From Nonomuraea longispora (GTDB lineage: Bacteria; Actinomycetota; Actinomycetes; Streptosporangiales; Streptosporangiaceae): 64,000 nucleotides of DNA. The position numbers and the translations under genes are program-made. The notes beneath the pieces were generated by a model. It did not search any database and was not told where the DNA came from. It saw only the letters and a program-made list of their open reading frames with translations. Each line of letters opens with the position of its first letter. The stretch's first letter is position 1. Below, piece after piece: positions 1-64,000 of the stretch. The DNA lies in the NCBI RefSeq assembly GCF_004348345.1, contig NZ_SMJZ01000015.1:1-64000 (forward strand), written 5' to 3'.

Positions 1-14
1 TGTATAAGAGACAG
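1..14. other. Sequencing adapter remnant (Tn5 mosaic end)
   Basis: The first 14 bases, TGTATAAGAGACAG, are exactly the last 14 bases of the 19-base Tn5/Nextera mosaic end AGATGTGTATAAGAGACAG. This is library-construction sequence and not genomic DNA, so the window begins at an untrimmed contig edge and genome sequence starts at about base 15. Confidence 0.95.
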
Positions 15-146
15 TCTGTGGATAACGTGGCCGCAGTGCCGGGTCGCTGTGGACGGGCTGTCGCTACGGATCACCAGCCGGAGGGCCTGCGCCACCCGAT
101 CGCCACCGGGGCCCGGCGCACGCGAACGCCTGCTCGACCGGCGCAT
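15..146 (-). CDS. Possible 5' part of an unrecognised gene, cut by the contig edge
   Basis: An open frame begins at ATG 146 on the minus strand and runs 44 codons without a stop to the adapter junction. It is Arg-rich near the start and matches nothing I recognise. It lies 39 bases downstream of the FmdB-type gene on the same strand, so it could be the next gene of that operon. No clear ribosome binding site precedes the ATG, and open frames are common by chance at this GC content. Confidence 0.2.
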
Positions 147-185
147 ACCGAAGGCCCGGGCGGCACGCCCAGGGGAACGGCGCGG

Positions 186-506
186 TCAGTTGGAGGCTGC
201 GGCCGGCGCGGGAGCGGAGGTGGACGAACCGGAGTCGCCCGACTTGCTCTCCGAGGACTTCGACGACGACTCGGACGACGACGCATCAGCCGACTTGGAC
301 GACGAGGAGGTCGAGGCGCCAGAGGTGGACGGGCGGCTGTCGGTCTTGTAGAACCCCGAGCCCTTGAACACGATGCCGACGGCGGAGAAGACCTTGCGCA
401 GGTTTCCTTCGCAGCTCGGGCAGACCGTCAAGGCGTCGTCGGTGAACTTCTGGACGGCCTCGAGCTGCTCACCGCAGTCGTTGCAGGCGTACTGGTAGGT
501 CGGCAC
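186..506 (-). CDS. FmdB-family zinc-ribbon protein, Ruc-like redox-responsive chaperone candidate
   Basis: A 106-residue protein. Residues 1-50 form an FmdB/CxxC zinc ribbon (YQYACNDCGE, then VCPSCEG), giving two CxxC pairs for Zn binding. The rest is a Ser/Lys/Asp-rich, probably disordered tail. The GTG at 506 is chosen as start because AAGGAGG-like sequence sits just upstream, so the longer frame back to 569 is unlikely. Size, zinc ribbon plus disordered Ser-rich tail, and position next to the formyl-THF cyclo-ligase and galU match M. tuberculosis Rv0991c (Ruc), a redox-regulated chaperone. The family match is direct; the chaperone role is inferred from synteny and architecture. Confidence 0.85.
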   Translation of the reverse strand: MPTYQYACNDCGEQLEAVQKFTDDALTVCPSCEGNLRKVFSAVGIVFKGSGFYKTDSRPSTSGASTSSSSKSADASSSESSSKSSESKSGDSGSSTSAPAPAAASN

Positions 507-573
507 GCGCTCCTCCTTCAGGTTTGGCACTCGAGGGATGCGACTGCTAATGCTAACCGATGCCGTCAATCAC

Positions 574-2079
574 CTATTCCAGCCCCCGCTCGCCGTACCA
601 GCCCGCCAGCTTCCCGCTGCGGCTCACGGCACGGATCCGGCGTTCGACCTGGTCGCGGCAGGAGGCGGTGGCGACGATCAGCAGCTGGTCGTTCGCCCTG
701 ACCCTGGTGGTGGTGGCCGGTACGAACGACCTGCCGTCGCGCACGATCAGCGTCACGGCGGCACCTGCGGGAAGGCGCAGCTCGAAGATCTCCACGCCGT
801 GCAGCCGCGAGCCCGGCGGCACCGTGATCTGCAGCAGGTCGGCCTGGAGCTCCTCCAGCGGCGCCGACTCCACCGCGAGGTCGTGCGCCTCTCCCGGCGC
901 CGTCACCTTGAGCAACCGGGCGACGAACGGCAGTGTCGGCCCCTGCAGCAGGGTGAACACGATGACGATCACGAAGACCTGGTTGAAGATGTCCTTGGAG
1001 CCCTCGACCCCGGACGCCCAGGGGATGGTCGCGAGCACGATGGGGATCGCGCCGCGCAGCCCTGCCCACGACAGGAACGCCTGGTCGCGCCAGCTCACCC
1101 AGCCCAACCGCAACACCCACGCGACCGCCGAGCTCGCCATGACGCACAGCGGGCGCACGAGGAGCACCATGACGGTGCCGATGATCAGGCCGGGGATGAT
1201 CGCCGAGGGCATCTCGCCCGGGTTGGCCAGCAGCCCCAGCATCACGAACAGACCGATCTGCGCCAGCCACGCCGCCCCCTCGGCGAACCCTCTGGTGGCC
1301 GCCCGGTGAGGCAGCCGCGAGTTGCCCAGGATCAGCCCGGTGAGGTAGACGGCCAGGAAGCCCGAGCCGTGCAGCAGCACCGCGCCGCCGTACGAGACGA
1401 AGGTGAGCGCGAGCACGGCGATGGGATAGAGGCCTGAGGCGGGCAGGGCGACGCGACGCAGCGCGTACGCGCCCGCGGGCCCGACGGCGAGGCCGACCGC
1501 CGCACCGATGAGCAGCTCGACCGTGGTGCCGAGCAGGAACGTTCCCAGGTTGGCGGGCGAGTGCGCCGCCCCGCTGAGCAGCACGACGGCGATCACGGTG
1601 GGCGCGTCGTTGAAGCCTGACTCCGCCTCCAGCACGCCCGCCAGCCGGGGCGGCAGCGGCAGCCTGCGCAGCACGGAGAAGACGGCCGCCGCGTCGGTGG
1701 AGGCCAGCACCGCGCCGAGGATCAGCGCCGTGTTCCGGTCGATGCCGAGCAGGCCCTGGATGACCAGCGCCAGCACGACGATGCTGACCGCCACCCCCAC
1801 GGTCGCCAGCACCACGGCTATGGGAACGGATCGCCGCACATGGGACCAGTTGGTGGTGAGTCCGCCCTCGGCCAGGATCACCGCGAGCGCGGTCAGGCCG
1901 ATCTGCTGGGCCACGGCAGGGTTGTCGAAGGGGATGCCGAACCCGGAATCGCCCAGGAGGAGGCCGAAGCCCAGGAACACCAGCAGGCTGGGCAGACCGG
2001 TGCGATGCGCGAGGCGTACGGACGCGATGGCGGCGATGACGATCGCGGCCCCGAGAAGGAGCCAGCCATCAAGCGTCAT
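574..2079 (-). CDS. Potassium/proton antiporter, CPA1 family with TrkA-C domain
   Basis: A 501-residue integral membrane protein. Roughly residues 1-385 carry about a dozen hydrophobic helices typical of Na+(K+)/H+ exchangers, including the region around ILGAVLASTDAAAVFSVLRR with the DA pair usual in CPA1 transporters. Residues about 400-485 form a cytoplasmic TrkA-C (RCK_C) domain, which suggests nucleotide or ion gating as in NhaP2/CvrA. It likely exchanges cytoplasmic K+ or Na+ for H+ in pH and osmotic control. The ATG at 2079 follows a GAGAGGGGG ribosome binding site. Substrate ion cannot be decided from sequence. Confidence 0.88.
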   Translation of the reverse strand: MTLDGWLLLGAAIVIAAIASVRLAHRTGLPSLLVFLGFGLLLGDSGFGIPFDNPAVAQQIGLTALAVILAEGGLTTNWSHVRRSVPIAVVLATVGVAVSIVVLALVIQGLLGIDRNTALILGAVLASTDAAAVFSVLRRLPLPPRLAGVLEAESGFNDAPTVIAVVLLSGAAHSPANLGTFLLGTTVELLIGAAVGLAVGPAGAYALRRVALPASGLYPIAVLALTFVSYGGAVLLHGSGFLAVYLTGLILGNSRLPHRAATRGFAEGAAWLAQIGLFVMLGLLANPGEMPSAIIPGLIIGTVMVLLVRPLCVMASSAVAWVLRLGWVSWRDQAFLSWAGLRGAIPIVLATIPWASGVEGSKDIFNQVFVIVIVFTLLQGPTLPFVARLLKVTAPGEAHDLAVESAPLEELQADLLQITVPPGSRLHGVEIFELRLPAGAAVTLIVRDGRSFVPATTTRVRANDQLLIVATASCRDQVERRIRAVSRSGKLAGWYGERGLE

Positions 2080-2102
2080 TCAGCCCCCTCTCATCCCTGT
2101 GG

Positions 2103-2672
2103 TCACATAAGACTAGTAAGGCCTGAGGGTGTCATGGCATAGCGGATGCGGCGGTCGTGTGGTTCGGCCGGGACATCGTCGATCAACTCCCCGTCGTGGA
2201 GGAGGGCCACTGTGGGGACGTTGGGACCGACTCTGGCCAGGGCTCGATCGTACGAGCCGCCGCCGCGGCCGAGACGCACCCCCGTCCTCCTGTCGACGGC
2301 GAGGGCGGGCACGATCACAAGGGCGGCGGTGCGGATGGCGTCGACGCCGCGGCGGGTGTCGACGGGCTCCATGATGCCGAAGCGCCCGGGGGCGAGCGTG
2401 CCCGGTCCGTCGTAGACCGCCCAGTCGAGGTCGTCGTCCTCACGGAGCACCGGAAGGATCACGGTGGCGCCGTGTTTCCACAGAGCGAACACGAGCCCGT
2501 GCGTATCCGGCTCCGAGCCCGTCGACCAGTAGCAGGCCACCAGACCGGCCATCTGGACCCACGGTTGTTCGAGCAGCGTTTCGCGGACCTTGATGGCGTT
2601 TGCCCGTAGTTGCTCAGGGGAGAGTGCACTACGCGCCGCGTTCAGCTCGCGGCGCAGGTTGAGCTTGTCCAC
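2103..2672 (-). CDS. 5-formyltetrahydrofolate cyclo-ligase
   Basis: A 189-residue enzyme converting 5-formyl-THF to 5,10-methenyl-THF with ATP, returning a storage folate to one-carbon metabolism. The phosphate-binding segment RLGRGGGSYDRALARV is clear and the length is usual for the family. Two GTG starts are possible (2684 and 2672). I choose 2672 because GGAGG lies six bases before it, whereas this same GGAGG would fall inside the longer reading. It is divergent from galU across about 24 bases, the conserved actinobacterial arrangement. Confidence 0.9.
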   Translation of the reverse strand: MDKLNLRRELNAARSALSPEQLRANAIKVRETLLEQPWVQMAGLVACYWSTGSEPDTHGLVFALWKHGATVILPVLREDDDLDWAVYDGPGTLAPGRFGIMEPVDTRRGVDAIRTAALVIVPALAVDRRTGVRLGRGGGSYDRALARVGPNVPTVALLHDGELIDDVPAEPHDRRIRYAMTPSGLTSLM

Positions 2673-2684
2673 AGGTGCCTCCAC

Positions 2685-2690
2685 TAGGGT
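2685..2690 (+). promoter_or_regulatory. -10 element for galU (leaderless type)
   Basis: TAGGGT fits the actinobacterial TANNNT -10 motif and ends six bases before the galU ATG at 2697, the geometry of a leaderless transcript. No convincing -35 is visible, and galU lacks a Shine-Dalgarno sequence. Confidence 0.5.
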
Positions 2691-2696
2691 CTACTC

Positions 2697-3585
<889 letters not shown>

Positions 3586-3599
<14 letters not shown>

Positions 3600-4773
3600 C
3601 GCGCACCTGGCCGACATCCTGGCCACTGTGCGTCCGCTGGCGCCCCTGGAGCTCGACCTGGAGCAGGTGCTGGGGGCGACGCTGGCTGAGGACGTGTCCT
3701 CGCCGGTGCCGCTGCCGCCGTTCGACAACTCGGCCATGGACGGGTACGCCGTACGCGCCGACGACTTGTCGGAAATTCCGGTTACGTTGCCGGTGATCGA
3801 CGACGTGGCGGCCGGGTCCACCGAGCTGCGGGCCGTCGGGCCCGGTCACGCCGTACGCATCATGACCGGCGCACCGCTCCCCGCGGGGGCCGACACCGTG
3901 GTGCCGGTGGAGTGGACGGACGGCGGCACCGTCTCCGTACGCATCGACCGCCGCGCCGAGACCGGCAACGCGATCCGGCGAGCGGGGGAGGACGTCGAGG
4001 CCGGCGACGTGGTGCTCGAGGCGGGCACTGTGATCCGTCCCGCGCAGCTCGGCATCATCGCCGGGGTGGGGCGGCGCCGGGTCAAGGCGCGGCCGCGGCC
4101 CCGGGTCGTGATCATCTCCACGGGCGCCGAGCTGGTCGAGCCCGGATCGCCCCTGGTCACCGGGCAGATCTGGGAGTCCAACAGTTACACCCTGGCGGCC
4201 GCCGTGCGGGAGGCGGGCGCCGAGGGCTACCGCGTCGGCTCGGTCACCGACGATCCTGCCGTGCTGCTTGACCGGCTCGACACCCATCTGGTGCGCGCCG
4301 ATGCGATCATCACGAGCGGAGGGGTCTCGATGGGGGCGTACGAGCCGGTCAAGGAGGCCCTGTCGCCGCTGGGGACGGTCCGGTTCGAGAAGGTGGCCAT
4401 GCAGCCGGGGATGCCGCAGGGGTTCGGCGTCCTGGGGGACGACCAGGTGCCGATCTTCGCGCTGCCCGGCAACCCGGTGTCCTCCTTCGTGTCCTTCGTA
4501 CTGTTCGTACGCCCGGCGCTCGACAGGATGCGCGGCCTGCCCAGCGGCATGCCCTCATCCGTCACCGCCAAGGCCGCCGGGCCCCTGCGTTCGCCGTCGG
4601 GGCGCAGGTCGTTCCTGCGCGGCGTGCTCGCGCCCGACGGCACGGTGGCGCCGGTGCACGGGCAGGGCTCCCACCAACTCGCCGCCCTGGCGACGGCGAA
4701 CGCCCTGATCATGGTTCCCGAGGACGTCACCGAGGTGCCCACGGGCGCCACGGTGGAGGTGATCAAGCTGTGA
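3586..4773 (+). CDS. moeA: MoeA/Glp: molybdopterin molybdotransferase or gephyrin-like divisome protein
   Basis: A 395-residue MoeA-family protein. It has DNSAMDGYA near residue 45, the MoCF-binding segments ISTGAELVEPG and ITSGGVSMG, and MQPGMPQGF with LPGNPVSSFV in domain III. MoeA inserts molybdate into adenylylated molybdopterin. In Corynebacterium the paralogue in this locus (Glp) has been recruited to the divisome, where it binds SepF and the membrane receptor GlpR. Here moaC and mogA follow directly while rimJ and glpR are also close, so either or both roles are possible. ATG 3586 is chosen over the longer frame because GGGAGTT precedes it. Confidence 0.9.
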
Positions 4774-5246
4774 GCGAGCTGACCCACATCGACGAGACCG
4801 GCGCCGCCCGCATGGTCGACGTCTCCGCCAAGGACGTCTCGGCCCGCACCGCCACGGCGAGCGGCCGGGTGCTGCTGACGGCCGAGACCGTGGCGCTGCT
4901 GCGGTCGGGTGAGGTGCCGAAGGGCGACGCGCTGGGCGTGGCGAGGATCGCGGGCATCATGGGGGCGAAACGCACCCCCGACCTGATCCCGCTCTGCCAT
5001 CCGATCGCACTGCACGGCGTGAAGGTCACCCTGGAGGTCGAGGACTGGGGCGTGGCGGTCACGTGCCGGGCCAAGACGGCCGACCGCACCGGCGTGGAGA
5101 TGGAGGCGCTGACTGCGGTCTCGGTGGCCGCGCTGACGCTGATCGACATGGTGAAGGCGGTCGATCCCGGCGCGACGATCACCGACGTACGGGTGGAGGA
5201 GAAGCTGGGCGGTAAGACCGGTGGCTGGACCAGGGAGCCGGCGTGA
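4770..5246 (+). CDS. moaC: Cyclic pyranopterin monophosphate synthase MoaC
   Basis: A 158-residue enzyme of molybdenum cofactor synthesis that converts the MoaA product 3',8-cyclo-7,8-dihydro-GTP to cyclic pyranopterin monophosphate. The conserved RTPDLIPLCHP and GVEMEALTAVSVAALT motifs are visible, including the active-site HP and the downstream Lys-rich end (EEKLGGKTGG). The GTG start overlaps the moeA stop by four bases (GTGA), indicating translational coupling. No moaA, moaD or moaE is in the window, so the rest of the pathway is elsewhere. Confidence 0.95.
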   Translation: MSELTHIDETGAARMVDVSAKDVSARTATASGRVLLTAETVALLRSGEVPKGDALGVARIAGIMGAKRTPDLIPLCHPIALHGVKVTLEVEDWGVAVTCRAKTADRTGVEMEALTAVSVAALTLIDMVKAVDPGATITDVRVEEKLGGKTGGWTREPA

Positions 5247-5725
5247 TGCGGGCTCTCGTGATCACGGTGTCGAACCGGGCGTCGTCCGGGGTTTATGCCG
5301 ATAAATCGGGTCCCCTTCTGGTCGAGCTGCTGCGCGGCGAGGCCGGCTGCGACAGCGTCGAAGGGCCCGTGCTGGTGCCCGACGGAGAGGCGGTCGAACG
5401 CGCGCTGCGAGACGGCGTGGGGGAGGGCTTCGACGTCATCGTGACCACCGGGGGCACCGGCCTGACGCCTCTCGACCTGACACCCGAGATGACGGCCAAA
5501 GTGATCACCCGCGTGATTCCCGGGATAGCCGAGGCCATCCGCCAGGCCAACCGCGAAAAAGTGCCTACGTCTGTACTTTCCAGAGGATTGGCCGGACAAG
5601 CGGGCACAACATTGATCGTGAATTTGCCGGGATCTTCTGGAGGTGTACGCGACGGCGTCGCCGTACTCGCGCCTATTCTGCGGCACGCGGTCGATCAGAT
5701 CCGGGGCGGCGATCACCCGCGCTGA
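5243..5725 (+). CDS. mogA: Molybdopterin adenylyltransferase MogA/MoaB family
   Basis: A 160-residue MoCF-domain protein that activates molybdopterin by adenylylation before molybdate insertion. Motifs VTTGGTGLTPLDLTPEMT and NLPGSSGGVRDG are diagnostic. The GTG at 5243 overlaps the moaC stop, and an ATG follows immediately at 5246; either could start translation. GGGAG lies five bases before the GTG. It is the third consecutive cofactor gene (moeA-moaC-mogA), which argues that MoeA here still serves Moco synthesis. Confidence 0.93.
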   Translation: MMRALVITVSNRASSGVYADKSGPLLVELLRGEAGCDSVEGPVLVPDGEAVERALRDGVGEGFDVIVTTGGTGLTPLDLTPEMTAKVITRVIPGIAEAIRQANREKVPTSVLSRGLAGQAGTTLIVNLPGSSGGVRDGVAVLAPILRHAVDQIRGGDHPR

Positions 5726-5791
5726 CCCGAGCCGGATCTTCGACCACATGACCCGTGGCGACATCGCCCCCGATAGGGGGATGATGGAACC

Positions 5792-6436
5792 GTGGATCGA
5801 CTTCGTGGCTGGCCGGCGACTCTTGGCGAAGGTCCGGTCGGCCTGCGGCCTCTACGGCTGAGCGACGTGCGCGTGTGGCGCGAGACCCGCCTGCGCAATG
5901 CCGACTGGCTGCGTCCCTGGGAGCCGAGCAACCCCGAGACTCCGCTGTTCAGAACCGGTCTCGGGCCCTACATCTCCATGGTCGGCACCCTGCGCCGCGA
6001 GGCCAGGCAAGGGCTCGCGCTGCCCTGGGTGGTCACGTACGGCGGGCGCTTCGCGGGGCAGTTGACCGTGGGCGCGATCGTCTGGGGATCCGCCCGCTCC
6101 GCCCAGGTCGGCTACTGGATCGACGGCGCGCTGGCCGGCAAGGGCATCACCCCCACCGCCCTCGCCATGGCCGTCGACCACTGCTTTTTCACCACCGGCC
6201 TGCACCGGCTGGAGGCCAACATCCGCCCCGAGAACCAAGCCAGCCGAAGGGTGGTTGAGAAGCTCGGATTCCGGGAAGAAGGCATTCGGCGGCGCCAACT
6301 CCACATTGACGGAGCCTGGCGTGACCACATCTGTTACGCGTTGACCGTCGAGGACGTGCCTGGCGGGCTTCTCGTGCAGTGGCGTCGGGCACGTGAGTCG
6401 GCAACTCACGGCGGTTCTCCCGTCGAAGAGGTTTGA
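5792..6436 (+). CDS. GNAT acetyltransferase, RimJ/RimL type
   Basis: A 214-residue protein with one GNAT fold. The acetyl-CoA region includes GYWIDGALAGKGITPTALA near residue 110 and the family end motif NIRPENQASRRVVEKLGF near residue 143. RimJ-like enzymes acetylate protein N-termini; the true substrate is unknown. It sits between the Moco genes and glpR, as rimJ does in the corynebacterial and mycobacterial glp loci. The GTG start at 5792 follows a G-rich stretch (ATAGGGGG) at a slightly long distance. Confidence 0.85.
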   Translation: MDRLRGWPATLGEGPVGLRPLRLSDVRVWRETRLRNADWLRPWEPSNPETPLFRTGLGPYISMVGTLRREARQGLALPWVVTYGGRFAGQLTVGAIVWGSARSAQVGYWIDGALAGKGITPTALAMAVDHCFFTTGLHRLEANIRPENQASRRVVEKLGFREEGIRRRQLHIDGAWRDHICYALTVEDVPGGLLVQWRRARESATHGGSPVEEV

Positions 6437-6560
6437 CGATCTCGCGACACACCGCACCGAATGCTCGTCAATTAGTGACACGCGGTCTTACGGTGCGTGA
6501 CGTGAGCACATTGAAGACGCAACCAGCACACTCGCGTCTTCGTGCTGCCCGGAGGTGCCC

Positions 6561-7142
6561 GTGAGCATTCTCCTCTACCTCGCCATCGTCGTGATGTGGT
6601 TGTGCGTCCTCATCCCGATGTGGCTGCGCAGGGACAAGACCAACCTCGCCGAACTCGCCGAACTCGAAGAGCACTACACCGGCGAACACCAGCTTCCCGA
6701 CCTCGACAACCTCGGCCCCTCCGACGCCGACGAGGACGACGGAACGGTGCCGATGGAGGTCGAGAAGGTCGACGTCCGCCAGTTCCGGCTCCGCCGCCGC
6801 GCCATCATCGTGGCCCGCCGGCGCCGCCTGCTGTTCTTCACCGCCCTGCTGGTGCTCGCCTCGATCATCACGGCGGCGGTCAAGATGATCCCATGGTGGG
6901 GGGTCGCGCCCTCCGTCGTCATCATGATGACGTACATGGCCTTTCTCCGCATCGCCGTACAGGTGGACAGAGAACGGCGCGAACGTGCCCGTCAGGCGCG
7001 CGCTGAGCGGCTGCGGCGGGCGCGCGAGCAGCGGCACGCCGTCGAGGAGGCGGAGGCCGAAATCATCGATCTCGCCTCGCACCACTCGGACGTCCTGTTC
7101 GATCAGTACGCCGAACCACCCAGGCGAGCGGTGGGCGACTGA
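6561..7142 (+). CDS. glpR: GlpR-like membrane protein (receptor for the gephyrin-like Glp)
   Basis: A 193-residue membrane protein: TM1 at residues 1-22, an acidic and then basic cytoplasmic loop (about 23-90), two hydrophobic segments (about 92-112 and 116-134), and a charged helical, likely coiled-coil tail (138-180). This architecture and the neighbourhood (galU, moeA/glp, rimJ) match GlpR, which anchors Glp to the divisome and Wag31/DivIVA in Corynebacterium. The GTG at 6561 is preferred because GGAGG ends five bases before it; a GTG at 6555 overlaps that site. The function is inferred from synteny and topology. Confidence 0.75.
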   Translation: MSILLYLAIVVMWLCVLIPMWLRRDKTNLAELAELEEHYTGEHQLPDLDNLGPSDADEDDGTVPMEVEKVDVRQFRLRRRAIIVARRRRLLFFTALLVLASIITAAVKMIPWWGVAPSVVIMMTYMAFLRIAVQVDRERRERARQARAERLRRAREQRHAVEEAEAEIIDLASHHSDVLFDQYAEPPRRAVGD

Positions 7143-7191
7143 AACGGTGGCGCGAGGACCCTCCGGAGTTTGCTAATCTGGTCGAGTCCTT

Positions 7192-7265
7192 GGGGATGTA
7201 GCGCAGTCCGGTAGCGCACTTCGTTCGCATCGAAGGGGTCAGGGGTTCGAATCCCCTCATCTCCA
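7192..7265 (+). tRNA. tRNA-Ala (anticodon CGC)
   Basis: A 74-base cloverleaf: acceptor GGGGATG/CATCTCC, D-stem GCGC/GCGC, anticodon stem CTTCG/CGAAG with loop TTCGCAT (anticodon CGC, codon GCG), T-arm AGGGG/CCCCT with TTCGAAT. The G3:U70 pair, the alanine identity element, is present and the discriminator is A. The following bases are CCC, so CCA is not fully encoded. It marks the border between the conserved left block and accessory DNA. Confidence 0.95.
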
Positions 7266-7512
7266 CCCAAGGCCGTTCCTAAAACGGCCGGACTGAAGTT
7301 GACGGGATCCCGTCTGATCATCGCGATCAGGCGGGATCTTGTCGTTTCAGGTGTTTCCGAATTGGGTTCGTCCCGGTTTGGGAGCTGCGGAGCGGGTGTC
7401 CGGGAGGGCTCGGGTGGTGTCAGGGCGCTAATGGAGGTCGGAGTTCGCGTCGCTGGGCATGGCGATGCCGGCTCCGGGCTGGGTGTTGCGACAAGGTGAT
7501 CTGAAGTGCGGG

Positions 7513-8368
7513 TTATGGGGCGGGTGGTGGCCTGCTCCGGCCCGTGAGCGGCCACCACCCCAAGTCGGTCCGCGCGCTCAGCAACTCGACGATCCACGAG
7601 GAGCGCAGCCGGCGCACCGACAGCGCGGGCAGGCCGCCGGTCGGCCGGTGGCGGGCCGTCCAGGAGCTGAACAGGTTCTTGGCGTGCCGGGCGGCGCGCC
7701 TGGGCCGGAAGACGAAGGCGCCGCGGGGCCGGTCGGCGGGCGTGAACCAGGACGTCCTCCCAGGCGGCGCGGCAGACGATCAACCGCTCTGTGCCGGGGA
7801 CGGTGACTACGACGGCGCCCCAATCCAAGCGGCGCAGATGTTCGGTGCGGACGGCGGCCACCTCGCCGGAGGTCAGGCCGCAGCCAAAGGCGAGCGCCAT
7901 CAACGCCAGGGCGTCGGTGCGAGCCTGACCGGGCAGGTGTTCAGCCCAAGACCGCAACCGGCCGAGCTGCGCGGGGGAGTACGGCGCGGTGACACCGGCA
8001 AGGGCGCGCATCGGCGGCGGCACCTGTTCACCGCGTTCCAGCCAGGCCAGCGTGGCGCGCATGCGCCGCAACCAGCCCCGGTAGGGCTGGGCGGAGCGCG
8101 GGGCCAGGTCGGTGCAGCCGGTCAGGACGAACGCGTCGATCGTCTCGTGCCGCAACCACACCTCCGGATCGTCGGGCAGGCCGCGGCGGTGGCACCAGGC
8201 GGCGAGCCGGGTGGCGGCGTGTAGCAGCCGCTCCACGTTGTAGGGGGAGCGGTGGGCGCTGGCGGCCACCAGCATCCGCACCGTGTCGGCGACCTGCTCC
8301 CACTCCGGTGGTGGGACGCGCGGCCGATAGCGGGTGATCTTCGCCGATGTTTCCGGGTCGAGGGTCAC
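7513..8368 (-). pseudogene. Integrase-like (tyrosine recombinase fold) gene, frameshifted
   Basis: The first 210 residues read as a core-binding domain followed by the start of a recombinase catalytic domain (LALMALAFGCGLTSGEVAAVRTEHL). The usual first catalytic Arg of GLR is replaced by Ser/Thr-type residues, as in a group of integrase-like actinobacterial proteins. The frame breaks at about 7737: the sensible continuation (GAFVFRPRRAARHAKNLF, then LSVRRLRSSWIVELLSA) is in another frame, ending near 7513. The gene reads toward tRNA-Ala, the usual arrangement for an element integrated there. It is probably inactive. Confidence 0.65.
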
Positions 8369-8375
8369 ACCCCAC

Positions 8376-8792
8376 TCATATCGCGTAAGAACCGTCCTCT
8401 TCGCGTCGCAACCACCCGTCAGTTACCAGCCGCTGAAGGCGGGACCGCATTCCTTCCACTCGGGAACGGGTATCCGGCTTGCCCAGCGCCTGCACGATCT
8501 CCCTCGCCCGCATCGGTCGCTCCGCCGTGGCCAGCAACGCCACCGCCTGCTCCCGCCAGCCGCGCAAGACAGGCAACGGCGATGTCGCATCGTCTGAATC
8601 ATGAGGGTCGAGGCCAGGCTGCCCTCCGGCGCCCTCGCCGTCGTGGTCGTCGAGCAACAGCAGGGTCTCCCGGGTTATGGACAACCGCCGGACCTGCTCT
8701 TCGGCTTCAGCCAGCCGTGTTCGCAGTTCATCCACCTGCTGCAGCGCGGACCTCTCGGCCCGGGCCAAGCGTTCCGGCCTCGACGTCACCAT
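8376..8792 (-). CDS. Coiled-coil / winged-helix protein paired with the integrase-like gene
   Basis: A 138-residue protein with an N-terminal coiled coil (about 5-40, ERSALQQVDELRTRLAEAEE) and a C-terminal winged-helix-like domain (about 70-138, ending EGMRSRLQRLVTDGWLRREED). ATG 8792 is chosen because GGGAG lies three bases upstream; a longer frame would read into the insertion element. It ends seven bases before the integrase-like start, so they formed an operon. Pairs like this recur in actinobacterial mobile DNA, and I infer a DNA-binding partner role. The IS3 element landed about 74 bases upstream and may have removed its promoter. Confidence 0.55.
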   Translation of the reverse strand: MVTSRPERLARAERSALQQVDELRTRLAEAEEQVRRLSITRETLLLLDDHDGEGAGGQPGLDPHDSDDATSPLPVLRGWREQAVALLATAERPMRAREIVQALGKPDTRSRVEGMRSRLQRLVTDGWLRREEDGSYAI

Positions 8793-8865
8793 CGTCTCCC
8801 TGAAGCACGCCATGCCATCCTGTAACTCCACAGTGCAAACGGCAAAGTACTGGCAGTCACGGGCC

Positions 8866-8890
8866 TTCCCCCCGAAGTGTGGACACCTTG
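8866..8890 (+). repeat. IS3-family left inverted repeat
   Basis: Begins TTCCCCCCGAAGTGTGGACA. It matches the reverse complement of 10146-10170 at about 20 of 25 positions. Confidence 0.8.
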
Positions 8891-8929
8891 AGTGTCGGAT
8901 GATGGACATCCGGAGGCAAGGAGTTCCAC

Positions 8930-9259
8930 GTGGCGATGAAGTCGTATCCGCCGGAGTTCAAGGCGGACGCCGTCGCGTTGTACCTGTCTGACCCGAGCCG
9001 TACGTACGCGTCGGTGGGCCGGGACCTGGGCGTGCACCCCGAGACGCTGCGCTTGTGGGTGCGTGGGGCTCGCGCGAACGGCACCGCCGGAGCCGAGAAG
9101 AAGGGGCGGGTCGAGGAGCCGGCCAGCGGGCCGCTATCGTCCGACGACGTGCTGGAAGCCGAGAACAAGCAGCTCAAAGCCCGAATCCGGGAGCTGGAGC
9201 TGGAGCGCGACATTCTTCGCAAAGCTGCCAAATATTTCGCGGGCGAGACGAACTGGTGA
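8930..9259 (+). CDS. IS3-family transposase OrfA
   Basis: A 109-residue DNA-binding subunit: helix-turn-helix at residues 8-50 (YPPEFKADAVALY, TYASVGRDLGVHPETLRLWV) and a C-terminal leucine-zipper-like helix (EAENKQLKARIRELELERD) that usually joins OrfA to OrfB. The GTG start at 8930 follows AAGGAG by six bases. The stop overlaps the orfB GTG (GTGA), and orfB lies in the -1 frame, as expected for programmed frameshifting in IS3 elements. Confidence 0.88.
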   Translation: MAMKSYPPEFKADAVALYLSDPSRTYASVGRDLGVHPETLRLWVRGARANGTAGAEKKGRVEEPASGPLSSDDVLEAENKQLKARIRELELERDILRKAAKYFAGETNW

Positions 9260-10144
9260 GCCGCTTCCAGTTCGTTGCCGACCACCGCGACGCCTTCGGC
9301 GTGAAGCGGTTGTGCCGGGTGCTGCCGGTCTCGCGGTCCGGCTTCTACCGGTGGCTGAAGGCGCTGCCCGCCCGGCTGGCCCGCCAGGCGGCCGATGCCG
9401 CGCTCGCTGCGGAGATCCGGCAGATACATGAGGAGTTCGACGGCACCTACGGCAGCCCGCGCGTCACCGCCGAACTGCGCGCCCAGGGCAGGAAAGTCAA
9501 TCACGAGCGTGTCGAACGGGTCATGCGCGTCTTCGACATCATCGGGCTGCATCTGCGCAAGAAGGTACGCACCACGCTGCCCGGGCCTGCCGACCAGAAG
9601 GCGCCCGACTTGATCGGCCGGGACTTCACTGCCCCAGCGCCTAACCAGCGCTACGTCGGCGACATCACCTATCTGCCCGTCGGCGATGGCGTGTTCCTGT
9701 ACCTGGTGACCGTACTGGACCTGCACTCACGCCGCCTGGCGGGCTGGTCGATCGCCGACCACATGCGCACTGAACTGGTCGCCGAGGCGATGCGAGCTGC
9801 CGTTGCCACGAAGGGGCGGCCTGGAGGGCGCGATCTTCCATTCCGATCATGGGAGTCAGTACACCTCCAAGGAGTTCGCGCAGTTGTGCGCCGAGTTGGG
9901 TGTCCGTCGGTCGACGGGTGTCGTGGGCACGAGCGCCGACAACAGCGCCGCGGAAGCGTTCAACGCCACGCTCAAGCGTGAGACGCTCCAAGGCTCCCGA
10001 CGCTGGTCCTCTGCGCGGCAAGCACGCCTGGCGGTCTTCAAGTGGATCACCCGCTACAACACGAGAAGGAGGCATTCCACCCTCGGGCACCTGAGCCCGA
10101 TCGACTACGAGCAGCAACCCGATAGTCTGCTCAAAGCAGCATGA
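9256..10144 (+). pseudogene. IS3-family transposase OrfB, frameshifted
   Basis: The catalytic subunit with an rve/DDE integrase core. The first frame covers the HTH_21-like region (GTYGSPRVTAELRAQG) and the first Asp (YVGDITYLPV). The second, entered at about 9815, holds the second Asp (HSDHGSQYTS) and the Glu (NSAAEAFNATLKRE). One extra G in the AAGGGGCGG run explains the shift, between the first and second catalytic Asp. All three catalytic residues survive, so the break is recent or a sequencing error. Confidence 0.8.
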
Positions 10145-10145
10145 A

Positions 10146-10170
10146 CCCCGTGTCCATACTCCGGGGGGAA
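10146..10170 (-). repeat. IS3-family right inverted repeat
   Basis: On the minus strand it reads TTCCCCCCGGAGTATGGACA onward, the partner of 8866-8890. Confidence 0.8.
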
Positions 10171-10252
10171 CGCCCCACAACTGCCTGGAAGATCCTTGCG
10201 AACGGGTCAAGGCGGGGACCCTGGGTTCCTGTCCGAAAACCCAACAGATCGC

Positions 10253-10660
10253 TCAGGCGGGCACGGGCTCCTGGTCAGCATCGTCAAAGGGTGGGTAGCT
10301 CTCGCTGGCCATTCGATCGGCCGCATCAATGTAGTCGGCAAGAGCGTCGCGGGATTGAGCGAGCCTGGCCATCTGCTCGTCCAGTCGCTGCAGCCGTGAC
10401 CGCATCGCGGCCAGCAACTCGGGACATCCGAGCAGCTCCGGGGCCTCTCCGACCGCGCAGGGCAGCAGGTACGCGATGTCCTCAGAGGACAATCCGGCAC
10501 CGAGCAGATGCCGGATCTGCTTCACCCGCAGCACTGCGCTCTCGGCGTACTCGCGGTAACCGTTCGTGCCCCGGTCTGCCTCCAGCAGACCCTGGGCCTC
10601 GTAGTAGCGCAACTGATGGGCGTTCACGCCCGTCCGACGGCTCAGTTCCCCGATCAGCAT
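10253..10660 (-). CDS. MerR-family transcriptional regulator
   Basis: A 135-residue regulator with an N-terminal MerR winged helix (LIGELSRRTGVNAHQLRYYEAQGLL, residues 1-70) and a C-terminal dimerisation helix; there is no separate large ligand domain. A CxxxC-like pair is absent but two Cys (CAVGEAPELLGC) lie near residue 68-78, which could bind a metal or sense redox, although this is speculative. It is divergent from an imine-reductase-like gene with a MerR-type long-spacer promoter between them, so it probably controls that gene and itself. Confidence 0.88.
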   Translation of the reverse strand: MLIGELSRRTGVNAHQLRYYEAQGLLEADRGTNGYREYAESAVLRVKQIRHLLGAGLSSEDIAYLLPCAVGEAPELLGCPELLAAMRSRLQRLDEQMARLAQSRDALADYIDAADRMASESYPPFDDADQEPVPA

Positions 10661-10671
10661 CGAACCCTCAC

Positions 10672-10703
10672 TTGACCTTCACACCGGTATCAACGTTGAC
10701 GAT
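10672..10703 (+). promoter_or_regulatory. Candidate MerR-type promoter of the imine-reductase-like gene
   Basis: TTGACC (10672-10677) and GACGAT (10698-10703) are separated by 20 bases, longer than the usual 17. Long spacers are the hallmark of MerR-activated promoters. The spacer contains a dyad centred on ACCGGT. GACGAT ends six bases before the ATG at 10710, so the transcript may be leaderless. Confidence 0.5.
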
Positions 10704-10709
10704 GCTGCC

Positions 10710-11594
10710 ATGAACAACAAAACCGATACACCCGTGACAGTCATCGGACTCGGACTGATGGGCCGGGCACTGGCCGGCGCGTTCCTGAAAGCCGGGCATC
10801 CCACAACCGTGTGGAACCGTACGACCTTCAAGGCTGACCAGTTGGTGGCCGACGGTGCACGGCTGGCGCCAACGGTTGGCGACGCGCTCCAGGCGGGTTC
10901 CCTGACGATCATCTGCGTCACCGACTACCAGGCCATGCACGAGTTGTTCGGCGCGAGCGATAGCGAGCTGGACGGCAAGGTGTTGATCAATCTGACCTCG
11001 GGCGACTCGGTCCAGGCCCGGGAAGCCGCCCAATGGGCCGAGCAGCGAGGCGCCCATTACCTGGACGGCGCCATCATGGCGATCCCATCGGCGATCGGGA
11101 CCGCCGAGGCGGTGATTCTGCACAGCGGGTCGCAGTCGGACTTCGAGGCGCACCAGTCAACGCTCGACGCGCTCGGCACCGTCACCTACCTTGGTGCGGA
11201 CCATGGGCTGGCGTCCCTGTATGACGTGGCCGGCCTCGCCATGATGTGGAGCGTACTGAACGCCTGGCTTCAGGGCACTGCCCTGCTCAGGACGGCCGGT
11301 GTTGACGCCGCAACGTATGCGCCGTTTGCGCAGCGGATCGCTGCCGGTGTGGCCGAATGGTTGCCTGGATATGCCCAGCAGATCGACAGCGGCTCCTTCC
11401 CGGCCGAGGTGTCGGCCCTGGAGACCGACGCAAGGGCGATGGCACACCTGATCGAGGAGAGCGAGGTGGTCGGTGTCAACGCCGAACTGCCGAAGTTGAT
11501 CAAGGCGATGGCCGACCGCTCGATCGCCGCCGGACACGGTGGGGAGCAGTATCCCGTGCTGATCGAAGAATTCAGCAAACCCCGCAACGACTGA
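10710..11594 (+). CDS. NAD(P)-binding oxidoreductase, imine reductase-like
   Basis: A 294-residue protein with an N-terminal Rossmann fold (VTVIGLGLMGRALAGAFL, then TTVWNRT, which favours NADPH) and a C-terminal all-helical 6PGDH-like domain. The DGAIMAIPSAIGT segment and LYDVAGLAMMW with an Asp at the position used by imine reductases place it in the IRED/beta-hydroxyacid dehydrogenase-like group. It may reduce cyclic imines; the natural substrate is unknown. It is the only intact enzyme beside this MerR in a zone otherwise full of broken transposons, which suggests it arrived as cargo. Confidence 0.8.
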   Translation: MNNKTDTPVTVIGLGLMGRALAGAFLKAGHPTTVWNRTTFKADQLVADGARLAPTVGDALQAGSLTIICVTDYQAMHELFGASDSELDGKVLINLTSGDSVQAREAAQWAEQRGAHYLDGAIMAIPSAIGTAEAVILHSGSQSDFEAHQSTLDALGTVTYLGADHGLASLYDVAGLAMMWSVLNAWLQGTALLRTAGVDAATYAPFAQRIAAGVAEWLPGYAQQIDSGSFPAEVSALETDARAMAHLIEESEVVGVNAELPKLIKAMADRSIAAGHGGEQYPVLIEEFSKPRND

Positions 11595-11683
11595 CCGACC
11601 CCAATAGCGGGAGTACTCCAGGATCTCAGCGGTCTCGGTGAAGACAACGCCGTGCAGGATTCACGGGAAACGATCTTCTAGGG

Positions 11684-12145
11684 CTACGACTCACCGCAGC
11701 TCACACCCACTCGTGCACACCTCAGCACCTTGAAGAACATCGACAGCGGGCTGGACCTGGTCTTGGAGCCCATCGCCCGGCCGTCGTCGGTCACCAGGTG
11801 CTCGAAGCCGGCGACGATCGTGTTCATGTCGGCGAAGCCCAGCGCCGCGATCTGCAAGCCGCCACCAGGCCGCGCGTCCAGTGCCCGGCCGGCGGCCTGC
11901 GCCGCCTTGTGCGCCCGCCGGACCTCGGTGGTGGTCGGCTTGGTCTCGCTGATCCAGGCCACCAGGATCTCCCGCAGCCAGCTCTGGCGGATCGTCGAGA
12001 TGTCCAGGTCGCCGGGCCTGGCCGTGGGACGGCCGCGCCGGCCGGGGATGCCGAGGTCGTGAGGATCCTTCGCAAACTGAGATGCTGCCAGTTCCGGGCG
12101 AACCGCGTTGCCAAGTCCATCCAGGTCCTTCAGCTCCGTCGGGAC
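11684..12145 (-). pseudogene. 5'-truncated integrase-like gene remnant
   Basis: A continuous frame from just after an in-frame TAA near 12146 to the stop at 11684. It has no start codon, so the 5' end is lost. The reading DPHDLGIPGRRGRPTARPGD, SWLREILVAWISETKPTTTEVRRAH and SMFFKVLRCAR resembles the N-terminal core-binding part of actinobacterial integrase-like proteins. The catalytic half is absent. It is likely a deletion relic of a mobile element. Confidence 0.5.
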
Positions 12146-12171
12146 TTATCACGCTGAAAAGGCTCAGTTTG

Positions 12172-12184
12172 GTTCATCTTGAAC
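12172..12184. promoter_or_regulatory. Candidate operator upstream of the decarboxylase-like gene
   Basis: GTTCA-TCT-TGAAC is a perfect 5-base dyad with a three-base centre, 57 bases before the ATG at 12241. The regulator is unknown; the MerR gene at 13932 is a candidate by proximity only. Confidence 0.3.
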
Positions 12185-12240
12185 AAGACATTCCCCAAAC
12201 GACGGTGTCAGCCACAAGCCGCATGGAGAGGGGACCAAAC

Positions 12241-12648
12241 ATGTTGCATACAATCCTCGGAGCAAAGATCCGCTGGAGTCAGCCGAACGGGTGGCTTTTC
12301 AATCCGGTGTACGTGGGACCGGACACGATCGACTACACGGTTGAGAAGGGCCCTCACGCAGGCCGCCACGCTGTGCAGCCCACCTACTACCACCGAATTG
12401 CCCCGGGTATCGAGTTGACCTCTTGGTACGAGGAGGTCGGCACAGTGGTGAACGTCATCTGGTACCTGGAGCCACAAACCAGCCATCGGTTCGCGGCGCT
12501 TCCCGCGTGGGCCGTGGAGGACTTCAAGGTTCTGGCTGGGGACAACCAGGACCCCCGGTACCTCTCCCGGATCCGCGAGTTGGCGGCTACCAAGGCCGAC
12601 GGCCCTCGTCACGTGTTGTCCGACGACGGCTACTTCGAGGTACTGTGA
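12241..12648 (+). CDS. Phenolic acid decarboxylase-like protein
   Basis: A 135-residue protein with the short beta-barrel pattern of phenolic acid decarboxylases (PadC-like): GWLFNPVYVGPDTIDYTVEKG, HAVQPTYYHRIAPGIELTSWYE and a late FAALPAWAVED segment. PadC enzymes remove CO2 from p-coumaric and ferulic acid without cofactor. It is somewhat shorter than the usual 160 residues, so the substrate may differ. The ATG at 12241 is chosen for the upstream GAGAGGGG. It lies alone between two transposon remnants. Confidence 0.65.
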   Translation: MLHTILGAKIRWSQPNGWLFNPVYVGPDTIDYTVEKGPHAGRHAVQPTYYHRIAPGIELTSWYEEVGTVVNVIWYLEPQTSHRFAALPAWAVEDFKVLAGDNQDPRYLSRIRELAATKADGPRHVLSDDGYFEVL

Positions 12649-12703
12649 CGTACGAACATGAAGGACGCGGAGTGTGTCAATCCCTCAAACGGTGGAGACG
12701 GTC

Positions 12704-12857
12704 CTATGCCACAGCGGCCCTCAGCAGGGCTGATGTTGCCTGCCTCTTCTCGATCATCTGACGCTCGAATGTGACAGGCGACAGCCCGTCGTTGGCGCTG
12801 TGCCTGCGCTTGACGTTGTAGAAGTCCGCGACCCAGGTCGCGATCTTCAGCCGTGCC
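12704..12857 (-). pseudogene. IS3-family transposase C-terminal fragment
   Basis: Minus-strand translation gives about 50 residues, LKIATWVADFYNVKRRHSAN then GLSPVTFERQMIEKRQ, ending at the TAG at 12704. This is the end of an IS3-type OrfB. Everything upstream of about 12857 is missing. It belongs to a different IS3 lineage from the element at 8866. Confidence 0.75.
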
Positions 12858-13139
12858 CCCCGCACGTGTCCTGAGTGGGCGTTTAGGCATGGCTGGTTAG
12901 CGTATGCCTAGCTTTGTAGTCACAGCCTTTTGGGCTCGTTTCCCTGTACGTGTGGCTTTGTGTAGTCCTCATCGCCCATACGAGCGAGCATTTGATAGTG
13001 AAATGGCGCCCAAATTCCGTCTAGCAATGTGGTAGACGCTCCCGATCGGCCGATGTCAACTATCGATCACATTTCTCGGGTAGAAGCTCCTGTATGGGCG
13101 AACGGAAGCCGTACCCAGCGACATTTCCGACGCCCGCTG

Positions 13140-13655
13140 GGCTTAATTGAGCCCACCCGGGCATTGACCGCCTGGTGGCAGGCCGGACTCGACCGCCGGC
13201 CCACGGCCGACGCCGCCAAGAAGATCGTCGGCCGGAAACGAGGCATCGTCACAGACGCGCTCGGCCTCCTACTCGACGTCACCGTCACCGCCGCAAGCCT
13301 CTCCGAAAACGCCGTAGGAATACAACTCCTCAACGACGTCAAGGAGACCCACCCAACCATCACCAAAGCCTGGGTCGACACCGGATTCAAAAACGCTGCA
13401 GTCGAACACGGAGCCCGCCTGGGAATCGACGTGGAAGTCGTCAACAGAAACCCGGACGTCCGCGGCTTCCAAGTCATTGAACGACGCTGGATGGTGGAAC
13501 GCAGCCTCGGCTGGCTTATGTTACGACGACGCCTGACCCGCGATTACGAAACCCTTCCCACCAGCTCCGAAGCCATGATCTACATCGCCTCGATTGACAA
13601 CCTCACCAAGCGCATAACGGACGAGGCCACCCCAACCTGGCGAGGCACCTACTAG
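13140..13655 (+). pseudogene. IS5-family transposase, 5'-truncated
   Basis: About 170 residues of an IS5-type DDE transposase: KKIVGRKRGIVTDALGLLLDV, the second Asp in KAWVDTGFKN and the Glu in VIERRWMVERSLGWLMLRRR. The N-terminal DNA-binding part and the first catalytic Asp region are missing or unrecognisable, so it is inactive. The open frame upstream of about 13140 is not transposase-like. Confidence 0.75.
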
Positions 13656-13931
13656 AACATAAGGAGCAATCTACTCAAATCAAACGCCCTCTCAGAGGCA
13701 ATATCGTTGAGCCTCCTTCAGGAGGCTGCCACCTGCTTGCCGAAACACATCGACTATTCGCGCCGATAGCTAGCCGCCCCCCCCCTTTGTCAGTGGCCAG
13801 TTCGGAATCCCCACGTACGGTTAGTTGTGATGTCACTCTTGGTTACGGCCGGGCTCGAAGTCTGGTACGACCGGTCATGTATGGATGGACGCGACCGGCT
13901 GTCGGGCCACATCGGTGCCAGGTACGGGCGA
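13656..13931. other. Intergenic stretch without a recognisable gene
   Basis: About 276 bases lying between the IS5 remnant and the 3' end of a MerR gene. It holds a run of nine C at about 13780 and several AT-richer patches. I see no gene, RNA or repeat in it. Confidence 0.5.
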
Positions 13932-14774
13932 TCAGCTGTCTGCGGAGTGGGCGTCGGCGAGAAATTGTGCCGTGAGTTCCATGCAGCGCATCCGGGCGGG
14001 AGAGAAGTCGTAGGGCATCTTGGTGGTCGCTGTGGAGGCGCTCATCTGCGTGTCTTCTTCCCCTTTCAGGTCAGCGTCGTAGATCTCGAAGAGCTTCTCC
14101 TCGGCCGTGTCAAGACCAGCTGCCTCGATGGCCTGCTCCAGGGCCATTTGTTGGGTGCATCGCTGTACGGCGAGCTCTTCGACGCGCGGGTCGTCGGGTT
14201 CGACGCCGTCGTCGAGGGCGGCCTCGGCCGCGTCAAGACAGTCCTGCTCGGCCCGCAGGTCGGGGTGGGTAGCCAGCACGATGAACACGCTGGCCTGGAT
14301 GGCGGCGCCCAGCGGCCCGAAGATCCGTTCCGTGACCAGTAGCGCTTCAACGTCCGACGGTCGCAGTGCGCCCGGGGGCAGGTGGCTGAGCCGGTCCGTG
14401 ACCAGTTCGGAGAGCAGCCCTAGCGGACTACCCACCGCCTGCAGACGCTGGACAGCCGCGCGCCGACGCTTGATGGCGGCCTCCTGCGCCGCCAAGGCTT
14501 CCTCTAGCCTGCTCAGGATCTCCTCGATGTCCCGGGCCTCGTCGAAGGCGGCCCGCATGTCGTCCAGGCCGATGCCGGCCTCTGCCATCTTGCGGATCCA
14601 CAGCAGGCGGATCATGTCGTCGTAGCCGTAGCGGCGGCGACCGTCCCCGCCGCGCTCGGGCTCCGGCAGCAGACCGATCTCGTGGTAGTGGCGGATGGCG
14701 CGAGGGGTGGTCCCGGCGAAGGTGGCAGCATCACCGATCTTCACCTGGCGAGGAGGCGTTATGGAGGGGTACAT
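13932..14774 (-). CDS. MerR-family regulator with long C-terminal domain
   Basis: A 280-residue protein. MerR winged helix at about residues 12-80 (IGDAATFAGTTPRAIRHYHEIGLLPEPER), a coiled-coil linker (about 85-125, EALAAQEAAIKRRRAAVQRL), and a mostly helical C-terminal part of about 150 residues of unknown ligand specificity. Start ATG 14774 is chosen; a GTG at residue 11 is the main alternative, and neither has a strong ribosome binding site. No obvious target gene is adjacent: neighbours are transposon remnants. Confidence 0.82.
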   Translation of the reverse strand: MYPSITPPRQVKIGDAATFAGTTPRAIRHYHEIGLLPEPERGGDGRRRYGYDDMIRLLWIRKMAEAGIGLDDMRAAFDEARDIEEILSRLEEALAAQEAAIKRRRAAVQRLQAVGSPLGLLSELVTDRLSHLPPGALRPSDVEALLVTERIFGPLGAAIQASVFIVLATHPDLRAEQDCLDAAEAALDDGVEPDDPRVEELAVQRCTQQMALEQAIEAAGLDTAEEKLFEIYDADLKGEEDTQMSASTATTKMPYDFSPARMRCMELTAQFLADAHSADS

Positions 14775-14950
14775 CGTAGACAGAGCCTTTCGTGCTGTGG
14801 TGCCTCCACCACACCACATGCCGCTACGGCAGGTGCAACAACACCATCCAGGTGTCACCGGAGCCAGGCCCTAGCTGCCGCCGGGACCGATCGAGAACGA
14901 CGGACTTCCGGCAACGCAGAGTGTGTCAACGACGGCCAGATAGCTCCCCA

Positions 14951-15080
14951 TCAAGTGGCCGCCGCTGGGGAGCTCCAACTGGTCGCCGACATCCCTTCCC
15001 AGTCGGCTTGGCTGTACAGGCTCAGATCGATGCCCTTCGGTAGGTACTGCCGGATCAGCTTGTGCGCGCGACACCACTGC
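14951..15080 (-). pseudogene. IS30-family transposase C-terminal fragment
   Basis: Minus-strand reading gives HKLIRQYLPKGIDLSLYSQADW before losing sense and meeting TGA at 14951. RQYxPKGTDLS is typical of the C-terminal part of IS30 transposases. Only about 30 recognisable residues remain. It seems unrelated to the IS30 remnant at 36533, which preserves a different segment. Confidence 0.5.
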
Positions 15081-15161
15081 CGACCAAGATGTGGATCAAG
15101 TAGCCACCCACGACAGCAGAAAGCGGCATCACACTACAAAACGCGCGAGCAGCCTGACGTC

Positions 15162-16139
15162 TCACCAGGTGCGGCCGGTTCCGCCGGCACGACACGGACG
15201 GCGAGTCAGCAGGGCGTACGACGCTGTCGCCATGGCGAGACCGATGCCCCAGACGACGTAACCCGTGATCTCCACGGCACCGGCGGTGTTTCCCAGTAAC
15301 GACGCTGTCAAGCCTCCGACGCCGAAGTATGCGAGCAGGCCGATGGCCACCAGAAGAGCTGGTCCCAGCACGATCCATCGAGGAACATCCGTGCCTGCCC
15401 AAAGTGTCCACGCCGGCCAGACGGGTCCCCATCGGTACGCCAGAGCCAGCGGCAGGAAAGTACCGGCGAGAACCATCATGGCGATGAAGATCAGGAAGCC
15501 GAGCCGCCCGGCGAAGCGCTTGACACGACACCGTTGGTCACCCAGGAGGGAATCTCTGGCGCAAAGCGGATGGCACATCCGAGGATCGCGAGGTATGCGC
15601 CGAGGTAACCCCAGCGGCTCGTCGGCTCTCGGCGCGTCTCCGGTGCTCGACCGTGAACTCGGCCGCAGTCAAGGCACGCGCCTCGCAACTCCCGGACGAC
15701 CGGCTGCGTGCTGACCGCTGTCAGGACTGCCGTCACAGTCACGTGCGTCTGGAGGAGCAACGTGCCAAGGCGCGTACCGTCGAAGGGCACACCGAAGGGT
15801 GACAGCATCAGTTGAAACGGGTAAGGCCCCAACAGCAGTCCGTAGGCCGCCAGAAGCGTAGCGGTCAGCCAACCGGCTCACACCACAGCCACCGTGCCAG
15901 CGGAGGCCAGCGAGCGATCACGCCCGTAGCGATTGCGGCGCAGACCGCGGCCGTCAGGGCTGCGGTGAGCACCAGCGGCCAGCCGCCGACGATCACCGAC
16001 TCGGCCCGCACGAACGGTGGCGACCCGTCCCTGTCCACCAAGCATGCGTGGCCGTATAGACGGCCCCGCAGATCGCGCCGCCCGTCGCGACCGCTCGTCG
16101 AGTCACCTGTCCACCGTCTCGATCGTCGTCATTGCTCAC
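15162..16139 (-). pseudogene. Decayed polytopic membrane protein gene
   Basis: Sensible membrane-protein sequence continues through at least three frames: VTRRAVATGGAICGAVYTA from GTG 16139, then SVIVGGWPLVLTAALTAAV, then LLAAYGLLLGPYPFQLMLSP and a CLDCGRVHGR motif, and finally FLIFIAMMVLAGTFLPLALA to the stop at 15162. Frameshifts lie near 16020, 15880 and 15535. Hydrophobic helices and a cytoplasmic CxxCGRxHGR loop suggest an uncharacterised actinobacterial membrane protein. It is not functional as read, unless several sequencing errors are present. Confidence 0.55.
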
Positions 16140-16428
16140 GGATCCATGCTCGTCGCGCTCATCAGCAGAACCGATCCGGCGTTCGGAGGAGTTGCCACCA
16201 ACAATGCGGCAGGGTTTCCGCTCATTGGCAGATGGCCAGTCGGCATCTGGGCGTGCATCCAATGCCAGCGGCCTCGAACGCCTCGTAGCCCTCCTCTGAA
16301 GTCGTGGTCGCCGAAGGCGGCGGGCCACCAGCTCCGACACAGTTTGCGCCCGGGAGCCGGGATCGTGGGTTTGCTGGTGACGATGTCGTCGAAATGGGCG
16401 GTGGTCAGAAAGGACAGAACGCGGCAGC

Positions 16429-17316
16429 TCAGCCACTGTGCCCGGGCATGAGTCCGGGCCGATCGGTAGGCTCGGGGCCGCGCTCCTCCAACCAAGCGAC
16501 GACGGATCGGACGAAGCCGTCGACGTGCGACAGGGGTTTGCCGGCGAAGACGGCGTGGAGGTGCCCGACCCCGACCGCGTCGTTCCAGGTCCAGGCGCGT
16601 CGGTAGGTCTCCTCGTCGGTGGCGGCGCGCAGGACGTCCCAGCCGTGCCAGGTCGCGACGAGTGCCCCGTCGATCGCTGGGTCGGACAGGATCGCCATGT
16701 CCCAGTCGAGTACGCCGGCCAGCTTGCCGTCCTCGCCGAAGTGGACGTTGCCGGCGCCGAGGTCGCCGTGGACGAGCCTGGCCGGGACCTCCTGGAGTGC
16801 CAGTAGCAGGTCCAGCCGCTGCCGCACTCCGTCGCGCCACTTCGCCGGCAGGCGCGGAATGATCTCGTCGCTCAGGATGTCGGCCCATCCCAGGTCATCG
16901 GCGTACCGGCGGGGAGTGTGGAGAACAGCCCTGAGCTCCGGTGAGATCTCGACCTCGCGCAGTGCCTCCAGGAGCAGGCCGAACGCCGCCGGGTGCCCGA
17001 TGCCTTCCGGCAACGACTCGCCGTCGATCCACGAAAGCGCGACGGCCGCGCGCTCCCCGTACGTGGTCACCGCGGTCAGCGGCTCCGGCACGGCGAAAGG
17101 CAGACCGGCCGCCGCGACGGCTCGGAGAATCTCGACCCGGCGCGGCAACTCGGCGGCGGCACTGGGGCGCTTGCTGATACGCACTGCGGCGACGCCGGGG
17201 AAAAGTACGACGTGGTGCATATTCCCATGCTCGGCAAGGTGCGCGGTGCCAAGGGGAGCGTCGGGGACAAGTGCCTCGGCGATGTCCAGCAGGTCGGCGG
17301 GGACTGGTCGAGGCAT
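16429..17316 (-). CDS. Aminoglycoside phosphotransferase / choline kinase-family protein
   Basis: A 295-residue APH-fold kinase. The N-lobe covers about residues 25-100. The C-lobe has the catalytic HGDLGAGNVHF motif (Brenner HxDxxxxN) near residue 187 and DWDMA, the DFG-equivalent Asp. Members phosphorylate small molecules such as aminoglycosides, macrolides or homoserine; substrate cannot be told. ATG 17316 (MPRPVPADLL) is preferred over the upstream in-frame ATG codons, though its ribosome binding site is weak. It lies between a decayed membrane gene and an IS630 remnant. Confidence 0.82.
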   Translation of the reverse strand: MPRPVPADLLDIAEALVPDAPLGTAHLAEHGNMHHVVLFPGVAAVRISKRPSAAAELPRRVEILRAVAAAGLPFAVPEPLTAVTTYGERAAVALSWIDGESLPEGIGHPAAFGLLLEALREVEISPELRAVLHTPRRYADDLGWADILSDEIIPRLPAKWRDGVRQRLDLLLALQEVPARLVHGDLGAGNVHFGEDGKLAGVLDWDMAILSDPAIDGALVATWHGWDVLRAATDEETYRRAWTWNDAVGVGHLHAVFAGKPLSHVDGFVRSVVAWLEERGPEPTDRPGLMPGHSG

Positions 17317-17533
17317 CCCGCCATTCTGCCGGACAGTGGGGACGGCTGGCGTCATCGCGGCCTGACCACCATCCACCGAGCGGTCAGCATCACCCGCTCT
17401 CGCTCTCTGCGCCGCACCCGGTACCCCGGCATCAAGAAGGTCGACTCAAAACACGTGGTGGCGAAAATGCTGCGGTACCACCATATGCCCACCAATCGGC
17501 GAGCGATCGGCCCTCTGGGATATCCCCCATGCC

Positions 17534-17665
17534 GCGCGCGTTGGAGCGTCGGCGTGCGGCGTGCAGCACCACCCGCGCGCGCATCCGCAGCCGGTACTCG
17601 GTCTTGTGGCCGTAGGCCATCTGCTTCAGCCGGTGGCGCTCGGAGGCGGTCAGGGTGACGAGCAC
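17534..17665 (-). pseudogene. IS630-family transposase N-terminal fragment
   Basis: About 44 residues, TLTASERHRLKQMAYGHKTE followed by YRLRMRARVVLHAARRRSNAR, match the start of IS630-type transposases just before their HTH region. Downstream the frame no longer resembles a transposase. Confidence 0.65.
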
Positions 17666-17712
17666 GGCAAGGGCAGCGGGCACGGGACGATGCGGCCGAT
17701 CCTCCGGGAGGG

Positions 17713-18570
17713 TCAGTGGTCTGTGCGGACGGCGGTGAGGAAACCTCCGCTCGACTGTCCGGGGACGGGACGGCCATAGGAGGCGGCGAGTTCGGCGCGA
17801 TCGTGGATCTGCGGTCGCCAGCCGTGTCGGCTGAGCCAGCCGGGGGCGTCGTCGCCCAGTCCTCCCTTCCACAGCGAGGTGTACTGCTTTATCGCCGGCA
17901 TGCCGCAGGTCTGAGCCAGGAGCGCGGAGCTGGCGATGCCGCTGTGCTCGAAGGCGAGTTGACTGCCCGGCGTGGACAGCTCGCCGGCTGCGGTCAGCAG
18001 GCGCGCGGCTTCGTCGGCTGTCAGGTAGAGAAGCAGTCCTTCGGCCAGCCACGCGGTCGGCACGGTGGGATCGAACCCGGTCGCGACCAGCGCGTCCGTC
18101 CAGTTCCCGCGCAGGTCGACCGGAACAGTCTGGCGCTCGCAGGTGGGCACCGCGCCGCACCCGGCCAGCACCTCCTCCTTGAACGCGAACACCTCGGGGA
18201 GGTCGAGCTCGAACACCGTCACCTTGCTGGGCCATGCCAGCCGCAGGGCGCGCGTGTCGAGCCCTGCGGCGAGCAGGACGACCTGGGGGCAGCCAGTCCT
18301 CGTCGCGGCGAGCAGGTAGTCGTCGAAGAACCGGGTGCGCAGTACTGCGTGGAAGGCGAACACCGCACCCAGCGAGGCCACAGGCCCCGCTTCGGCACGG
18401 CCGTCGGCCAAGTCGGGCTGCTCGGGGAACGCCCCGGGCGCGGCGTCCAGGAATTCTTGGGCGTACGGGTCGTTGAACAGCCGGTCGTCCCTGAGGCTCT
18501 CGCGCGCCCTCACCACCGCTACCCCCAGGGCTGTCTTCGCCACGCCCCTCAGCGCATCGTGCCGGTCCAC
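17713..18570 (-). CDS. SAM-dependent methyltransferase, leucine carboxyl methyltransferase-like (TIGR00027 type)
   Basis: A 285-residue methyltransferase. The N-terminal part has the family feature DDRLFNDPYAQEFLDA; motif I is VVLLAAGLDTRALRL near residue 96; the acidic loop VFELDLPEVFAFKEE follows; WLAEGLLLYLT near residue 173 is characteristic of TIGR00027. Related actinobacterial proteins act on small molecules of secondary metabolism. The GTG at 18570 follows GGAGG by five bases. It is divergent from a MarR regulator with a large palindrome between them, so it is probably the regulated target. Confidence 0.88.
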   Translation of the reverse strand: MDRHDALRGVAKTALGVAVVRARESLRDDRLFNDPYAQEFLDAAPGAFPEQPDLADGRAEAGPVASLGAVFAFHAVLRTRFFDDYLLAATRTGCPQVVLLAAGLDTRALRLAWPSKVTVFELDLPEVFAFKEEVLAGCGAVPTCERQTVPVDLRGNWTDALVATGFDPTVPTAWLAEGLLLYLTADEAARLLTAAGELSTPGSQLAFEHSGIASSALLAQTCGMPAIKQYTSLWKGGLGDDAPGWLSRHGWRPQIHDRAELAASYGRPVPGQSSGGFLTAVRTDH

Positions 18571-18597
18571 CGCCGCCTCCTTGCTCGACCTCTATTC

Positions 18598-18623
18598 ATC
18601 GTCAACGATACATCGTTACCGAT
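18598..18623. promoter_or_regulatory. 26-bp palindromic operator between methyltransferase and MarR genes
   Basis: ATCG-TC-AACGAT-AC-ATCGTT-AC-CGAT: outer arms ATCG/CGAT and inner arms AACGAT/ATCGTT are perfect inverted repeats. It overlaps the probable -35 (TTACCG, 18616-18621) of the marR promoter, the classic place for MarR autorepression, and lies 28 bases before the methyltransferase start. Confidence 0.75.
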
Positions 18624-18638
18624 GCTTCTGTGGCGATG

Positions 18639-18644
18639 TAGCCT
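18639..18644 (+). promoter_or_regulatory. -10 element for marR (leaderless type)
   Basis: TAGCCT, six bases before the ATG at 18651, with TTACCG 17 bases upstream as a possible -35. Confidence 0.55.
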
Positions 18645-18650
18645 GCGCGT

Positions 18651-19061
18651 ATGGACGGCGGACGACTGCACCGGCTCGGCAAGCGCCTGATCGAGCTGTC
18701 CTCGCAGGCCACCGGTGAGGACAGCGACCTGGCGCTCACCCCCGGTGAGGCAGCTGTCCTGGAAGACGTGATCAAGCACCCGGCCAGCTCGATCAGCGAG
18801 ATCCACCAGCGGACGGGCTTCGTGCAGAGCCACGTGTCCGTGTCGGTATCGCGCCTCAAAGCACGTGGCCTGGTGGAAGCCGTGACCGACCCGAGCGACG
18901 GGCGGCGCACCCGGGTCCGCATCGCCGACGCGGCATTGCAGGCGATCACCCGCCGCGCAGCCCGCCGCATCGACCAGGTGCTCGGCCGCACCATCGATGA
19001 CCCCGCCCAGGCGCGCCGGGCTACCGAGCTGCTGGAGGAGTTGGCCGACCTCCTGCTGTGA
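18651..19061 (+). CDS. MarR-family transcriptional regulator
   Basis: A 136-residue regulator with a central winged helix (LTPGEAAVLEDVIKHPASSI, then RTGFVQSHVSVSVSRLKARGLVE, wing DPSDGRRTRVRI) flanked by dimerisation helices. Its ATG lies right behind a -10 box with no ribosome binding site, so the message is probably leaderless. The 26-bp palindrome upstream is the likely operator for repression of itself and the divergent methyltransferase. The inducing ligand is unknown. Confidence 0.88.
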   Translation: MDGGRLHRLGKRLIELSSQATGEDSDLALTPGEAAVLEDVIKHPASSISEIHQRTGFVQSHVSVSVSRLKARGLVEAVTDPSDGRRTRVRIADAALQAITRRAARRIDQVLGRTIDDPAQARRATELLEELADLLL

Positions 19062-19418
19062 CCAGCGACCGCAGCACCGCCCAACGCAGCACTACATCGA
19101 ACCTACGACCCAAAGCCGCAGCCCCGGCCGCCCACGCTCCAGCGACTGGCGTCCACCGGCACAACGCCCGTCATTCGTCAACCCTCGAAGGACTTCCCGG
19201 AGCCGACCACTAAGCCGCAGCTTCGGAGCTGCGGCCTTCACCAAACGCCACCGGCAAGCACGTCAGGACACTGCCTATCACCCCGCACTGCTCACCGAAG
19301 TGGGCAGGGGAGATGCCCGGTGGCGAAGGGGCCGATGCCCTGGCCATTTTGAGACGCTCGAACTACACCCCTTCGCCGAACACCACATGGCGTTCGGCGA
19401 ACCGCGGAGGTACGGCGA
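19062..19418. other. Intergenic stretch with one hairpin
   Basis: About 357 bases between marR and the response regulator 3' end. Apart from the hairpin at 19214-19235 I see no gene; open frames across it have no family resemblance. It may mark the right edge of the decayed mobile zone. Confidence 0.45.
19214..19235 (+). terminator. Hairpin, possible terminator after marR
   Basis: GCCGCAGCT / AGCTGCGGC is a perfect 9-bp stem around TCGG. No T-run follows, so it may act as a factor-assisted terminator. It is about 150 bases past the marR stop. Confidence 0.45.
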
Positions 19419-20090
19419 TCATGACGGGCGCAGGCCGCGTAGCCGGGACCACGAGATCAGCACGTGGACCCGGTCCGGCAGGTCGAGCTTGGCCAGGATG
19501 CTCGAGACATGCACTTTCACGGTGTAGTGGCTGATGAAGAGCTGGTGTGCGATTTCGTTGTTGGACATGCCTTGTGCGATGAGCTCGCAGACCTGGGTTT
19601 CGCGCTCGGTGAGCCGGTCGGCCGCCGCCAGTAGCGCCCGGTCCTCGTCGGTGGGCAGCAGGGGCTGCAGCGCCTCGATCATCCGCGTGGTGGCTTCCGG
19701 CGCCAGTACGGACTGCCCGGCCGCGACGATTCTGATGCCGTCGCGGATCCGCTCGCCGGGCGCGTCCTTGAGCAGGAACCCGCTGGCCCCGGCCTGCAGT
19801 CCGGCGTAGACGTAGCTGTCCAGGTCGAAGGTCGTCAGGATCAGCACCCGGGTGGGTCCGCCTGCGTTGTGCTCGACGATGCGGCGGGTTGCCTCGATTC
19901 CGTTCATTCCGGGTAGCCGGATGTCCATCAGCACTACGTCCGGCCGGTGGTCGGCCACGGCGGCCACCGCGGCAGCGCCGTCTCCGACGGCGTCCACCAC
20001 GGTCAGGTCGTCGGCCGCCCCGACCAGGCGTACCAGCGCCTCCCGGAGGAGCTGCTCGTCGTCGCAGATCAGGACCCGGATGCCGGTCAT
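19419..20090 (-). CDS. NarL/LuxR-family response regulator
   Basis: A 223-residue regulator: receiver domain (residues 1-120) with DDE acid pocket (CDDEQ), phospho-acceptor Asp in VVLMDIRLPG, conserved Thr (LTTF) and Lys (LLKDA), then a LuxR-type HTH (about 155-215, LTERETQVCELIAQGMSNNEIA). The ATG overlaps the kinase stop by four bases (ATGA). It is the last gene of a six-gene operon, so it likely answers the signal sensed by the exported and membrane proteins upstream. The 16-bp palindrome at 24652 is a candidate binding site. Confidence 0.93.
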   Translation of the reverse strand: MTGIRVLICDDEQLLREALVRLVGAADDLTVVDAVGDGAAAVAAVADHRPDVVLMDIRLPGMNGIEATRRIVEHNAGGPTRVLILTTFDLDSYVYAGLQAGASGFLLKDAPGERIRDGIRIVAAGQSVLAPEATTRMIEALQPLLPTDEDRALLAAADRLTERETQVCELIAQGMSNNEIAHQLFISHYTVKVHVSSILAKLDLPDRVHVLISWSRLRGLRPS

Positions 20091-21181
20091 GATGCGCTCC
20101 GCAGCGGCAGCGTGGCGCGGACCTCGAACGTGGTGGAGCCGCTGGTCACCTTCACTGAGCCGCCGAGCAGCTCGACGCGTTCCCTCATGCCGATGAGTCC
20201 CACGCCGGCCCCGTTCCCGATGGTTCTGGTTCCGCCGCGCACCGGGTTGGTGACGCGTATGGTCAGGCGTGCTGGCTCGTAGGTCAGCAGCACCCGCGCG
20301 TCGACGGGGCCGGCGTGCTTGGCGATGTTGGTCAGCGCTTCCTGCACGACGCGGTAGGCCGCCAGTTCGATGCTGGCGTCCACCTGGCGTACGGCTCCGC
20401 GGCGCTCCAGCAGCGCCCGCGGCCCGCCCGGCGGTGAGGCGGCCACCAGGTCGTCGAGCTGCTGCAGTTTCGGGGGCGGCGCCAGCGGATTGTGCCCGGG
20501 CGGCGCCTCTCGCAGCACGCCGAGCAGCCGCCGCAGCTCGGCCAGCGATTCCCGCCCGGTGTGGGCCACGCGGCGCAGTGTCTCCTCCATGCTGTCCCGG
20601 GTGTCGGCCCCCGCCTCGGCGTCGAGGACCATCGTGGTCACCGAGTGATTGAGAATGTCGTGCAGTTCCCTGGCCAGCAGCGCCCGCTCGCGTTCGGCCG
20701 CCCGCCGCTCGAGATCCGTCCGCTCGGCCTCGAGCTGCTGCGAGCGCTCCTGCAGCTCACGGATACGATCCCGCTGCCGCGCGTCCAGCCGCCCCACCGC
20801 CCAGAACCCGACGAACAGCAGCGCGAGCGCCGAGTAGACCGCAAGCACCCGGATCGGGTCGCCGATGGCCAGCAGCGTCAGCGGTAGGCCGGCGAGCAGC
20901 AGAACCAGCACCGAGACGACACCGATCACGCGCCGGTCCCCCCGGCCCCACGCCCCCAGACGGGAGGCGGCGACCAGGGGAGCCACCAGGACCGGCATCG
21001 TCATCAACGCCAGCGCCAGCTCGAGCGCGACGACGATGCCCAGCGCGGTCAGCGGGTAGCGGCGCGAACCCATCAGCGCGAGGGATTGCCCGCAGGCCAG
21101 CGCCAGCACGACGACATCCTCGCCCCGGCCGATCAGCCAGCAGACCAGCAGCGGAAGGATGGCCAGCACACCATCGCTCAT
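20087..21181 (-). CDS. Sensor histidine kinase, NarL-partner (HisKA_3) type
   Basis: A 364-residue membrane kinase. Residues 1-140 hold several transmembrane helices without a large extracytoplasmic domain; a coiled coil (about 140-185) leads to HisKA_3 with the phosphorylated His in LLARELHDILNHSV. The HATPase region has EALTNIAKHAG (N-box) and GAGVGLIGMRERVELLGG. ATG 21181 is chosen because it overlaps the upstream stop (ATGA); the longer frame to 21607 is a shadow of that gene. With no sensor domain of its own, it may sense through partner proteins in the operon. Confidence 0.92.
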   Translation of the reverse strand: MSDGVLAILPLLVCWLIGRGEDVVVLALACGQSLALMGSRRYPLTALGIVVALELALALMTMPVLVAPLVAASRLGAWGRGDRRVIGVVSVLVLLLAGLPLTLLAIGDPIRVLAVYSALALLFVGFWAVGRLDARQRDRIRELQERSQQLEAERTDLERRAAERERALLARELHDILNHSVTTMVLDAEAGADTRDSMEETLRRVAHTGRESLAELRRLLGVLREAPPGHNPLAPPPKLQQLDDLVAASPPGGPRALLERRGAVRQVDASIELAAYRVVQEALTNIAKHAGPVDARVLLTYEPARLTIRVTNPVRGGTRTIGNGAGVGLIGMRERVELLGGSVKVTSGSTTFEVRATLPLRSAS

Positions 21182-21759
21182 CCACTCCAGGTGTGTGTGG
21201 CGCCGCGCCGCAGCCGCCGGGTGCGGCGCCAGCCCGTGGCCACCAGAAGCGCCACCGGCGCCCAGGGCGTCAGCGCGACCGTCCAGCTCAGCGCGAGTGG
21301 CGGCCCCGGCTGCTCGATCGTCCGGATCGGCAGCACCCCTGTCGAGATCCCGCCCGGTCCTTCCACGGCAAACTCGAACTGCCATGTGCCCTCCTCCGGC
21401 AGCGAGACGACGTCCAGCCCCCACACCTGGGGGGCTCTCGGGTGCCGTGGCAGCACGATGCTGTCGCCACGCCGCTGCAGGACGATGCCCTTGAGCCCCT
21501 GCCGGTCGCCGGATGGTGAGACGACCGTGACCAAGCCGGCGCGCCCGTCGATGCCCCCGGTGGGCTCGAAGGTGAAGTCGAGCGACTGCAGCGCGTGGAT
21601 CGGCCATTCAGTGAACGATACGGTGATCGCGGAATGGTCGCTCATGCGCACGATCTCGCTGTGGACGATCTCACCCTGCAGGGGCGCCGCCATGGCAGGG
21701 CCCGCGCCGGTGAGCACCACAGCCCCGGCCGCGAGCACCGCGGTGATGAGGCGTCTCAT
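21178..21759 (-). CDS. Small exported protein with C-terminal membrane anchor
   Basis: A 193-residue protein: Sec signal peptide (residues 1-26, MRRLITAVLAAGAVVLTGAG then AMAAP), an extracytoplasmic beta-rich domain (about 27-155, with an SFTEWPIHALQSLDF segment) and one transmembrane helix near residue 165-182 followed by a basic tail (RRTRRLRRG). No family is recognised with certainty; the overall plan resembles CopC/YtkA-like exported domains. Both ends overlap neighbours by four bases, so it is made in step with the kinase and the membrane protein. It is a candidate signal input for the kinase. Confidence 0.7.
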   Translation of the reverse strand: MRRLITAVLAAGAVVLTGAGPAMAAPLQGEIVHSEIVRMSDHSAITVSFTEWPIHALQSLDFTFEPTGGIDGRAGLVTVVSPSGDRQGLKGIVLQRRGDSIVLPRHPRAPQVWGLDVVSLPEEGTWQFEFAVEGPGGISTGVLPIRTIEQPGPPLALSWTVALTPWAPVALLVATGWRRTRRLRRGATHTWSG

Positions 21760-22850
21760 GCGGGCACCGCCCCTGGCGTGCGCAGGCCGAAGCAGCGCAG
21801 CAGGGACGCGCACTGCCAGCCCAGCCAGCCTGTGCCCGCCCCGAGTGCGGCGACCGCCACCAGCGTGGCGGGCAAGTTCATCTCCATCCCCACGGCGCCG
21901 TAGAAGAGCGCGGTGTTGACGCCGGCCAGCGCACCGATCGACGGCGCGATCCACAGCGGGCTCACGTTACGTCGCGCGGCCCACGTCACCGCCGCGGCGG
22001 CCAGCAGCGCGATCAGCGGGAACGTGACGGGAGCCCCGATCAGGACCTGTGGCATGCCGGAGGCGTAATCGCGCATCGGCTGGTCGATCGCCCCGGCGTA
22101 CCAGCGGGTGGCGGCCGGGACGCACAACGCGAGCCCGCCCTGCACGACCACGAACGCCAGCCCGGCCGCGGCCGGCCAGTGCCAGCGCCGGGTGAGCCCG
22201 ACGATGAGGCTCAGCATGAGCGCGCCCGCCGCGCCGAGTCCGAGCACGCGCGGCGCCACGCCCGGCAGCCAGTTGAAGATCAGCTCGGACAGCATGCCGA
22301 ACGCCGACGTCGAACCGAGGGTCGCCAGAGCGATCGCCACCGCCAGGCCCCACCTGTCGGACCTGGTGCGCCGCAGCACTGCGAACGCCATCACCATGGC
22401 GAAGATCTCCACCTGGATCGACAGGCCCAGCCCGAAGTGCGAGGGTGTCGTCCCGGCCGCGATGTCGAAGCCGTACAGGTCGTGCCACCACAGGTCGGAG
22501 CCCGCGTACAGCAGGTTGGCCGCCGCGCCGAGCCCGCCCACCAGGAACGGCCAGGGTGCGCGGAACGTGCGGAACACCATCACCGACGGGGTCTCGGTCG
22601 CCGGTCCTCGGGCCCAGGTCGACAGCAGCACCACGGACAGGCAGGACAGACCGATGATGCCGGTCCCGGCATACAGCAGCAGGTGAGGCGCAGTCCAGAA
22701 GTTGTCGGGCCCGACGTCGCCGTGCCACTGACCGTCCCAGATCATGCCGGCCAGCAGTGTGGCGTAGCCGGACATCAGGAACCAGGCTCCGGCTACCTCT
22801 CTGCGCGGCACCTCACGAGCCGGTGGATCCGTGGATGGTTGTTCCGCCAT
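21756..22850 (-). CDS. Polytopic membrane protein of unknown function
   Basis: A 364-residue protein with about nine to ten predicted membrane helices. His residues cluster in loops: DGQWHGDVGPDNFWTAPHLL near residue 40, LWWHDLYGFD near residue 119 and SHFG soon after. Such His/Trp-rich loops near membrane edges could bind metal or heme, but I do not recognise the family. The ATG has no rival start nearby, and 12 bases separate it from the preceding gene. Its stop overlaps the next gene start. Confidence 0.75.
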   Translation of the reverse strand: MAEQPSTDPPAREVPRREVAGAWFLMSGYATLLAGMIWDGQWHGDVGPDNFWTAPHLLLYAGTGIIGLSCLSVVLLSTWARGPATETPSVMVFRTFRAPWPFLVGGLGAAANLLYAGSDLWWHDLYGFDIAAGTTPSHFGLGLSIQVEIFAMVMAFAVLRRTRSDRWGLAVAIALATLGSTSAFGMLSELIFNWLPGVAPRVLGLGAAGALMLSLIVGLTRRWHWPAAAGLAFVVVQGGLALCVPAATRWYAGAIDQPMRDYASGMPQVLIGAPVTFPLIALLAAAAVTWAARRNVSPLWIAPSIGALAGVNTALFYGAVGMEMNLPATLVAVAALGAGTGWLGWQCASLLRCFGLRTPGAVPA

Positions 22851-22862
22851 GGGGGCATCTCC

Positions 22863-23255
22863 TTACGTTCCGACCAATGTGTTGACCTTGATGACCTCGG
22901 TACCCGCGGCTCCCTGCACGCGGATGTGGATCTCCCAGGCGCCGGGCATGGTGAACAGCTCGCCGCGCGCCACATACCGCCCGGTGCCGTCGTCCCGGGC
23001 GGGGATCTCCGGAGTCGTGTGGCCCATGTGCGGCATCACCCCGAACAGCGACACCTCCGCCTTGACAGCGGGCTCGATCTCTACCCTCGCCTCCAGCGGG
23101 CCGGTGCTCGGTTCGAGGGCGACGACGACCGCGAAATGTGCGCCCCTGCCCGGCAGCTCCATGGGGCCCGGCCCGTCGCCGCCGCGCAGGATCCAGATGA
23201 TCCCGGCCGCGAGCAGCAAGATCGGAAGGGCGATGAACGCGATGCGCCGTGTCAC
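22863..23255 (-). CDS. Small membrane-anchored protein, FixH/YtkA-like domain
   Basis: A 130-residue protein: an N-terminal membrane helix (residues 4-22, IAFIALPILLLAAGIIWIL), then a beta-sandwich-like domain with VVVALEPSTGPLEARVEI, FGVMPHMGHTTPEIPARDDG and MPGAWEIHIRVQG. The PHMGH segment and the W-x-I-x-I-x-V end resemble YtkA/FixH-type domains often linked to copper or cytochrome oxidase assembly. The GTG overlaps the preceding stop (GTGA). Metal binding through Met/His is an inference. Confidence 0.72.
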   Translation of the reverse strand: MTRRIAFIALPILLLAAGIIWILRGGDGPGPMELPGRGAHFAVVVALEPSTGPLEARVEIEPAVKAEVSLFGVMPHMGHTTPEIPARDDGTGRYVARGELFTMPGAWEIHIRVQGAAGTEVIKVNTLVGT

Positions 23256-24592
23256 GGCGTGCCCCTTACCTCGACAACGTGTGGAACCGTGACGATCTCG
23301 TAGTTCTTTGCGTACTGGATCCACATCAGGTATCGGCCCGGCCGGGGGAAGCTGAAGGTGAACTCCAGCTTGGGCGCATAGGCCGCGACGGATTCGTCCG
23401 GCACGCGCTGCGAACCGGGAACCATCGAGCGGGCCTCGTGCACGTGGCCGAGGAAGCCGCCGTCCTGACTGCGCACCACGAGGTGCCCGGCCATGCCGAG
23501 CCACGGCTGCAGGCTGGCGACGCCGGTGTCGAGCGTGACAGTTACGGGCCGCCCGGCCTCCGGCTGCGCCGGCGCGGTGACCGGGACTCCTCCCGAAGCC
23601 GCGCCTGTTACGGTGGGAACGCCGTCTGCTGCCTGCTTCGGGCCGCCCACCGTGAACTCGCCCGTGACCAGCTGCCCGCCCGCATCGGCACGCTCGAACT
23701 CGGCATACACCCAGTGCCGCCCTTGCTCCTGCGCACGCAGCCGCACCTCGTACGTGCCCGGCGCCGTGCGGATCGGATGCACGTGATGGAAGTACGAGCC
23801 GTCCTGGTTGGTCACCACGAGGTGCGACAACGCGGCATGGTGCTCCACCAGGTCGTCCACCGGGCCGCCCGTCGAGCCGTCGAACAACTCCACGCGCAAC
23901 CGGAACTCCGACCCCGGACCGGGCTCGCCGGGCAGAACTGCGATCACCGGTTGCGCGTTCGGCCGCCCCAGCATCACATCCCGCGACGCGGGTGGCGCCC
24001 CCTCGGGCACCATCGGAGCGAACCACGGGGAGAGCAGCCCGGCGGTGAACGCCACCACCGTCGCCACCACGACCCCGCCTGCGAACCCCGCGGCGGCCAG
24101 CCGCCTGGACAGCGCCGCGCTCACCAGGGCGCCGACCAGCGCCACCGCCGCGCAGGCGAAGGCCGCGTACACGACCACCTCCCACAGCGGCGTCTGCGGC
24201 ACCAGCACGGCGAACGGCAGCACCGACCGTTCCCCGCCGGCGCGAACTTCCAGCTCGTGCGGGCCCACCCGATCCACCGAGAGCACCACCGGGTACATCC
24301 CGGGGCTGCCTGCCTCCACCCGGACCATGCCCGACGAGGAGCGACCACCCTCGACCGGCCTGATCGCCAGATCGATCCGGCCGCCCCGGCCAGGAGCGTG
24401 CGCAACCACGTCCACCTGCAGCGGAGCAGGCACCTGTAGGCTCGCGCGCACCACTACAGTGATCTCCATCCCGGCGATCGTCTGGGCGAAGCGCACATCG
24501 GCCTCGCCACTTCGGCCGTGCGCCCACGCGGGCCCCGCCCAAGCGCCGAGAATCACCAGCGCGACGAGGGTCGTGATCAGAGGTTTGAGCAC
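23252..24592 (-). CDS. Exported/membrane protein with repeated His-motif beta domains
   Basis: A 446-residue protein, first of the operon. Signal peptide 1-24 (ends WAGPAWAHG), an N-terminal beta domain to about 125, two membrane helices (about 135-160 and 168-190), then two related extracytoplasmic domains. Domain A has LSHLVVTNQDGSYFHHVHP; domain B has GMAGHLVVRSQDGGFLGHVHE; each ends in a PGxYxxxxQ/E-type strand. The HxH-type motifs suggest copper or another soft metal as ligand, though no Cys/Met cluster is seen. The GTG at 24592 lies seven bases behind a -10 box, so a leaderless mRNA is likely. Confidence 0.72.
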   Translation of the reverse strand: MLKPLITTLVALVILGAWAGPAWAHGRSGEADVRFAQTIAGMEITVVVRASLQVPAPLQVDVVAHAPGRGGRIDLAIRPVEGGRSSSGMVRVEAGSPGMYPVVLSVDRVGPHELEVRAGGERSVLPFAVLVPQTPLWEVVVYAAFACAAVALVGALVSAALSRRLAAAGFAGGVVVATVVAFTAGLLSPWFAPMVPEGAPPASRDVMLGRPNAQPVIAVLPGEPGPGSEFRLRVELFDGSTGGPVDDLVEHHAALSHLVVTNQDGSYFHHVHPIRTAPGTYEVRLRAQEQGRHWVYAEFERADAGGQLVTGEFTVGGPKQAADGVPTVTGAASGGVPVTAPAQPEAGRPVTVTLDTGVASLQPWLGMAGHLVVRSQDGGFLGHVHEARSMVPGSQRVPDESVAAYAPKLEFTFSFPRPGRYLMWIQYAKNYEIVTVPHVVEVRGTP

Positions 24593-24599
24593 AAGCCAG

Positions 24600-24605
24600 A
24601 GCGTA
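24600..24605 (-). promoter_or_regulatory. -10 element for the six-gene operon (leaderless type)
   Basis: On the minus strand TACGCT ends seven bases before the GTG at 24592. No good -35 is seen, which fits a promoter needing an activator. Confidence 0.45.
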
Positions 24606-24651
24606 GGAAGCCGTCCGCGCCCCGCACATCACGCGCGGGCACTGACCTGCC

Positions 24652-24667
24652 TAGTTCCCGGGAACTA
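24652..24667. promoter_or_regulatory. Perfect 16-bp palindrome upstream of the six-gene operon
   Basis: TAGTTCCCGGGAACTA is fully self-complementary. It lies 60 bases upstream of the operon start and about 47 bases above its -10, a usual activator position. The response regulator encoded by the operon or the AraC protein encoded next door could bind it. Confidence 0.65.
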
Positions 24668-24842
24668 CCTGCCCGCTCGCCTGCGCCGCCGACGCGTCGA
24701 TCACGGCCGGATAGTGCTGATCGGAGCAAAGGTCATAGGGCCCAGAAGCAGATCAGGGCATCGTTCCGCGTGCCTGTCCCCCTCCCCGTCAGATCATCTT
24801 GACCACCTGCGAGCGACGCGCCGACGATGAGGGCACCGACCG

Positions 24843-25808
24843 TCAACTCGGCAGGGCGTGCTGCCTGAATTCGCTGGCCGAGATGCCGTAGGCGCGGCGG
24901 AAGGCCCTGCTGAAGTCTGAGGCATGGGAGAAACCCCATCCAGAGGCGACCACCCGGATCGGAACATGACGCAACGCCGGATCGGCCAGATCGTGACGCA
25001 CCCGCTCCAGGCGTTGCGCCTTGATCCACGCGGTCACCCTCAGCCCCTCGTCCTGAAACACCCGATGCAGGTAACTGATCGAGATGTGGTGGGCCGTGGC
25101 CAGCACCCGTGGCGTCAGATCCGGCTCACGCAGATGCCGCTGAATGAACCCCTGAACGCGCAGCGCAAGGGCGTGCCGATGGGAACGGCCGCTCACGCTC
25201 ACCCCCTCGGCCTCCAGAGCATGCAGAAACAACGCGGAGATCAAGCTCGCCAGCGTCATCCCCAATCGCTGCCCATCAGCGGGCCGCAACTCATGCGCAC
25301 TCTGGCTGATGTTCACGGTGAAATCGGTGAGCAGGCCACCGATCCCCTCAGTGGACGAAAGGGGACGACTCAGCAGTCCGTCCAGATGCTCGGCCGGCAG
25401 ATTCACGTTCAACAGAGGCTTGGGGACCGTGATGCACATGGCCTGAAAAGCGAACCGGCCATCCGGAGGCCACACGTCGCACGCGATAACACACGGGACA
25501 CCGTGGACCAACAGGTCTCCGACACCTGCGCTGAACCGCTCGTGCCCCCGCACCACCTCCAGCCTCCCCGCCAGCGGGATCAGCAGATGGTACGACTGCC
25601 CGGACCGGGGGTCAGGGCAACGACCCTGATCACGCCCTCCACGCCCCGGGACGATGCTCCTCGTCATCAAACGCAGGCCGCCAAGCCACACCTCCCCCTC
25701 GTCCACGCCTCCCTTCTCGCTGCCGACCTCCACCAGCGAACCAAAGCCGCCACTCCGAACCCGGAATCCGGCAGGGAACTCGGGGGTCAGAAAGGTATCC
25801 TCAGCCAT
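24843..25808 (-). CDS. AraC-family transcriptional regulator
   Basis: A 321-residue regulator. Residues about 35-190 form the AraC-binding-like beta domain (YHLLIPLAGRLEVVRGHERF, ISQSAHELRP). Residues about 215-315 hold the two HTH motifs (LTPRVLATAHHISISYLHRVFQ; IRVVASGWGFSHASDFSRAF, the conserved FSRAFRRAYG signature). ATG 25808 is chosen because GGAG lies five bases upstream. Its target is unknown; it is upstream of and co-directional with the six-gene operon, separated by 250 bases. Confidence 0.9.
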   Translation of the reverse strand: MAEDTFLTPEFPAGFRVRSGGFGSLVEVGSEKGGVDEGEVWLGGLRLMTRSIVPGRGGRDQGRCPDPRSGQSYHLLIPLAGRLEVVRGHERFSAGVGDLLVHGVPCVIACDVWPPDGRFAFQAMCITVPKPLLNVNLPAEHLDGLLSRPLSSTEGIGGLLTDFTVNISQSAHELRPADGQRLGMTLASLISALFLHALEAEGVSVSGRSHRHALALRVQGFIQRHLREPDLTPRVLATAHHISISYLHRVFQDEGLRVTAWIKAQRLERVRHDLADPALRHVPIRVVASGWGFSHASDFSRAFRRAYGISASEFRQHALPS

Positions 25809-26014
25809 CTCGTCTCCGCCTCGGCCTAGCCCTTCGCGACACCGACCAACCCGGCCAGGCACGCCAGGCGGTTACGGAGATTGGGCAGGATCCCGCGCCG
25901 CCGCCTCACTGCGGAGGAACTCCAGCAGATGCTCATTGGACGGGAGGGATTCGCGCAGCCCGGCGACGAGGAACAGGGCGGCTAGCGTGCCCTGGACCGC
26001 CCACAGGAGCACAT

Positions 26015-26791
26015 TCACAGGCCTGCGGCCGACACGCCGCCGTCAATGGTGAACACCGCGCCGGTGGTGTAGGCGGAACGCTCGGAGGCCAGAAAGGCGA
26101 TCAGGTCGGCGACCTCGCGCGGTGAGGCGGCGCGGCCGAGCGGGAACATCGCGGTCAGCTCGCCGTAGCGGTCCTCGTCGCCGAACCGGGCGCGCGCCTG
26201 GGCCTTCATCAGCGTGAGGATGCGTTCGGTGGCGACGGGGCCGGGGTTGACGCCGAGGACGCGGATGCCGTCGGCGAGGCTGCGTCCGCCCAGTGCTTTG
26301 GTGAATGTCATCAGCGCGGCGTTGCCGGTGCTGCCCGCGATGTAGTTGGCGTCGTAGCCTTCGCCTGAGGCGCCGATGTTGTTGACGATCACGCCGTTCC
26401 CGCGGGCCTTCATCCTGGTGTACAGGTGCCGGGTGAGGTTGATGTAGCCGAAGACCTTCAGCTCCCAGCCGTGCCGCCAGGCCTGCTCGTCCACCGCGGC
26501 GAGCGGTCCGCCGGGGATGTCGCCGGCGTTGTTGATGACGATGTCCGGTACGGGCACCGCGGCGGCGAACCGGTCGAGTTCGTCGCTCTGCCGCAGATCC
26601 ACGACATGGACGCCGACGTTCACTCCGTGCTCGGCGCCCAGCCGGGCGGCAAGCTTCTCCAGCTCGGGGCCGCTGCGTGCGGCCAGGTCGAGGTCGCAGC
26701 CCTCCTCGGCGAGCACCTCGGCGATCGCGGTGCCGATGCCGCGCGATGCTCCGGTGACGAGCGCCCGCTTGCCGCTCAGGTGCAGATCCAT
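26015..26791 (-). CDS. Short-chain dehydrogenase/reductase, atypical active site
   Basis: A 258-residue Rossmann-fold enzyme with the cofactor motif VTGASRGIGTAIAEVL (residues 12-27), the NNAG motif near residue 88 and the C-terminal TGAVFTIDGG. Around the catalytic Tyr the sequence is ANYIAGSTGNAAL, so the YxxxK Lys is replaced by Ser. This atypical YIAGS group exists in other bacteria and may still reduce substrates by another route or be structural. The ATG at 26791 is clear. Substrate unknown. Confidence 0.88.
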   Translation of the reverse strand: MDLHLSGKRALVTGASRGIGTAIAEVLAEEGCDLDLAARSGPELEKLAARLGAEHGVNVGVHVVDLRQSDELDRFAAAVPVPDIVINNAGDIPGGPLAAVDEQAWRHGWELKVFGYINLTRHLYTRMKARGNGVIVNNIGASGEGYDANYIAGSTGNAALMTFTKALGGRSLADGIRVLGVNPGPVATERILTLMKAQARARFGDEDRYGELTAMFPLGRAASPREVADLIAFLASERSAYTTGAVFTIDGGVSAAGL

Positions 26792-26921
26792 GTCATCCTC
26801 GTCTGTAGGAACCATTGGTTTCGACAAAGAATTACCGAAACGCCTGGTTCCGTCAAGTGCTGCACTCGGCCGCATGGCATCAGCACGCGAGCCACGCTCG
26901 AGGCGCCGGCCGGGCGCGGCC

Positions 26922-27270
26922 ATGCGCGTAGCCGGCATCCTCGCGGTGGGCGCCGGTACCGCGACACTCGCGCGGGCCGGGGCTGAAGGCGGCTGGCGTG
27001 CGGGGATTCTGTGGGCCGGCTTCGGAGTTCCGTTGCTGCTCGACGGGCTGACGCTCAATGGATGGCTACACAAGCTGTGCATCGCACTGGCATGGACGTC
27101 GCCCGCGGCGATTCTCCTTGGCGGACTCTTCGTCCTGCTGGACCGGCTCCGCTGCGGCGCTGGACGGCCCCGCGAACAAGGTCAACGCCGCATGGAAGGC
27201 TCGCGGCATCGGCGTGATGTTCCTGCTGATCGCGCGGCTGGCTTGTGGGCATGGGGTCATGCGGCCAAGC
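26922..27270 (+). pseudogene. Possible broken small membrane protein gene
   Basis: From ATG 26922 the frame gives a hydrophobic protein (MRVAGILAVGAGTATLARAG, then GILWAGFGVPLLLDGLTLNG and SPAAILLGGLFVLLDRL). After about 27155 it turns to nonsense while the next frame continues plausibly (GPANKVNAAWKARGIGVMFL). A one-base shift would join them. No family is recognised and the coding status is uncertain. Confidence 0.35.
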
Positions 27271-27368
27271 GTGCTCTGCCGAGTCAGGGGCGGCGGCTCC
27301 CCTGGGAAGGCCTGAGATGCGCGATCCCGTGCTCGCTCATCTCAGGGTTCCCGGATGCGGGATCTCGG

Positions 27369-27773
27369 TCAGGCCATGGCGTCGACGACGGGGAGCAGGC
27401 CCCGTTCGGCGAAGACCTTTTCGGCGACGAAGGTGCCGTTCAGGGCGCGGGGCATCCCGCAGTAGACGGCCGAATGCAGGAGCGTTTCAGTGATCTCGGC
27501 TGGCGTGAGACCCACATTCAGGGCCGCGTTGATGTGGATGTGCAGTTCGGTCTCGCAGCCGCCGAGGGCGGTGAGAATGCCGAGAGTGATCAGTTGCCGG
27601 TCTCGAGGGGGGAGGCCGGGACGTGCATACATCTCCCCGAAGACCCAGGCGACCACCTGATGGCTGAGCTCAGGTGAGACATCGGCCAAAGCATCCACGA
27701 TCTTCTGTCCGGCCGCAGGATCGATCTGCTGCAGCACCTTCAAACCGCGCTCGAAGCGTTGTTCGCGATTCAT
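27369..27773 (-). CDS. Carboxymuconolactone decarboxylase-family protein
   Basis: A 134-residue all-helical CMD domain protein: FGEMYARPGLPPRDRQLITLG, GGCETELHIHINAALNVGLT and EITETLLHSAVYCGMPRALNG are characteristic. True CMDs act in protocatechuate breakdown; AhpD-like members are thiol peroxidase partners with a CxxC, which is absent here. So a decarboxylase-like or unknown role is likelier. ATG 27773 follows GGAGGGCAG. It is divergent from a TetR gene whose upstream palindrome could control both. Confidence 0.87.
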   Translation of the reverse strand: MNREQRFERGLKVLQQIDPAAGQKIVDALADVSPELSHQVVAWVFGEMYARPGLPPRDRQLITLGILTALGGCETELHIHINAALNVGLTPAEITETLLHSAVYCGMPRALNGTFVAEKVFAERGLLPVVDAMA

Positions 27774-27874
27774 CTGCCCTCCAGGGCGTGTCGTAAGTCC
27801 CTTGGACAACCGTCATGCCCGAGCCGTGCAGGGGGCGATTGTCGCCAGGTCCGGTCGTTGTCCTCACTTGTCGA

Positions 27875-27885
27875 TACTGACAGTA
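27875..27885. promoter_or_regulatory. Candidate TetR operator
   Basis: TACTG-A-CAGTA is a perfect 11-bp palindrome lying between the divergent carboxymuconolactone decarboxylase gene (start 27773) and tetR gene (start 27939). Confidence 0.45.
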
Positions 27886-27925
27886 CCGAGAAGGTGATGC
27901 CGAAACTATGGGTTCCCTCAAGTGT

Positions 27926-27931
27926 TAGGCT
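27926..27931 (+). promoter_or_regulatory. -10 element for tetR at 27939 (leaderless type)
   Basis: TAGGCT followed by exactly seven bases and then the GTG start; no ribosome binding site is present. Confidence 0.55.
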
Positions 27932-27938
27932 CGTGCCC

Positions 27939-28523
27939 GTGACATCAGAGCCTCGGCCGCGCCCGCACACCGGACGCCGGCGCAATCCCGCCGTCCGGCA
28001 GGCCATCCTCGATCACGCCGCCGACCTCCTGATCGCCCACGACTACTCGGCCGTCTCGATCGATGCGATCGCGCACGCCGCAGGGGTCAGCAAACACACG
28101 ATCTATCGTTGGTGGCCCTCCAAAGGTGCGGTGCTGCTCGAGGCCATGATGGAGCGGGCCAGGCAGCAGACGCCTGGCCTCGGCACCGGCGTGTTCGCCG
28201 ATGACCTGGAAACCTTCCTGGCCGCCACCTTCCGCACCGTCGAGAAGGTGAGCGGGCTGCTGCGCGGCATCATGGCTGAGGCCCAGCGTGATCCGGTGGC
28301 CGCCGAGGGGCTGCGCCAGTTCACCACCGGCCGCAGAGACGAACTGCACGCCCTGCTCTCCCGTGGACTCGCGCAGGGCGAGTTGCGCACGGGTACCGAT
28401 CTGGACCTGCTGGTCGACCAGCTCTTCGGGCTGATGTGGTACCGCCTGCTGATCGGCCACGCCCCTCTGGGCGGCGACGTCGCCGCCCGCCTGGCCCGCT
28501 CACTGATCCATCGCGGGCCTTAA
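27939..28523 (+). CDS. TetR-family transcriptional regulator
   Basis: A 194-residue repressor: HTH at about residues 15-60 (QAILDHAADLLIAHDYSAVS, IAHAAGVSKHTIYRWWPSKGAVL), then the helical ligand-binding domain ending with a TetR_C-type helix pair. GTG 27939 is chosen because it follows a -10 box at the leaderless spacing; a GTG two codons upstream is possible. It is divergent from the CMD-like gene. The stop codon sits in a small GGCCTT/AAGGCC hairpin (28516-28530). Confidence 0.88.
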   Translation: MTSEPRPRPHTGRRRNPAVRQAILDHAADLLIAHDYSAVSIDAIAHAAGVSKHTIYRWWPSKGAVLLEAMMERARQQTPGLGTGVFADDLETFLAATFRTVEKVSGLLRGIMAEAQRDPVAAEGLRQFTTGRRDELHALLSRGLAQGELRTGTDLDLLVDQLFGLMWYRLLIGHAPLGGDVAARLARSLIHRGP

Positions 28524-28634
28524 GAAGGCCACGGATGGTCAACGCGCAAAAAGGAGGCGAACAAGGTTGGGCTCGCGCTGGAAACCCGTCCCTCTTGCCA
28601 CCGGCGGGATGGTGAGTCCCCGGCGCGCCTGAGC

Positions 28635-29291
28635 TCAGCTTGCGTTCGCCGGCTCGGCGGGCCAGTGGTCGCGCATCGCCAGGTCCACCGAGCGCCGGGC
28701 AGCCTCGGGGTCGTCGCCGTACCCGACGAACAGGCACTGCGACATGTCCGCGAAGTGGAGTGGGAGGTGCTCGGCGGGCAGCAGCTCGGCGATGGCGAGG
28801 CTCACCATGCCGTGTCTCATGGTCCACAACTGCACGGCCCACCCGAGCGACCTGATCGGCTCGACCTGGCGGAACCGCCCGGCCTCGACACATCGGCGGA
28901 CCGCGTCGACCAGCCGCTGGAAGGTGTCGTTCCCGGCGTCGGGCCCCTCGTGCCGTTCGAGGAACATCGCCCGATAAAGATGCGGGTTGGCCAGCCCGTT
29001 GGCGAGGTAGGCGGCGCCGCCGGCGGCGAGGCCGGCCACCGGGTCCGTCAGGTCGGCAGTGGCGTCGAGGTGCGCGACGAGCCGGGCGAAGCCTTCTTTG
29101 CGTACCGCGTGCCACACCTCGTCCATGCTGCCGAAGTAGGTGTAGACGGCCATCGTGGAGGTGCCGGCCTCATGGGCCAGGCGCCGGGTGGTCAGGGCTT
29201 TCGGGCCTTCCTCGGCCAGGACGCGTGCGGCGGCCTCGATGAGTCCGGTTCGGACGGCGGGATCGGCAGGCTTGGGGCTCATGGTTGACAT
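28635..29291 (-). CDS. TetR-family transcriptional regulator, divergent from the carotenoid oxygenase
   Basis: A 218-residue repressor: HTH about residues 15-62 (IEAAARVLAEEGPKALTTRR, AHEAGTSTMAVYTYFGSMDEV) and a TetR_C domain (WG/MFLERHEGPDAG region). Starts at ATG 29291 or three codons later at 29282. The intergenic region to the carotenoid oxygenase carries a double AACANTGTT operator, so it very likely regulates both divergent genes, perhaps in response to an apocarotenoid or the substrate. Confidence 0.88.
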   Translation of the reverse strand: MSTMSPKPADPAVRTGLIEAAARVLAEEGPKALTTRRLAHEAGTSTMAVYTYFGSMDEVWHAVRKEGFARLVAHLDATADLTDPVAGLAAGGAAYLANGLANPHLYRAMFLERHEGPDAGNDTFQRLVDAVRRCVEAGRFRQVEPIRSLGWAVQLWTMRHGMVSLAIAELLPAEHLPLHFADMSQCLFVGYGDDPEAARRSVDLAMRDHWPAEPANAS

Positions 29292-29297
29292 TATGCC

Positions 29298-29323
29298 ATA
29301 ACATTGTTACACAACATTGTTAT
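29298..29323. promoter_or_regulatory. Double-dyad operator AACANTGTT x2
   Basis: Two copies of AACATTGTT (29301-29309 region and 29313-29321), each an imperfect dyad, are nested in a 26-bp inverted repeat with outer arms ATAACA/TGTTAT and a four-base centre. It abuts the tetR start at 29291 and lies 56 bases before the oxygenase start. Confidence 0.7.
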
Positions 29324-29378
29324 GCAAACTGAATCGATCGGCGCGCCCCGCGCGGGCCGAACGCCTGAGAGGACGAGC

Positions 29379-30737
29379 ATGCCTCCCACGAACGCCTCGG
29401 CCCCGGTCACCGAGGAGGTGACCGCGTACGATCTCCCGGTCAGCGGCACCCTTCCCCCCGAGCTGAACGGACGTTATCTGCGCAACGGGCCGAACGCGCT
29501 GGGACTCGACGATCCCGGCGCAAGCTCCCTGTTCCTCGGCACCGGGATGGTGCACGGAGTTCGTCTGCGGGACGGGCGAGCCGAGTGGTACCGCAACCGC
29601 TGGGTGCGCTCGGCCATGGTGGCTCAGGCGCTCGGCGAGCAGCCGCGGCCGGGGCCGGTCTTCGAGGGGATGGACTTCGCGTCCAACACCCATGTGATCG
29701 GCCACGCCGGCCGGACGTTGGCGCTGGTGGAGTCGGGGCCCCGGCCGTACGAGCTCAGCGACGATCTGGAGACGGTCGGCCCCTTCGACTTCGGCGGCAC
29801 GCTGCCGGCGGGCTACGCGGCGCACACCAAGCTCGACCCGCGCACGGGAGAACTCCACGCGATCACCTACCGCTGGGGGCGGCCTGACGCGGTCGAGCAC
29901 ATCGTCGTCGGTGCGGACGCTCTGGTGTCCTCGGCGCGAGAGGTGCCGGTGACCGGCGGGCCGATGATGCACGACTTCGCGCTCACCGGAAAGTACGTGA
30001 TCCTCTACGACCTGCCGGTCATCGCGAGCACGGATGCCGCGGGCGGGTCGACGGTCCCCTACGCCTGGGACGATACGCACGGGGCGCGCCTCGGGCTGCT
30101 GCCACGCGACGGCTCCGGGGTGCGCTGGCTGGACATCGAGCCCTGCTGGATCTACCACACCCTCAACGCCTACGACGACGGCGACCGCGTCGTGATCGAC
30201 GTGATCCGCTATCCCCAGGCGTTCGACATGGCCAAATTCGAGGGGACCGGCACTCCCACACTCCACCGGTTCACCGTGGACCTCACCGGCGGCAAGGTCG
30301 CCGAACAGCGACTGCACGACCGTGCCCAGGAGTTCCCGCGGGTGGACGAGCGCGTGGTGAGCGCGCCGCATCGCTACGGATACACCGCCGTGAGCACGAC
30401 CGTGCCCGCCGGCGTCGAGGACCTGCAGGACCTGGACGACGACGCCTTCGGCAGCGTGCTGCTCAAGCACGATCTCGTGCGCGGCACCGTGGAGACGCAC
30501 GGGTTCGGCCGTGACGCCGCGGTCGGCGAGGCGGTGTTCGTGCCGTCGTCCGCCGGCGCGGCCGAGGACGACGGGTACGTGATGGCCTTCGTGCACGATC
30601 CGGACCGGGGCGCCAGCGACCTGGTGATCCTGGCCGCCCAGGACTTCACCGGCGCCCCGATCGCCACCGTCCACCTTCCGGTACGGGTGCCGCTGGGCTT
30701 CCACGGAAGCTGGATCCCCAGTGGGGACCTGTCGTGA
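29379..30737 (+). CDS. Carotenoid cleavage dioxygenase (RPE65/CCD family)
   Basis: A 452-residue non-heme iron enzyme that splits a C=C bond in carotenoids, apocarotenoids or stilbenes. The four Fe(II)-binding His are visible in AAHTKLDP, MMHDFALT, YHTLNAY and the C-terminal FHGSW, and the N-terminal NGRYLRNGPNA motif is typical. ATG 29379 is chosen for the upstream GAGAGGACG; earlier ATGs lie inside the operator. The next gene starts inside its stop (GTGA), so a DUF3159 membrane protein is made with it. No phytoene synthase or other carotenoid gene is nearby, so substrate supply is elsewhere. Confidence 0.93.
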   Translation: MPPTNASAPVTEEVTAYDLPVSGTLPPELNGRYLRNGPNALGLDDPGASSLFLGTGMVHGVRLRDGRAEWYRNRWVRSAMVAQALGEQPRPGPVFEGMDFASNTHVIGHAGRTLALVESGPRPYELSDDLETVGPFDFGGTLPAGYAAHTKLDPRTGELHAITYRWGRPDAVEHIVVGADALVSSAREVPVTGGPMMHDFALTGKYVILYDLPVIASTDAAGGSTVPYAWDDTHGARLGLLPRDGSGVRWLDIEPCWIYHTLNAYDDGDRVVIDVIRYPQAFDMAKFEGTGTPTLHRFTVDLTGGKVAEQRLHDRAQEFPRVDERVVSAPHRYGYTAVSTTVPAGVEDLQDLDDDAFGSVLLKHDLVRGTVETHGFGRDAAVGEAVFVPSSAGAAEDDGYVMAFVHDPDRGASDLVILAAQDFTGAPIATVHLPVRVPLGFHGSWIPSGDLS

Positions 30738-31381
30738 CCGGACCCCCTCCCACCGAGCAAGGGCAACGCAGGGTGCCCACGGCGTGGGAGCAGACAGGTG
30801 GTCTGGCCGGGCTGTTCTACTCCTCCTTCCCGGTCATGGTGTTCGTCGCCGGCAACGCGATGTTCGGACTGCAGGCAGGCATCTGGAGCGCGGTGGGCAC
30901 CGCGATCGCGTTCATCGTGCTGCGGGTGATCCGCAAGCAACCGCTGCGGCCTGCCGTGTCCGGTTTCATCGGCATCGCCATCGCCTCGTTCATCGCCTAC
31001 CGCTCCGGTTCTGCGAGCGGGTTCTTCCTGTTCGGCATCTGGTTGAGCCTGGCCTGCTTCGCCGTGCTGGTGTTGTCGATGCTGGTTCGCAGGCCGCTGG
31101 CCGGAGTGGCCTGGAGCGTGCTGAACCGGGTGCCGATGGAGTGGACGAAGGACAGGCCGTCCCGCTTCGGCTACGACGTGGCCACGGCAGCGCTGGCCGC
31201 GGTGTTCGCCGCGAGGTACGTAGTGCAGCGCTGGCTGTATGAGGAGGACTACACCGGCTGGCTGGCGCTCGCGAAGATCACCATGGGCTATCCGCTGCTG
31301 GCCCTCGCCCTGGTCACCACGGTGTGGGCGGTACGCCGTTCCGAACGCCGCCTCAAGCGCTTCAAGGAGACGGCCGAGTAG
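30734..31381 (+). CDS. DUF3159 family membrane protein
   Basis: A 215-residue integral membrane protein with about six helices (GLAGLFYSSFPVMVFVAGNA, GIWSAVGTAIAFIVLRVI and so on) and a basic C-terminus, matching the actinobacterial DUF3159 family of unknown function. The GTG overlaps the oxygenase stop by four bases. Translational coupling to a carotenoid oxygenase suggests it handles the lipid-soluble substrate or product at the membrane, but this is inference. Confidence 0.85.
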   Translation: MTGPPPTEQGQRRVPTAWEQTGGLAGLFYSSFPVMVFVAGNAMFGLQAGIWSAVGTAIAFIVLRVIRKQPLRPAVSGFIGIAIASFIAYRSGSASGFFLFGIWLSLACFAVLVLSMLVRRPLAGVAWSVLNRVPMEWTKDRPSRFGYDVATAALAAVFAARYVVQRWLYEEDYTGWLALAKITMGYPLLALALVTTVWAVRRSERRLKRFKETAE

Positions 31382-31866
31382 GGCTGTCAGACCGCCTGGC
31401 GACGGCGCGGTTGGCGTCCGGGTCCAGCGGGAACACGCGGTGTAAGGCTGTTCGCATCGTCCAGTTCGGCCAGGCCCTGGTGACGATGACGTCATGTGCT
31501 CGCGCCCGGTCAACCCCTTGGGAAGCCGGATTCCCTGTGGCGCGTGTTGATCGAAGATGCCCGGCACGGTGCTGAACGCGACGTCCATCGGCAGGACGGT
31601 GGCCAAGCCGGAGATCGGCGTCACGGAGCGACTCGTGGTACGGCGCCGGTCTGTGGGTCCGCCAGGTGACCGGGCACCTCAACACCCGGTACAGCGGAGG
31701 GTTGCCGGTCACTACGCCTACACCCCCGGCTCCAGAAGCGGCTTCGCCTACGCCGCCCGCAACAGGCACCAGGAGAGCGGGTCGCTGGAGTGCGTGCTGT
31801 TCTGGCGCGCAACCTTGCATGCGAGGACATGGCGATGGTGACCGACTTTGAGGTGATCTAGCCGGA
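31382..31866. other. 485-base intergenic region without a recognisable gene
   Basis: Lies between the 3' ends of the DUF3159 gene and a tetR gene. Open frames on both strands lack family resemblance, start sites and consistent codon use. It may be decayed coding DNA. I see no hairpin with a T-run. Confidence 0.5.
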
Positions 31867-32460
31867 TTACCCGGTGAGGCCGTCGAGTCTGGCGAAGAAC
31901 TCCTCGACCAGTTCCGGCAGACTCGCGGGATCGTCGGCGGTCTGCATGGCCGTGTAGAGGCAGGCCAGTGACACCTGCGTGGCCAGGGTCGCGGCCATGG
32001 GCGTTGCGCCGTGCTCCGTCAGCGCGTCGACTATCAAGGTGGCCTCCTGCTGCTGCTTCAGCAGCAGTCGCGCCATCAGTTCGGGATGGCGGCGCAGCAG
32101 CCGGGCGTGCACCGCGGATCGCGCCGGCGTGGCCGTCCACCCGGTCAGGCCTTCCCGCGTGGCCGCCCTGATCGCGCCGAGCGCGTCGGCCAGTGAGTCG
32201 CCGATTGGCGCGCGCCGTTCGGCCTCGCGCCGCAGGGTGCCGATCAGGGCCGCGATGGTCCGCTCGTCGTCGGCGAACACGACCTCCTGCTTATCGCCGA
32301 AGTAGCGGAAGAACGTGGTGCGCCCGACCTCGGCCCGTTCTGCGATCTGGGTCACCGTGACGTCGTCGAACCCGCGTTCGCCGAACAGCTCGTAGGCGGC
32401 CGTGACGATGGCGTTGCGCACCTTCTGCCGCTTGCGTTCCTGGAGTGATTCGGCCGGCAT
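31867..32460 (-). CDS. TetR-family regulator of the molybdo-oxidoreductase locus
   Basis: A 197-residue repressor: HTH about residues 10-58 (VTAAYELFGERGFDDVTVTQ, AERAEVGRTTFFRYFGDKQEV) and a helical ligand domain. TAGACT lies six bases before the ATG at 32460, so the mRNA is probably leaderless. The 33-bp two-tier palindrome at 32487-32519 covers the region just above this -10 and lies between it and the aldehyde-oxidoreductase-like operon, so autorepression and control of that operon are likely. Confidence 0.88.
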   Translation of the reverse strand: MPAESLQERKRQKVRNAIVTAAYELFGERGFDDVTVTQIAERAEVGRTTFFRYFGDKQEVVFADDERTIAALIGTLRREAERRAPIGDSLADALGAIRAATREGLTGWTATPARSAVHARLLRRHPELMARLLLKQQQEATLIVDALTEHGATPMAATLATQVSLACLYTAMQTADDPASLPELVEEFFARLDGLTG

Positions 32461-32466
32461 GCGTTC

Positions 32467-32472
32467 AGTCTA
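32467..32472 (-). promoter_or_regulatory. -10 element for tetR at 32460 (leaderless type)
   Basis: On the minus strand TAGACT is followed by six bases and the ATG. The palindrome starting at 32487 covers the expected -35 zone. Confidence 0.55.
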
Positions 32473-32486
32473 TCCCGATGGAACTT

Positions 32487-32519
32487 GATACGTTATGGTA
32501 CTCAGTACCTATTGGTATC
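32487..32519. promoter_or_regulatory. Two-tier palindromic operator
   Basis: Inner arms GGTACT/AGTACC around one C (32497-32509) and outer arms GATAC/GTATC (32487-32491, 32515-32519) share one centre. Such nested dyads suit cooperative binding of two TetR dimers. Confidence 0.7.
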
Positions 32520-32743
32520 GAGTTCGGGAGGAGATGTGCTCAGGATCGGCTTGCTGGACGCCGCCGCCATCGCGCCCGCCGCGGCGGTCCGGCGGGTCCG
32601 GGTTTCGCTGCGTGTGCCGCTGCCGCGCTTGTCCGATATCCGGTACTCCTACCGGCTTCGGGCCTTCCACGCGGCGGTCACTAGGGGCGCCCCAGTGCTC
32701 ACCGGTGCCCAGGACGCCGCCCAGAGGAAATGGAGACTGATAC

Positions 32744-33346
32744 ATGGAAGAGCAGTCACGCGACGACGAGGTGTCGCGCCGCGGATTCCTGCTGACCTCG
32801 GCCGCAGCGGCGGGGCTCACCGCCATCGCGGAGCACCCGCGGCCGGCTGTGGCCGCCACCGCCGCGGGCGCCGCGGGCGCCGCGGTCGTGGAGGTCGCGC
32901 TGAAGGTGAACGGAAAGGCGCGCACACTCAGCCTCGACCCGCGCGTCACACTGCTGGACGCGTTGCGCGAGCGACTGGACCTCACCGGCACCAAGAAGGG
33001 CTGCGACCGCGGCCAGTGCGGCGCGTGCACCGTGCACGTGGACGGTCGCCGGGTGCTGTCGTGTCTCACGCTCGCGGCCGGCGTCAGCGGCAAGGCCGTG
33101 ATCACCATCGAAGGACTGGCCGACGGGGACCGGCTGCATCCGGTCCAGCGGGCGTTCGTGGAGTGCGACGGATTGCAGTGCGGGTTCTGCACGCCGGGGC
33201 AGGTCATGTCCGCCGTCGCGCTGATCGAGGAGGGGTACGCGGGATCGGAGGCCGAGATCCGGGAGCACATGTCGGGAAACATCTGTCGTTGTGGCGCGTA
33301 CCAGCAGATCGTGCAAGCGGTGCGGATGGCCAAGGAGGGGGCGTGA
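32744..33346 (+). CDS. Tat-exported 2Fe-2S subunit of a PaoABC-type aldehyde oxidoreductase
   Basis: A 200-residue iron-sulfur subunit. The N-terminus has a twin-Arg signal (SRRGFLLTSAAAAGL, residues 11-25), so the complex is exported folded. The plant-type ferredoxin domain has GCDRGQCGACTVHVDGRRVLSC; the helical second domain has QCGFCTPGQ and NICRCGAY, giving two [2Fe-2S] clusters. The layout equals E. coli PaoA (YagT). GGAGA lies before the ATG. The three subunit genes follow each other with one-base overlap and one-base gap. Confidence 0.93.
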   Translation: MEEQSRDDEVSRRGFLLTSAAAAGLTAIAEHPRPAVAATAAGAAGAAVVEVALKVNGKARTLSLDPRVTLLDALRERLDLTGTKKGCDRGQCGACTVHVDGRRVLSCLTLAAGVSGKAVITIEGLADGDRLHPVQRAFVECDGLQCGFCTPGQVMSAVALIEEGYAGSEAEIREHMSGNICRCGAYQQIVQAVRMAKEGA

Positions 33347-34317
33347 TGCGACCTTACACGTTCGCCGCCGCGCGCAGCGTGGGCGAGGCGTTGGAGCAGG
33401 CACGCGACGGATCCGCCTATCTGGCGGGCGGGACGACGCTGGTCGACCTCATGAAGCTGGAGGTCATCAGCCCCGCGCACGTCGTGGACATCACGGCCGT
33501 GCCGCTGCGCGGCATCAGGGCCGGCGCCAAGGGCCTGTCCATCGGGGCCATGGAGCGCATGGCCGACGTGGCCGGGCACGACCTGGTCGCGGGCCCGTAC
33601 CCGATGCTGGCCGAGGCGCTGCGGCAGAGCGCCTCACCGCAGATCAGGAACATGGCCACCATCGGCGGCAACCTGCTGCAGCGCACCCGCTGCGGGTATT
33701 TCCGCGATCCGGCCACCCCGTGCAACAAGCGCTCGCCCGGCTCGGGTTGCTCGGCCGTCGACGGTCACAACCGCTCACATGCCGTCCTGGGCACCAGCGA
33801 CGCCTGCGTCGCCACCCACCCCAGCGATCTGGCCGTCGCGCTCATCGCGCTCGACGCCCGTCTGTCGCTGCGCGGCGCCGGCGGTGAGCGCTCGCTGCGG
33901 CTGGCCGACTTCTACCGGCTGCCGGGCAGCACACCGCATCAGGAGAACGAGTTACGGCCGGGTGAGCTGATCACCGGCGTTGCCGTGCCCGCGCTGCCGT
34001 GGGCGCGCAGGTCCACGTACGTGAAGGTGCGCGACCGGCAGTCGTATGACTTCGCGCTCTGCTCCGCGGCCGTCGCGGTGAACGTGAGGGGTGGCGTGAT
34101 CGGCGAGGCCCGCGTCGCGGCCGGCGGCGTGGGCACCAGGCCATGGCGGCTGCCCGCCGTCGAGCAGGCGCTGAAGGGCAAGCCGATGCGACTGGAGACG
34201 TTCCAGGCGGCGGTGGAGCACGCCGCCGACGGCTCGCGCCTGCTGTCCCGCAACGCCTTCAAACCGGCGCTGCTGCGCCGCACCATCGTCCGCGCACTCG
34301 TCCACCTGGCAGGCTGA
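33346..34317 (+). CDS. FAD-binding subunit of the molybdo-oxidoreductase, with 4Fe-4S insert
   Basis: A 323-residue CoxM/PaoB-type subunit. FAD-binding motifs AGGTTLVDLMKLEV (about residue 26) and MATIGGNLLQRT (about residue 104) are present. Between them and the C-terminal domain, RCGYFRDPATPCNKRSPGSGC and later DACVATHPSD give four Cys positioned like the extra [4Fe-4S] site of E. coli PaoB. The ATG overlaps the preceding stop (TGATG). It passes electrons from the Moco subunit via the clusters to an acceptor. Confidence 0.92.
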   Translation: MRPYTFAAARSVGEALEQARDGSAYLAGGTTLVDLMKLEVISPAHVVDITAVPLRGIRAGAKGLSIGAMERMADVAGHDLVAGPYPMLAEALRQSASPQIRNMATIGGNLLQRTRCGYFRDPATPCNKRSPGSGCSAVDGHNRSHAVLGTSDACVATHPSDLAVALIALDARLSLRGAGGERSLRLADFYRLPGSTPHQENELRPGELITGVAVPALPWARRSTYVKVRDRQSYDFALCSAAVAVNVRGGVIGEARVAAGGVGTRPWRLPAVEQALKGKPMRLETFQAAVEHAADGSRLLSRNAFKPALLRRTIVRALVHLAG

Positions 34318-34318
34318 T

Positions 34319-36520
34319 ATGGCACAACCCACGATGGACCGGATCGACGCCCGCGCCAAGGTCACCGGCGCGGCCAAGTACGCCTCCGACCACAACCTGC
34401 CCGCGATGGTCTACGGGCACATGGTGACCAGCACGATCGGCAACGGCCGGATCGTCTCGATGGACCTGAGCGCGGCCCGCGCCGCCGGGGGCGTGATCGA
34501 GATCTACACTCCCGGCAACCGGCCGGCCTTTCGTGGCACGCTGCCGCCCCCGCTCGCGCCCGTCTTCGCGGAGGCCCGCCACCCGCTCGCAGACAGCGAG
34601 ATCCACTACTACGGCCAGATCGTCGCGATGGTCGTGGCCGAGACCATCGAGCAAGCCCGCGACGCCGCGGCGCTCATCAAAGTGACGTACACGGCACTGC
34701 CCCCGAAATCCTCCTTCGAGGACGCCAAGCAGAACCCCGCGGACCCACCCGTCACCGGGCTGCCGCTCGGGCAACCGATCAAGAAACCCCAGGACGTCGA
34801 CATCGAGACCGCGCTGGCCGCCAGCCAGGTCAGGGTCGAAGAGACCTACGACATCCCGCCCAGGCACCACAACATGATGGAACCGCACGCGGCCGTGGCC
34901 GCCTGGCAGAACGGGAAACTGACGATCTACAGCGGCACGCAGGGACCGGCGGCGCACGCGCTGGAGTTGGCCACCGTGCTCGGCGTTCAGCCGGCCGACG
35001 TGCACGTCATCAGCCCGTACGTGGGCGGCGCCTTCGGCGGCAAGGCGTTCACCTGGGCGCCCGCCCTGCTGGCCGCGGCCGCCGCCCTCGCGCTCGCCCG
35101 CCCCGTCAAGGTCGTGACCAGCCGCGAGCAACTCTTCACCGTTACCGGCCACCGGGCAGCCTCCTCGCAAACGTTCGGACTCGGCACGCACAGGGACGGG
35201 CGGCTCAACGCGATCAAGCACCACACGACCAGCCAGAGCATCGTGGAGGATCCCGGCTACCGCACCACGCCGAAGTACTACCTCGCCCCGAACGTCGACA
35301 TCAGGCTGATGGTCACCCCCGACATGAACCTGCCCACCGCCACCATCATGCGCGCCCCCGGCGACGAGGCCGGATCCTTCGCCCTGGAGAGCGCCATGGA
35401 CGAGCTGGCCGTGCGGCTCGGCATGGACCCCATCGAGCTCCGCATGAAGAACTACCTGGAGTCGACCCTGATCGAGGCGAAGCCGTACTCCAGCAAGCAT
35501 CTCGACGCGTGTTACCGGGTAGGCGCCGAGCGGTTCGGCTGGTCGCGCCGCAGCACCCAGCCGGCCGCGGTCACCGACGGTGACTGGCAGGTCGGACTCG
35601 GCATGTCCACTGCCATCCTGGACTCGGGCCGAGCGTCTACGACAGTGCGGGTGACCTTCCGCCCGAACGGCACCGCCACCGTGGGCTGCGCCACGTCCGA
35701 CGCGGGGACCGGGATGTGGACGATCATGGCCATGACCGGGGCCCGCGCTCTGGAGGTGCCCGTCGACCGCATCAGGCCCGCACTCGGCGACTCAGGACTG
35801 CCCGTCGCTGGCAACAACGACATCTACGGCGCGGTCGGCTCGGCCGCCACCTCGACCGTGACGCCCGCGATCCTGGTGGCCGCGAAGGAGGCGATCGGAA
35901 AGCTGGTCGAGCACGCCACCACGGCCGCGGGCTCACCGCTGGTCGGAGCCGGCGACGTGCGCTACGACGGAGGCCGTCTCGTCGGTGCGGGCACGTCAGT
36001 CGGGTTCGGTGAGCTGCTCACCCTGACCAGGACCGCCGAGGTCGGAGCCCAGGGCACCAGTGCGCCCCTGGACGAAAGCCACGCCTATGCCTCCTATGCC
36101 GCGCACTTCTGCGAGGTCAGGGTCAACCGGTGGACCGGGGACCCGCGCCTGGGCCGCTTCACCACCGTGGTGGACGCGGGGGCGATCCTCAACGCGAAAA
36201 CCGCACGCAACCAGATCACCGGGGGAGTGCTGTTCGGGCTCGCGGCGGCCATGTTCGAAGAGGGCAAGGTCGAAGGCGCAACCGGCCGGATCTCCAACGC
36301 CAACCTCGCCGACTACCTGCTACCGGTCAACGCCGACACCACGGAGATCGACGTGCACTTCCTCGACCACCCCGACACCAGACTCAGCCCCACAGGCGCC
36401 CGCGGGATCGGCGAGCTCGGCACGGTCGGAGCTGCGGCTGCCTTCGCCAACGCCGTCTACAACGCCACAGGCAAACGCATCAGGACCTTGCCCATCACTC
36501 CCGACAAACTGCTCGCCTGA
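34319..36520 (+). CDS. Molybdenum-cofactor catalytic subunit, PaoC / xanthine dehydrogenase family
   Basis: A 733-residue catalytic subunit oxidising aldehydes or N-heterocycles with water-derived oxygen. Moco-binding motifs include GGAFGGKAFTW (about residue 237), TIMRAPGDEAGSFALESAMD and the C-terminal GARGIGELGTVGAAAAFANA, whose Glu is the conserved catalytic base. No signal peptide is present, fitting export piggy-backed on the Tat subunit. No PaoD/XdhC-type sulfurase chaperone follows; an IS30 remnant starts 13 bases after the stop and may have replaced it. Substrate is unknown. Confidence 0.93.
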   Translation: MAQPTMDRIDARAKVTGAAKYASDHNLPAMVYGHMVTSTIGNGRIVSMDLSAARAAGGVIEIYTPGNRPAFRGTLPPPLAPVFAEARHPLADSEIHYYGQIVAMVVAETIEQARDAAALIKVTYTALPPKSSFEDAKQNPADPPVTGLPLGQPIKKPQDVDIETALAASQVRVEETYDIPPRHHNMMEPHAAVAAWQNGKLTIYSGTQGPAAHALELATVLGVQPADVHVISPYVGGAFGGKAFTWAPALLAAAAALALARPVKVVTSREQLFTVTGHRAASSQTFGLGTHRDGRLNAIKHHTTSQSIVEDPGYRTTPKYYLAPNVDIRLMVTPDMNLPTATIMRAPGDEAGSFALESAMDELAVRLGMDPIELRMKNYLESTLIEAKPYSSKHLDACYRVGAERFGWSRRSTQPAAVTDGDWQVGLGMSTAILDSGRASTTVRVTFRPNGTATVGCATSDAGTGMWTIMAMTGARALEVPVDRIRPALGDSGLPVAGNNDIYGAVGSAATSTVTPAILVAAKEAIGKLVEHATTAAGSPLVGAGDVRYDGGRLVGAGTSVGFGELLTLTRTAEVGAQGTSAPLDESHAYASYAAHFCEVRVNRWTGDPRLGRFTTVVDAGAILNAKTARNQITGGVLFGLAAAMFEEGKVEGATGRISNANLADYLLPVNADTTEIDVHFLDHPDTRLSPTGARGIGELGTVGAAAAFANAVYNATGKRIRTLPITPDKLLA

Positions 36521-36532
36521 CAGCGAAAGCTT

Positions 36533-37060
36533 AGTAGACGTGCATCCGTCCGTGTGAACGCCTGCTGCAGGGCGGGGATGACCGTCGTGGTGTGACGGCT
36601 GGGTAGCGCGACCATGGTCAGGTAGCGGGACTTGCGGTCGACCAGCGTCGCGATCTGGCTGTTCTTGGCTCCGACGATGAGGTCGCCTTCGAGGTGGCCG
36701 ATCTCGGTCCGGGCGTCGGCTGCGGCAGGCCGTTCCTCGATCGGCCGTGCCCCGGTGATCTGGGAACGCCACTGGCCCTTGACCGTGTTCTTCTTGTTCT
36801 TGCGGATGGGACGGCGCGTGCGCAGCTTGGCGCACAGCTCACGCGGATCAGTTCCACCGGGTCGTGTAGATCGCGCGGTAGATGCTTTCGTGGCTGATCC
36901 GCATGACCGGGTTGCCGGCGTGCGTCAGCCGCAGATGTCCCACGATCTGCTCCGGGGACCACTCGTTGTCGAGCAGTTCGATCTGGCCGCGTGTCGCGGT
37001 CGAAGGCACCCGGGGACGGATCGGCTTCTCGCGGGTGCCCGGCATCGGCGTCCGGCCATG
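36533..37060 (-). pseudogene. IS30-family transposase remnant
   Basis: Readable pieces in successive frames are NEWSPEQIVGHLRLTHAG, RISHESIYRAIYTTRWN, then GHLEGDLIVGAKNSQIATLV (first Asp region of IS30) and LPSRHTTTVIPALQQAF, reaching to 36533. At least one frameshift lies near 36850 and the C-terminal catalytic part is gone, cut 13 bases from the molybdoenzyme stop. Confidence 0.7.
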
Positions 37061-37160
37061 GGCATGGCCGCCGATCCAGGTCGTCGACCGGGATCCGGCC
37101 GCGCCCGAGCGTTGCCGGATCCTCCACACCGACGGCGCCCAGCCGTGAGCGCACCGGGAG

Positions 37161-37775
37161 TCAGGCATCCGGGGCGGGTGGGGCGTTGTGGCGCTGGTAG
37201 TGGCGGGCCGCACGGGCGCGGTTGCCGCATGACGGCTTGCACCACTCCTGCCGCCCGTGGCTCCTGACGAAATAGCGTACGCAGCGTGGCGCGTTGCAGG
37301 CTCGCAGTCGCTCACGTTGCGGGCCGCTCAGGAAGTCGATGGCGGCACGGGCCAGGGCCGCGATCAGCCGCACGTTGGCGTCGGCTTCGGCCGACAGCAC
37401 GTCGGTACGGGGTGCCGCGCCCGCGGGCCAGGCCAGTTGCGGGGCGATCCTCTCGCGGGCGGCCGTCCCGTTGAGGTGGGCCAGCGCCTGCTCGACCGGC
37501 ATCAGCCGGTGGGCGTCGGCCCGGCTCGGCGGCGCGGGGCTGACCGCGTGCGCGAACAGCGCTCGTACGGCCCGCCGCAGCTCGACGATCTCGCCCGTGA
37601 GCCTGTCGTCCACCGTGAGCCCCGCGACGTCGACGAGCCCGGTCAGCGGCTCGGCCTGCTGGTGGATCCAGCGGGCCGTGCTCCGCGGCGTGGCCAGGTC
37701 ATCGGCGACGCCGCCGTCGCCGTCATGGCGGATCGTGCCCGCCAGTGCCAGGGCCAAGGCCGGCCAGCGCTCCAC
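37161..37775 (-). CDS. CGNR zinc-finger protein (ABATE-domain regulator)
   Basis: A 204-residue protein with an N-terminal ABATE-like helical domain (about 1-150) and a C-terminal CGNR zinc finger (CNAPRCVRYFVRSHGRQEWC then KPSCGNRARAARHYQ). These are putative stress-responsive transcription regulators. The GTG at 37775 is the likely start. A perfect 32-bp palindrome lies 45 bases upstream, in the shared promoter with the divergent phosphoesterase-LysE pair, and is the probable autoregulatory operator. Confidence 0.88.
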   Translation of the reverse strand: MERWPALALALAGTIRHDGDGGVADDLATPRSTARWIHQQAEPLTGLVDVAGLTVDDRLTGEIVELRRAVRALFAHAVSPAPPSRADAHRLMPVEQALAHLNGTAARERIAPQLAWPAGAAPRTDVLSAEADANVRLIAALARAAIDFLSGPQRERLRACNAPRCVRYFVRSHGRQEWCKPSCGNRARAARHYQRHNAPPAPDA

Positions 37776-37819
37776 TCCAACCCTCCCGCTTGCCTGTCTG
37801 CTCCCTCGTACTCTACCGT

Positions 37820-37851
37820 CTCTAACGGATAAAATCTTTTATCCGTTAGAG
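37820..37851. promoter_or_regulatory. Perfect 32-bp palindrome between CGNR and phosphoesterase genes
   Basis: Left arm CTCTAACGGATAAAA and right arm TTTTATCCGTTAGAG are perfect reverse complements around a two-base TC centre. It is strikingly AT-rich for this genome and lies 14 bases before the phosphoesterase ATG (37866), so a bound protein would block that promoter. Confidence 0.85.
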
Positions 37852-37865
37852 GATGGGACGACACG

Positions 37866-38615
37866 ATGACGTTGTTGCTGGCTCAGATCAGCGACCTGCA
37901 CCTCGACGGCACCGACAGAGCGCTCCGTCGCGCCACCCGGGTCATGGACCACCTGCGAGCCCTTCCCCGCCCGGTCGACGCCGTGCTGGTCACCGGCGAC
38001 ATCGCCGATCACGGCGAGGAAGCGGAGTACGAGCAGGCCGCCCAGGTTCTCGCCGCCCCCTTCCCCGTGCTCACCTGTCCGGGCAACCACGACGCCCGCC
38101 CGGCCTACCGCAAGGCGATGTTGCGGCAACCGCCCGGCTCCGGGCCGATCAACGAGGTGCACCACGTCGGCGGCGCCGCCATCCTGATGTGCGACTCCAC
38201 CATCCCCGGCCGCGACGAGGGCCGCCTCGACGCCGAAACCCTCACCTGGACGCACGCCACGCTCGACGGGCTCGCCCCCGGCACGCCCGCGCTGATCGCC
38301 TTCCACCAGCCGCCCGTCGCGCTCCACCACCCGCTGCCCGACTCCCAGCGGCTGGAGGGAACCGGCGACCTGGCGGAGCTGCTCGACGCCCATCCGCAGG
38401 TCGTCGCCGTGCTCACCGGCCACGCCCACACCGCTGCCGTCTCCACCTTCGGCGGCCGTCCGCTGATCGTGGCCCCGGCCGTCACCTGGACCCTGCGCCT
38501 GCCGTGGGAGGGCGACCGGCCCGCCGACCTTGAGCAACCGCCCGCCCTGGCCTTTCACATCCTGGACGACGACCGGCGCCTGACCACCCATTACCGGGTC
38601 GTGCCGGAGGCGTGA
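37866..38615 (+). CDS. Metallophosphoesterase, CpdA-like
   Basis: A 249-residue calcineurin-like phosphoesterase with all dinuclear metal motifs: ISDLHLDG (residues 8-15), VTGDIADHG, CPGNHDARP, FHQPP and GHAHTAAV. It is closest in layout to class III cyclic-nucleotide phosphodiesterases (CpdA/Rv0805-like), so cAMP hydrolysis is possible but unproven. Translation is coupled to the LysE exporter (GTGA overlap). The promoter is covered by the 32-bp palindrome. Confidence 0.88.
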   Translation: MTLLLAQISDLHLDGTDRALRRATRVMDHLRALPRPVDAVLVTGDIADHGEEAEYEQAAQVLAAPFPVLTCPGNHDARPAYRKAMLRQPPGSGPINEVHHVGGAAILMCDSTIPGRDEGRLDAETLTWTHATLDGLAPGTPALIAFHQPPVALHHPLPDSQRLEGTGDLAELLDAHPQVVAVLTGHAHTAAVSTFGGRPLIVAPAVTWTLRLPWEGDRPADLEQPPALAFHILDDDRRLTTHYRVVPEA

Positions 38616-39229
38616 TCCACCCGTACGCGGTCGCCGGGTTCCTCCTCGCGATCCTGCCCGTCATCGTCACCCCGGGCGCGAGCCTGACCTTGCTGATCCG
38701 GCACGTCACTGCCGGCGGCCGTCGCCAGGCCCTCCCGGTTGTCCTCGGTACGGTCACCGGCCTGTACGCCCACGCGACGCTGGCCGCCGCCGGTCTGTCG
38801 GCGCTGGTCATGCACTCCAGCCAGGCCTTCACCGCCGTCAAGCTCCTCGGCGCCGCCTACCTGGTCGGCCTGGGCGTGTGGACCTGGCGCTCCACGACCC
38901 TGCCCCCGCCTCCCCCGCCGGCGGATCGGCGGGTACGGGGCGGCTCCGTCTTCACCCAGGCCCTGCTCGCGAACGTGCTCAACCCCAAGGCGGCCGCGAT
39001 CTACCTGACCCTGGTCCCGCAGTTCCTCGTGGCCGGCCGTCATCTCGGCGGGCAGATCCTCACCCTGGCCACCGCCCAGGCACTGCTGGTGGCGGCGTGG
39101 CTGCTGACCTGGACGGCCCTCGTTCACCGGGGGGCGAACATCCTGCACAAGACCCGGTTCAAGCGCGCGGTCGGGAAGGTGACGGCGGTGGTGCTCGTCG
39201 CCCTCGGCCTCCGGGCCGCCACGGCGTAG
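38612..39229 (+). CDS. LysE/RhtB-family exporter
   Basis: A 205-residue membrane protein with six predicted helices and the family features PVIVTPGASLTLLIRHVTAG, VKLLGAAYLVGLGVWTW and ALLANVLNPKAAAIYLTLVP. The family exports amino acids or related small molecules. The GTG start overlaps the phosphoesterase stop by four bases, so both are under the palindrome-controlled promoter. The exported compound is unknown. Confidence 0.9.
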   Translation: MIHPYAVAGFLLAILPVIVTPGASLTLLIRHVTAGGRRQALPVVLGTVTGLYAHATLAAAGLSALVMHSSQAFTAVKLLGAAYLVGLGVWTWRSTTLPPPPPPADRRVRGGSVFTQALLANVLNPKAAAIYLTLVPQFLVAGRHLGGQILTLATAQALLVAAWLLTWTALVHRGANILHKTRFKRAVGKVTAVVLVALGLRAATA

Positions 39230-39311
39230 GCGGGGGCACGCCGTGTGTGGGGACGAGGGCGGATCGGTTTATGTCGGTATAGTCCTCCGGAAGTCATGTT
39301 AAGGAGGACAA

Positions 39312-39707
39312 GTGAAGCAAGGTATGTGGCGAATGGTGCTCGGCCTTGGTGGCTCCTTGCTGCTGGGAGCAGGGCTCATGGTCGGCACCGCGGCCCCTGC
39401 CACGGCAGCCGGGTGTTCGGGCACTCATCTTGACAACTGGTCGATCACGGGCGGCTACATCGCCGTCTACTACAACTCGTCCACCGGCAAGAACTGTGCG
39501 ATGACGTACACGAACAAGCCGGGCAAGAAGCAGTACATCAGGGTGGACATCTCCGCCAGCGGAGGGGGCAGTCAGACGGACAAAGGCTCTTACACGACGT
39601 ACGCCGGTCCGGTGAGCGTCTCCGCCAAGGGCAAGTGCATCAGCTTCGCGGGGCAGGTCGGCAGCGGCAGGCCGCTCGAAGGCGTGACCGACGTCTATTG
39701 CGACTGA
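39312..39707 (+). CDS. Secreted spore-associated protein A (SapA)-like
   Basis: A 131-residue secreted protein: signal peptide about 1-32 (LGGSLLLGAGLMVGTAAPAT then AAG) and a beta-rich mature domain with IAVYYNSSTGKNCAMTYTN and YTTYAGPVSVSAKGKCISFAG. The YYxSSTGxNCA and YAGPVxVxxxGxCIxxxG patterns match SapA of streptomycetes, found on spores. Four Cys likely form two disulfides. The GTG follows AAGGAGG. TATAGT at 39278-39283 may be the -10. Confidence 0.8.
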   Translation: MKQGMWRMVLGLGGSLLLGAGLMVGTAAPATAAGCSGTHLDNWSITGGYIAVYYNSSTGKNCAMTYTNKPGKKQYIRVDISASGGGSQTDKGSYTTYAGPVSVSAKGKCISFAGQVGSGRPLEGVTDVYCD

Positions 39708-39815
39708 CCGCGGACGCCTCTGAGCGGCCGGTGAAGAGCAGGAGGGCTTCAGGGCGCCTCTGAAGACCGTCGCGAGGGGGATCCGCGCGTTGGAGCGCCC
39801 CGCGGAGCGGATGCG

Positions 39816-39930
39816 TCAGCGCCGTGCCGGGATCGTGCGCGTACGGCCGGTGGTGATGGCGACGGCGGAGGCGGCGGCGCACAGGATCGCGGTCCATGCC
39901 AGCGTCGCCTCCGTCGAGGTGTGGTCGGCG
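39816..39930 (-). pseudogene. C-terminal remnant of a membrane protein
   Basis: Minus-strand reading TEATLAWTAILCAAASAVAI then TTGRTRTIPARR and stop looks like the last helix and basic tail of a transporter or EamA-like protein. Nothing upstream continues it. Confidence 0.3.
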
Positions 39931-40179
39931 GGACGGCTTGGTGGAGGCCATGTTGCGGGCGCGCAGCGAGCGGGTGGCGGGCTGGCTGGCCGACGCCTCG
40001 GCCGCCGCGGGCGACGACCCCGCCGACCAGCTCACCGCGGACCCGCCCGCTCCGGGCCGCCAACTGCTCCTGCTGGTCGAGGGGGCGACCGTCGTGGCCG
40101 CGCATCACGATGCGGTGGGCGCGCGGGCGAGGCCGCCAAACAGGCCGCGCTCGTCCTGTTGTCCGCCCACCGGGCTTGA
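39930..40179 (+). pseudogene. C-terminal remnant of a TetR-family regulator
   Basis: VEAMLRARSERVAGWLADAS, DPADQLTADPPAPGRQLLLL and VEGATVVAAHHD resemble the ligand-domain end of TetR proteins; the finish AAKQAALVLLSAHRA is in another frame after about 40130. The HTH half is missing. It faces the membrane-protein remnant, consistent with a lost divergent regulator-transporter pair. Confidence 0.45.
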
Positions 40180-40372
40180 GCCGCGCGAAATCAGTTTCTC
40201 TCCGGGCTCGCAATCACATTCTTGTGGAGCGCTGGTTTTCACCGCGGTGCGGCCTAAAATGGTTTTGACCATTGATTGTCCCACGCGCGCCCGGCCGCGC
40301 CGTCCGGGCCATGACGTGTTTGTTAATCTCCCCAACGCAAACGGTCCCGTTCGCAGCTGGAGGGGAAAACTC

Positions 40373-41227
40373 ATGGCTCGACAGCACGTCCGAATATCGG
40401 CATTTATGGCGGCAATGGCCGCCGCCCTGCCGGTGGCGGCCCAGGCTCCGGCGCACGCCGCGGCCCTGCCCGTCTTCAGCACATGCCAGGACGTCCGGCG
40501 GACGATTCCGCTCGCCAGGGACGGCACGTATCTGCTCATCAACAACGGAAACGTGTTCACGGCGTACTGCCATAACATGGCCACCACGCCTGCCGAATAC
40601 ATCACGCTCGCCAGGACGGGCCAGGACGTCAATTTCTCGCAGTACACCGCCGGCGGAGCCTCGCCTGGCACGAACGTCAGGACGACCTTCACCCGGCTGC
40701 GCGTCGACCCCCGCACCATGACCGTGGACATCGGCGACCTGACCTTCGCGTCGTCCACCGGTTCGCTGCGGCACGCCTCGACGACCGTGACGAGCATGCC
40801 GTACGGCGCCGCGATGGCGTGCACCGGCAGGGCCGACGGCCGGGGGAACATCGATCTGCGTGACACACCGTTCCGCGTGAGCGAGACCTTCGTCACGGGC
40901 GGCAACGCCCCCGCAGGGTCGGCGAGCGTGAGCGCGCGCAACCAGGTGGTCGCCCTGCAAGGCGGGGGCTACTGCGGCTGGATCACGTCGGCTCCGGTGA
41001 TGTACAACCCCTTCAACCCGCGGGCGGGCACGTCTCACCTTGAGCTGAGGTGCTCACGCAACCGCACGTCCTTCACGCGCGACCAGATCTGCGTGCGCCT
41101 GAACGACGGCGCCCCCGTCACCACGCAGGTGCGGCGGCAGGGCAGCCAGGGCAGGGTCATCGTGCAGTACGGCGACCAGGCGGTGGCGGTGCTGGGCACC
41201 GACGGGCAGGTCCGTTCGCTGGGCTGA
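40373..41227 (+). CDS. Secreted GON-domain protein
   Basis: A 284-residue secreted protein: signal peptide about 1-30 (AAMAAALPVAAQAPAHAA), then a GON domain (about 38-210) as at the C-terminus of animal ADAMTS9/GON-1: CQDVRRTIPLARDGTYLL, VFTAYCHNMATTPAEYITL, NFSQYT, the RVDPRTMTVDIGDLTF strand, GNIDLRDTPFRVS and GGYCGW. About 70 C-terminal residues with two further Cys follow. ATG 40373 is chosen for AGGGGA-type ribosome binding site and signal peptide. GON domains occur in scattered actinobacteria; their role there is unknown. Confidence 0.85.
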   Translation: MARQHVRISAFMAAMAAALPVAAQAPAHAAALPVFSTCQDVRRTIPLARDGTYLLINNGNVFTAYCHNMATTPAEYITLARTGQDVNFSQYTAGGASPGTNVRTTFTRLRVDPRTMTVDIGDLTFASSTGSLRHASTTVTSMPYGAAMACTGRADGRGNIDLRDTPFRVSETFVTGGNAPAGSASVSARNQVVALQGGGYCGWITSAPVMYNPFNPRAGTSHLELRCSRNRTSFTRDQICVRLNDGAPVTTQVRRQGSQGRVIVQYGDQAVAVLGTDGQVRSLG

Positions 41228-41251
41228 CCCGTCCGGCTCGCGCATCCGGCA

Positions 41252-41286
41252 GGCCCGGTTCCCGGTCGAGGGAGCCGGGCCCTTCT
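41252..41286. terminator. Hairpin terminator between convergent genes
   Basis: GGCCCGGTTCCC pairs with GGGAGCCGGGCC (one G:U), six-base loop, then CTTCTG. It sits between the GON-domain gene and the oppositely oriented tetR, and can serve both. Confidence 0.7.
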
Positions 41287-41302
41287 GCCTGCGGAGACGT
41301 GG

Positions 41303-41929
41303 TCACGCCGGCGTCGGTGTCCCGGTCAGCAGGCGCAGCTCGTCGTGGAGCATCCTGCGTACAGACTGCGGCGTGAACCTGTCCGGGTATGTCGCCGCGT
41401 GCAGGGTCAGGCCGTCGATGAACACGTGGAGCCGCCCGGCCTGTCTCTCCAGATCGGCCCGCGCGAGCTCCTGGCCAGGCCGGTCGGGCAGCGGCAGGCC
41501 GTGGCAGGAGGCGACCGCGAGGCGGCAGATGTGGCGCTCGCCGACCCAGCCCGTGTGGCGCAGCCGCGCCAGCGACTCGTCCACGTGGGAGCGCAGCAGA
41601 CACGCCAGCCAGACGTCGACCTCCACCCGCCGCTCGTCGTCGAGGGGGAGCAGCTCTTCGAGCATGAGCCGGGCGCGGCGCTCGCCGGGCATGTCCGCGT
41701 GGTAGCGCGCGGTGATGCGCCGGGTGACGCTTCTGGCGACCGCCTCCGCCGCGAAGCGCAGCAGGCCGCGCTGGGTGTCGAAGTAGTGGCGCAGGCCGCC
41801 GACCGAGATGCCCGCCGCCTCGGCGACCTTGCGTACGGTGGCCCCTTCGATGCCCTCGCTGCTGACGACCTGCCACACGACGCGGACGATCTCCTCGCGC
41901 CGCTGCTCGTGGTCAACGATCTTCGGCAT
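41303..41929 (-). CDS. TetR-family transcriptional regulator
   Basis: A 208-residue repressor: HTH about residues 8-55 (REEIVRVVWQVVSSEGIEGA, VAEAAGISVGGLRHYFDTQRGLL), then a BetI/TetR_C_6-like ligand domain (CLLRSHVDESLARL). It is divergent from a CPBP-family protease gene across 45 bases; it probably represses that gene. GGGAG lies very close to the ATG, so a leaderless or weakly initiated message is possible. Confidence 0.88.
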   Translation of the reverse strand: MPKIVDHEQRREEIVRVVWQVVSSEGIEGATVRKVAEAAGISVGGLRHYFDTQRGLLRFAAEAVARSVTRRITARYHADMPGERRARLMLEELLPLDDERRVEVDVWLACLLRSHVDESLARLRHTGWVGERHICRLAVASCHGLPLPDRPGQELARADLERQAGRLHVFIDGLTLHAATYPDRFTPQSVRRMLHDELRLLTGTPTPA

Positions 41930-41962
41930 GCTCCCATTACAGCACAGTCGTACGGTTTCCTA

Positions 41963-41968
41963 TACAGT
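41963..41968 (+). promoter_or_regulatory. -10 element for the CPBP gene (leaderless type)
   Basis: TACAGT followed by six bases and the GTG at 41975; no ribosome binding site. Confidence 0.5.
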
Positions 41969-41974
41969 ACAAGC

Positions 41975-42820
41975 GTGCGAAATAACATCAACTATGCCGT
42001 CCTGGGCGGTGGCCTGGCCCTGATCGCCGGATCGGCGCTGTGGCTGGTGCTGACCGGAGCCACCGACATCCGCTATTCCGCCGACCACGTCGACACCGTG
42101 CCCATGTGGCACCGCTGGATCCCGGTGCTGGCCGGGCTGGCTCTCGTACGGCTGGTGCCGCCCAGGACGGAGCCCCCGGGTGGGGTGACGGGAGGGCGTG
42201 GCGTCCGGGTTCAGGCGGTCGTGCTGCTGATGGCGGCGCTGGTCTTCGCCGTGGCGTTACGGTGGTCGGTCGGCGGCGAACCCGCGCCCACGGCGCTCAA
42301 GCTCGCACTGTTGGCGGCCGTGCCCACGGCGCTCTTCTGGTGGTCAAGGCGGGACCCCGTCACCCTCGTACGCGAGCCGTCGACGGCCTGGCGCCGCTAC
42401 GGCCCCGCGGCGCCGGTGGCCGCCTGGCTCGTCCTCTCCTACGCGAGCCCACTGGCCCCGCCGACCAGCGACTTCGCGGCGACCGTCGACACCCTCACCC
42501 TGGTGGTCACCGTGGTTGTGGTGTTCCTCGTCAACGCCCTGCTCGAAGAGGTCTTCTACCGGCGTTGGCTGCAGACCCGATGGGAACACCTGCTCGGCCC
42601 CTGGCCCGCCATCGTCCTGTCCTCGCTGCTCTGGGCGTCCTGGCACATCGGCATCCAGGGCACGGGCGACCTTCCTCGCGACCTGGCCTCCGCGTTCGTC
42701 AACCAAGGGGTGCAGGGGTTGTTCCTCGGTTACCTGTGGAGCCGCTACCGCCTGATGTGGCCCCTCCTGGTCGTCCACGGCGCGGTGAACGCCGCTCCTA
42801 TCCTGCTGGGAATGGTGTGA
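41975..42820 (+). CDS. CPBP-family intramembrane metalloprotease (CAAX-like)
   Basis: A 281-residue membrane protein with about eight helices. The ABI/CPBP motifs are present: LLEEVFYRRWLQ (EExxxR, about residue 188), WASWHIG (about 218) and the late His in LVVHGAVNA, forming the Glu/His zinc-type site. Bacterial members are implicated in bacteriocin immunity or membrane-protein processing. GTG 41975 is preferred to the long upstream extension, which is a shadow of the divergent tetR. A strong terminator follows. Confidence 0.88.
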   Translation: MRNNINYAVLGGGLALIAGSALWLVLTGATDIRYSADHVDTVPMWHRWIPVLAGLALVRLVPPRTEPPGGVTGGRGVRVQAVVLLMAALVFAVALRWSVGGEPAPTALKLALLAAVPTALFWWSRRDPVTLVREPSTAWRRYGPAAPVAAWLVLSYASPLAPPTSDFAATVDTLTLVVTVVVVFLVNALLEEVFYRRWLQTRWEHLLGPWPAIVLSSLLWASWHIGIQGTGDLPRDLASAFVNQGVQGLFLGYLWSRYRLMWPLLVVHGAVNAAPILLGMV

Positions 42821-42840
42821 GATAATAGAAGTTCACGGAG

Positions 42841-42881
42841 CCCTCTCCGCCTCGGACCACATCCAGGCGAGAGGGTTTTTT
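42841..42881 (+). terminator. Rho-independent terminator
   Basis: CCCTCTCCGCCT pairs with AGGCGAGAGGG (one bulged C) and is followed by six T. It ends the CPBP transcript 21 bases after its stop and separates it from the LLM oxidoreductase gene. Confidence 0.88.
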
Positions 42882-42905
42882 CATGCCCCGATCAAGGAGT
42901 GATCC

Positions 42906-43769
42906 ATGGACCTCGGCCTGACCTGCCCTCGTTTCACCTGGCCCGGTGGCGACGCCGCCATCGCCTCCAGGTTCGCCGTCGCGGCCCGGGGTGCCGACCA
43001 GGCCGGGTTGCGCAGCTTCTGGGTGATGGACCATCTCTTCCAGATCCCCAACTTCGGGGCGGTGGAGGACCCGATGCTGGAGGCGTACGGCGCGCTGTCC
43101 TACGCCGCCGCCCTCACCGACCGGGTGAGCCTCGGCGCACTCGTGACCTGCCCCGTCCACCGCGAGCCCGGCCTGCTGGTGAAGCAGGTCAGCACCCTCG
43201 ACGCGCTCTCCGGTGGGCGGGCGGTGCTCGGCATCGGCGCCGGCTGGTACGAGCCCGAGTCACGCGGGCTCGGCCTGCCGTTCCCGCCGCGCGCGGAGCG
43301 GTTCGAGCGGCTGGAGGAGACGCTCCGGATCGTCCGGCAGATGGGCAGCGACACGGACGAGCCGTACGAGGGCCGCCACTACCGGCTGGGGCGCACGCTC
43401 AACGCGCCCCAGGCGAACCCGCCTGTCCTCATCGGCGGCAGCGGGGAGAAGAAGACCCTCAGGCTCGTCGCCGAGTACGCCGACATGTGCAACCTTATGT
43501 ACGGCGCCGACGTACGGCACAAGCTGGGCGTGCTGCGGGCCCACTGCGAGCGACTGGGACGGCCCTACGAGAACATCGAGAAGACCCTCCACATGCGCAT
43601 TCCCGACGGCCAGAGCGTCGAGGAAAGTATCCAGCGCTGCGGTGAGCTCGCCGGGCTGGGCATCGACCACGTCATCGTGGTCGTGCCGGACGCGGCCGAC
43701 GACCGGTGGCTGGCGCACCTGGCCGAACTGGCCGCGAAGATCGCAGGCATCACCCCGCCGGGGCGCTGA
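42906..43769 (+). CDS. LLM-class F420-dependent oxidoreductase
   Basis: A 287-residue TIM-barrel flavin/F420 enzyme of the luciferase-like family: WVMDHLFQIP (about residue 38), the LGALVTCPVHREPGLLVKQV strand, STLDALSGGRAVLGIGAGWYE and PVLIGGSGEKKTLRLVAEYAD are characteristic of F420-dependent members. The substrate is not predictable. AAGGAG lies six bases before the ATG. It stands alone, between a terminator and the D-aminoacylase gene. Confidence 0.92.
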   Translation: MDLGLTCPRFTWPGGDAAIASRFAVAARGADQAGLRSFWVMDHLFQIPNFGAVEDPMLEAYGALSYAAALTDRVSLGALVTCPVHREPGLLVKQVSTLDALSGGRAVLGIGAGWYEPESRGLGLPFPPRAERFERLEETLRIVRQMGSDTDEPYEGRHYRLGRTLNAPQANPPVLIGGSGEKKTLRLVAEYADMCNLMYGADVRHKLGVLRAHCERLGRPYENIEKTLHMRIPDGQSVEESIQRCGELAGLGIDHVIVVVPDAADDRWLAHLAELAAKIAGITPPGR

Positions 43770-43873
43770 GCGTACGGACGGAAAGGGCCCTTCGTCGTAT
43801 CGCACCAACCCGAGTCAGCTTATTCAGTGGCTGAAGACAAGATTTGCTGATCTGTGGAGTGTTGGGTGGCTTC

Positions 43874-45424
43874 ATGGTCGATCTCATCCTTCGTGGCGGA
43901 ACGGTGTACGACGGTCTCGGATCTCCGGCTTATGTGGGTGATGTCGCCGTTGCGGATGGGCGGGTCGTCACCGTGGACCGGCGGACCCGCGCGCGGCGGG
44001 AGATCGACGTAGCGGGGCTGGCCGTGGCGCCCGGGTTCGTGGACGCCCACGCGCACTCCGACCTGGTGCCCCTGATGGCGGAGCCGCAGCCGTTCAAACT
44101 GCTCCAGGGCGTCACCACCGAGATCAACGGCAACTGCGGCTTCTCCTACGCGCCCGACGCCTCCGCGCTGGAGGAACTGACGGGCGAGAACGTGCCCGAC
44201 TGGACGTTCGCCGGATTTCTGGAGGCCGTCGCGGCGGCCGGGCCGACCAACCACGTGGCCACCCTCGTCGGCCACTCGACCCTGCGCGCGGCCGTGGCCG
44301 GGTTCGCCGAGACGCTGCGCGAGGGCGACCTCGACCGGATGCGCGACCTCGCCGCGGCGGCCTTCGACGCGGGCGCGTGCGGGCTGTCCAGCGGGCTGAT
44401 CTACCCGCCGGGCAGCTACGCCGGCACCGAAGAACTGGTGGCGCTGGCCGAGGTCGCGCACGGGTACGGGGTGCCGTACACGACCCACATGCGCGACGAG
44501 GGCGGCGGGCTCGCCGCCGCGCTGGACGAGGCCGTCGAGATCGCCCGGCGGGCCCGCGTACGGCTGCAGGTGTCGCACTGCAAGGTCGCCGGCCGCCGCA
44601 ACCACGGCCAGGCCGGGATGCTGCTCGGCAAACTGCGCGCGGCCCGCGTCGCCGGGGTGGACGCGCGGGGCGACCAGTATCCCTACCTGGCGGGCGCCAC
44701 CATGCTCGCCGCGCTGCTGCCGCCGTCGGCGCTGGCCGGCGGGCGGGTGCGGGAGGTGCTCACGCAGGCGGGCGAGCGTTCCCGGCTGCGCGCCGTGGCC
44801 GGGTCCGGCGGGACGGGCGCGGGGCTGTGGCAGGACAGCACCCCGGATGGTGTCCTGATCACCGCGCACGCCGAGCCGTCGTTCGCGGGCCGTACGCTGG
44901 CCGATGTCACCGCCGACCCGGGGGCGCGCGCCCTGGTGGCGGTCGCGGAGGAGGACCCGTGGGAGGTCGCGTGCGCGCTGATCGCCGCCGACCCCGCCGC
45001 CACGATGGTGGTCTCCATGATGGCCGAGGACGACATGACCGAGATCATGGCCGATCCGCTCGTCGGCGTCGGCTCCGACAACGGGGCGCCCGTCGGCCTG
45101 GAACACCCCCGCACATGGGGCTGCTTCCCCCGTTTCCTCGGTACGTACGTGCGCGAGCGCGGGGTCGTCTCCTTGGAGGAGGCGGTGCGCAAGATGACCT
45201 CGGCCACGGCCGACCAGTTCGCCCTGCGCGGGCGGGGCTGGCTCGGCCCCGGCGCCTGGGCCGACATCTGCGTCTTCGACCCCGGCGCCGTCGGCCACTC
45301 CGGCACCTACACCGCCCCCTCCGCCCGCCCGTCCGGCATCGTCCACGTCCTGCTGGAGGGGCACGTCGTGGTGGAGTCGGGGGAGTTCACGGGCGAGCGC
45401 AGAGGCCGTGTCCTGCGTCCTTGA
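43874..45424 (+). CDS. N-acyl-D-amino-acid deacylase (D-aminoacylase family)
   Basis: A 516-residue amidohydrolase that releases D-amino acids from N-acyl derivatives. Metal motifs are DAHAHSD (about residue 58), the family-specific Cys in NGNCGFSYAP, TTHMRDEG, QVSHCKVAG, and the catalytic Asp in GVGSDNG (about 400). The N-terminal ILRGGTVYDG and C-terminal ADICVFDP pieces form the small beta domain. ATG 43874 is preferred (MVDLILRGG) over the ATG 30 bases upstream. Substrate could also be a D-configured dipeptide or hydantoin-like compound. Confidence 0.92.
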   Translation: MVDLILRGGTVYDGLGSPAYVGDVAVADGRVVTVDRRTRARREIDVAGLAVAPGFVDAHAHSDLVPLMAEPQPFKLLQGVTTEINGNCGFSYAPDASALEELTGENVPDWTFAGFLEAVAAAGPTNHVATLVGHSTLRAAVAGFAETLREGDLDRMRDLAAAAFDAGACGLSSGLIYPPGSYAGTEELVALAEVAHGYGVPYTTHMRDEGGGLAAALDEAVEIARRARVRLQVSHCKVAGRRNHGQAGMLLGKLRAARVAGVDARGDQYPYLAGATMLAALLPPSALAGGRVREVLTQAGERSRLRAVAGSGGTGAGLWQDSTPDGVLITAHAEPSFAGRTLADVTADPGARALVAVAEEDPWEVACALIAADPAATMVVSMMAEDDMTEIMADPLVGVGSDNGAPVGLEHPRTWGCFPRFLGTYVRERGVVSLEEAVRKMTSATADQFALRGRGWLGPGAWADICVFDPGAVGHSGTYTAPSARPSGIVHVLLEGHVVVESGEFTGERRGRVLRP

Positions 45425-45442
45425 CCCCGGCGGGCGGCCGGG

Positions 45443-45805
45443 TCAGCAGCGGGGCGCCACCGCGTCGATGCGGCCGCCGAAGTCGTTGTCGTAGACCCTG
45501 CGGTAGTCGCCGTTCCTGACGACGCGCGTCTCCTTCCTGGTGGGCACCTGGATCCAGTTGATGAAGCAGCCGGAGGCGTGGGCCTGGAACGACCCGACGT
45601 TGTCGTGCAGGGCCGGCGGCACGTCGACGTAGCCGTTGCCCGGGTTCCAGCACCAGGACGCGCCCGTGTAGTTCCTGCCGCTCCACAGGCAGATGTCACC
45701 CGCCCGGGACGATCCGGGCGCCGCCGCGGCCGGGCCGGCGCCCGCGACCAGGACGAGGCCGATGGCGGTGGTGAGAGTGGCGATCCGCGTGCGGGTGGTC
45801 TTCAT
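45443..45805 (-). CDS. Secreted peptidase inhibitor family I36 protein
   Basis: A 120-residue secreted protein: signal peptide 1-28 (ATLTTAIGLVLVAGAGPAAA), then a crystallin-like beta domain with GDICLWSGRNYTGASWCWNP, HDNVGSFQAHASGCFINW and a final Cys, typical of I36/SMI-like inhibitors. GAGGAGAACC precedes the ATG at 45805. It is convergent with the D-aminoacylase gene, 18 bases apart. Target protease unknown. Confidence 0.85.
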   Translation of the reverse strand: MKTTRTRIATLTTAIGLVLVAGAGPAAAAPGSSRAGDICLWSGRNYTGASWCWNPGNGYVDVPPALHDNVGSFQAHASGCFINWIQVPTRKETRVVRNGDYRRVYDNDFGGRIDAVAPRC

Positions 45806-45954
45806 GCGGTTCTCCTCGTGTCGGTGCTGCCGCGGGCTGCTGCCCGGCGGCTCGGTCACATTCTGTAGCAGCATCGACACGGCACGCGTCCGCCTGAGGG
45901 ATACAAGATCTGTGACCTGGGGCGGGGGAGAACTGACGTACTCGTGACAGCGGC

Positions 45955-46572
45955 TCAGGGAGGCGTGAGGTCCCCGGTGAGGTGGTGCTGCACGACAGGG
46001 GCCACGTACGTGACCGCCGCCTCCCTGTCCAGGGCGGCCAGCGGGGCGACGCCGAGCACGTAACGCGCGCTCGCGACCCCGAACAGGTAGGCGCCGGTCA
46101 GGGCGGCCCGCAGCTCGGCCTGGTCGGCGCCGATGGCGCGTGCCAGCGGCAACATCACCTCGTCCGTCATGAACGCCGTCACCATCGCCGAGGCGCTGGG
46201 AGCCGCGGTGGCGGCCCTGACCACGGCGAGCATTCGGGGGCCTGTGTGCGGGTCCTCCCACAACTCCAGGTAGCGGGCGGCGAGCCGGGGGCCGAGGTCG
46301 GACGGGTCGCCCTCGCCGGCGAGCGTGACGAGCGCGCGGACGGGCGGGTCGTCGCGGAGCGCGGCGTCGAAGAGGCCGTCCTTGCTGCCGAAGAACTGAA
46401 GGACGAGCGCCGGATCGACGCCCGCGGCGCGGGCGACGCCCCTGATCGTGGTGAGGACGTAGCCGTGTTCGGCGAAGCTCCGTTGCGCGGCGGCCAGGAT
46501 GTCGACCCGTGTCCGCGTCGCGCCCGGCCGGCGTCCTCCTGGCCTGGTGGTCACTCCTTCAAGCATAGTCAT
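45955..46572 (-). CDS. TetR-family transcriptional regulator
   Basis: A 205-residue repressor: HTH about residues 20-70 (DILAAAQRSFAEHGYVLTTI, RAAGVDPALVLQFFGSKDGLF) and a TetR_C domain common in actinobacterial efflux or stress regulators. Start could be ATG 46572 or 46566. It is divergent from a small dimeric alpha/beta-barrel protein gene; GTTGAAC-type dyads lie between them. Confidence 0.88.
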   Translation of the reverse strand: MTMLEGVTTRPGGRRPGATRTRVDILAAAQRSFAEHGYVLTTIRGVARAAGVDPALVLQFFGSKDGLFDAALRDDPPVRALVTLAGEGDPSDLGPRLAARYLELWEDPHTGPRMLAVVRAATAAPSASAMVTAFMTDEVMLPLARAIGADQAELRAALTGAYLFGVASARYVLGVAPLAALDREAAVTYVAPVVQHHLTGDLTPP

Positions 46573-46603
46573 CGATGTTGAATTTCTCGGACACTCCGGC
46601 TAG

Positions 46604-46615
46604 GTTGAACTCAAC
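46604..46615. promoter_or_regulatory. Candidate TetR operator
   Basis: GTTGA-AC-TCAAC is a perfect dyad; a further GTTGAA half site lies at about 46577. It lies 25 bases before the ATG at 46641. Confidence 0.45.
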
Positions 46616-46640
46616 GCTGTAGATATCTTGGAGCTCGATC

Positions 46641-46913
46641 ATGGAGTACCTGCTCGTCCGTCAGAGGTTCACCGACTACGACCGGTGGCGCGCGGCGTTC
46701 GACAGCTTGGCCGAGGTCCGGTGGGCGGCCGGCATGCGCACGGCGCTCGTCAGCGTCAACGCCGAGCAGCCCGACGAGGCGGTCGTGCTGTTCGAGTGCG
46801 AGAACGCGCAGGCCATGCGGCAGCACTACGCCTCCGACGCGCTCAAGGAGGCGCACCGGCAGGCCGGGGTGGTGCCCGAGAGCAACCACATCACGGTGCT
46901 GATCACCCGTTGA
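46641..46913 (+). CDS. Small dimeric alpha/beta-barrel (ABM/cyclase-like) protein
   Basis: A 90-residue protein predicted as one ferredoxin-like domain (MEYLLVRQRFTDYDRWRAAF ... EAVVLFECENAQAMRQHYAS), similar to antibiotic-biosynthesis-monooxygenase and related small barrels. GGAG lies eight bases before the ATG. It probably belongs to the regulon of the divergent TetR. Function otherwise unknown. Confidence 0.75.
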   Translation: MEYLLVRQRFTDYDRWRAAFDSLAEVRWAAGMRTALVSVNAEQPDEAVVLFECENAQAMRQHYASDALKEAHRQAGVVPESNHITVLITR

Positions 46914-46935
46914 CCCCGGCCCCCGCCGCCTCGCG

Positions 46936-46941
46936 TACGGT
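46936..46941 (+). promoter_or_regulatory. -10 element for the RidA gene (leaderless type)
   Basis: TACGGT, exactly seven bases before the ATG at 46949; no ribosome binding site. Confidence 0.55.
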
Positions 46942-46948
46942 TCCGTCC

Positions 46949-47341
46949 ATGACGGAGCGACGCACGATCCTCAGCGGTTCCACCTTCGAGGAGCGGATCG
47001 GGTACGCCCGCGCCGTCGTGGACGGTGACCGGGTGCACGTGTCGGGGACGACCGGCTACGACTACGCGACGATGACCATCTCCGACGACGTGGTGGAGCA
47101 GGCCGCGCAGTGCCTGCGCAACATCGGGGACGCCCTGGCCGAGGCCGGCTGCACCTTCCGCGACGTTGTACGCGTGCGCTACCTCCTGCCCGACCGCGCG
47201 GACTTCGAGCCCTGCTGGCCTGTCCTGCGCGAGTGTTTCGGCGAGGTGCGCCCGGCCGCCACCATGCTCGTGTGCGGCCTCGCCGACCCGCGCATGAAGA
47301 TCGAGATCGAGGTGGACGCCCGGCGCGGCGGCGCCGCATGA
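46949..47341 (+). CDS. RidA/YjgF-family protein
   Basis: A 130-residue trimer-forming protein. The segments RAVVDGDRVHVSGTTGYDY, EQAAQCLRNIGDALAEAGC and the C-terminal ADPRMKIEIEVDARR follow the family, including the Arg-x-x-x-IEVDA end that binds carboxylates. RidA removes reactive enamine/imine intermediates made by PLP enzymes; some members have other roles. ATG 46949 directly follows a -10 box at leaderless spacing. Confidence 0.88.
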   Translation: MTERRTILSGSTFEERIGYARAVVDGDRVHVSGTTGYDYATMTISDDVVEQAAQCLRNIGDALAEAGCTFRDVVRVRYLLPDRADFEPCWPVLRECFGEVRPAATMLVCGLADPRMKIEIEVDARRGGAA

Positions 47342-47445
47342 GCGTCTCGCCGCGGTGGGGGGAGCCGCACCGCGACGGCTGGGCGAGGCGGTGCGCAGGC
47401 GCACACCTCCGCCGGCTCGACGTCCTGCTCGCCGAGCATTGGTGA
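47338..47445 (+). CDS. Possible 35-residue small protein coupled to RidA
   Basis: An ATGA overlap with the RidA stop starts a 35-codon frame (MSVSPRWGEPHRDGWARRCA ... LLAEHW). The coupling geometry is like real neighbours here, but the protein matches no family and chance frames are common at this GC content. Confidence 0.25.
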   Translation: MSVSPRWGEPHRDGWARRCAGAHLRRLDVLLAEHW

Positions 47446-47460
47446 CGACCGGTCCTCGGA

Positions 47461-47497
47461 TATCTAAGTGCTGTTACATTTATCCAAGCACTGTTAC
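47461..47497. repeat. 17-bp direct repeat with internal dyad before the prolyl aminopeptidase gene
   Basis: TATCTAAGTGCTGTTAC and TATCCAAGCACTGTTAC start 20 bases apart (about two helix turns) and match at 14 of 17 positions. AGTGCT and AGCACT within them are inverted partners. Position 19 bases before the TTG start suggests a regulator site. Confidence 0.55.
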
Positions 47498-47515
47498 GTC
47501 TTGAGAGGAACCGCC

Positions 47516-48475
47516 TTGAATCCCTCCATGGAGCCGTACGACCACGGCATGCTCGACGTCGGTGACGGCAACCTTGTCTACTGGGAGGTCTGCGGCAACC
47601 CGGAGGGCAAACCCGCTCTTGTCGTGCACGGCGGGCCGGGCTCGGGCTGCTCGACCGGAGTGCGGCGCACCTTCGACCCCGAGCGTTACCGGATCGTCCT
47701 GTTCGACCAGCGCAACTGCGGGCGCAGCCGCCCCCACGCCGCCGACCCGGCCACCGACCTGAGTGCCAACACCACCCACCACCTGGTCGCCGACATGGAC
47801 CTGCTGCGCGAGCACCTCGGGATCGACAGGTGGCTGCTGTACGGAGGGTCGTGGGGTTCGACGCTGATCCTCGCCTACGCCGAGACCCACCCCGAGCGGG
47901 TGTCGGAGATCGTCATCCCGAGCGTCACGACCACCCGCCGCTACGAGATCGACTGGCTCTACCGGGGAGTCGGGCGGTTCTTCCCCGAGGCGCGGGAGCG
48001 GTTCCTGCAGGGGGTGCCCGAGGCCGATCGTGGCGGTGACACGTTCGCGGTGCTGGCGGCGTACGCGCGGCTGCTGTCCGACCCCGACGAGAGCGTACGG
48101 GCGAAGGCCGCCACCGACTGGGTCACCTGGGAGGACGCCGTGATCTCCATGGAGGTCAACGGCAAGCCGAACGCCTACAGCGACCGGCCCGCCGACGCGG
48201 TGATGGCCCTGACGCGCATCTGCTCCCACTACTTCTCCAACGGCGCGTGGCTGGAGGAGGGCGCGCTCCTGCGCGACGCCCACAAGCTGGCCGGCATCCC
48301 CGGCGTGCTGATCCACGGCCGCCTCGACCTGGGCGGCCCGCTGGAGACGGCCTACGAGCTCACGCGCGCCTGGCCCGACGCCGAGCTGGTCGTGGTGGAG
48401 GACTCCGGGCACACCGGCAGCCCCACGTTCAGGGACACGATCTTCGCGGCTCTCGACCGGTTCGCCGGAAAGTGA
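47516..48475 (+). CDS. Proline iminopeptidase (S33 family)
   Basis: A 319-residue alpha/beta hydrolase that releases N-terminal Pro from peptides. Signature VHGGPGSGCSTG (oxyanion region), FDQRNCGRSRPHA, nucleophile elbow GGSWGSTLILAYA, catalytic Asp in HGRLDLGGP and His in SGHTGSP. The usual N-terminus EPYDHGMLDVGDGN is present. I choose TTG 47516 as start because GAGAGGAACC precedes it; ATG 47528 is the alternative. The 3' end overlaps the converging VOC gene by 47 bases. Confidence 0.92.
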   Translation: MNPSMEPYDHGMLDVGDGNLVYWEVCGNPEGKPALVVHGGPGSGCSTGVRRTFDPERYRIVLFDQRNCGRSRPHAADPATDLSANTTHHLVADMDLLREHLGIDRWLLYGGSWGSTLILAYAETHPERVSEIVIPSVTTTRRYEIDWLYRGVGRFFPEARERFLQGVPEADRGGDTFAVLAAYARLLSDPDESVRAKAATDWVTWEDAVISMEVNGKPNAYSDRPADAVMALTRICSHYFSNGAWLEEGALLRDAHKLAGIPGVLIHGRLDLGGPLETAYELTRAWPDAELVVVEDSGHTGSPTFRDTIFAALDRFAGK

Positions 48476-49013
48476 AAGCGAACCCGCGGCTCGGGGTCAT
48501 CTGGGGGATCAGGACGGTGCCCCTGGTGACCATCGCCTCCCCGCCGGTCGGGTGAGCCGCGGGTTCGTACGCCCCCCCCGCGTAGAGGTTGCCGAACGGG
48601 TCACGCACACGCCCCACCCGGTCGCCGAAGAACAGATGGGTGACCTCGGTGACCGACGTCCCACCCGCCTCGACGGCCCGGCGGTGCACGGCGTCGGCGT
48701 CGGGAACGTACAGGCGCAGGAAGGCGGGCGTGTCCGGCCAGTCGGGCCGGGCGTCGAACATCATCACCACCGCGTCGCCGATGCGTACCTCCGCGTGCCC
48801 GATGCGCCCCTCGGCATCGGTCACGCGGCCGAGCTCGACGGCGTCGAAGGCGGCCTTCAGCCAGTCGATGAGCCCGGCCGTGTCGTGGCCGATCATCCAC
48901 GGCGTGACGCTGGTGTAGCCCTCGGGGTCGTCAGGGCGCTCGGCGAGGTCGTCGGCGAGGTCGTCGGCGAGGACGTCGGCGAGGACGAGCGGACCTGCCG
49001 GCTGCGCATGCAC
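48429..49013 (-). CDS. VOC-family (glyoxalase-like) protein with altered ends
   Basis: The core (about residues 30-145) is a normal two-repeat vicinal-oxygen-chelate domain: PEGYTSVTPWMIGHDTAGLI, DAVVMMFDARPDWPDTPAFL, LFFGDRVGRVRDPFGN. The C-terminal tail after FGNL is unlike the family and crosses a run of eight G on the minus strand (near 48575), a possible frameshift. The N-terminal 25 residues come from a 12-bp tandem repeat, so the original start may be lost; GTG 49013 is only the nearest candidate. Possibly a damaged gene. Confidence 0.6.
   Translation of the reverse strand: MHAQPAGPLVLADVLADDLADDLAERPDDPEGYTSVTPWMIGHDTAGLIDWLKAAFDAVELGRVTDAEGRIGHAEVRIGDAVVMMFDARPDWPDTPAFLRLYVPDADAVHRRAVEAGGTSVTEVTHLFFGDRVGRVRDPFGNLYAGGAYEPAAHPTGGEAMVTRGTVLIPQMTPSRGFAFTFRRTGREPRRSCP
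48941..48988. repeat. 12-bp tandem repeat, four copies
   Basis: CGGCGAGGTCGT occurs twice, followed by CGGCGAGGACGT and CGGCGAGGACGA. It lies at the junction of the VOC gene and the WYL remnant and codes LADD/LADV repeats on the minus strand. Confidence 0.85.
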
Positions 49014-49140
49014 GCCGACACCCTGGACTGGCTCGCCTTCCGACTGCTCGCGCTGGGCTGCGAGTTCGAGGTACACGAACCGGCCGAACTGACCGCACAC
49101 CTGCGAGCCCTGTCCGCCCGCCTCACCCGGGCCGCCGGCC
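48988..49140 (+). pseudogene. C-terminal fragment of a WYL-domain regulator
   Basis: Plus-strand reading CRLRMHADTLDWLAFRLLAL then GCEFEVHEPAELTAHLRALS and ARLTRAAG matches the WCX/C-terminal part of YafY/WYL-type regulators. The HTH and WYL domains are absent. The divergent partner of such regulators is often a VOC protein, as next door, so the pair probably lost DNA at the tandem repeat. Confidence 0.6.
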
Positions 49141-49318
49141 ATGCCCTGCCTGCCCGGCAGAGCCGGGACGCCCCGACCGGCGAGTCTTGATCCCATCGAG
49201 GACTGGACTGCCACGTGGGTGGCCCAGCTCGCCACCCCCGACACCCATCACACGCTGGTCCTCGCCGGTGACCGGGCCCGCCGAGCACCCGCTCACCGAC
49301 CACGCACCATGGCCGCAC

Positions 49319-50098
49319 TCAGGCCGAGCCGGCCAGGAACTCCAGCACCAGCGGGCTCGCCACCTTACGGAACTCCTCGAAGTACGCGTGCCGCGCCCCC
49401 TTCACCATCCGCAACCGCGCGTTCGGGATGCGTCCGGCCAGCAGCGGCGCGTTGGCCGCCGGGTTGAGCACGTCGTCGGTGCCGTGCACGACCAGGGTGG
49501 GGGCGGTGATGGCGGGCAGCGCGTCCCAGCTGTCGTGCCCGGCGCTCGCGGCCAGGTGGCGGCGCCGCGCGTACGCCGGCATGTCCGGGTCGCCGACGGT
49601 GCGGTGCGGGCCGGGATGCGTGGCCAGCCAGGCGGGTGTGTACATGAGCTCCAGCAGCGCCCGCCCGGCCGCCGCCCGGTCCGGCTGGGCCAGTGACCTG
49701 CGGACGTCGTTGCCCCGTTCGAACCCGTGGGCGCCGCCCGGCGAACTGCATCCCAGCACCAGCGCCCCGACCCGCTCGGGATGGCCGGCCGCCAGCCACT
49801 GGGCCACCCGCCCGCCCATCGACGTGCCGTAGACGTGCGCCCGCCGTACGCCCAGCTCGTCCAGCACGGCCAGCACGTCGAGGGCGAACCCGCGGGTCGT
49901 GTACGGCTCGTCGGGTTTGTCGCTGTGGCCGGTGCCCCGGTAGTCGAAGGTGACCGTGGTGTACGCGGCCGCGAAGTCGGCTCGTACCGGGTCCCACCAG
50001 CGGTGGTCGTTGGCCTGGCCCTGCAGCAGCACGAGAGGCGGTCCGGCGCCGCGGACCTGGTAGGACAGCTTGACGCCGCCGATGGTTGCGTATGGCAC
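49319..50098 (-). CDS. Alpha/beta-fold hydrolase
   Basis: A 259-residue hydrolase: oxyanion region LLQGQANDHRWWDPVR, strand FDYRGTGHSDKPDEPYTTRG, nucleophile elbow YGTSMGGRVAQWLA, acid in VVHGTDDVLNP and His in GARHAYFEEF. This resembles 3-oxoadipate enol-lactonase and haloperoxidase-like members; the reaction is unknown. The ATG at 50098 has no clear ribosome binding site. It is divergent from the YCII-ECF42 pair. Confidence 0.87.
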   Translation of the reverse strand: MPYATIGGVKLSYQVRGAGPPLVLLQGQANDHRWWDPVRADFAAAYTTVTFDYRGTGHSDKPDEPYTTRGFALDVLAVLDELGVRRAHVYGTSMGGRVAQWLAAGHPERVGALVLGCSSPGGAHGFERGNDVRRSLAQPDRAAAGRALLELMYTPAWLATHPGPHRTVGDPDMPAYARRRHLAASAGHDSWDALPAITAPTLVVHGTDDVLNPAANAPLLAGRIPNARLRMVKGARHAYFEEFRKVASPLVLEFLAGSA

Positions 50099-50171
50099 GC
50101 CTTCGATGGTGCCTCAGAGGGGCATGAGCGTGGACGGCGGCGGCGCGCTCGTGTGAATCTTCTCCGGAAGG

Positions 50172-50198
50172 TGTCCGGTGCGCGGCCTCGGCTCCGAC
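50172..50198 (+). promoter_or_regulatory. Possible ECF-type promoter before the YCII gene
   Basis: TGTCCG and CGAC are 17 bases apart. From memory, ECF42 sigma factors prefer a TGTCGA-type -35 and CGA-containing -10, so this could be autoregulatory. One base deviates in the -35. Confidence 0.3.
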
Positions 50199-50236
50199 GT
50201 CCCCGGCGAGAGGCAACGGAGAAAGGACCCACCACG

Positions 50237-50656
50237 ATGAAGTACATGATCTTGTCGTACGGCTCGCAGCGTGACTACGACGTGCTGTCGGGCAAGGACT
50301 CCGGCGACGAGGCCGCCTGGACCTCGGAGGCCGTGGAGGCGATGGTCACGTTCATGACCGAGTTCAACAAGGAGCTGGAGGAGTCGGGGGAGCTCGTCGA
50401 GACCCGGGGGCTGGCGGCGCCCGTGCACACCAGGAGGCTGCACTCGAAGGACGGCCGTCCGGTCGTCACCGACGGACCGTACGCGGAGACCCAGGAGGTG
50501 CTCGCGGGCTACTGGATCGTCGAGTGCGAGAGTTTCGACCGGGCCGCCGAGATCGCCGCCCGGCTGGGGCAGTGCCCCTACCCCGGCGGCGCCTACGACG
50601 ACGCCTACGCCGATGTCAGGCCCGTCATCGACTCCGCGGCCGACATGGGTTTCTGA
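50237..50656 (+). CDS. YCII-related (DGPF-type) protein
   Basis: A 139-residue YCII-domain protein: MKYMILSYGSQRDYD at the start, RLHSKDGRPVVTDGPYAETQEVLAGYW in the middle, where the usual DGPF signature reads DGPY. Such proteins are encoded next to ECF42 sigma factors in actinobacteria and form part of their regulons; the biochemical role is unknown. The sigma gene starts immediately after the stop codon, so they are co-expressed. Confidence 0.9.
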   Translation: MKYMILSYGSQRDYDVLSGKDSGDEAAWTSEAVEAMVTFMTEFNKELEESGELVETRGLAAPVHTRRLHSKDGRPVVTDGPYAETQEVLAGYWIVECESFDRAAEIAARLGQCPYPGGAYDDAYADVRPVIDSAADMGF

Positions 50657-51901
50657 GTGACGGGCGATCCTGCGACCGAGGACCTGCTGCGCGAGCTGGC
50701 GCCGCAGGTCCTCGGCGCGCTCGTCCGTCGGTACGGGCACTTCGCCGCCGCCGAGGACGCCGTGCAGGAGGCGCTGCTCGCCGCCGCCCTGCGGTGGCCG
50801 GGCGAGGGCGTGCCGGACAACCCGCGGGCCTGGCTGATCACCGTGGCGTCGCGGCGGCTGACCGACCTGCTCCGCAGCGAGCAGGCACGCCGGCGCCGGG
50901 AGGAGACATGGACGCTGCCGGAGGAGCGGCTGTCGCCCGCCGCCGACCAGGTCGCCCCGGCGGCGGACGACACGCTGGTCCTGCTGTTCATGTGCTGCCA
51001 CCCGTCGCTCGCGCCGGCCTCGCAGATCGCGCTGACGCTCCGCGCGGTGGGCGGCCTCACCACGCGTGAGATCGCCCGCGCCTTCATGGTGTCGGAGGGC
51101 ACCATGACGCGCCGCATCACGAGGGCGAAGGAACAGATCAAGCGGAGCGGGTTGCCGTTCCGGCTGCCCGGGGAGGACGAGCGGTCCGTACGCCTCGGCG
51201 CGGTGCTGCACGTGCTCTACCTGATCTTCAACGAGGGTTACTCCAGCTCCTCGGGGCCCCACCTGCAGCGCGCGGAGCTGGCGGCGGAGGCGATCAGGCT
51301 CGCCCGCGTGGTCCACCACCTGCTGACCGACGACCCCGAGGTGGCCGGGCTGCTCGCGCTCATGCTGCTCACCGATGCGCGGCGACCGGCGCGTACGAGC
51401 CCCGACGGCGCTCTCATACCGATGGCCGAGCAGGACCGCGGCCTGTGGGACGCGGCCGCCATCGAGGAGGGCATCGCCCTCGTCACCGCCGCGCTCTCCC
51501 GCCGCACGCCCGGCCCTTACCAGCTCCAAGCGGCGATCGCGGCCCTTCACGACGAGGCGCCCACCGCGGAGGAGACTGACTGGCCGCAGATCGTGGCACT
51601 GTACGAGCGCCTGCTGGAGCTGTCCGGCAACCCCATGGTGGCGCTCAACCACGCCGTCGCCGTGGCCATGGCCCGCGGCCCTCAGGCGGGCCTCGACCTG
51701 CTCGAACGCCTCCGGCACGACGACCTTCTCGCCGGGGACCACCGGCTGTACGCGGTCCGGGCGCACCTGCTGGAGATGTCCGGCGACGACGTGGCGGCCA
51801 TCGAGGCGTACGACGAGGCCGCCGGTCGCGCGATGAGCCGCCCTCAGGAGCGTTACCTGCGGGCCAGGGCCGCCCGGCTCAAGCCCGGCCCGCCCGCCTG
51901 A
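50657..51901 (+). CDS. ECF42-type RNA polymerase sigma factor with C-terminal extension
   Basis: A 414-residue sigma factor. Sigma2 (about 5-75, FAAAEDAVQEALLAAALRWP and PRAWLITVASRRLTDLLR), sigma4 (about 105-165, LTLRAVGGLTTREIARAFMV), then a 230-residue extension (DUF6596 plus TPR-like helices: LHVLYLIFNEGYSSSSGP, NPMVALNHAVAVAMARGP). No anti-sigma gene is adjacent; the extension is thought to control activity in this class. The GTG follows the YCII stop without a gap. Signal unknown. Confidence 0.93.
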   Translation: MTGDPATEDLLRELAPQVLGALVRRYGHFAAAEDAVQEALLAAALRWPGEGVPDNPRAWLITVASRRLTDLLRSEQARRRREETWTLPEERLSPAADQVAPAADDTLVLLFMCCHPSLAPASQIALTLRAVGGLTTREIARAFMVSEGTMTRRITRAKEQIKRSGLPFRLPGEDERSVRLGAVLHVLYLIFNEGYSSSSGPHLQRAELAAEAIRLARVVHHLLTDDPEVAGLLALMLLTDARRPARTSPDGALIPMAEQDRGLWDAAAIEEGIALVTAALSRRTPGPYQLQAAIAALHDEAPTAEETDWPQIVALYERLLELSGNPMVALNHAVAVAMARGPQAGLDLLERLRHDDLLAGDHRLYAVRAHLLEMSGDDVAAIEAYDEAAGRAMSRPQERYLRARAARLKPGPPA

Positions 51902-52117
51902 CGGGCCCGGCCCGGTGGGTCGCTGCCCGTTCCCCAGCCGCTCGGAAAAAATCAGGGTGCCGGGGAATGTCCGGCTGCCTGGCGGGGTTATACATCGCGT
52001 GGCCGGTGTGATCAGTGTCCCCGGGCCTCACCTATTGCCTTCGCGGAATACCGTTCGGCTGGAGCCGCGTTGTGCCTTTCGCCGAGAGGCGACCTGCACA
52101 CCGGTACGCACTCGTGG

Positions 52118-52147
52118 AACGCCCGCTCTCCTCGGAGGGTGGGCGTT
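52118..52147. terminator. Hairpin between convergent genes
   Basis: AACGCCC and GGGCGTT form a 7-bp stem around a 16-base interior with further pairing (CTC/GAG). It lies ten bases from the 3' end of the DUF5996 gene and 217 bases past the sigma gene; likely a terminator for at least the former. Confidence 0.55.
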
Positions 52148-52156
52148 TCGCGCTTC

Positions 52157-53089
52157 TCAGGCCTTGCCGTAGTAGGGGTCGGTGACGCCGTCCGGCGAGG
52201 CCAGGGCGTCGGTGTCGAGCCGGGTCAGCTTGGCGCCCGCCAGGTAGGCGCTGTCGAGGAACTCCAGCACCGCCGCCACCGGCTCTTCCATGCCCCGCAC
52301 GTCGTCGTAGCGGAGCACGGCCAGGTGGCTGCCCCTGGCGGGCAGCCACTCGGCCTGCGCGGGCCGCAGCGGCTCGCGTTCCAGCCCTTCGGGCTCGGGC
52401 GCGGTGTAGGAGTAGAACGCCGGCCATGGCCGTTCTTTGTCGCCGAACCAGAAGCCCGAGCTGATGACCTCCCAGCTGTAGGCCTCGCGGGTCACCGGGT
52501 CGGCGTCGGGCGAGACCCGGACCACGCGCCCCGTGAACCGGGTGACGGCGATGTCGAACGTGTGCCAGAAGTGGTGCACCGGGCTCGTCTTGCCGGCGAA
52601 GCCGGCGGCGAAACGGTCGAGGAGCTGCACCACCTGCGACAGGACCCGCCAGTAACGGTTGATCAGCACCGGGTCGTAGCGGGCGTGCAGGGTGTCCTCG
52701 GGGAACGGCGTGTCGTCGCCCATGTCGAACGGCACAGCCCAGATCTCGGGCCGGATGCCCAGCCCGGCCAGGGTCTCGAACAGCCGGTCGTGGAACGACG
52801 CCACCGACCGCCCGATCAGGCTGAACTCGGCGGTGCGCCCGTCGAGCACGTCGATCACCAGGCGGTGGCGTACGAGGTCGAAGTCGACGCAGAACAGCGG
52901 CTGCTCGCCCAGGCCGCCCATCGGCCGCGTGGTGAGCCCTCTCCCGGTCGGGTGGAAGGGCACCTGCCACCAGTGGTTGCGCCGGTTGCTCGAAGCCAGC
53001 CGGATCTTGCCCACGATCTGCGCGAACCGGTGAAAGGTCTCCTTGGCCTCCGTCCACTCGGCGAGCGGCATGGCAGGGAACAGCTCCAT
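52157..53089 (-). CDS. DUF5996 family protein
   Basis: A 310-residue protein of the DUF5996 family: FPAMPLAEWTEAKETFHRFA at the start, SNRRNHWWQVPFHPTGRGLT, FDLVRHRLVIDV, and the acidic-aromatic segment HHFWHTFDIAVTRFTGR with a C-terminal YSYTAPEPEG. Function unknown; the HHFWHTFD cluster could bind metal. ATG 53089 follows a G-rich ribosome binding site (AAGGGGGG). Cytosolic, no signal or membrane segment. Confidence 0.85.
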   Translation of the reverse strand: MELFPAMPLAEWTEAKETFHRFAQIVGKIRLASSNRRNHWWQVPFHPTGRGLTTRPMGGLGEQPLFCVDFDLVRHRLVIDVLDGRTAEFSLIGRSVASFHDRLFETLAGLGIRPEIWAVPFDMGDDTPFPEDTLHARYDPVLINRYWRVLSQVVQLLDRFAAGFAGKTSPVHHFWHTFDIAVTRFTGRVVRVSPDADPVTREAYSWEVISSGFWFGDKERPWPAFYSYTAPEPEGLEREPLRPAQAEWLPARGSHLAVLRYDDVRGMEEPVAAVLEFLDSAYLAGAKLTRLDTDALASPDGVTDPYYGKA

Positions 53090-53175
53090 GACGGCCCCCC
53101 TTCTCTGTTTCCCCGCTATCGTAGCTACCGTACGTGTTCGAATGGCTCTCCGGGGTCGTGGTCGGAGGCCGGAGC

Positions 53176-54378
53176 TCACCCTGAGCTGACGTATTTCCTC
53201 GGCCGCAGCGCGTGCGCGCGCAGCGCCGCCAGCGCGGCCAGCTGGCCAGGGCGGCGCATCCGCACCGCCAGCTCGTCGCTGTACGCCAGCTCCAGCGCCG
53301 TGAGCTGGGCGACCAGATCGGTCACGGGCGCGGAGACGTCCTCCAGGCTCGTCGCGGGATGCCAGCCCTCACCGCCGACCACCTCCGCCACCCGTTCGCG
53401 CAGCTCGGCGGGCGACATCAGGGTGCCGTCGGCGAGCAGCATGAGCGCTGCCTCGCGGGCCGACACCTCGAACTCGTGCTCGCCCCTGGCCAGCAGCAGC
53501 TTGGTGACCGCCTTCCACATCGTCTTCGGGGACTTGAGCAGCCGCTTGCCGTAATCGGTGATGATCAGCTTGGCGCCGTCGCGGCTGATCGCCCCCAGCT
53601 CGCGCTCGGCGAGCTCACGCAGCCTGAGCGCCTCCGGCGACGGAGCGAGCCGCAGTGGCAGGCTGCCTTCCGAGGCGGCGGCCAGGGAGAGCAGCCGGTG
53701 CAGGGCGGGCAGGGGCTGCGGGGTCACGGGCGCGTGCAGGCGCACCTCGAACGGCTGGGCCAGCTCCCGCCTGGCCGGGCCGCGGCCCAGCACCCAGCGG
53801 TTGAGCCGCTCGCCGTGCACCCGGTTGAGCCAGCTGTCGCCGCCCAGCTCGGCCCGTGGCTCGGTGAGCCAGCGGCGGGTCAGCGCGGTGCGGTCGACGT
53901 TGGCGCGGGCGACGATGGCCAGCTCGAGCGCGGCGGAGCAAGCCAGGTGGGCGCCCAGCTCCTCAGGGCCCATGATCATGCTCCACTGGAGTTCCGGCAC
54001 GTCGGGCGGGAGCACGCCCGTGGCCTCGAGCGCCTGCTGGTAGGCGCTGGCGCCGGAGTCCTCGCCCTCGCGCTCGTACGTGCGCAAAATCTTGATCGTC
54101 GTGGGGGACGTGCACAGGTCGGCGTACCGCTCCAGCCCTCCGAGCCGCAGCAGTTGCCCGAGCGAACGGGCCAGGCGCTCGTGGTCGCCTCCTGGTTTGA
54201 GCGGCCCCACCTTGATCGGCAGGGTGTACCAGAGAAACTCGCAGACGTCGAGCTGGGTTACCGTCTCCAGCGGCTCCCCACCCGTCAACCATTCGACGGC
54301 GGTCCTGGCCTCTTCGGCAAGGTCCGGCTGAGAGCGCTCCAACTCGGCGAGAAGGGCGGTGACATCCGGTGCACTCAT
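53176..54378 (-). CDS. Conserved actinobacterial protein of unknown function
   Basis: A 400-residue cytosolic protein, mostly helical. N-terminal part: LLAELERSQPDLAEEARTAV, FLWYTLPIKVGPLKPGGDHE. Middle: a duplicated-looking helical region (RLHAPVTPQPLPALHRLLSL). C-terminal: KLIITDYGKRLLKSPKTMWK, resembling a winged-helix end found in plasmid-ORF3-like proteins, but I cannot assign it. ATG 54378 is chosen since the upstream frame has no ribosome binding site. It borders the conserved right block. Confidence 0.75.
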   Translation of the reverse strand: MSAPDVTALLAELERSQPDLAEEARTAVEWLTGGEPLETVTQLDVCEFLWYTLPIKVGPLKPGGDHERLARSLGQLLRLGGLERYADLCTSPTTIKILRTYEREGEDSGASAYQQALEATGVLPPDVPELQWSMIMGPEELGAHLACSAALELAIVARANVDRTALTRRWLTEPRAELGGDSWLNRVHGERLNRWVLGRGPARRELAQPFEVRLHAPVTPQPLPALHRLLSLAAASEGSLPLRLAPSPEALRLRELAERELGAISRDGAKLIITDYGKRLLKSPKTMWKAVTKLLLARGEHEFEVSAREAALMLLADGTLMSPAELRERVAEVVGGEGWHPATSLEDVSAPVTDLVAQLTALELAYSDELAVRMRRPGQLAALAALRAHALRPRKYVSSG

Positions 54379-54491
54379 GCCTCGAAGTTTGCCGTATCGA
54401 CCCCGGACCTGACGATGTCCGAATGCGGTGCGTATCGGGTCTTCCACTGCGACTGCCCTAAGAGACCACTATGGAGCCGACAAAAATGTGA

Positions 54492-56129
54492 TCATATCCA
54501 CCGTTTCTCGAACAGCATGCGGGCCTTCCACTCGGTGTACGGGATCAGCTCACCTGACAGGACGGGGTGCAGCCACCAGAAGTTGATCAGCGCGAGCAGG
54601 GCGAAGGCCCCGACGGCGGCTGCCGCGAGAGGACGGCGATAGTGGACGATTCCCGGCAGCCTCCTGCCCGCGCGCCCGATCAGCAGCCCCGCGCACAGCG
54701 TGATGGCCAGCACCATGAACGGCACCATCGGGATGGCGTAGAAGAGGAACATGGTGCGGTTGCCGGCGATGGCGAAGTAGAACCACGGCAGCCAGCCCAT
54801 GCCGTAGGCCAGCAGCACGGCGCCGGCCCGCCAGTCGCGGGAGGAGACATACCACGCGATGAGGGCCACCAGCGCCGCCACCGCGCCGAACCAGATCACC
54901 GGCGTGCCCACGCCCAGCACCGCCTCCGAGCAGTCCTTGACGCCGCAGGCGTTCTTCTTGGCCTCGTAGTAGAAGGCCACCGGGCGCAGCAGCAGCGGCC
55001 ACTGCCAGGGCTCGGACATGTAGGGGTGTGAGGTCTCCAGCCCGCTGTGGAAGGTGAAGACCTGCCACTGGTAGTGGACCCACGACCGCATCGAGTCGAA
55101 GACGAAGTAGATCGGCCCGGCCGAGGTGGCCTGGTCCCAGTTGCGGCCGTAGCCGGTGGCGTTGACGAACCAGCCCGCCCAGGTGGCCATGTACGCCACG
55201 AACGGCACCGCCACGAACGCCAGCGCCCCCTGCGGCGCGTCCTTGTTGACCGCCCCCATGTACGGGCTGCGCAGCCCCACGGCCCTGCGCGCCCCGAAGT
55301 CCCACATCAGCGACATGATCGCGAACGCCACCGCGAACGCCAGCCCCGACCACTTGACCGACATCGCGAAGGCCAGGCACACGCCGGCGGCGATGCGCCA
55401 CCACCTGATGCCCAGCGACGGCCCCTGCGGCGACAGGGGCGAGCTTTCGTACCACGCGACCAGCCGCTCGCGGGCCTGGTCCCGGTCGGTCACCAGGCAC
55501 GCGAACGCCGCCAGCACCCAGAACATCAGGAAGATGTCGAGCAGCGCCGTGCGCGAGAGCACGAAGTGCAGGCCGTCGAGGGCCAGCAGCAGTCCCGCGA
55601 AGCAGCCGAGCAGCGTCGAGCGGGTCATCCGCCGCGCCACCCTGGCGAGGATGAGGATCGACAGGGTGCCGATCAGGGCGGCGGCGAACCGCCAGCCGAA
55701 CGGGTTGAGCCCGAACAGCCACTCGCCCGCGCCGATCATCCACTTGCCCAGCGGCGGGTGCACCACGTAGGAGGCGCACTTGTCGAGGCTCTCGGCCGTG
55801 CACGACTGCCAGATGCCGCCGGTGTCGCCGGCGATGATCGCCTTGTCGGCGTCCTTGACCGCGACCCGCTCGACCCCCCAGGTGATGAGCGAGTAGCCGT
55901 CCTTCATGTAGTACGTCTCGTCGAACACCACGGCCTTGGGATGGCCGAGATCAAGGAAGCGGAGCACGCCGCCGAAGACGGTGACCAGCAACGGGCCGAG
56001 CCAGCCCCACATCACGCTGCCGCGCAGGGGAGGAAGCACCCGATCGCGTACGGACCGGGCGGTCTCGTGCTGGCCGTCGCCGGCCTCCGAGTCGTCAAAG
56101 GCCTGGTACGAGGAGTCGGTCACCGCCAT
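54492..56129 (-). CDS. Protein O-mannosyltransferase (PMT family)
   Basis: A 545-residue GT-C membrane enzyme transferring mannose from polyprenyl-phosphate-mannose to Ser/Thr of exported proteins. About eleven helices; the catalytic Asp-Glu of loop 1 is in KAVVFDETYYMKDGYS (about residue 70), followed by YVVHPPLGKWMIGAGEWLFG. It corresponds to Rv1002c by family and position. TACGAT six bases before the ATG indicates a leaderless mRNA. It has a divergent paralogue across rsmI and shares a 159-bp stretch of perfect DNA identity with it. Confidence 0.93.
   Translation of the reverse strand: MAVTDSSYQAFDDSEAGDGQHETARSVRDRVLPPLRGSVMWGWLGPLLVTVFGGVLRFLDLGHPKAVVFDETYYMKDGYSLITWGVERVAVKDADKAIIAGDTGGIWQSCTAESLDKCASYVVHPPLGKWMIGAGEWLFGLNPFGWRFAAALIGTLSILILARVARRMTRSTLLGCFAGLLLALDGLHFVLSRTALLDIFLMFWVLAAFACLVTDRDQARERLVAWYESSPLSPQGPSLGIRWWRIAAGVCLAFAMSVKWSGLAFAVAFAIMSLMWDFGARRAVGLRSPYMGAVNKDAPQGALAFVAVPFVAYMATWAGWFVNATGYGRNWDQATSAGPIYFVFDSMRSWVHYQWQVFTFHSGLETSHPYMSEPWQWPLLLRPVAFYYEAKKNACGVKDCSEAVLGVGTPVIWFGAVAALVALIAWYVSSRDWRAGAVLLAYGMGWLPWFYFAIAGNRTMFLFYAIPMVPFMVLAITLCAGLLIGRAGRRLPGIVHYRRPLAAAAVGAFALLALINFWWLHPVLSGELIPYTEWKARMLFEKRWI
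55602..55760 (-). repeat. 159-bp perfect inverted repeat, copy 1 (in PMT gene 1)
   Basis: Read on the minus strand, this segment (CACCCGCCGCTGGGCAAGTG onward) is identical base for base to 57381-57539. Identity stops sharply at both ends. It encodes the HPPLGKWMIGAGEWLFGLNP to STLLGC region. Confidence 0.92.
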
Positions 56130-56135
56130 TCGGCC

Positions 56136-56141
56136 ATCGTA
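56136..56141 (-). promoter_or_regulatory. -10 element for PMT gene 1 (leaderless type)
   Basis: Minus-strand TACGAT is followed by six bases and the ATG at 56129. Confidence 0.5.
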
Positions 56142-56206
56142 CGGGCCCTCAGCGGAAAGCCATGCAGAAACACCGTCTAATAGGGATAGCCTGCCACAAT
56201 GGCCAG

Positions 56207-57055
56207 GTGACTGGTGACGGCAGGCTGGTGCTGGCAGGGGCTCCCATAGGCCGGGCGGGCGACGTCTCGCCGCGGTTGCGCGAGGCGCTCGAAGGCGCCG
56301 ACGTGGTGGCCGCCGAGGACACCCGGCGGTTGCGCCGGCTCGCCACGGAGCTGGGCGTGGAGATCGCCGGGCGGGTGGTGTCCTACTACGACCAGAACGA
56401 AGCGGGCCGGGCCCAGGAACTCGTCGAGGTGCTGCGGGAAGGCCGCACGGTCGTCGTGATCACCGACGCCGGCATGCCGGGCGTGTCCGACCCGGGCTAC
56501 CGCCTGACGAGGCTCGCGGTCGAGGCCGGCGTCACGGTCACCGCGCTGCCGGGCCCGAGCGCCGTCACCACGGCCCTGGCCGTGTCGGGGCTGCCGAGCG
56601 ACCGGTTCTGCTTCGAGGGTTTCCCGCCGCGCAAGCCGGGCGAGCGTGCCCGCCGCCTGGCCGCGCTGGCGGGCGAGGAACGCACGATGGTCTTCTTCGA
56701 GGCGCCGCACCGGCTGGCGAGCTCCCTGGCGGCCATGGCGGAGGCGTTCGGGCCCGGCCGCGAGGCGGCGGTCTGCCGCGAGCTGACCAAGACGTACGAA
56801 GAGGTGCGCAGGGGCGGTCTCGGCGAGCTGGCCGCGTGGGCGGAGTCAGGAGTCAAGGGCGAGATCACGGTCGTGGTCGCCGGCCACGTCGCGCGGGCGG
56901 AGGAGCAGGACATGGACGCGCTCGTCGCGCAGGTCGACCGGATGGTGGCCGAGGGGACGCAGCGCAAGCTCGCCGTCGCCGAGGTGGCCAAGGGGGCGGG
57001 CGTCCCCAAGCGTGAGCTTTACGATCTGGTGCACAGGAGATCAGCGACACCATAA
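56207..57055 (+). CDS. rsmI: 16S rRNA (cytidine1402-2'-O)-methyltransferase RsmI
   Basis: A 282-residue tetrapyrrole-methylase-fold enzyme that 2'-O-methylates C1402 of 16S rRNA with SAM. Motifs LVLAGAPIGRAGDVSPRLRE, AAEDTRRLRRLATELG, VITDAGMPGVSDPGYRL, LPGPSAVTTALAVSGLP and FEGFPPRKPGER are diagnostic. GTG 56207 starts the conserved domain. It sits between two divergent O-mannosyltransferase genes; the second begins one base after its stop, so they are co-transcribed. Rv1003 has the same position beside pmt. Confidence 0.93.
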   Translation: MTGDGRLVLAGAPIGRAGDVSPRLREALEGADVVAAEDTRRLRRLATELGVEIAGRVVSYYDQNEAGRAQELVEVLREGRTVVVITDAGMPGVSDPGYRLTRLAVEAGVTVTALPGPSAVTTALAVSGLPSDRFCFEGFPPRKPGERARRLAALAGEERTMVFFEAPHRLASSLAAMAEAFGPGREAAVCRELTKTYEEVRRGGLGELAAWAESGVKGEITVVVAGHVARAEEQDMDALVAQVDRMVAEGTQRKLAVAEVAKGAGVPKRELYDLVHRRSATP

Positions 57056-57056
57056 G

Positions 57057-58652
57057 GTGCGCTTCGTGAGGAATTGGGGGGCAGCACCGCGTCGACTGAT
57101 CCCTCCCATGCAGGACGGCGTCCTGCTGGGGTGGCTGGGGCCGATCGTGGTGGCGATCTTCGGCGGCATCCTCAGGTTCGTCAGGCTCGGCGAGCCCAAG
57201 GCCGTCGTCTTCGACGAGACGTACTACATCAAGGACGCCTACTCGCTGCTGACCTACGGCGTCGAGCGGACCATGCTCGGCGACGCCGACAACCCCGTCG
57301 CCGACCGCCGCCTCATCGCCGGCAACCTGGACATCTTCAAGCAGTGCGCGCAGCCGTCCGAGTGCGCGTCGTTCGTGGCCCACCCGCCGCTGGGCAAGTG
57401 GATGATCGGCGCGGGCGAGTGGCTGTTCGGGCTCAACCCGTTCGGCTGGCGGTTCGCCGCCGCCCTGATCGGCACCCTGTCGATCCTCATCCTCGCCAGG
57501 GTGGCGCGGCGGATGACCCGCTCGACGCTGCTCGGCTGCCTGGGCGGCCTGCTGCTGGCCCTCGACGGCCTGCACCTGGTGTTGTCGCGCACGGGACTGC
57601 TCGACATCTTCCTCATGTTCTGGGTGCTGGCCGGGTTCGCCTGCCTGGTGGCCGACCGCGACCAGGCCCGGGAACGGCTGGTCGCCTGGTACGAGAGCTC
57701 GCCCGCCGCCGGCGTGGTGCCGCGGCTCGGGCTCAGACCCTGGCGGATCGCCGCGGGCCTCTGCATGGGCGCGGCGTGCGCCGTCAAGTGGTCGGGCGTC
57801 TTCTTTCTGCTCGCGTTCCTCGTCATGAGCCTCATATGGGACATCGGGGCCAGGCGGGCGCTGGGCGAACGCCGGTCGATCCGGGCGGCGCTGGCGCACG
57901 ACCTGCCCGGCGGGTTCGGGGCGATGGCGCTCGTGTCCGCGGCGACGTTCACGGCGTCGTGGGCCGGATGGTTCGTCAGCGCGGACGGCTGGGGACGCAA
58001 CTGGGCGCAGGCCACCTCGTCGGGGCCCGCGTTCTTCGTGGTCGACTCGGTGCGGTCGTGGCTGCAGTACCAGCTGCAGGTGCTCGGCTTCCACAGCGGG
58101 CTGGACACCTACCACCAGTACATGTCCGAGCCCTGGCAGTGGCCCTTGCTACTGCGGCCCGTCACCTTCCACTACGACGGGGACCTGCCGCCGGCGGCGT
58201 GCGGGGCCGACAAGTGCTCGCAGGCCGTCATCGGGGCCGGCACCCCCGCCATCTGGTACGGGGCCGCGCTCGCGCTGATCGCCCTCGTCGTGTGGTACTT
58301 CAACACCCGCGACTGGCGGGCCGGGGCCGTGCTGACGGGCTACGCGGTCGGCTGGCTGCCGTGGTTCTACTACGCCATCGCCGACAACCGCACGATGTAC
58401 CTCTTCTACATGATCCCCGTGGTGCCGTTCATGGTGCTGGCACTCGTGCTGGTCGCGGGGCTGATCCTGGGGAAGGCGGCGGCCCCGCCCGCCCGCAGGG
58501 CGTTCGGGACCGCGGTCGTGGGCGCGTTCGCGCTCATCGCCCTGGTCAACTTCTGGTGGCTTTACCCTGTGCTGACCGCCGAGACCATCGCACACGCAGA
58601 GTGGTGGGCCAGGATGCTGCTGCGCTCCTGGGTGACCGTCGCGCCGAAGTGA
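57057..58652 (+). CDS. Second protein O-mannosyltransferase (PMT paralogue)
   Basis: A 531-residue GT-C enzyme, paralogous to the gene at 54492-56129: same catalytic KAVVFDETYYIKDAYSLL, HPPLGKWMIGAGEWLFGLNP, and a similar end. Two PMTs could act as a heterodimer or on different acceptors. The GTG lies right after the rsmI stop; a second GTG is three codons on. Middle and end regions differ clearly from paralogue 1, while 159 bp are identical, suggesting gene conversion. Its last 107 bases overlap the converging membrane-protein gene. Confidence 0.92.
   Translation: MRFVRNWGAAPRRLIPPMQDGVLLGWLGPIVVAIFGGILRFVRLGEPKAVVFDETYYIKDAYSLLTYGVERTMLGDADNPVADRRLIAGNLDIFKQCAQPSECASFVAHPPLGKWMIGAGEWLFGLNPFGWRFAAALIGTLSILILARVARRMTRSTLLGCLGGLLLALDGLHLVLSRTGLLDIFLMFWVLAGFACLVADRDQARERLVAWYESSPAAGVVPRLGLRPWRIAAGLCMGAACAVKWSGVFFLLAFLVMSLIWDIGARRALGERRSIRAALAHDLPGGFGAMALVSAATFTASWAGWFVSADGWGRNWAQATSSGPAFFVVDSVRSWLQYQLQVLGFHSGLDTYHQYMSEPWQWPLLLRPVTFHYDGDLPPAACGADKCSQAVIGAGTPAIWYGAALALIALVVWYFNTRDWRAGAVLTGYAVGWLPWFYYAIADNRTMYLFYMIPVVPFMVLALVLVAGLILGKAAAPPARRAFGTAVVGAFALIALVNFWWLYPVLTAETIAHAEWWARMLLRSWVTVAPK
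57381..57539 (+). repeat. 159-bp perfect inverted repeat, copy 2 (in PMT gene 2)
   Basis: Partner of 55602-55760 in opposite orientation; the two copies flank rsmI with about 1.6 kb between them. Confidence 0.92.
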
Positions 58653-60135
58653 CCCCCCTGCGCAGCGTGATCGCCGCCGCGATGCAGGCCAGCGGCACGG
58701 CCGGAAGCACATAGCGGTAGTCGAACTCCGCCGTCGCGGCCGGGGCCAGCAGCAGCCCGAACGCGCCGAGCCACGGCAGCACCACCGGGCCGCCGAACTT
58801 GCGCCACCGCACCACGACGCCGTACAGGCCGATCAGCAGGATCCCGCCGAGCACGATGCCACGCAGGTAGAACACCTTCTGGTAGCCGCTCATGATGTCG
58901 GCCCACGGGTGCACGATCCTCGTCTCGGGCGGGCCCTGCTCGTAGCTGAACGCGTCGGTGTCGGTGCGGCCGCCCTGGTACGACGACCACCTCGGCAGCC
59001 GCTTGGGCTGGCCGTTCGCGTCGATCTCGTAGTAGGGCTTGAACTGGTACATGTTGTACGTCGACTCGTCCGGGAAACGCGGCCGGGCCCAGTGGAACGA
59101 ACGGAAGAAGTCGCGCACCACCACCTGCAGATAGTCACCCGGCTGCGAAAGGATGGCCCGCGTGGCGAACTTGCTGGCCGCCTCGTTGGTGATCTCGCTG
59201 AACTTCTTGTTGGTGCCCCAGCGGTGCAGCACCTCGCCGGTGCCCGTGCCGTCGCCGTTGCCCTGACCCCACAGATACCACTGGGCGTAGTCTTTGCGCT
59301 GGTTGACCGGGTCGTTGATGCACAACAGCAGCAGCTGCACCTCCTTGTACTTGTCGATGTCCATCTTGTTGCAGTCGGCGAAGATGGCCGTGCGCATGTA
59401 GAGGATGAGGCCGTCGCTGTTGGTCATGGCGAATTTGCCGTACGCGGAGGCGAACCAGCCCATGTAGGCCAGCACCGGGATCGCGCAGGCCGTGATGACG
59501 GCCGTGATGGGCCGCCAGCCCGTGCGCATGACCAGGAGATAGAGCACCACCAGTGCCAGGATGGGCAGCCCGATCGAGCGAGTCAGCCACGTCAGCGCCA
59601 GCAGCAGGCCGATGACGACCCCCGCCTTCCACGTCAGCCGCCGCTTCCACAACACCATCGTGATGACGCCGACCACGAGCAACATGAACGTCGTGTCGGA
59701 CATCACCAGCTGCTCAAGCTGGATCTGGTAGGCGTCGAACAACACCGGCGCGGCCGCCAGCGTGGCCCCCCACTTCGGCAACCTGAACTTGATGCGCAGC
59801 AGCGCATAGATCATGCAGGCCGTGGCCAGGCCCATCAGGTGCTGCGTGAGAACCACCAGGGTGAAGCTGTGGAACGGCTTGAGCAACATCAGCCAGAAGG
59901 CGTAGCCGTCGGGCCGGATCGGGTGCGGCCTCGGGTGCAGGGCCACCGATACGTACTCGTACGAGTCGTTGAACCACATGGCCGGGCCGTAGCCGAGCAT
60001 GGTGATGAGCCGCAGCACGGCACCCACGCCGAAGGCCGCGGCGAACACCCGATGCCGGCGCAACATGGACAGCGCACGGGCTGCCGGGCCAGGAGCGGAG
60101 TGGTCCACAGGGGTAATCTCCGCGACGCTCACCAT
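58546..60135 (-). CDS. GT-C-like polytopic membrane protein
   Basis: A 529-residue membrane protein with about ten helices and a large loop (about residues 260-370). The first extracytoplasmic loop has MWFNDSYEYVSVALHP with an acidic site as in GT-C glycosyltransferases using polyprenyl-phosphate sugars. Adjacent PMT and GT2 genes support a role in lipid-linked sugar transfer, but no acceptor can be named. ATG 60135 or GTG 60132 starts it. The last 30 residues (SARRSPRSAAASWPTTLRVR ...) are Arg/Ser-rich and overlap PMT gene 2 antisense, an unusual 107-base convergent overlap. Confidence 0.8.
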   Translation of the reverse strand: MVSVAEITPVDHSAPGPAARALSMLRRHRVFAAAFGVGAVLRLITMLGYGPAMWFNDSYEYVSVALHPRPHPIRPDGYAFWLMLLKPFHSFTLVVLTQHLMGLATACMIYALLRIKFRLPKWGATLAAAPVLFDAYQIQLEQLVMSDTTFMLLVVGVITMVLWKRRLTWKAGVVIGLLLALTWLTRSIGLPILALVVLYLLVMRTGWRPITAVITACAIPVLAYMGWFASAYGKFAMTNSDGLILYMRTAIFADCNKMDIDKYKEVQLLLLCINDPVNQRKDYAQWYLWGQGNGDGTGTGEVLHRWGTNKKFSEITNEAASKFATRAILSQPGDYLQVVVRDFFRSFHWARPRFPDESTYNMYQFKPYYEIDANGQPKRLPRWSSYQGGRTDTDAFSYEQGPPETRIVHPWADIMSGYQKVFYLRGIVLGGILLIGLYGVVVRWRKFGGPVVLPWLGAFGLLLAPAATAEFDYRYVLPAVPLACIAAAITLRRGVTSARRSPRSAAASWPTTLRVRWSRRSAQGKATRS

Positions 60136-60234
60136 GCTGTAAAGAATGCCAGTCGTTTTCGGGTCTTGACCCGACCACACTCGGGCACAGGGCATGATGG
60201 TTGACTGGAACAGCCTTAACTGAAGGGTAGACAC

Positions 60235-61455
60235 GTGGAACTGACGGTGGTCATGCCCTGCCTCAACGAGGCGGAGACCGTGGAAGTCTGTGTGCGCAAA
60301 GCACTGGCGTGCATGGAGGAGCACGGCATCGAGGGCGAGGTCCTGATCGCCGACAACGGCAGCACGGACGGCTCACAGCAGCTGGCCCGTGATGCCGGCG
60401 CCCGCGTTGTCCACGTCGATGAAAAGGGCTACGGCAACGCCCTCATGGGCGGGATCCGGGCGGCGCGCGGCAAGTTCGTGATCATGGGCGACGCTGACGA
60501 CTCCTACGACTTCACCTCACTGCTGCCGTTCGTCGAGCAGTTGCGCGACGGCGCCGACCTGGTGATGGGCAACCGCTTCAAGGGCGGCATAGCCCAGGGG
60601 GCCATGCCTCCGCTCCACCGCTATCTAGGAAACCCGGTGTTGTCGTTCATCGGCAGGCTGTTCTTCCCGTCGGCGATCGGCGACTTCCACTGCGGGCTGC
60701 GCGGCTTCAGGCGCGAGTCCATCCTGCGGCTGCAGCTGCAGACGGGCGGCATGGAGTTCGCCTCGGAGATGGTGGTCCGCTCCACGCTGGCTGGCTTCGA
60801 CGTGCGCGAGGTGCCCACGACGCTCTCGCCCGACGGCCGCTCCCGCCCGCCGCACCTGCGCTCGTGGCGCGACGGCTGGCGTCACCTGCGTTTCCTGCTG
60901 CTCTACAGCCCCAAGTGGCTGTTCTTCTACCCCGGCGTGCTGATGATGATCATCGGCCTGGTCGCGAGCACCGCGCTGACGTTCGGCCCGGTCGAGATCG
61001 GCGAGCTGGCCTTCGACGTCGACACGCTGGTCGGCACGTCCGCGCTCATGGTGATCGGCTTCCAGGCCGCCCTGTTCGCGCTGTTCACCAAGGTCTACGC
61101 GGCCGAGGAGGGGTTCCTGCCGGAGTCGCCGCGCATCCGGAAGATCATCGACATCGTGACCCTGGAGAAGGGGCTCGTGGTGGGCGGCCTGCTGGCACTG
61201 GCCGGCCTGGTCGGGCTGGTGATGTCGCTGGTGCACTGGCAGGTGCGCAGCTTCGGCGAGCTCAACCCGCGCGAGTCGCTGCGGCTCGTCGTTCCGTCGG
61301 CGACGGCGCTCATCATGAGCTTCCAGACGATCTTCGCCTCGCTGTTCATCAGCATCCTGGGCATCCGCCGCACCCGCGAGAGCTCCATCGACGTGGCCGC
61401 CAAGGCAGCCGAGGAGGCCGCAGAGGCGATCTCCCTCGAAAAGTCCAAGCAATAA
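60235..61455 (+). CDS. GT2-family glycosyltransferase, polyprenyl-phosphate sugar synthase-like
   Basis: A 406-residue enzyme. The N-terminal GT-A domain (1-230) has VVMPCLNEAETVEVCVRKAL, IADNGSTDGSQQLA and the metal-binding MGDADDSYDF; then FHCGLRGFRRESI. Four to six C-terminal membrane helices follow (about 235-385). The plan matches dolichol/polyprenyl-phosphate mannose or glucose synthases with membrane anchors (GtrB/DPMS type). It may supply polyprenyl-phosphate-mannose to the neighbouring PMTs or the GT-C protein. GTG 60235 follows GAAGGG; divergent from the GT-C gene. Confidence 0.88.
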   Translation: MELTVVMPCLNEAETVEVCVRKALACMEEHGIEGEVLIADNGSTDGSQQLARDAGARVVHVDEKGYGNALMGGIRAARGKFVIMGDADDSYDFTSLLPFVEQLRDGADLVMGNRFKGGIAQGAMPPLHRYLGNPVLSFIGRLFFPSAIGDFHCGLRGFRRESILRLQLQTGGMEFASEMVVRSTLAGFDVREVPTTLSPDGRSRPPHLRSWRDGWRHLRFLLLYSPKWLFFYPGVLMMIIGLVASTALTFGPVEIGELAFDVDTLVGTSALMVIGFQAALFALFTKVYAAEEGFLPESPRIRKIIDIVTLEKGLVVGGLLALAGLVGLVMSLVHWQVRSFGELNPRESLRLVVPSATALIMSFQTIFASLFISILGIRRTRESSIDVAAKAAEEAAEAISLEKSKQ

Positions 61456-61465
61456 CCCCCGCCCG

Positions 61466-61517
61466 ACCGGCCTCTGTTCAGGGAGGCGCCCTCTGGCCGG
61501 TGTGGGGGTTCGGGTTT
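61466..61517 (+). terminator. Terminator after the GT2 gene
   Basis: ACCGGCC (61466-61472) pairs with GGCCGGT (61495-61501), flanked by further C-run/G-run pairing, then GGGTTTTC. Eleven bases after the stop codon. Confidence 0.65.
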
Positions 61518-61756
61518 TCACGCGCTGTCGTGGTCGGCCATCCGCCGTCGCGGGCGGGCCTCTGTCCAGGGAAACGCCCTCTGACAGGTCAGTGGCGCGC
61601 CGCCGTTACGGAGCGCCCTGCCGGCCCGTGCCGTGGATGAGGCGTGGACCACGGAACACGGTCAAGGTGGGCTCGCGTTGCGGCGGGTAGCGGTGAAGGG
61701 TCAGAAGCCGTTTCCTGGAGGGCCCTCAGCCGAAGTGCGGCGGGTGGTGGACCGCC

Positions 61757-61818
61757 GGTGACCGTAACGAAATTCTCGAAGGCGTGCGGTGGCGGAACCA
61801 CTGGCGACCGTAACAAAT
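61757..61818. repeat. GACCGTAAC direct repeat upstream of metG
   Basis: GGTGACCGTAACGAAAT and GGCGACCGTAACAAAT, 46 bases apart. The second copy ends 18 bases before the metG -10, overlapping the -35 zone. Possible regulator or RNA element. Confidence 0.5.
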
Positions 61819-61835
61819 GATCTTCATAGACCCCG

Positions 61836-61841
61836 TAGGCT
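61836..61841 (+). promoter_or_regulatory. -10 element for metG (leaderless type)
   Basis: TAGGCT followed by seven bases and the ATG at 61849; no ribosome binding site. Confidence 0.6.
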
Positions 61842-61848
61842 TAGGACC

Positions 61849-63630
61849 ATGTCCCAGCACATCTTGACCGCCGTCGCGTGGCCGTACGCTAACGGCCCTC
61901 GCCACATCGGGCACGTCTCAGGTTTCGGCGTGCCGTCCGACATCTTCAGCCGCTACCAGCGGATGGCGGGCAACAAGGTGCTGATGGTCTCCGGCACCGA
62001 CGAGCACGGCACGCCGATCCAGGTGCAGGCCGACAAGGAGGGCGTCAGCGCCAAGGAGCTGGCCGACCGCTACAACCGCGTCATCGCCGAAGACCTGACC
62101 GGGCTCGGGCTCGCCTACGACCTGTTCACCAGGACGACGACGAAGAACCACTACGCCGTCACGCAGGAGATCTTCAAGGGCCTCTACGACAACGGCTACA
62201 TCTTCCCGAAGACCACGATGGGCGCGATCTCGCCGTCCACCGGCCGCACGCTGCCCGACCGCTACATCGAGGGCACCTGCCCGATCTGCGGTTACGACGG
62301 AGCGCGCGGTGACCAGTGCGACAACTGCGGCAACCAGCTCGACCCGATCCAGCTGATCAATCCGGTGAGCCGCATCAACGGCGAGACGCCGGTGTTCGCC
62401 GAGACCGAGCACTTCATGCTCGACCTGCCCGCCTTCGCCGAGGTGCTCGGCTCCTACCTGCAGTCCAAGCAGGGCGAGTGGCGGCCCAACGTGCTGAAGT
62501 TCGCGCTCAACCTGCTCGGCGACCTGCAGCCGCGGGCGATCAGCCGCGACCTCGACTGGGGCGTGCCGATCCCGCTCGACGGCTGGCGCGACCAGCCCAA
62601 CAAGCGGCTCTACGTGTGGTTCGACGCCGTCATCGGCTACCTGTCGGCCTCGATCGAGTGGGCCAGGCGCTCCGGCGACCCCGACGCGTGGCGTCAGTGG
62701 TGGCAGCATCCCGACGCCCGCGGTTACTACTTCATGGGCAAGGACAACATCGTCTTCCACGCCGAGATCTGGCCGGCGATGTTGTTCGGCTACAGCGGCC
62801 GGGGCGACCGTGGCGGCACGCCGGGTTCGCTGGGTGCGCTCAACGCGCCGTCCGAGGTGGTCTCCAGCGAGTTCCTGACGATGGAGGGCCGCAAGTTCTC
62901 CTCCTCCCGCCAGGTCGTCATCTACGTGCGCGACTTCCTCGAGCGCTACGACGCCGACGCCCTGCGCTACTACATCGCGGTGGCCGGCCCGGAAAACCAG
63001 GACACCGACTTCACCTGGCAGGAGTTCGTCAACCGCAACAACGGCGAGCTGGTCGCGGCCTGGGGCAACCTCGTCAACCGGTCGATCTCGATGGCGGCGA
63101 AGAACTTCGGGGCCGTTCCCGAGGCCGGTGACCTCACGGACGCCGACCGGGGGCTGCTTGAGCGTTCGCGCAACGCGTTCGGCCCGGTGGGCGCGGAGCT
63201 CGGCAGGTCGCGGTTCAAGAACGCGATCACCGAGGCGCTCGACGTGGTCCGCGAGGCCAACAAATACCTGGCCGAGCAGGAGCCGTGGAAGCTCAAGGGC
63301 GACCCCGAGCGGCAGAAGTCCATCCTGCACGTGGCGCTCCAGGTGGTCGACGACGCCAAGACGATGCTCACGCCGTTCCTGCCCAGCTCGTCCAACAAGG
63401 TCCACGCCATGCTGGGCGGCGAGGGCGTGTGGTCGGGCATGCCGGAGATCCGTGAGGTCGACGAGGACGGCGGCGACCCCTACCCGGTGATCACCGGCGA
63501 CTACGACGACGCGGCCCGGTGGGAGCACCGGCCGATCAAGCCGGGCACGCCGCTCGCGCCGCCGGTGCCGCTGTTCAAGAAGCTCGACCCGAAGGTCGTC
63601 GACGAGGAGCTCGCCCGGCTGGCGGAGTGA
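61849..63630 (+). CDS. metG: Methionyl-tRNA synthetase
   Basis: A 593-residue class I synthetase charging tRNA-Met. HIGH motif in [16 protein letters not shown] (about residue 12), zinc knuckle CPICGYDG and CDNCGNQ (about 144-165), KMSKS-type loop KFSSSR (about 350), and an anticodon-binding helical domain to the end. It lacks the C-terminal tRNA-binding extension of some MetRS. ATG 61849 directly follows a leaderless-type -10; the 20-codon upstream extension is not conserved-looking. Neighbour of tatD, as Rv1007c/Rv1008. Confidence 0.95.
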
Positions 63631-63640
63631 CCGTCCGGCA

Positions 63641-63695
63641 GGCCGCACACGCGAAGGCGTCGTCCCTGTGGGCGGCGCCTTTCGTGTGTGCCGCC
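63641..63695 (+). terminator. Long hairpin between metG and tatD
   Basis: GGCCGCACACGCGAAGGCG pairs with CGCCTTTCGTGTGTGCCGCC with few mismatches around a 15-base loop. No T-run, so terminator class is uncertain. Confidence 0.6.
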
Positions 63696-63725
63696 CTCGT
63701 GGGCGGCGCCGGGGCCGGGGAAGGC

Positions 63726-63731
63726 TACCTT
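63726..63731 (+). promoter_or_regulatory. -10 element for the tatD-like gene (leaderless type)
   Basis: TACCTT followed by exactly seven bases and the GTG at 63739. Confidence 0.5.
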
Positions 63732-63738
63732 GGATGCC

Positions 63739-64000
63739 GTGAGCAAGATTCCCGCCGCGCCTGAGCCGCTTTCCTCGCCCGTGTTCGACAGCCACTGCCA
63801 TCTCGACATCATGGTGGGCAACCGGCAGGCGTCGTCAGGCGATCCGGTGGCCCTGGCCGCGCAGGCCTCCGCGGCCGACGTGCGGAGCATCCTCGCCGAC
63901 GCCCGCGCGGTGGGCGTGACCCGGCTGGTCACGATCGGCTACGACCTGGCCTCCTCCCGGTGGAACGCGGAGGTGGCGGCGGAGCAGGAGGGCGTCTACG
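63739..64000 (+). CDS. TatD-family metal-dependent hydrolase (5' part, cut by window end)
   Basis: The first 87 codons of a TatD-type DNase: after a short lead, SPVFDSHCHLDIMVGN carries the HxH metal motif, and DARAVGVTRLVTIGYDLASS follows the family. The rest lies beyond the window. GTG 63739 sits behind a -10 box at leaderless spacing. tatD next to metG, usually followed by rpfB and ksgA, is conserved in actinobacteria. Confidence 0.9.
   Translation, partial: MSKIPAAPEPLSSPVFDSHCHLDIMVGNRQASSGDPVALAAQASAADVRSILADARAVGVTRLVTIGYDLASSRWNAEVAAEQEGVY

Follow-up and report, generated by a model that had tools for sequence, protein, structure and literature searches.

C364, a polytopic membrane protein encoded by the third of six genes in an operon of Nonomuraea longispora, carries two metal-ligand motifs of the type seen in PmoC, the C subunit of the methane and ammonia copper membrane monooxygenases (CuMMOs), and the wider superfamily to which it belongs is related to PmoC in profile comparisons. 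The chances are about even that the six genes specify a complex for copper handling in the envelope, with C364 as its PmoC-like membrane subunit, whose expression is turned on by the operon's own two-component system. The paired motifs, the main point of this analysis, were absent from an earlier note on this DNA.

Operon and promoter

Within the window, the 64,000-nucleotide stretch of contig NZ_SMJZ01000015.1 that was analysed, six genes lie on the minus strand in the order A446 (446 aa; 23252..24592), B130 (130 aa; 22863..23255), C364 (364 aa; 21756..22850), D193 (193 aa; 21178..21759), a histidine kinase (364 aa; 20087..21181) and a NarL-type response regulator (223 aa; 19419..20090), at the places and with the lengths given in the earlier note. 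Its account of the junctions was equally accurate: A446/B130, C364/D193, D193/kinase and kinase/regulator overlap by four bases, and B130 and C364 are separated by a 12-base gap. The gene order A446-B130-C364-D193 is identical in 22 complete loci (this operon and 21 others), which argues that the operon is not a chance arrangement; the view that the six genes act together as a unit is supported. The host is a soil actinomycete.

Position 24667, previously given as the end of this region, is where a perfect 16-bp palindrome, TAGTTCCCGGGAACTA (24652..24667, no strand assigned), has its outer edge; the palindrome is found at -74 or -75 from the start in all ten loci of the type represented by this operon (the window type). 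Within one mismatch it is the sole copy in its own genome, with one further place at two mismatches; being rare elsewhere and essentially confined to the operon, the palindrome appears to be a dedicated, operator-like promoter mark. It borders a second conserved promoter element, gGC-gGTCAGTGCC (24637..24651, minus strand), with a mean majority fraction of 0.94 compared to 0.47-0.50 upstream of the palindrome. The -10-like sequence TCCTACGCTC (24599..24608, minus strand) has a putative promoter role; since 7 bases separate TACGCT from the GTG, the transcript is probably leaderless. The regulator would bind this single palindrome at -75 and drive only its own operon.

C364 and its relationship to PmoC

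The first motif of C364, D39-x3-H43-x12-H56 (22683..22736, minus strand), is of the CuC type, and the second, D119-x3-H123-x14-H138 (22437..22496, minus strand), of the CuD type; both are invariant in 16 of 16 rows of the underlying alignment (A2) and align to the PmoC sites. The PmoC ligands are given, in the available excerpt of the source, as D156, H160 and H173 for CuC and N227, H231 and H245 for CuD (PMC12576850); the spacing in C364 equals that of CuC exactly and that of CuD within one residue, and in cassette relatives outside the window type the second motif is one residue shorter, as in PmoC. The CuC and CuD ligand sets that characterize CuMMOs are therefore both present in C364, with Asp in place of Asn227. 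The motif loops contain no K/R residues, compared to 3, 3 and 4 in the inner loops, which suggests that the motifs are extracytoplasmic. The previous description of C364 as rich in His and Trp holds for Trp (17 residues) but not for His, of which there are only five, four of them in the paired motifs.

When the PDB was searched blind with the C364 profile, nine weak matches were obtained at E <= 10 (best E 0.2), eight of them PmoC/AmoC; the two matches with an alignment shown align to the profile at D-x3-H-x12-H. Of 120 PmoC proteins picked from viral contigs by PmoC's own motif, ten were left out by length; profile comparison with the other 110 gave P 6.2e-5, and both motifs were in register. 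Viral contigs yielded no additional relatives. A superfamily profile of 60 rows (82 matches, reduced to 61 without near-copies and to 60 without one sequence lacking a clear second motif) matched PmoC at P 8.7e-7 (probability 91.5%), and the lowest P among 100 decoys was 0.26. With both motifs masked, the match persisted at P 5.7e-4, its register unchanged over the first part. As a caveat, the PmoC match is alignment-dependent and the separate C subsets are uneven; taken by itself, the 25-row cassette (core) set reached P 0.018, and in another register, the 22 rows of long relatives reached P 0.0015 over one motif only, and one of four unrelated membrane families also matched the C superfamily, at P 0.0059. 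The AlphaFold2 model of C364, built from five sequences, was unusable (mean pLDDT 43.5) and was kept out of fold searches.

C364 itself matched no Pfam family at E <= 1, hence none over the Pfam cut-off, and among the 16 relatives in the alignment PF04896 (PmoC/AmoC) was seen once (E 0.23). At E <= 0.001 PF04896 was found in none of 21 genomes, and neither PF04744 (PmoB) nor PF02461 (PmoA) was found among the six operon proteins or in the same 21 genomes; for all three families the control genome was silent as well, which leaves their absence unproven. C364 may best be regarded as a member of an unnamed PmoC-related superfamily, its two extracytoplasmic D/H/H metal sites being putative equivalents of CuC and CuD.

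Exported partners and copper

A446 begins with a signal peptide, an Ig-like domain and two membrane helices (hydrophobic stretches 139-157 and 165-183), followed by two tandem His domains, H257-x12-H270-x-H272 and H370-x12-H383-x-H385, whose invariant residues were derived from 11 sequences. The double HxH-domain architecture proposed earlier is confirmed, the HVHP/HVHE motifs are present, and the two domains match one another at P 1e-7. A Filamin match was weak (21 bits, under the Pfam cut-off of 26.9), and the A446 profile matched nothing in the PDB at E <= 10. B130, an anchored protein previously called YtkA-like, belongs to the YtkA family by a narrow margin over the Pfam cut-off (PF13115, E 1e-5; 26.6 bits vs. 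25.9), and its PHMGH motif is seen in the alignment as MPHMGH; in B. subtilis, YtkA domains have been linked to the assembly of CuA, according to the available portion of PMC13344008. D193 is exported and has a C-terminal membrane anchor, in agreement with its earlier description as an anchored secreted protein; it has no Pfam family and is distantly similar to B130 (profile match P 6.8e-5). Seven PDB matches to D193 (best E 0.0084) were rejected, all being eukaryotic receptor-type proteins.

Copper, suggested in the earlier note alongside related metals, is the best-supported metal through the combined links to PmoC, YtkA and CopD, and would be bound by these proteins. Near the C relatives of approximately 400 aa, a homolog of the CopD protein of locus L094 was present in 20 of 20 loci examined. 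Copper-type genes were few among 20 neighbors of C-superfamily relatives that were compared with Pfam: CopD next to L094 and, near L025, a protein resembling multicopper oxidases. The six operon proteins contain no CopC or CopD (PF05425) domain by Pfam, and no copper gene and no oxidase, dehydrogenase or electron-carrier family was recognized as common to the cassette flanks; nor was any other shared gene family recognized there by eye, clustering having mostly yielded shadow frames. In the proposed mechanism, A446 with its two His domains, YtkA-like B130 and anchored D193 would gather copper outside the membrane and hand it to or from C364, the direction being conjectural; the model for such a hand-over is the Bacillus YcnJ, with its CopC, CopD and YtkA parts, together with YcnI.

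The two-component system

The kinase (HisKA_3 and HATPase_c, both over the Pfam cut-off) adjoins a regulator with receiver (PF00072, E 2.3e-25) and GerE (PF00196, E 2e-18) domains, likewise over the cut-off, and the two constitute a NarL/FixJ pair. The earlier note held that the kinase has no sensor domain of its own; it does lack an extracytoplasmic domain, but four hydrophobic stretches (11-29, 49-67, 88-106, 112-130) indicate that it is membrane-embedded, and it may sense the state of the complex or of the surrounding copper. The suggested check for co-occurrence of kinase and exported genes gave a divided answer: 18 of the 22 complete cassettes have a kinase, which is adjoined by the regulator in 17 of them, but it is missing from four complete cassettes (L019, L021, L088 and L090, in 14-kb stretches) and from L004, where C and D stand alone; the exported genes evidently do not need the pair everywhere. 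The kinases next to the exported genes fall into either of two well-supported clades, in a tree that leaves out L246 and the second kinases of L079 and L081; a single origin of the two clades is neither supported nor rejected (p-AU 0.486). L004, which belongs to a metagenome bin and is preceded upstream by an oxidoreductase and a methyltransferase, was left out of inference.

Alternative readings

The PmoC relationship also invites a catalytic reading, in which C364 would be a copper-dependent membrane oxidoreductase, monooxygenase-like without PmoA or PmoB, with A446, B130 and D193 as electron or copper partners. C364 has each of the two ligand sets that have been put forward for the active site of pMMO, and Arg occupies the place of PmoC Arg165 in all 22 long relatives and in 10 of the 13 of mid size; in all 25 rows of the cassette form, however, it is Pro. 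The Arg and the Pro weigh in the same way, for and against, on the preferred copper-handling reading. A446, with an Ig-like domain and two helices followed by further extracytoplasmic domains, resembles PmoB in layout, yet the PDB offered A446 no counterpart, the three monooxygenase families went unmatched, with the reservation noted for the silent control genome, and the cassette flanks share no recognizable dehydrogenase or electron carrier. Catalysis seems unlikely.

That the paired histidines bind another metal or cofactor, such as zinc, iron or haem, is improbable. Haem can be bound between paired histidines in a membrane. pMMO loses its activity when zinc occupies the CuC site, as stated in the available excerpt of PMC12576850, and a site of this kind can evidently take zinc; the D/H/H sites of C364 could hold zinc or iron. 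The PmoC, YtkA and CopD links, on the other hand, all indicate copper. About as improbable is a device foremost for sensing, with the four exported proteins as accessory sensors of the kinase and no role in transport or catalysis. It would account for a kinase that lacks an extracytoplasmic domain, whose start codon overlaps the end of D193 and which belongs to one of two strongly supported clades in most complete cassettes, and for a palindrome so closely tied to the operon; but the kinase-less cassettes and L004 speak against it, C relatives also adjoin CopD or other regulators, and a pure sensor would be pointless if its regulon is one operon. Copper handling by the envelope complex remains the preferred reading.

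Implications

Which copper site of pMMO carries out the chemistry is still disputed, in the excerpt available (PMC12576850). A broad superfamily in which the ligands of CuC and CuD are both retained, but the remaining CuMMO subunits are missing, would offer simpler proteins in which to probe these sites, as well as a route to CuMMO origins. It is conceivable, but quite doubtful, that PmoC is part of a far wider superfamily of membrane proteins with copper sites, whose early members gave rise to the methane and ammonia monooxygenases, and that the operon represents a living non-CuMMO branch with its own copper-dependent membrane redox chemistry, reporting its loading to the kinase. As a regulatory circuit, too, the operon would be unusually clean, each genome having a single operator-like site that is nearly unique; and the pairing of its membrane kinase, which lacks a sensor domain outside the cytoplasm, with putative extracytoplasmic metal proteins is open to testing.

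Comparison with known systems

C364 resembles PmoC/AmoC (PF04896) as a membrane protein with D-x3-H-x12-H followed by N/D-x3-H-x13-H in the same order and at a similar distance; it differs in the Asp that replaces the CuD-type Asn, in the Pro at the Arg165 place of the cassette form, in its longer C-terminal membrane part, and in its partners, which are A446, B130 and D193 in place of PmoA and PmoB, for which no match was found. Among members of the YtkA/CtaK family (PF13115), B130 is set apart by its association with A446, C364 and D193, with no shared oxidase family recognized. YcnJ/YcnI of Bacillus subtilis, described in the accessible excerpts as a fusion of CopC, CopD and YtkA together with a copper donor that is anchored, likewise brings together in a single operon a polytopic membrane part, a YtkA-like domain and extracytoplasmic proteins with an anchor; in contrast, C364 and its five companions show no such Pfam relationship to CopC or CopD, and a kinase and NarL-type regulator take the place of the repressor YcnK. 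In the copper two-component systems CusRS and CopRS, kinase and regulator form one unit with copper-handling genes. The present operon differs from these in its HisKA_3 kinase without an extracytoplasmic domain and in its NarL-type regulator, and resembles them in that its kinase and regulator, too, form one unit with putative copper-handling genes.

Chief interest of the operon

The chief interest of the operon is a double motif of the kind found in PmoC, the C subunit of copper membrane monooxygenases (CuMMOs), within a regulated, non-CuMMO envelope cassette. Among the literature matches listed, as far as their titles and abstract beginnings go, no paper deals with this cassette or with a PmoC-related superfamily outside CuMMOs.

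Gene content and linkage to the two-component pair

All six genes of the operon proposed in the earlier note were recovered at their predicted positions (19419–24667, minus strand), with four-base overlaps at four junctions and a 12-base spacing at one; the operon as delineated there is better than the description attached to it. In Pfam searches, B130 matched YtkA barely above cut-off, the kinase (364 aa) matched HisKA_3 and HATPase_c, and the NarL-type regulator (223 aa) matched receiver and GerE domains; no Pfam family exceeded its cut-off in A446, C364 or D193, and no NCBIfam family did so in A446 to D193. The two C-terminal domains of A446 are tandem copies (P 1e-7), both carrying His-x12-His-x-His, and B is similar to D in profile comparison (P 6.8e-5). 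Pfam identifies a further regulator on either side: an AraC-type one (24843–25862) upstream, in the orientation of the operon, and a MarR-type one (18651–19061) on the plus strand beyond the regulator end; no flanking gene family common to the relatives was recognised.

The proposed pairing of the exported genes with the kinase holds for most cassettes, and the exported proteins may serve as its sensor. Complete A-B-C-D cassettes were compared in the window and 21 further loci (L086, where C at the contig edge ends the locus, was left out), and a kinase adjoins 18 of these 22, placed downstream as in the window (9), divergently (7) or upstream on the same strand (2); the remaining four (L019, L021, L088, L090) have neither kinase nor regulator in the stretch examined. 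Since L021 sits within a kinase-bearing group of the C tree, kinase loss is likely there. The regulator stands beside the kinase in 17 of the 18; at L087, just a short regulator match occurs at the stretch edge, about 3 kb away. The kinase tree (51 rows) comprised nine downstream-type kinases, ten divergent- or upstream-type ones (two being pieces of L080), those of L092 and L097, and 30 others representing 29 of the window genome's 62 HisKA_3 matches. Downstream-type kinases form one clade and divergent/upstream kinases another (support 100/100 each), and their union gains no support but is not rejected either (p-AU 0.486); either one old pair has diverged, or the cassette has taken up a NarL-type pair twice. 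In L002 (9736–10275), L080, L081 and L085 the cassette kinase is seemingly shortened or split between frames or pieces, the tblastn match in L002 being limited to residues 1–21 and 222–364; decay or sequencing error could account for this.

Promoter palindrome

The palindrome TAGTTCC-N2-GGAACTA occurs with at most one mismatch 74 or 75 bases 5' of the A446 GTG in all ten window-type loci (window, L001, L002, L003, L017, L081, L082, L083, L084, L086); after it come a GGC-GGTCAGTGCC element and, a few bases ahead of the start, TCCTA-GCTC. Conservation, as the mean majority fraction, is 0.94 both in the palindrome and in the next element versus 0.47–0.50 farther upstream, and partly reflects common descent, since these loci are related. 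Among 21 genomes scanned at the same threshold, the palindrome stands at the operon in all nine with a window-type cassette, in none of the six with the other cassette type, and at two places in total away from the operon; G598 has a second copy, and G584, one of six same-genus genomes without a window-type cassette, has one. A backward control pattern gave one copy each in 4 of the 21. The window genome contains the palindrome once within one mismatch; at two mismatches it adds one further place, versus four for the backward-read pattern. We infer a putative dedicated activator site. In the other-type loci, GTCCCCC-N4-GGGGGAC precedes A446 in 3 of 13 (L023, L079, L080), and a related palindrome in a further three (L022, L087, L089).

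Distribution of the cassette and of C364 relatives

The same operon occurs in named loci of Thermocatellispora, Microtetraspora and Nonomuraea, so the host probably belongs to the family of these genera. With the window's own genome counted, searches with the C364 protein were positive for 9 of 150 family genomes and for 7 of 396 sampled from the phylum. Profile searches detected the wider C superfamily in 136 of the 249 order genomes, many through the second motif region only; for the class to which genome G338 belongs, the count was 14 of 24. Partial versions include C and D alone in L004, a metagenome bin where GMC oxidoreductase, methyltransferase and DUF4352-protein genes precede them; C and D plus a kinase outside both clades (L092); C alone (L091); and fragments of C and D (L097). 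Sixteen superfamily members gave no convincing Pfam family (best, FixH at E 0.007 in one member), and five more gave nothing at E ≤ 0.1 in Pfam and NCBIfam.

Longer relatives (L063–L076, L095, L096, L029) have open frames of 485–913 aa. In L063, L095, L096 and L029 the double-motif membrane part, judged by eye, runs on into an Ig/FixH-like stretch, without a Pfam match in the first three; this arrangement suggests that C and an extracytoplasmic partner act together. A MerR regulator adjoins the C relative in L065 and L096, and the one in L025 lies near a 136-aa multicopper-oxidase-like protein and a sortase.

Copper links and comparison with PmoC

All 20 loci examined that have a C relative of about 400 aa (L093, L094 and L250–L267, the latter 18 chosen from order-wide profile matches) also carry, in the same stretch, a homologue of the CopD-domain protein of L094; these loci are not independent because all come from one family. 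The CopD domain was assigned by Pfam in L094 and by homology to it in the other 19. In 17 of these loci the C gene itself was picked up by gene calling. The two genes are mostly adjacent and convergent, and about 1.5 kb apart in L251; one of the 20 loci belongs to the window's own genome, and both loci with 600-aa C relatives in the same set lack the CopD homologue. In Bacillus subtilis, cytochrome c oxidase function is reported to be supported by CtaK (YtkA) and by the YtkA domain of YcnJ, for which a part in assembling CuA has been postulated (PMC13344008); YcnJ combines CopC, CopD and YtkA and is accompanied by anchored YcnI (PMC12362106).

Six residues of C364, D39-x3-H43-x12-H56 (CuC-type) and D119-x3-H123-x14-H138 (CuD-type), are invariant in 16 of 16 rows of alignment A2, and charge counts suggest an extracytoplasmic location for both motifs. 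Against solved structures, the 16-row profile gave nine distinct matches at E ≤ 10, eight of them PmoC/AmoC, none significant alone (best E 0.2). Against 110 PmoC proteins from viral contigs, whose selection by motif pattern favours that motif, it reached P 6.2e-5 with both motifs paired with PmoC's two. A 60-row superfamily profile cut to the motif region reached P 8.7e-7 (probability 91.5%), versus a lowest P of 0.26 among 100 reversed-and-rotated or block-shuffled decoys; with both motifs masked, P was still 5.7e-4, and the first part of the match kept its register. By subset, the mid-size rows (14) gave P 1.4e-5, the long rows (22) P 0.0015 over the first motif only, and the core rows (25; the cassette form) P 0.018 in a different register. 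Four unrelated membrane families gave a best P of 0.34 against PmoC, and one of them P 0.0059 against the superfamily. PF04896, PF04744 and PF02461 (PmoC, PmoB, PmoA) had no match in the 21 genomes, in searches that gave none in a control genome either.

Shared ancestry of the C364 superfamily and PmoC is likely, but not proven. In PmoC, CuC comprises Asp156, His160 and His173, CuD comprises Asn227, His231 and His245, and Arg165 hydrogen-bonds a nearby water (PMC12576850). The Arg165 place holds Arg in all 22 long rows and in 10 of the 13 mid-size ones, and Pro in all 25 core rows.
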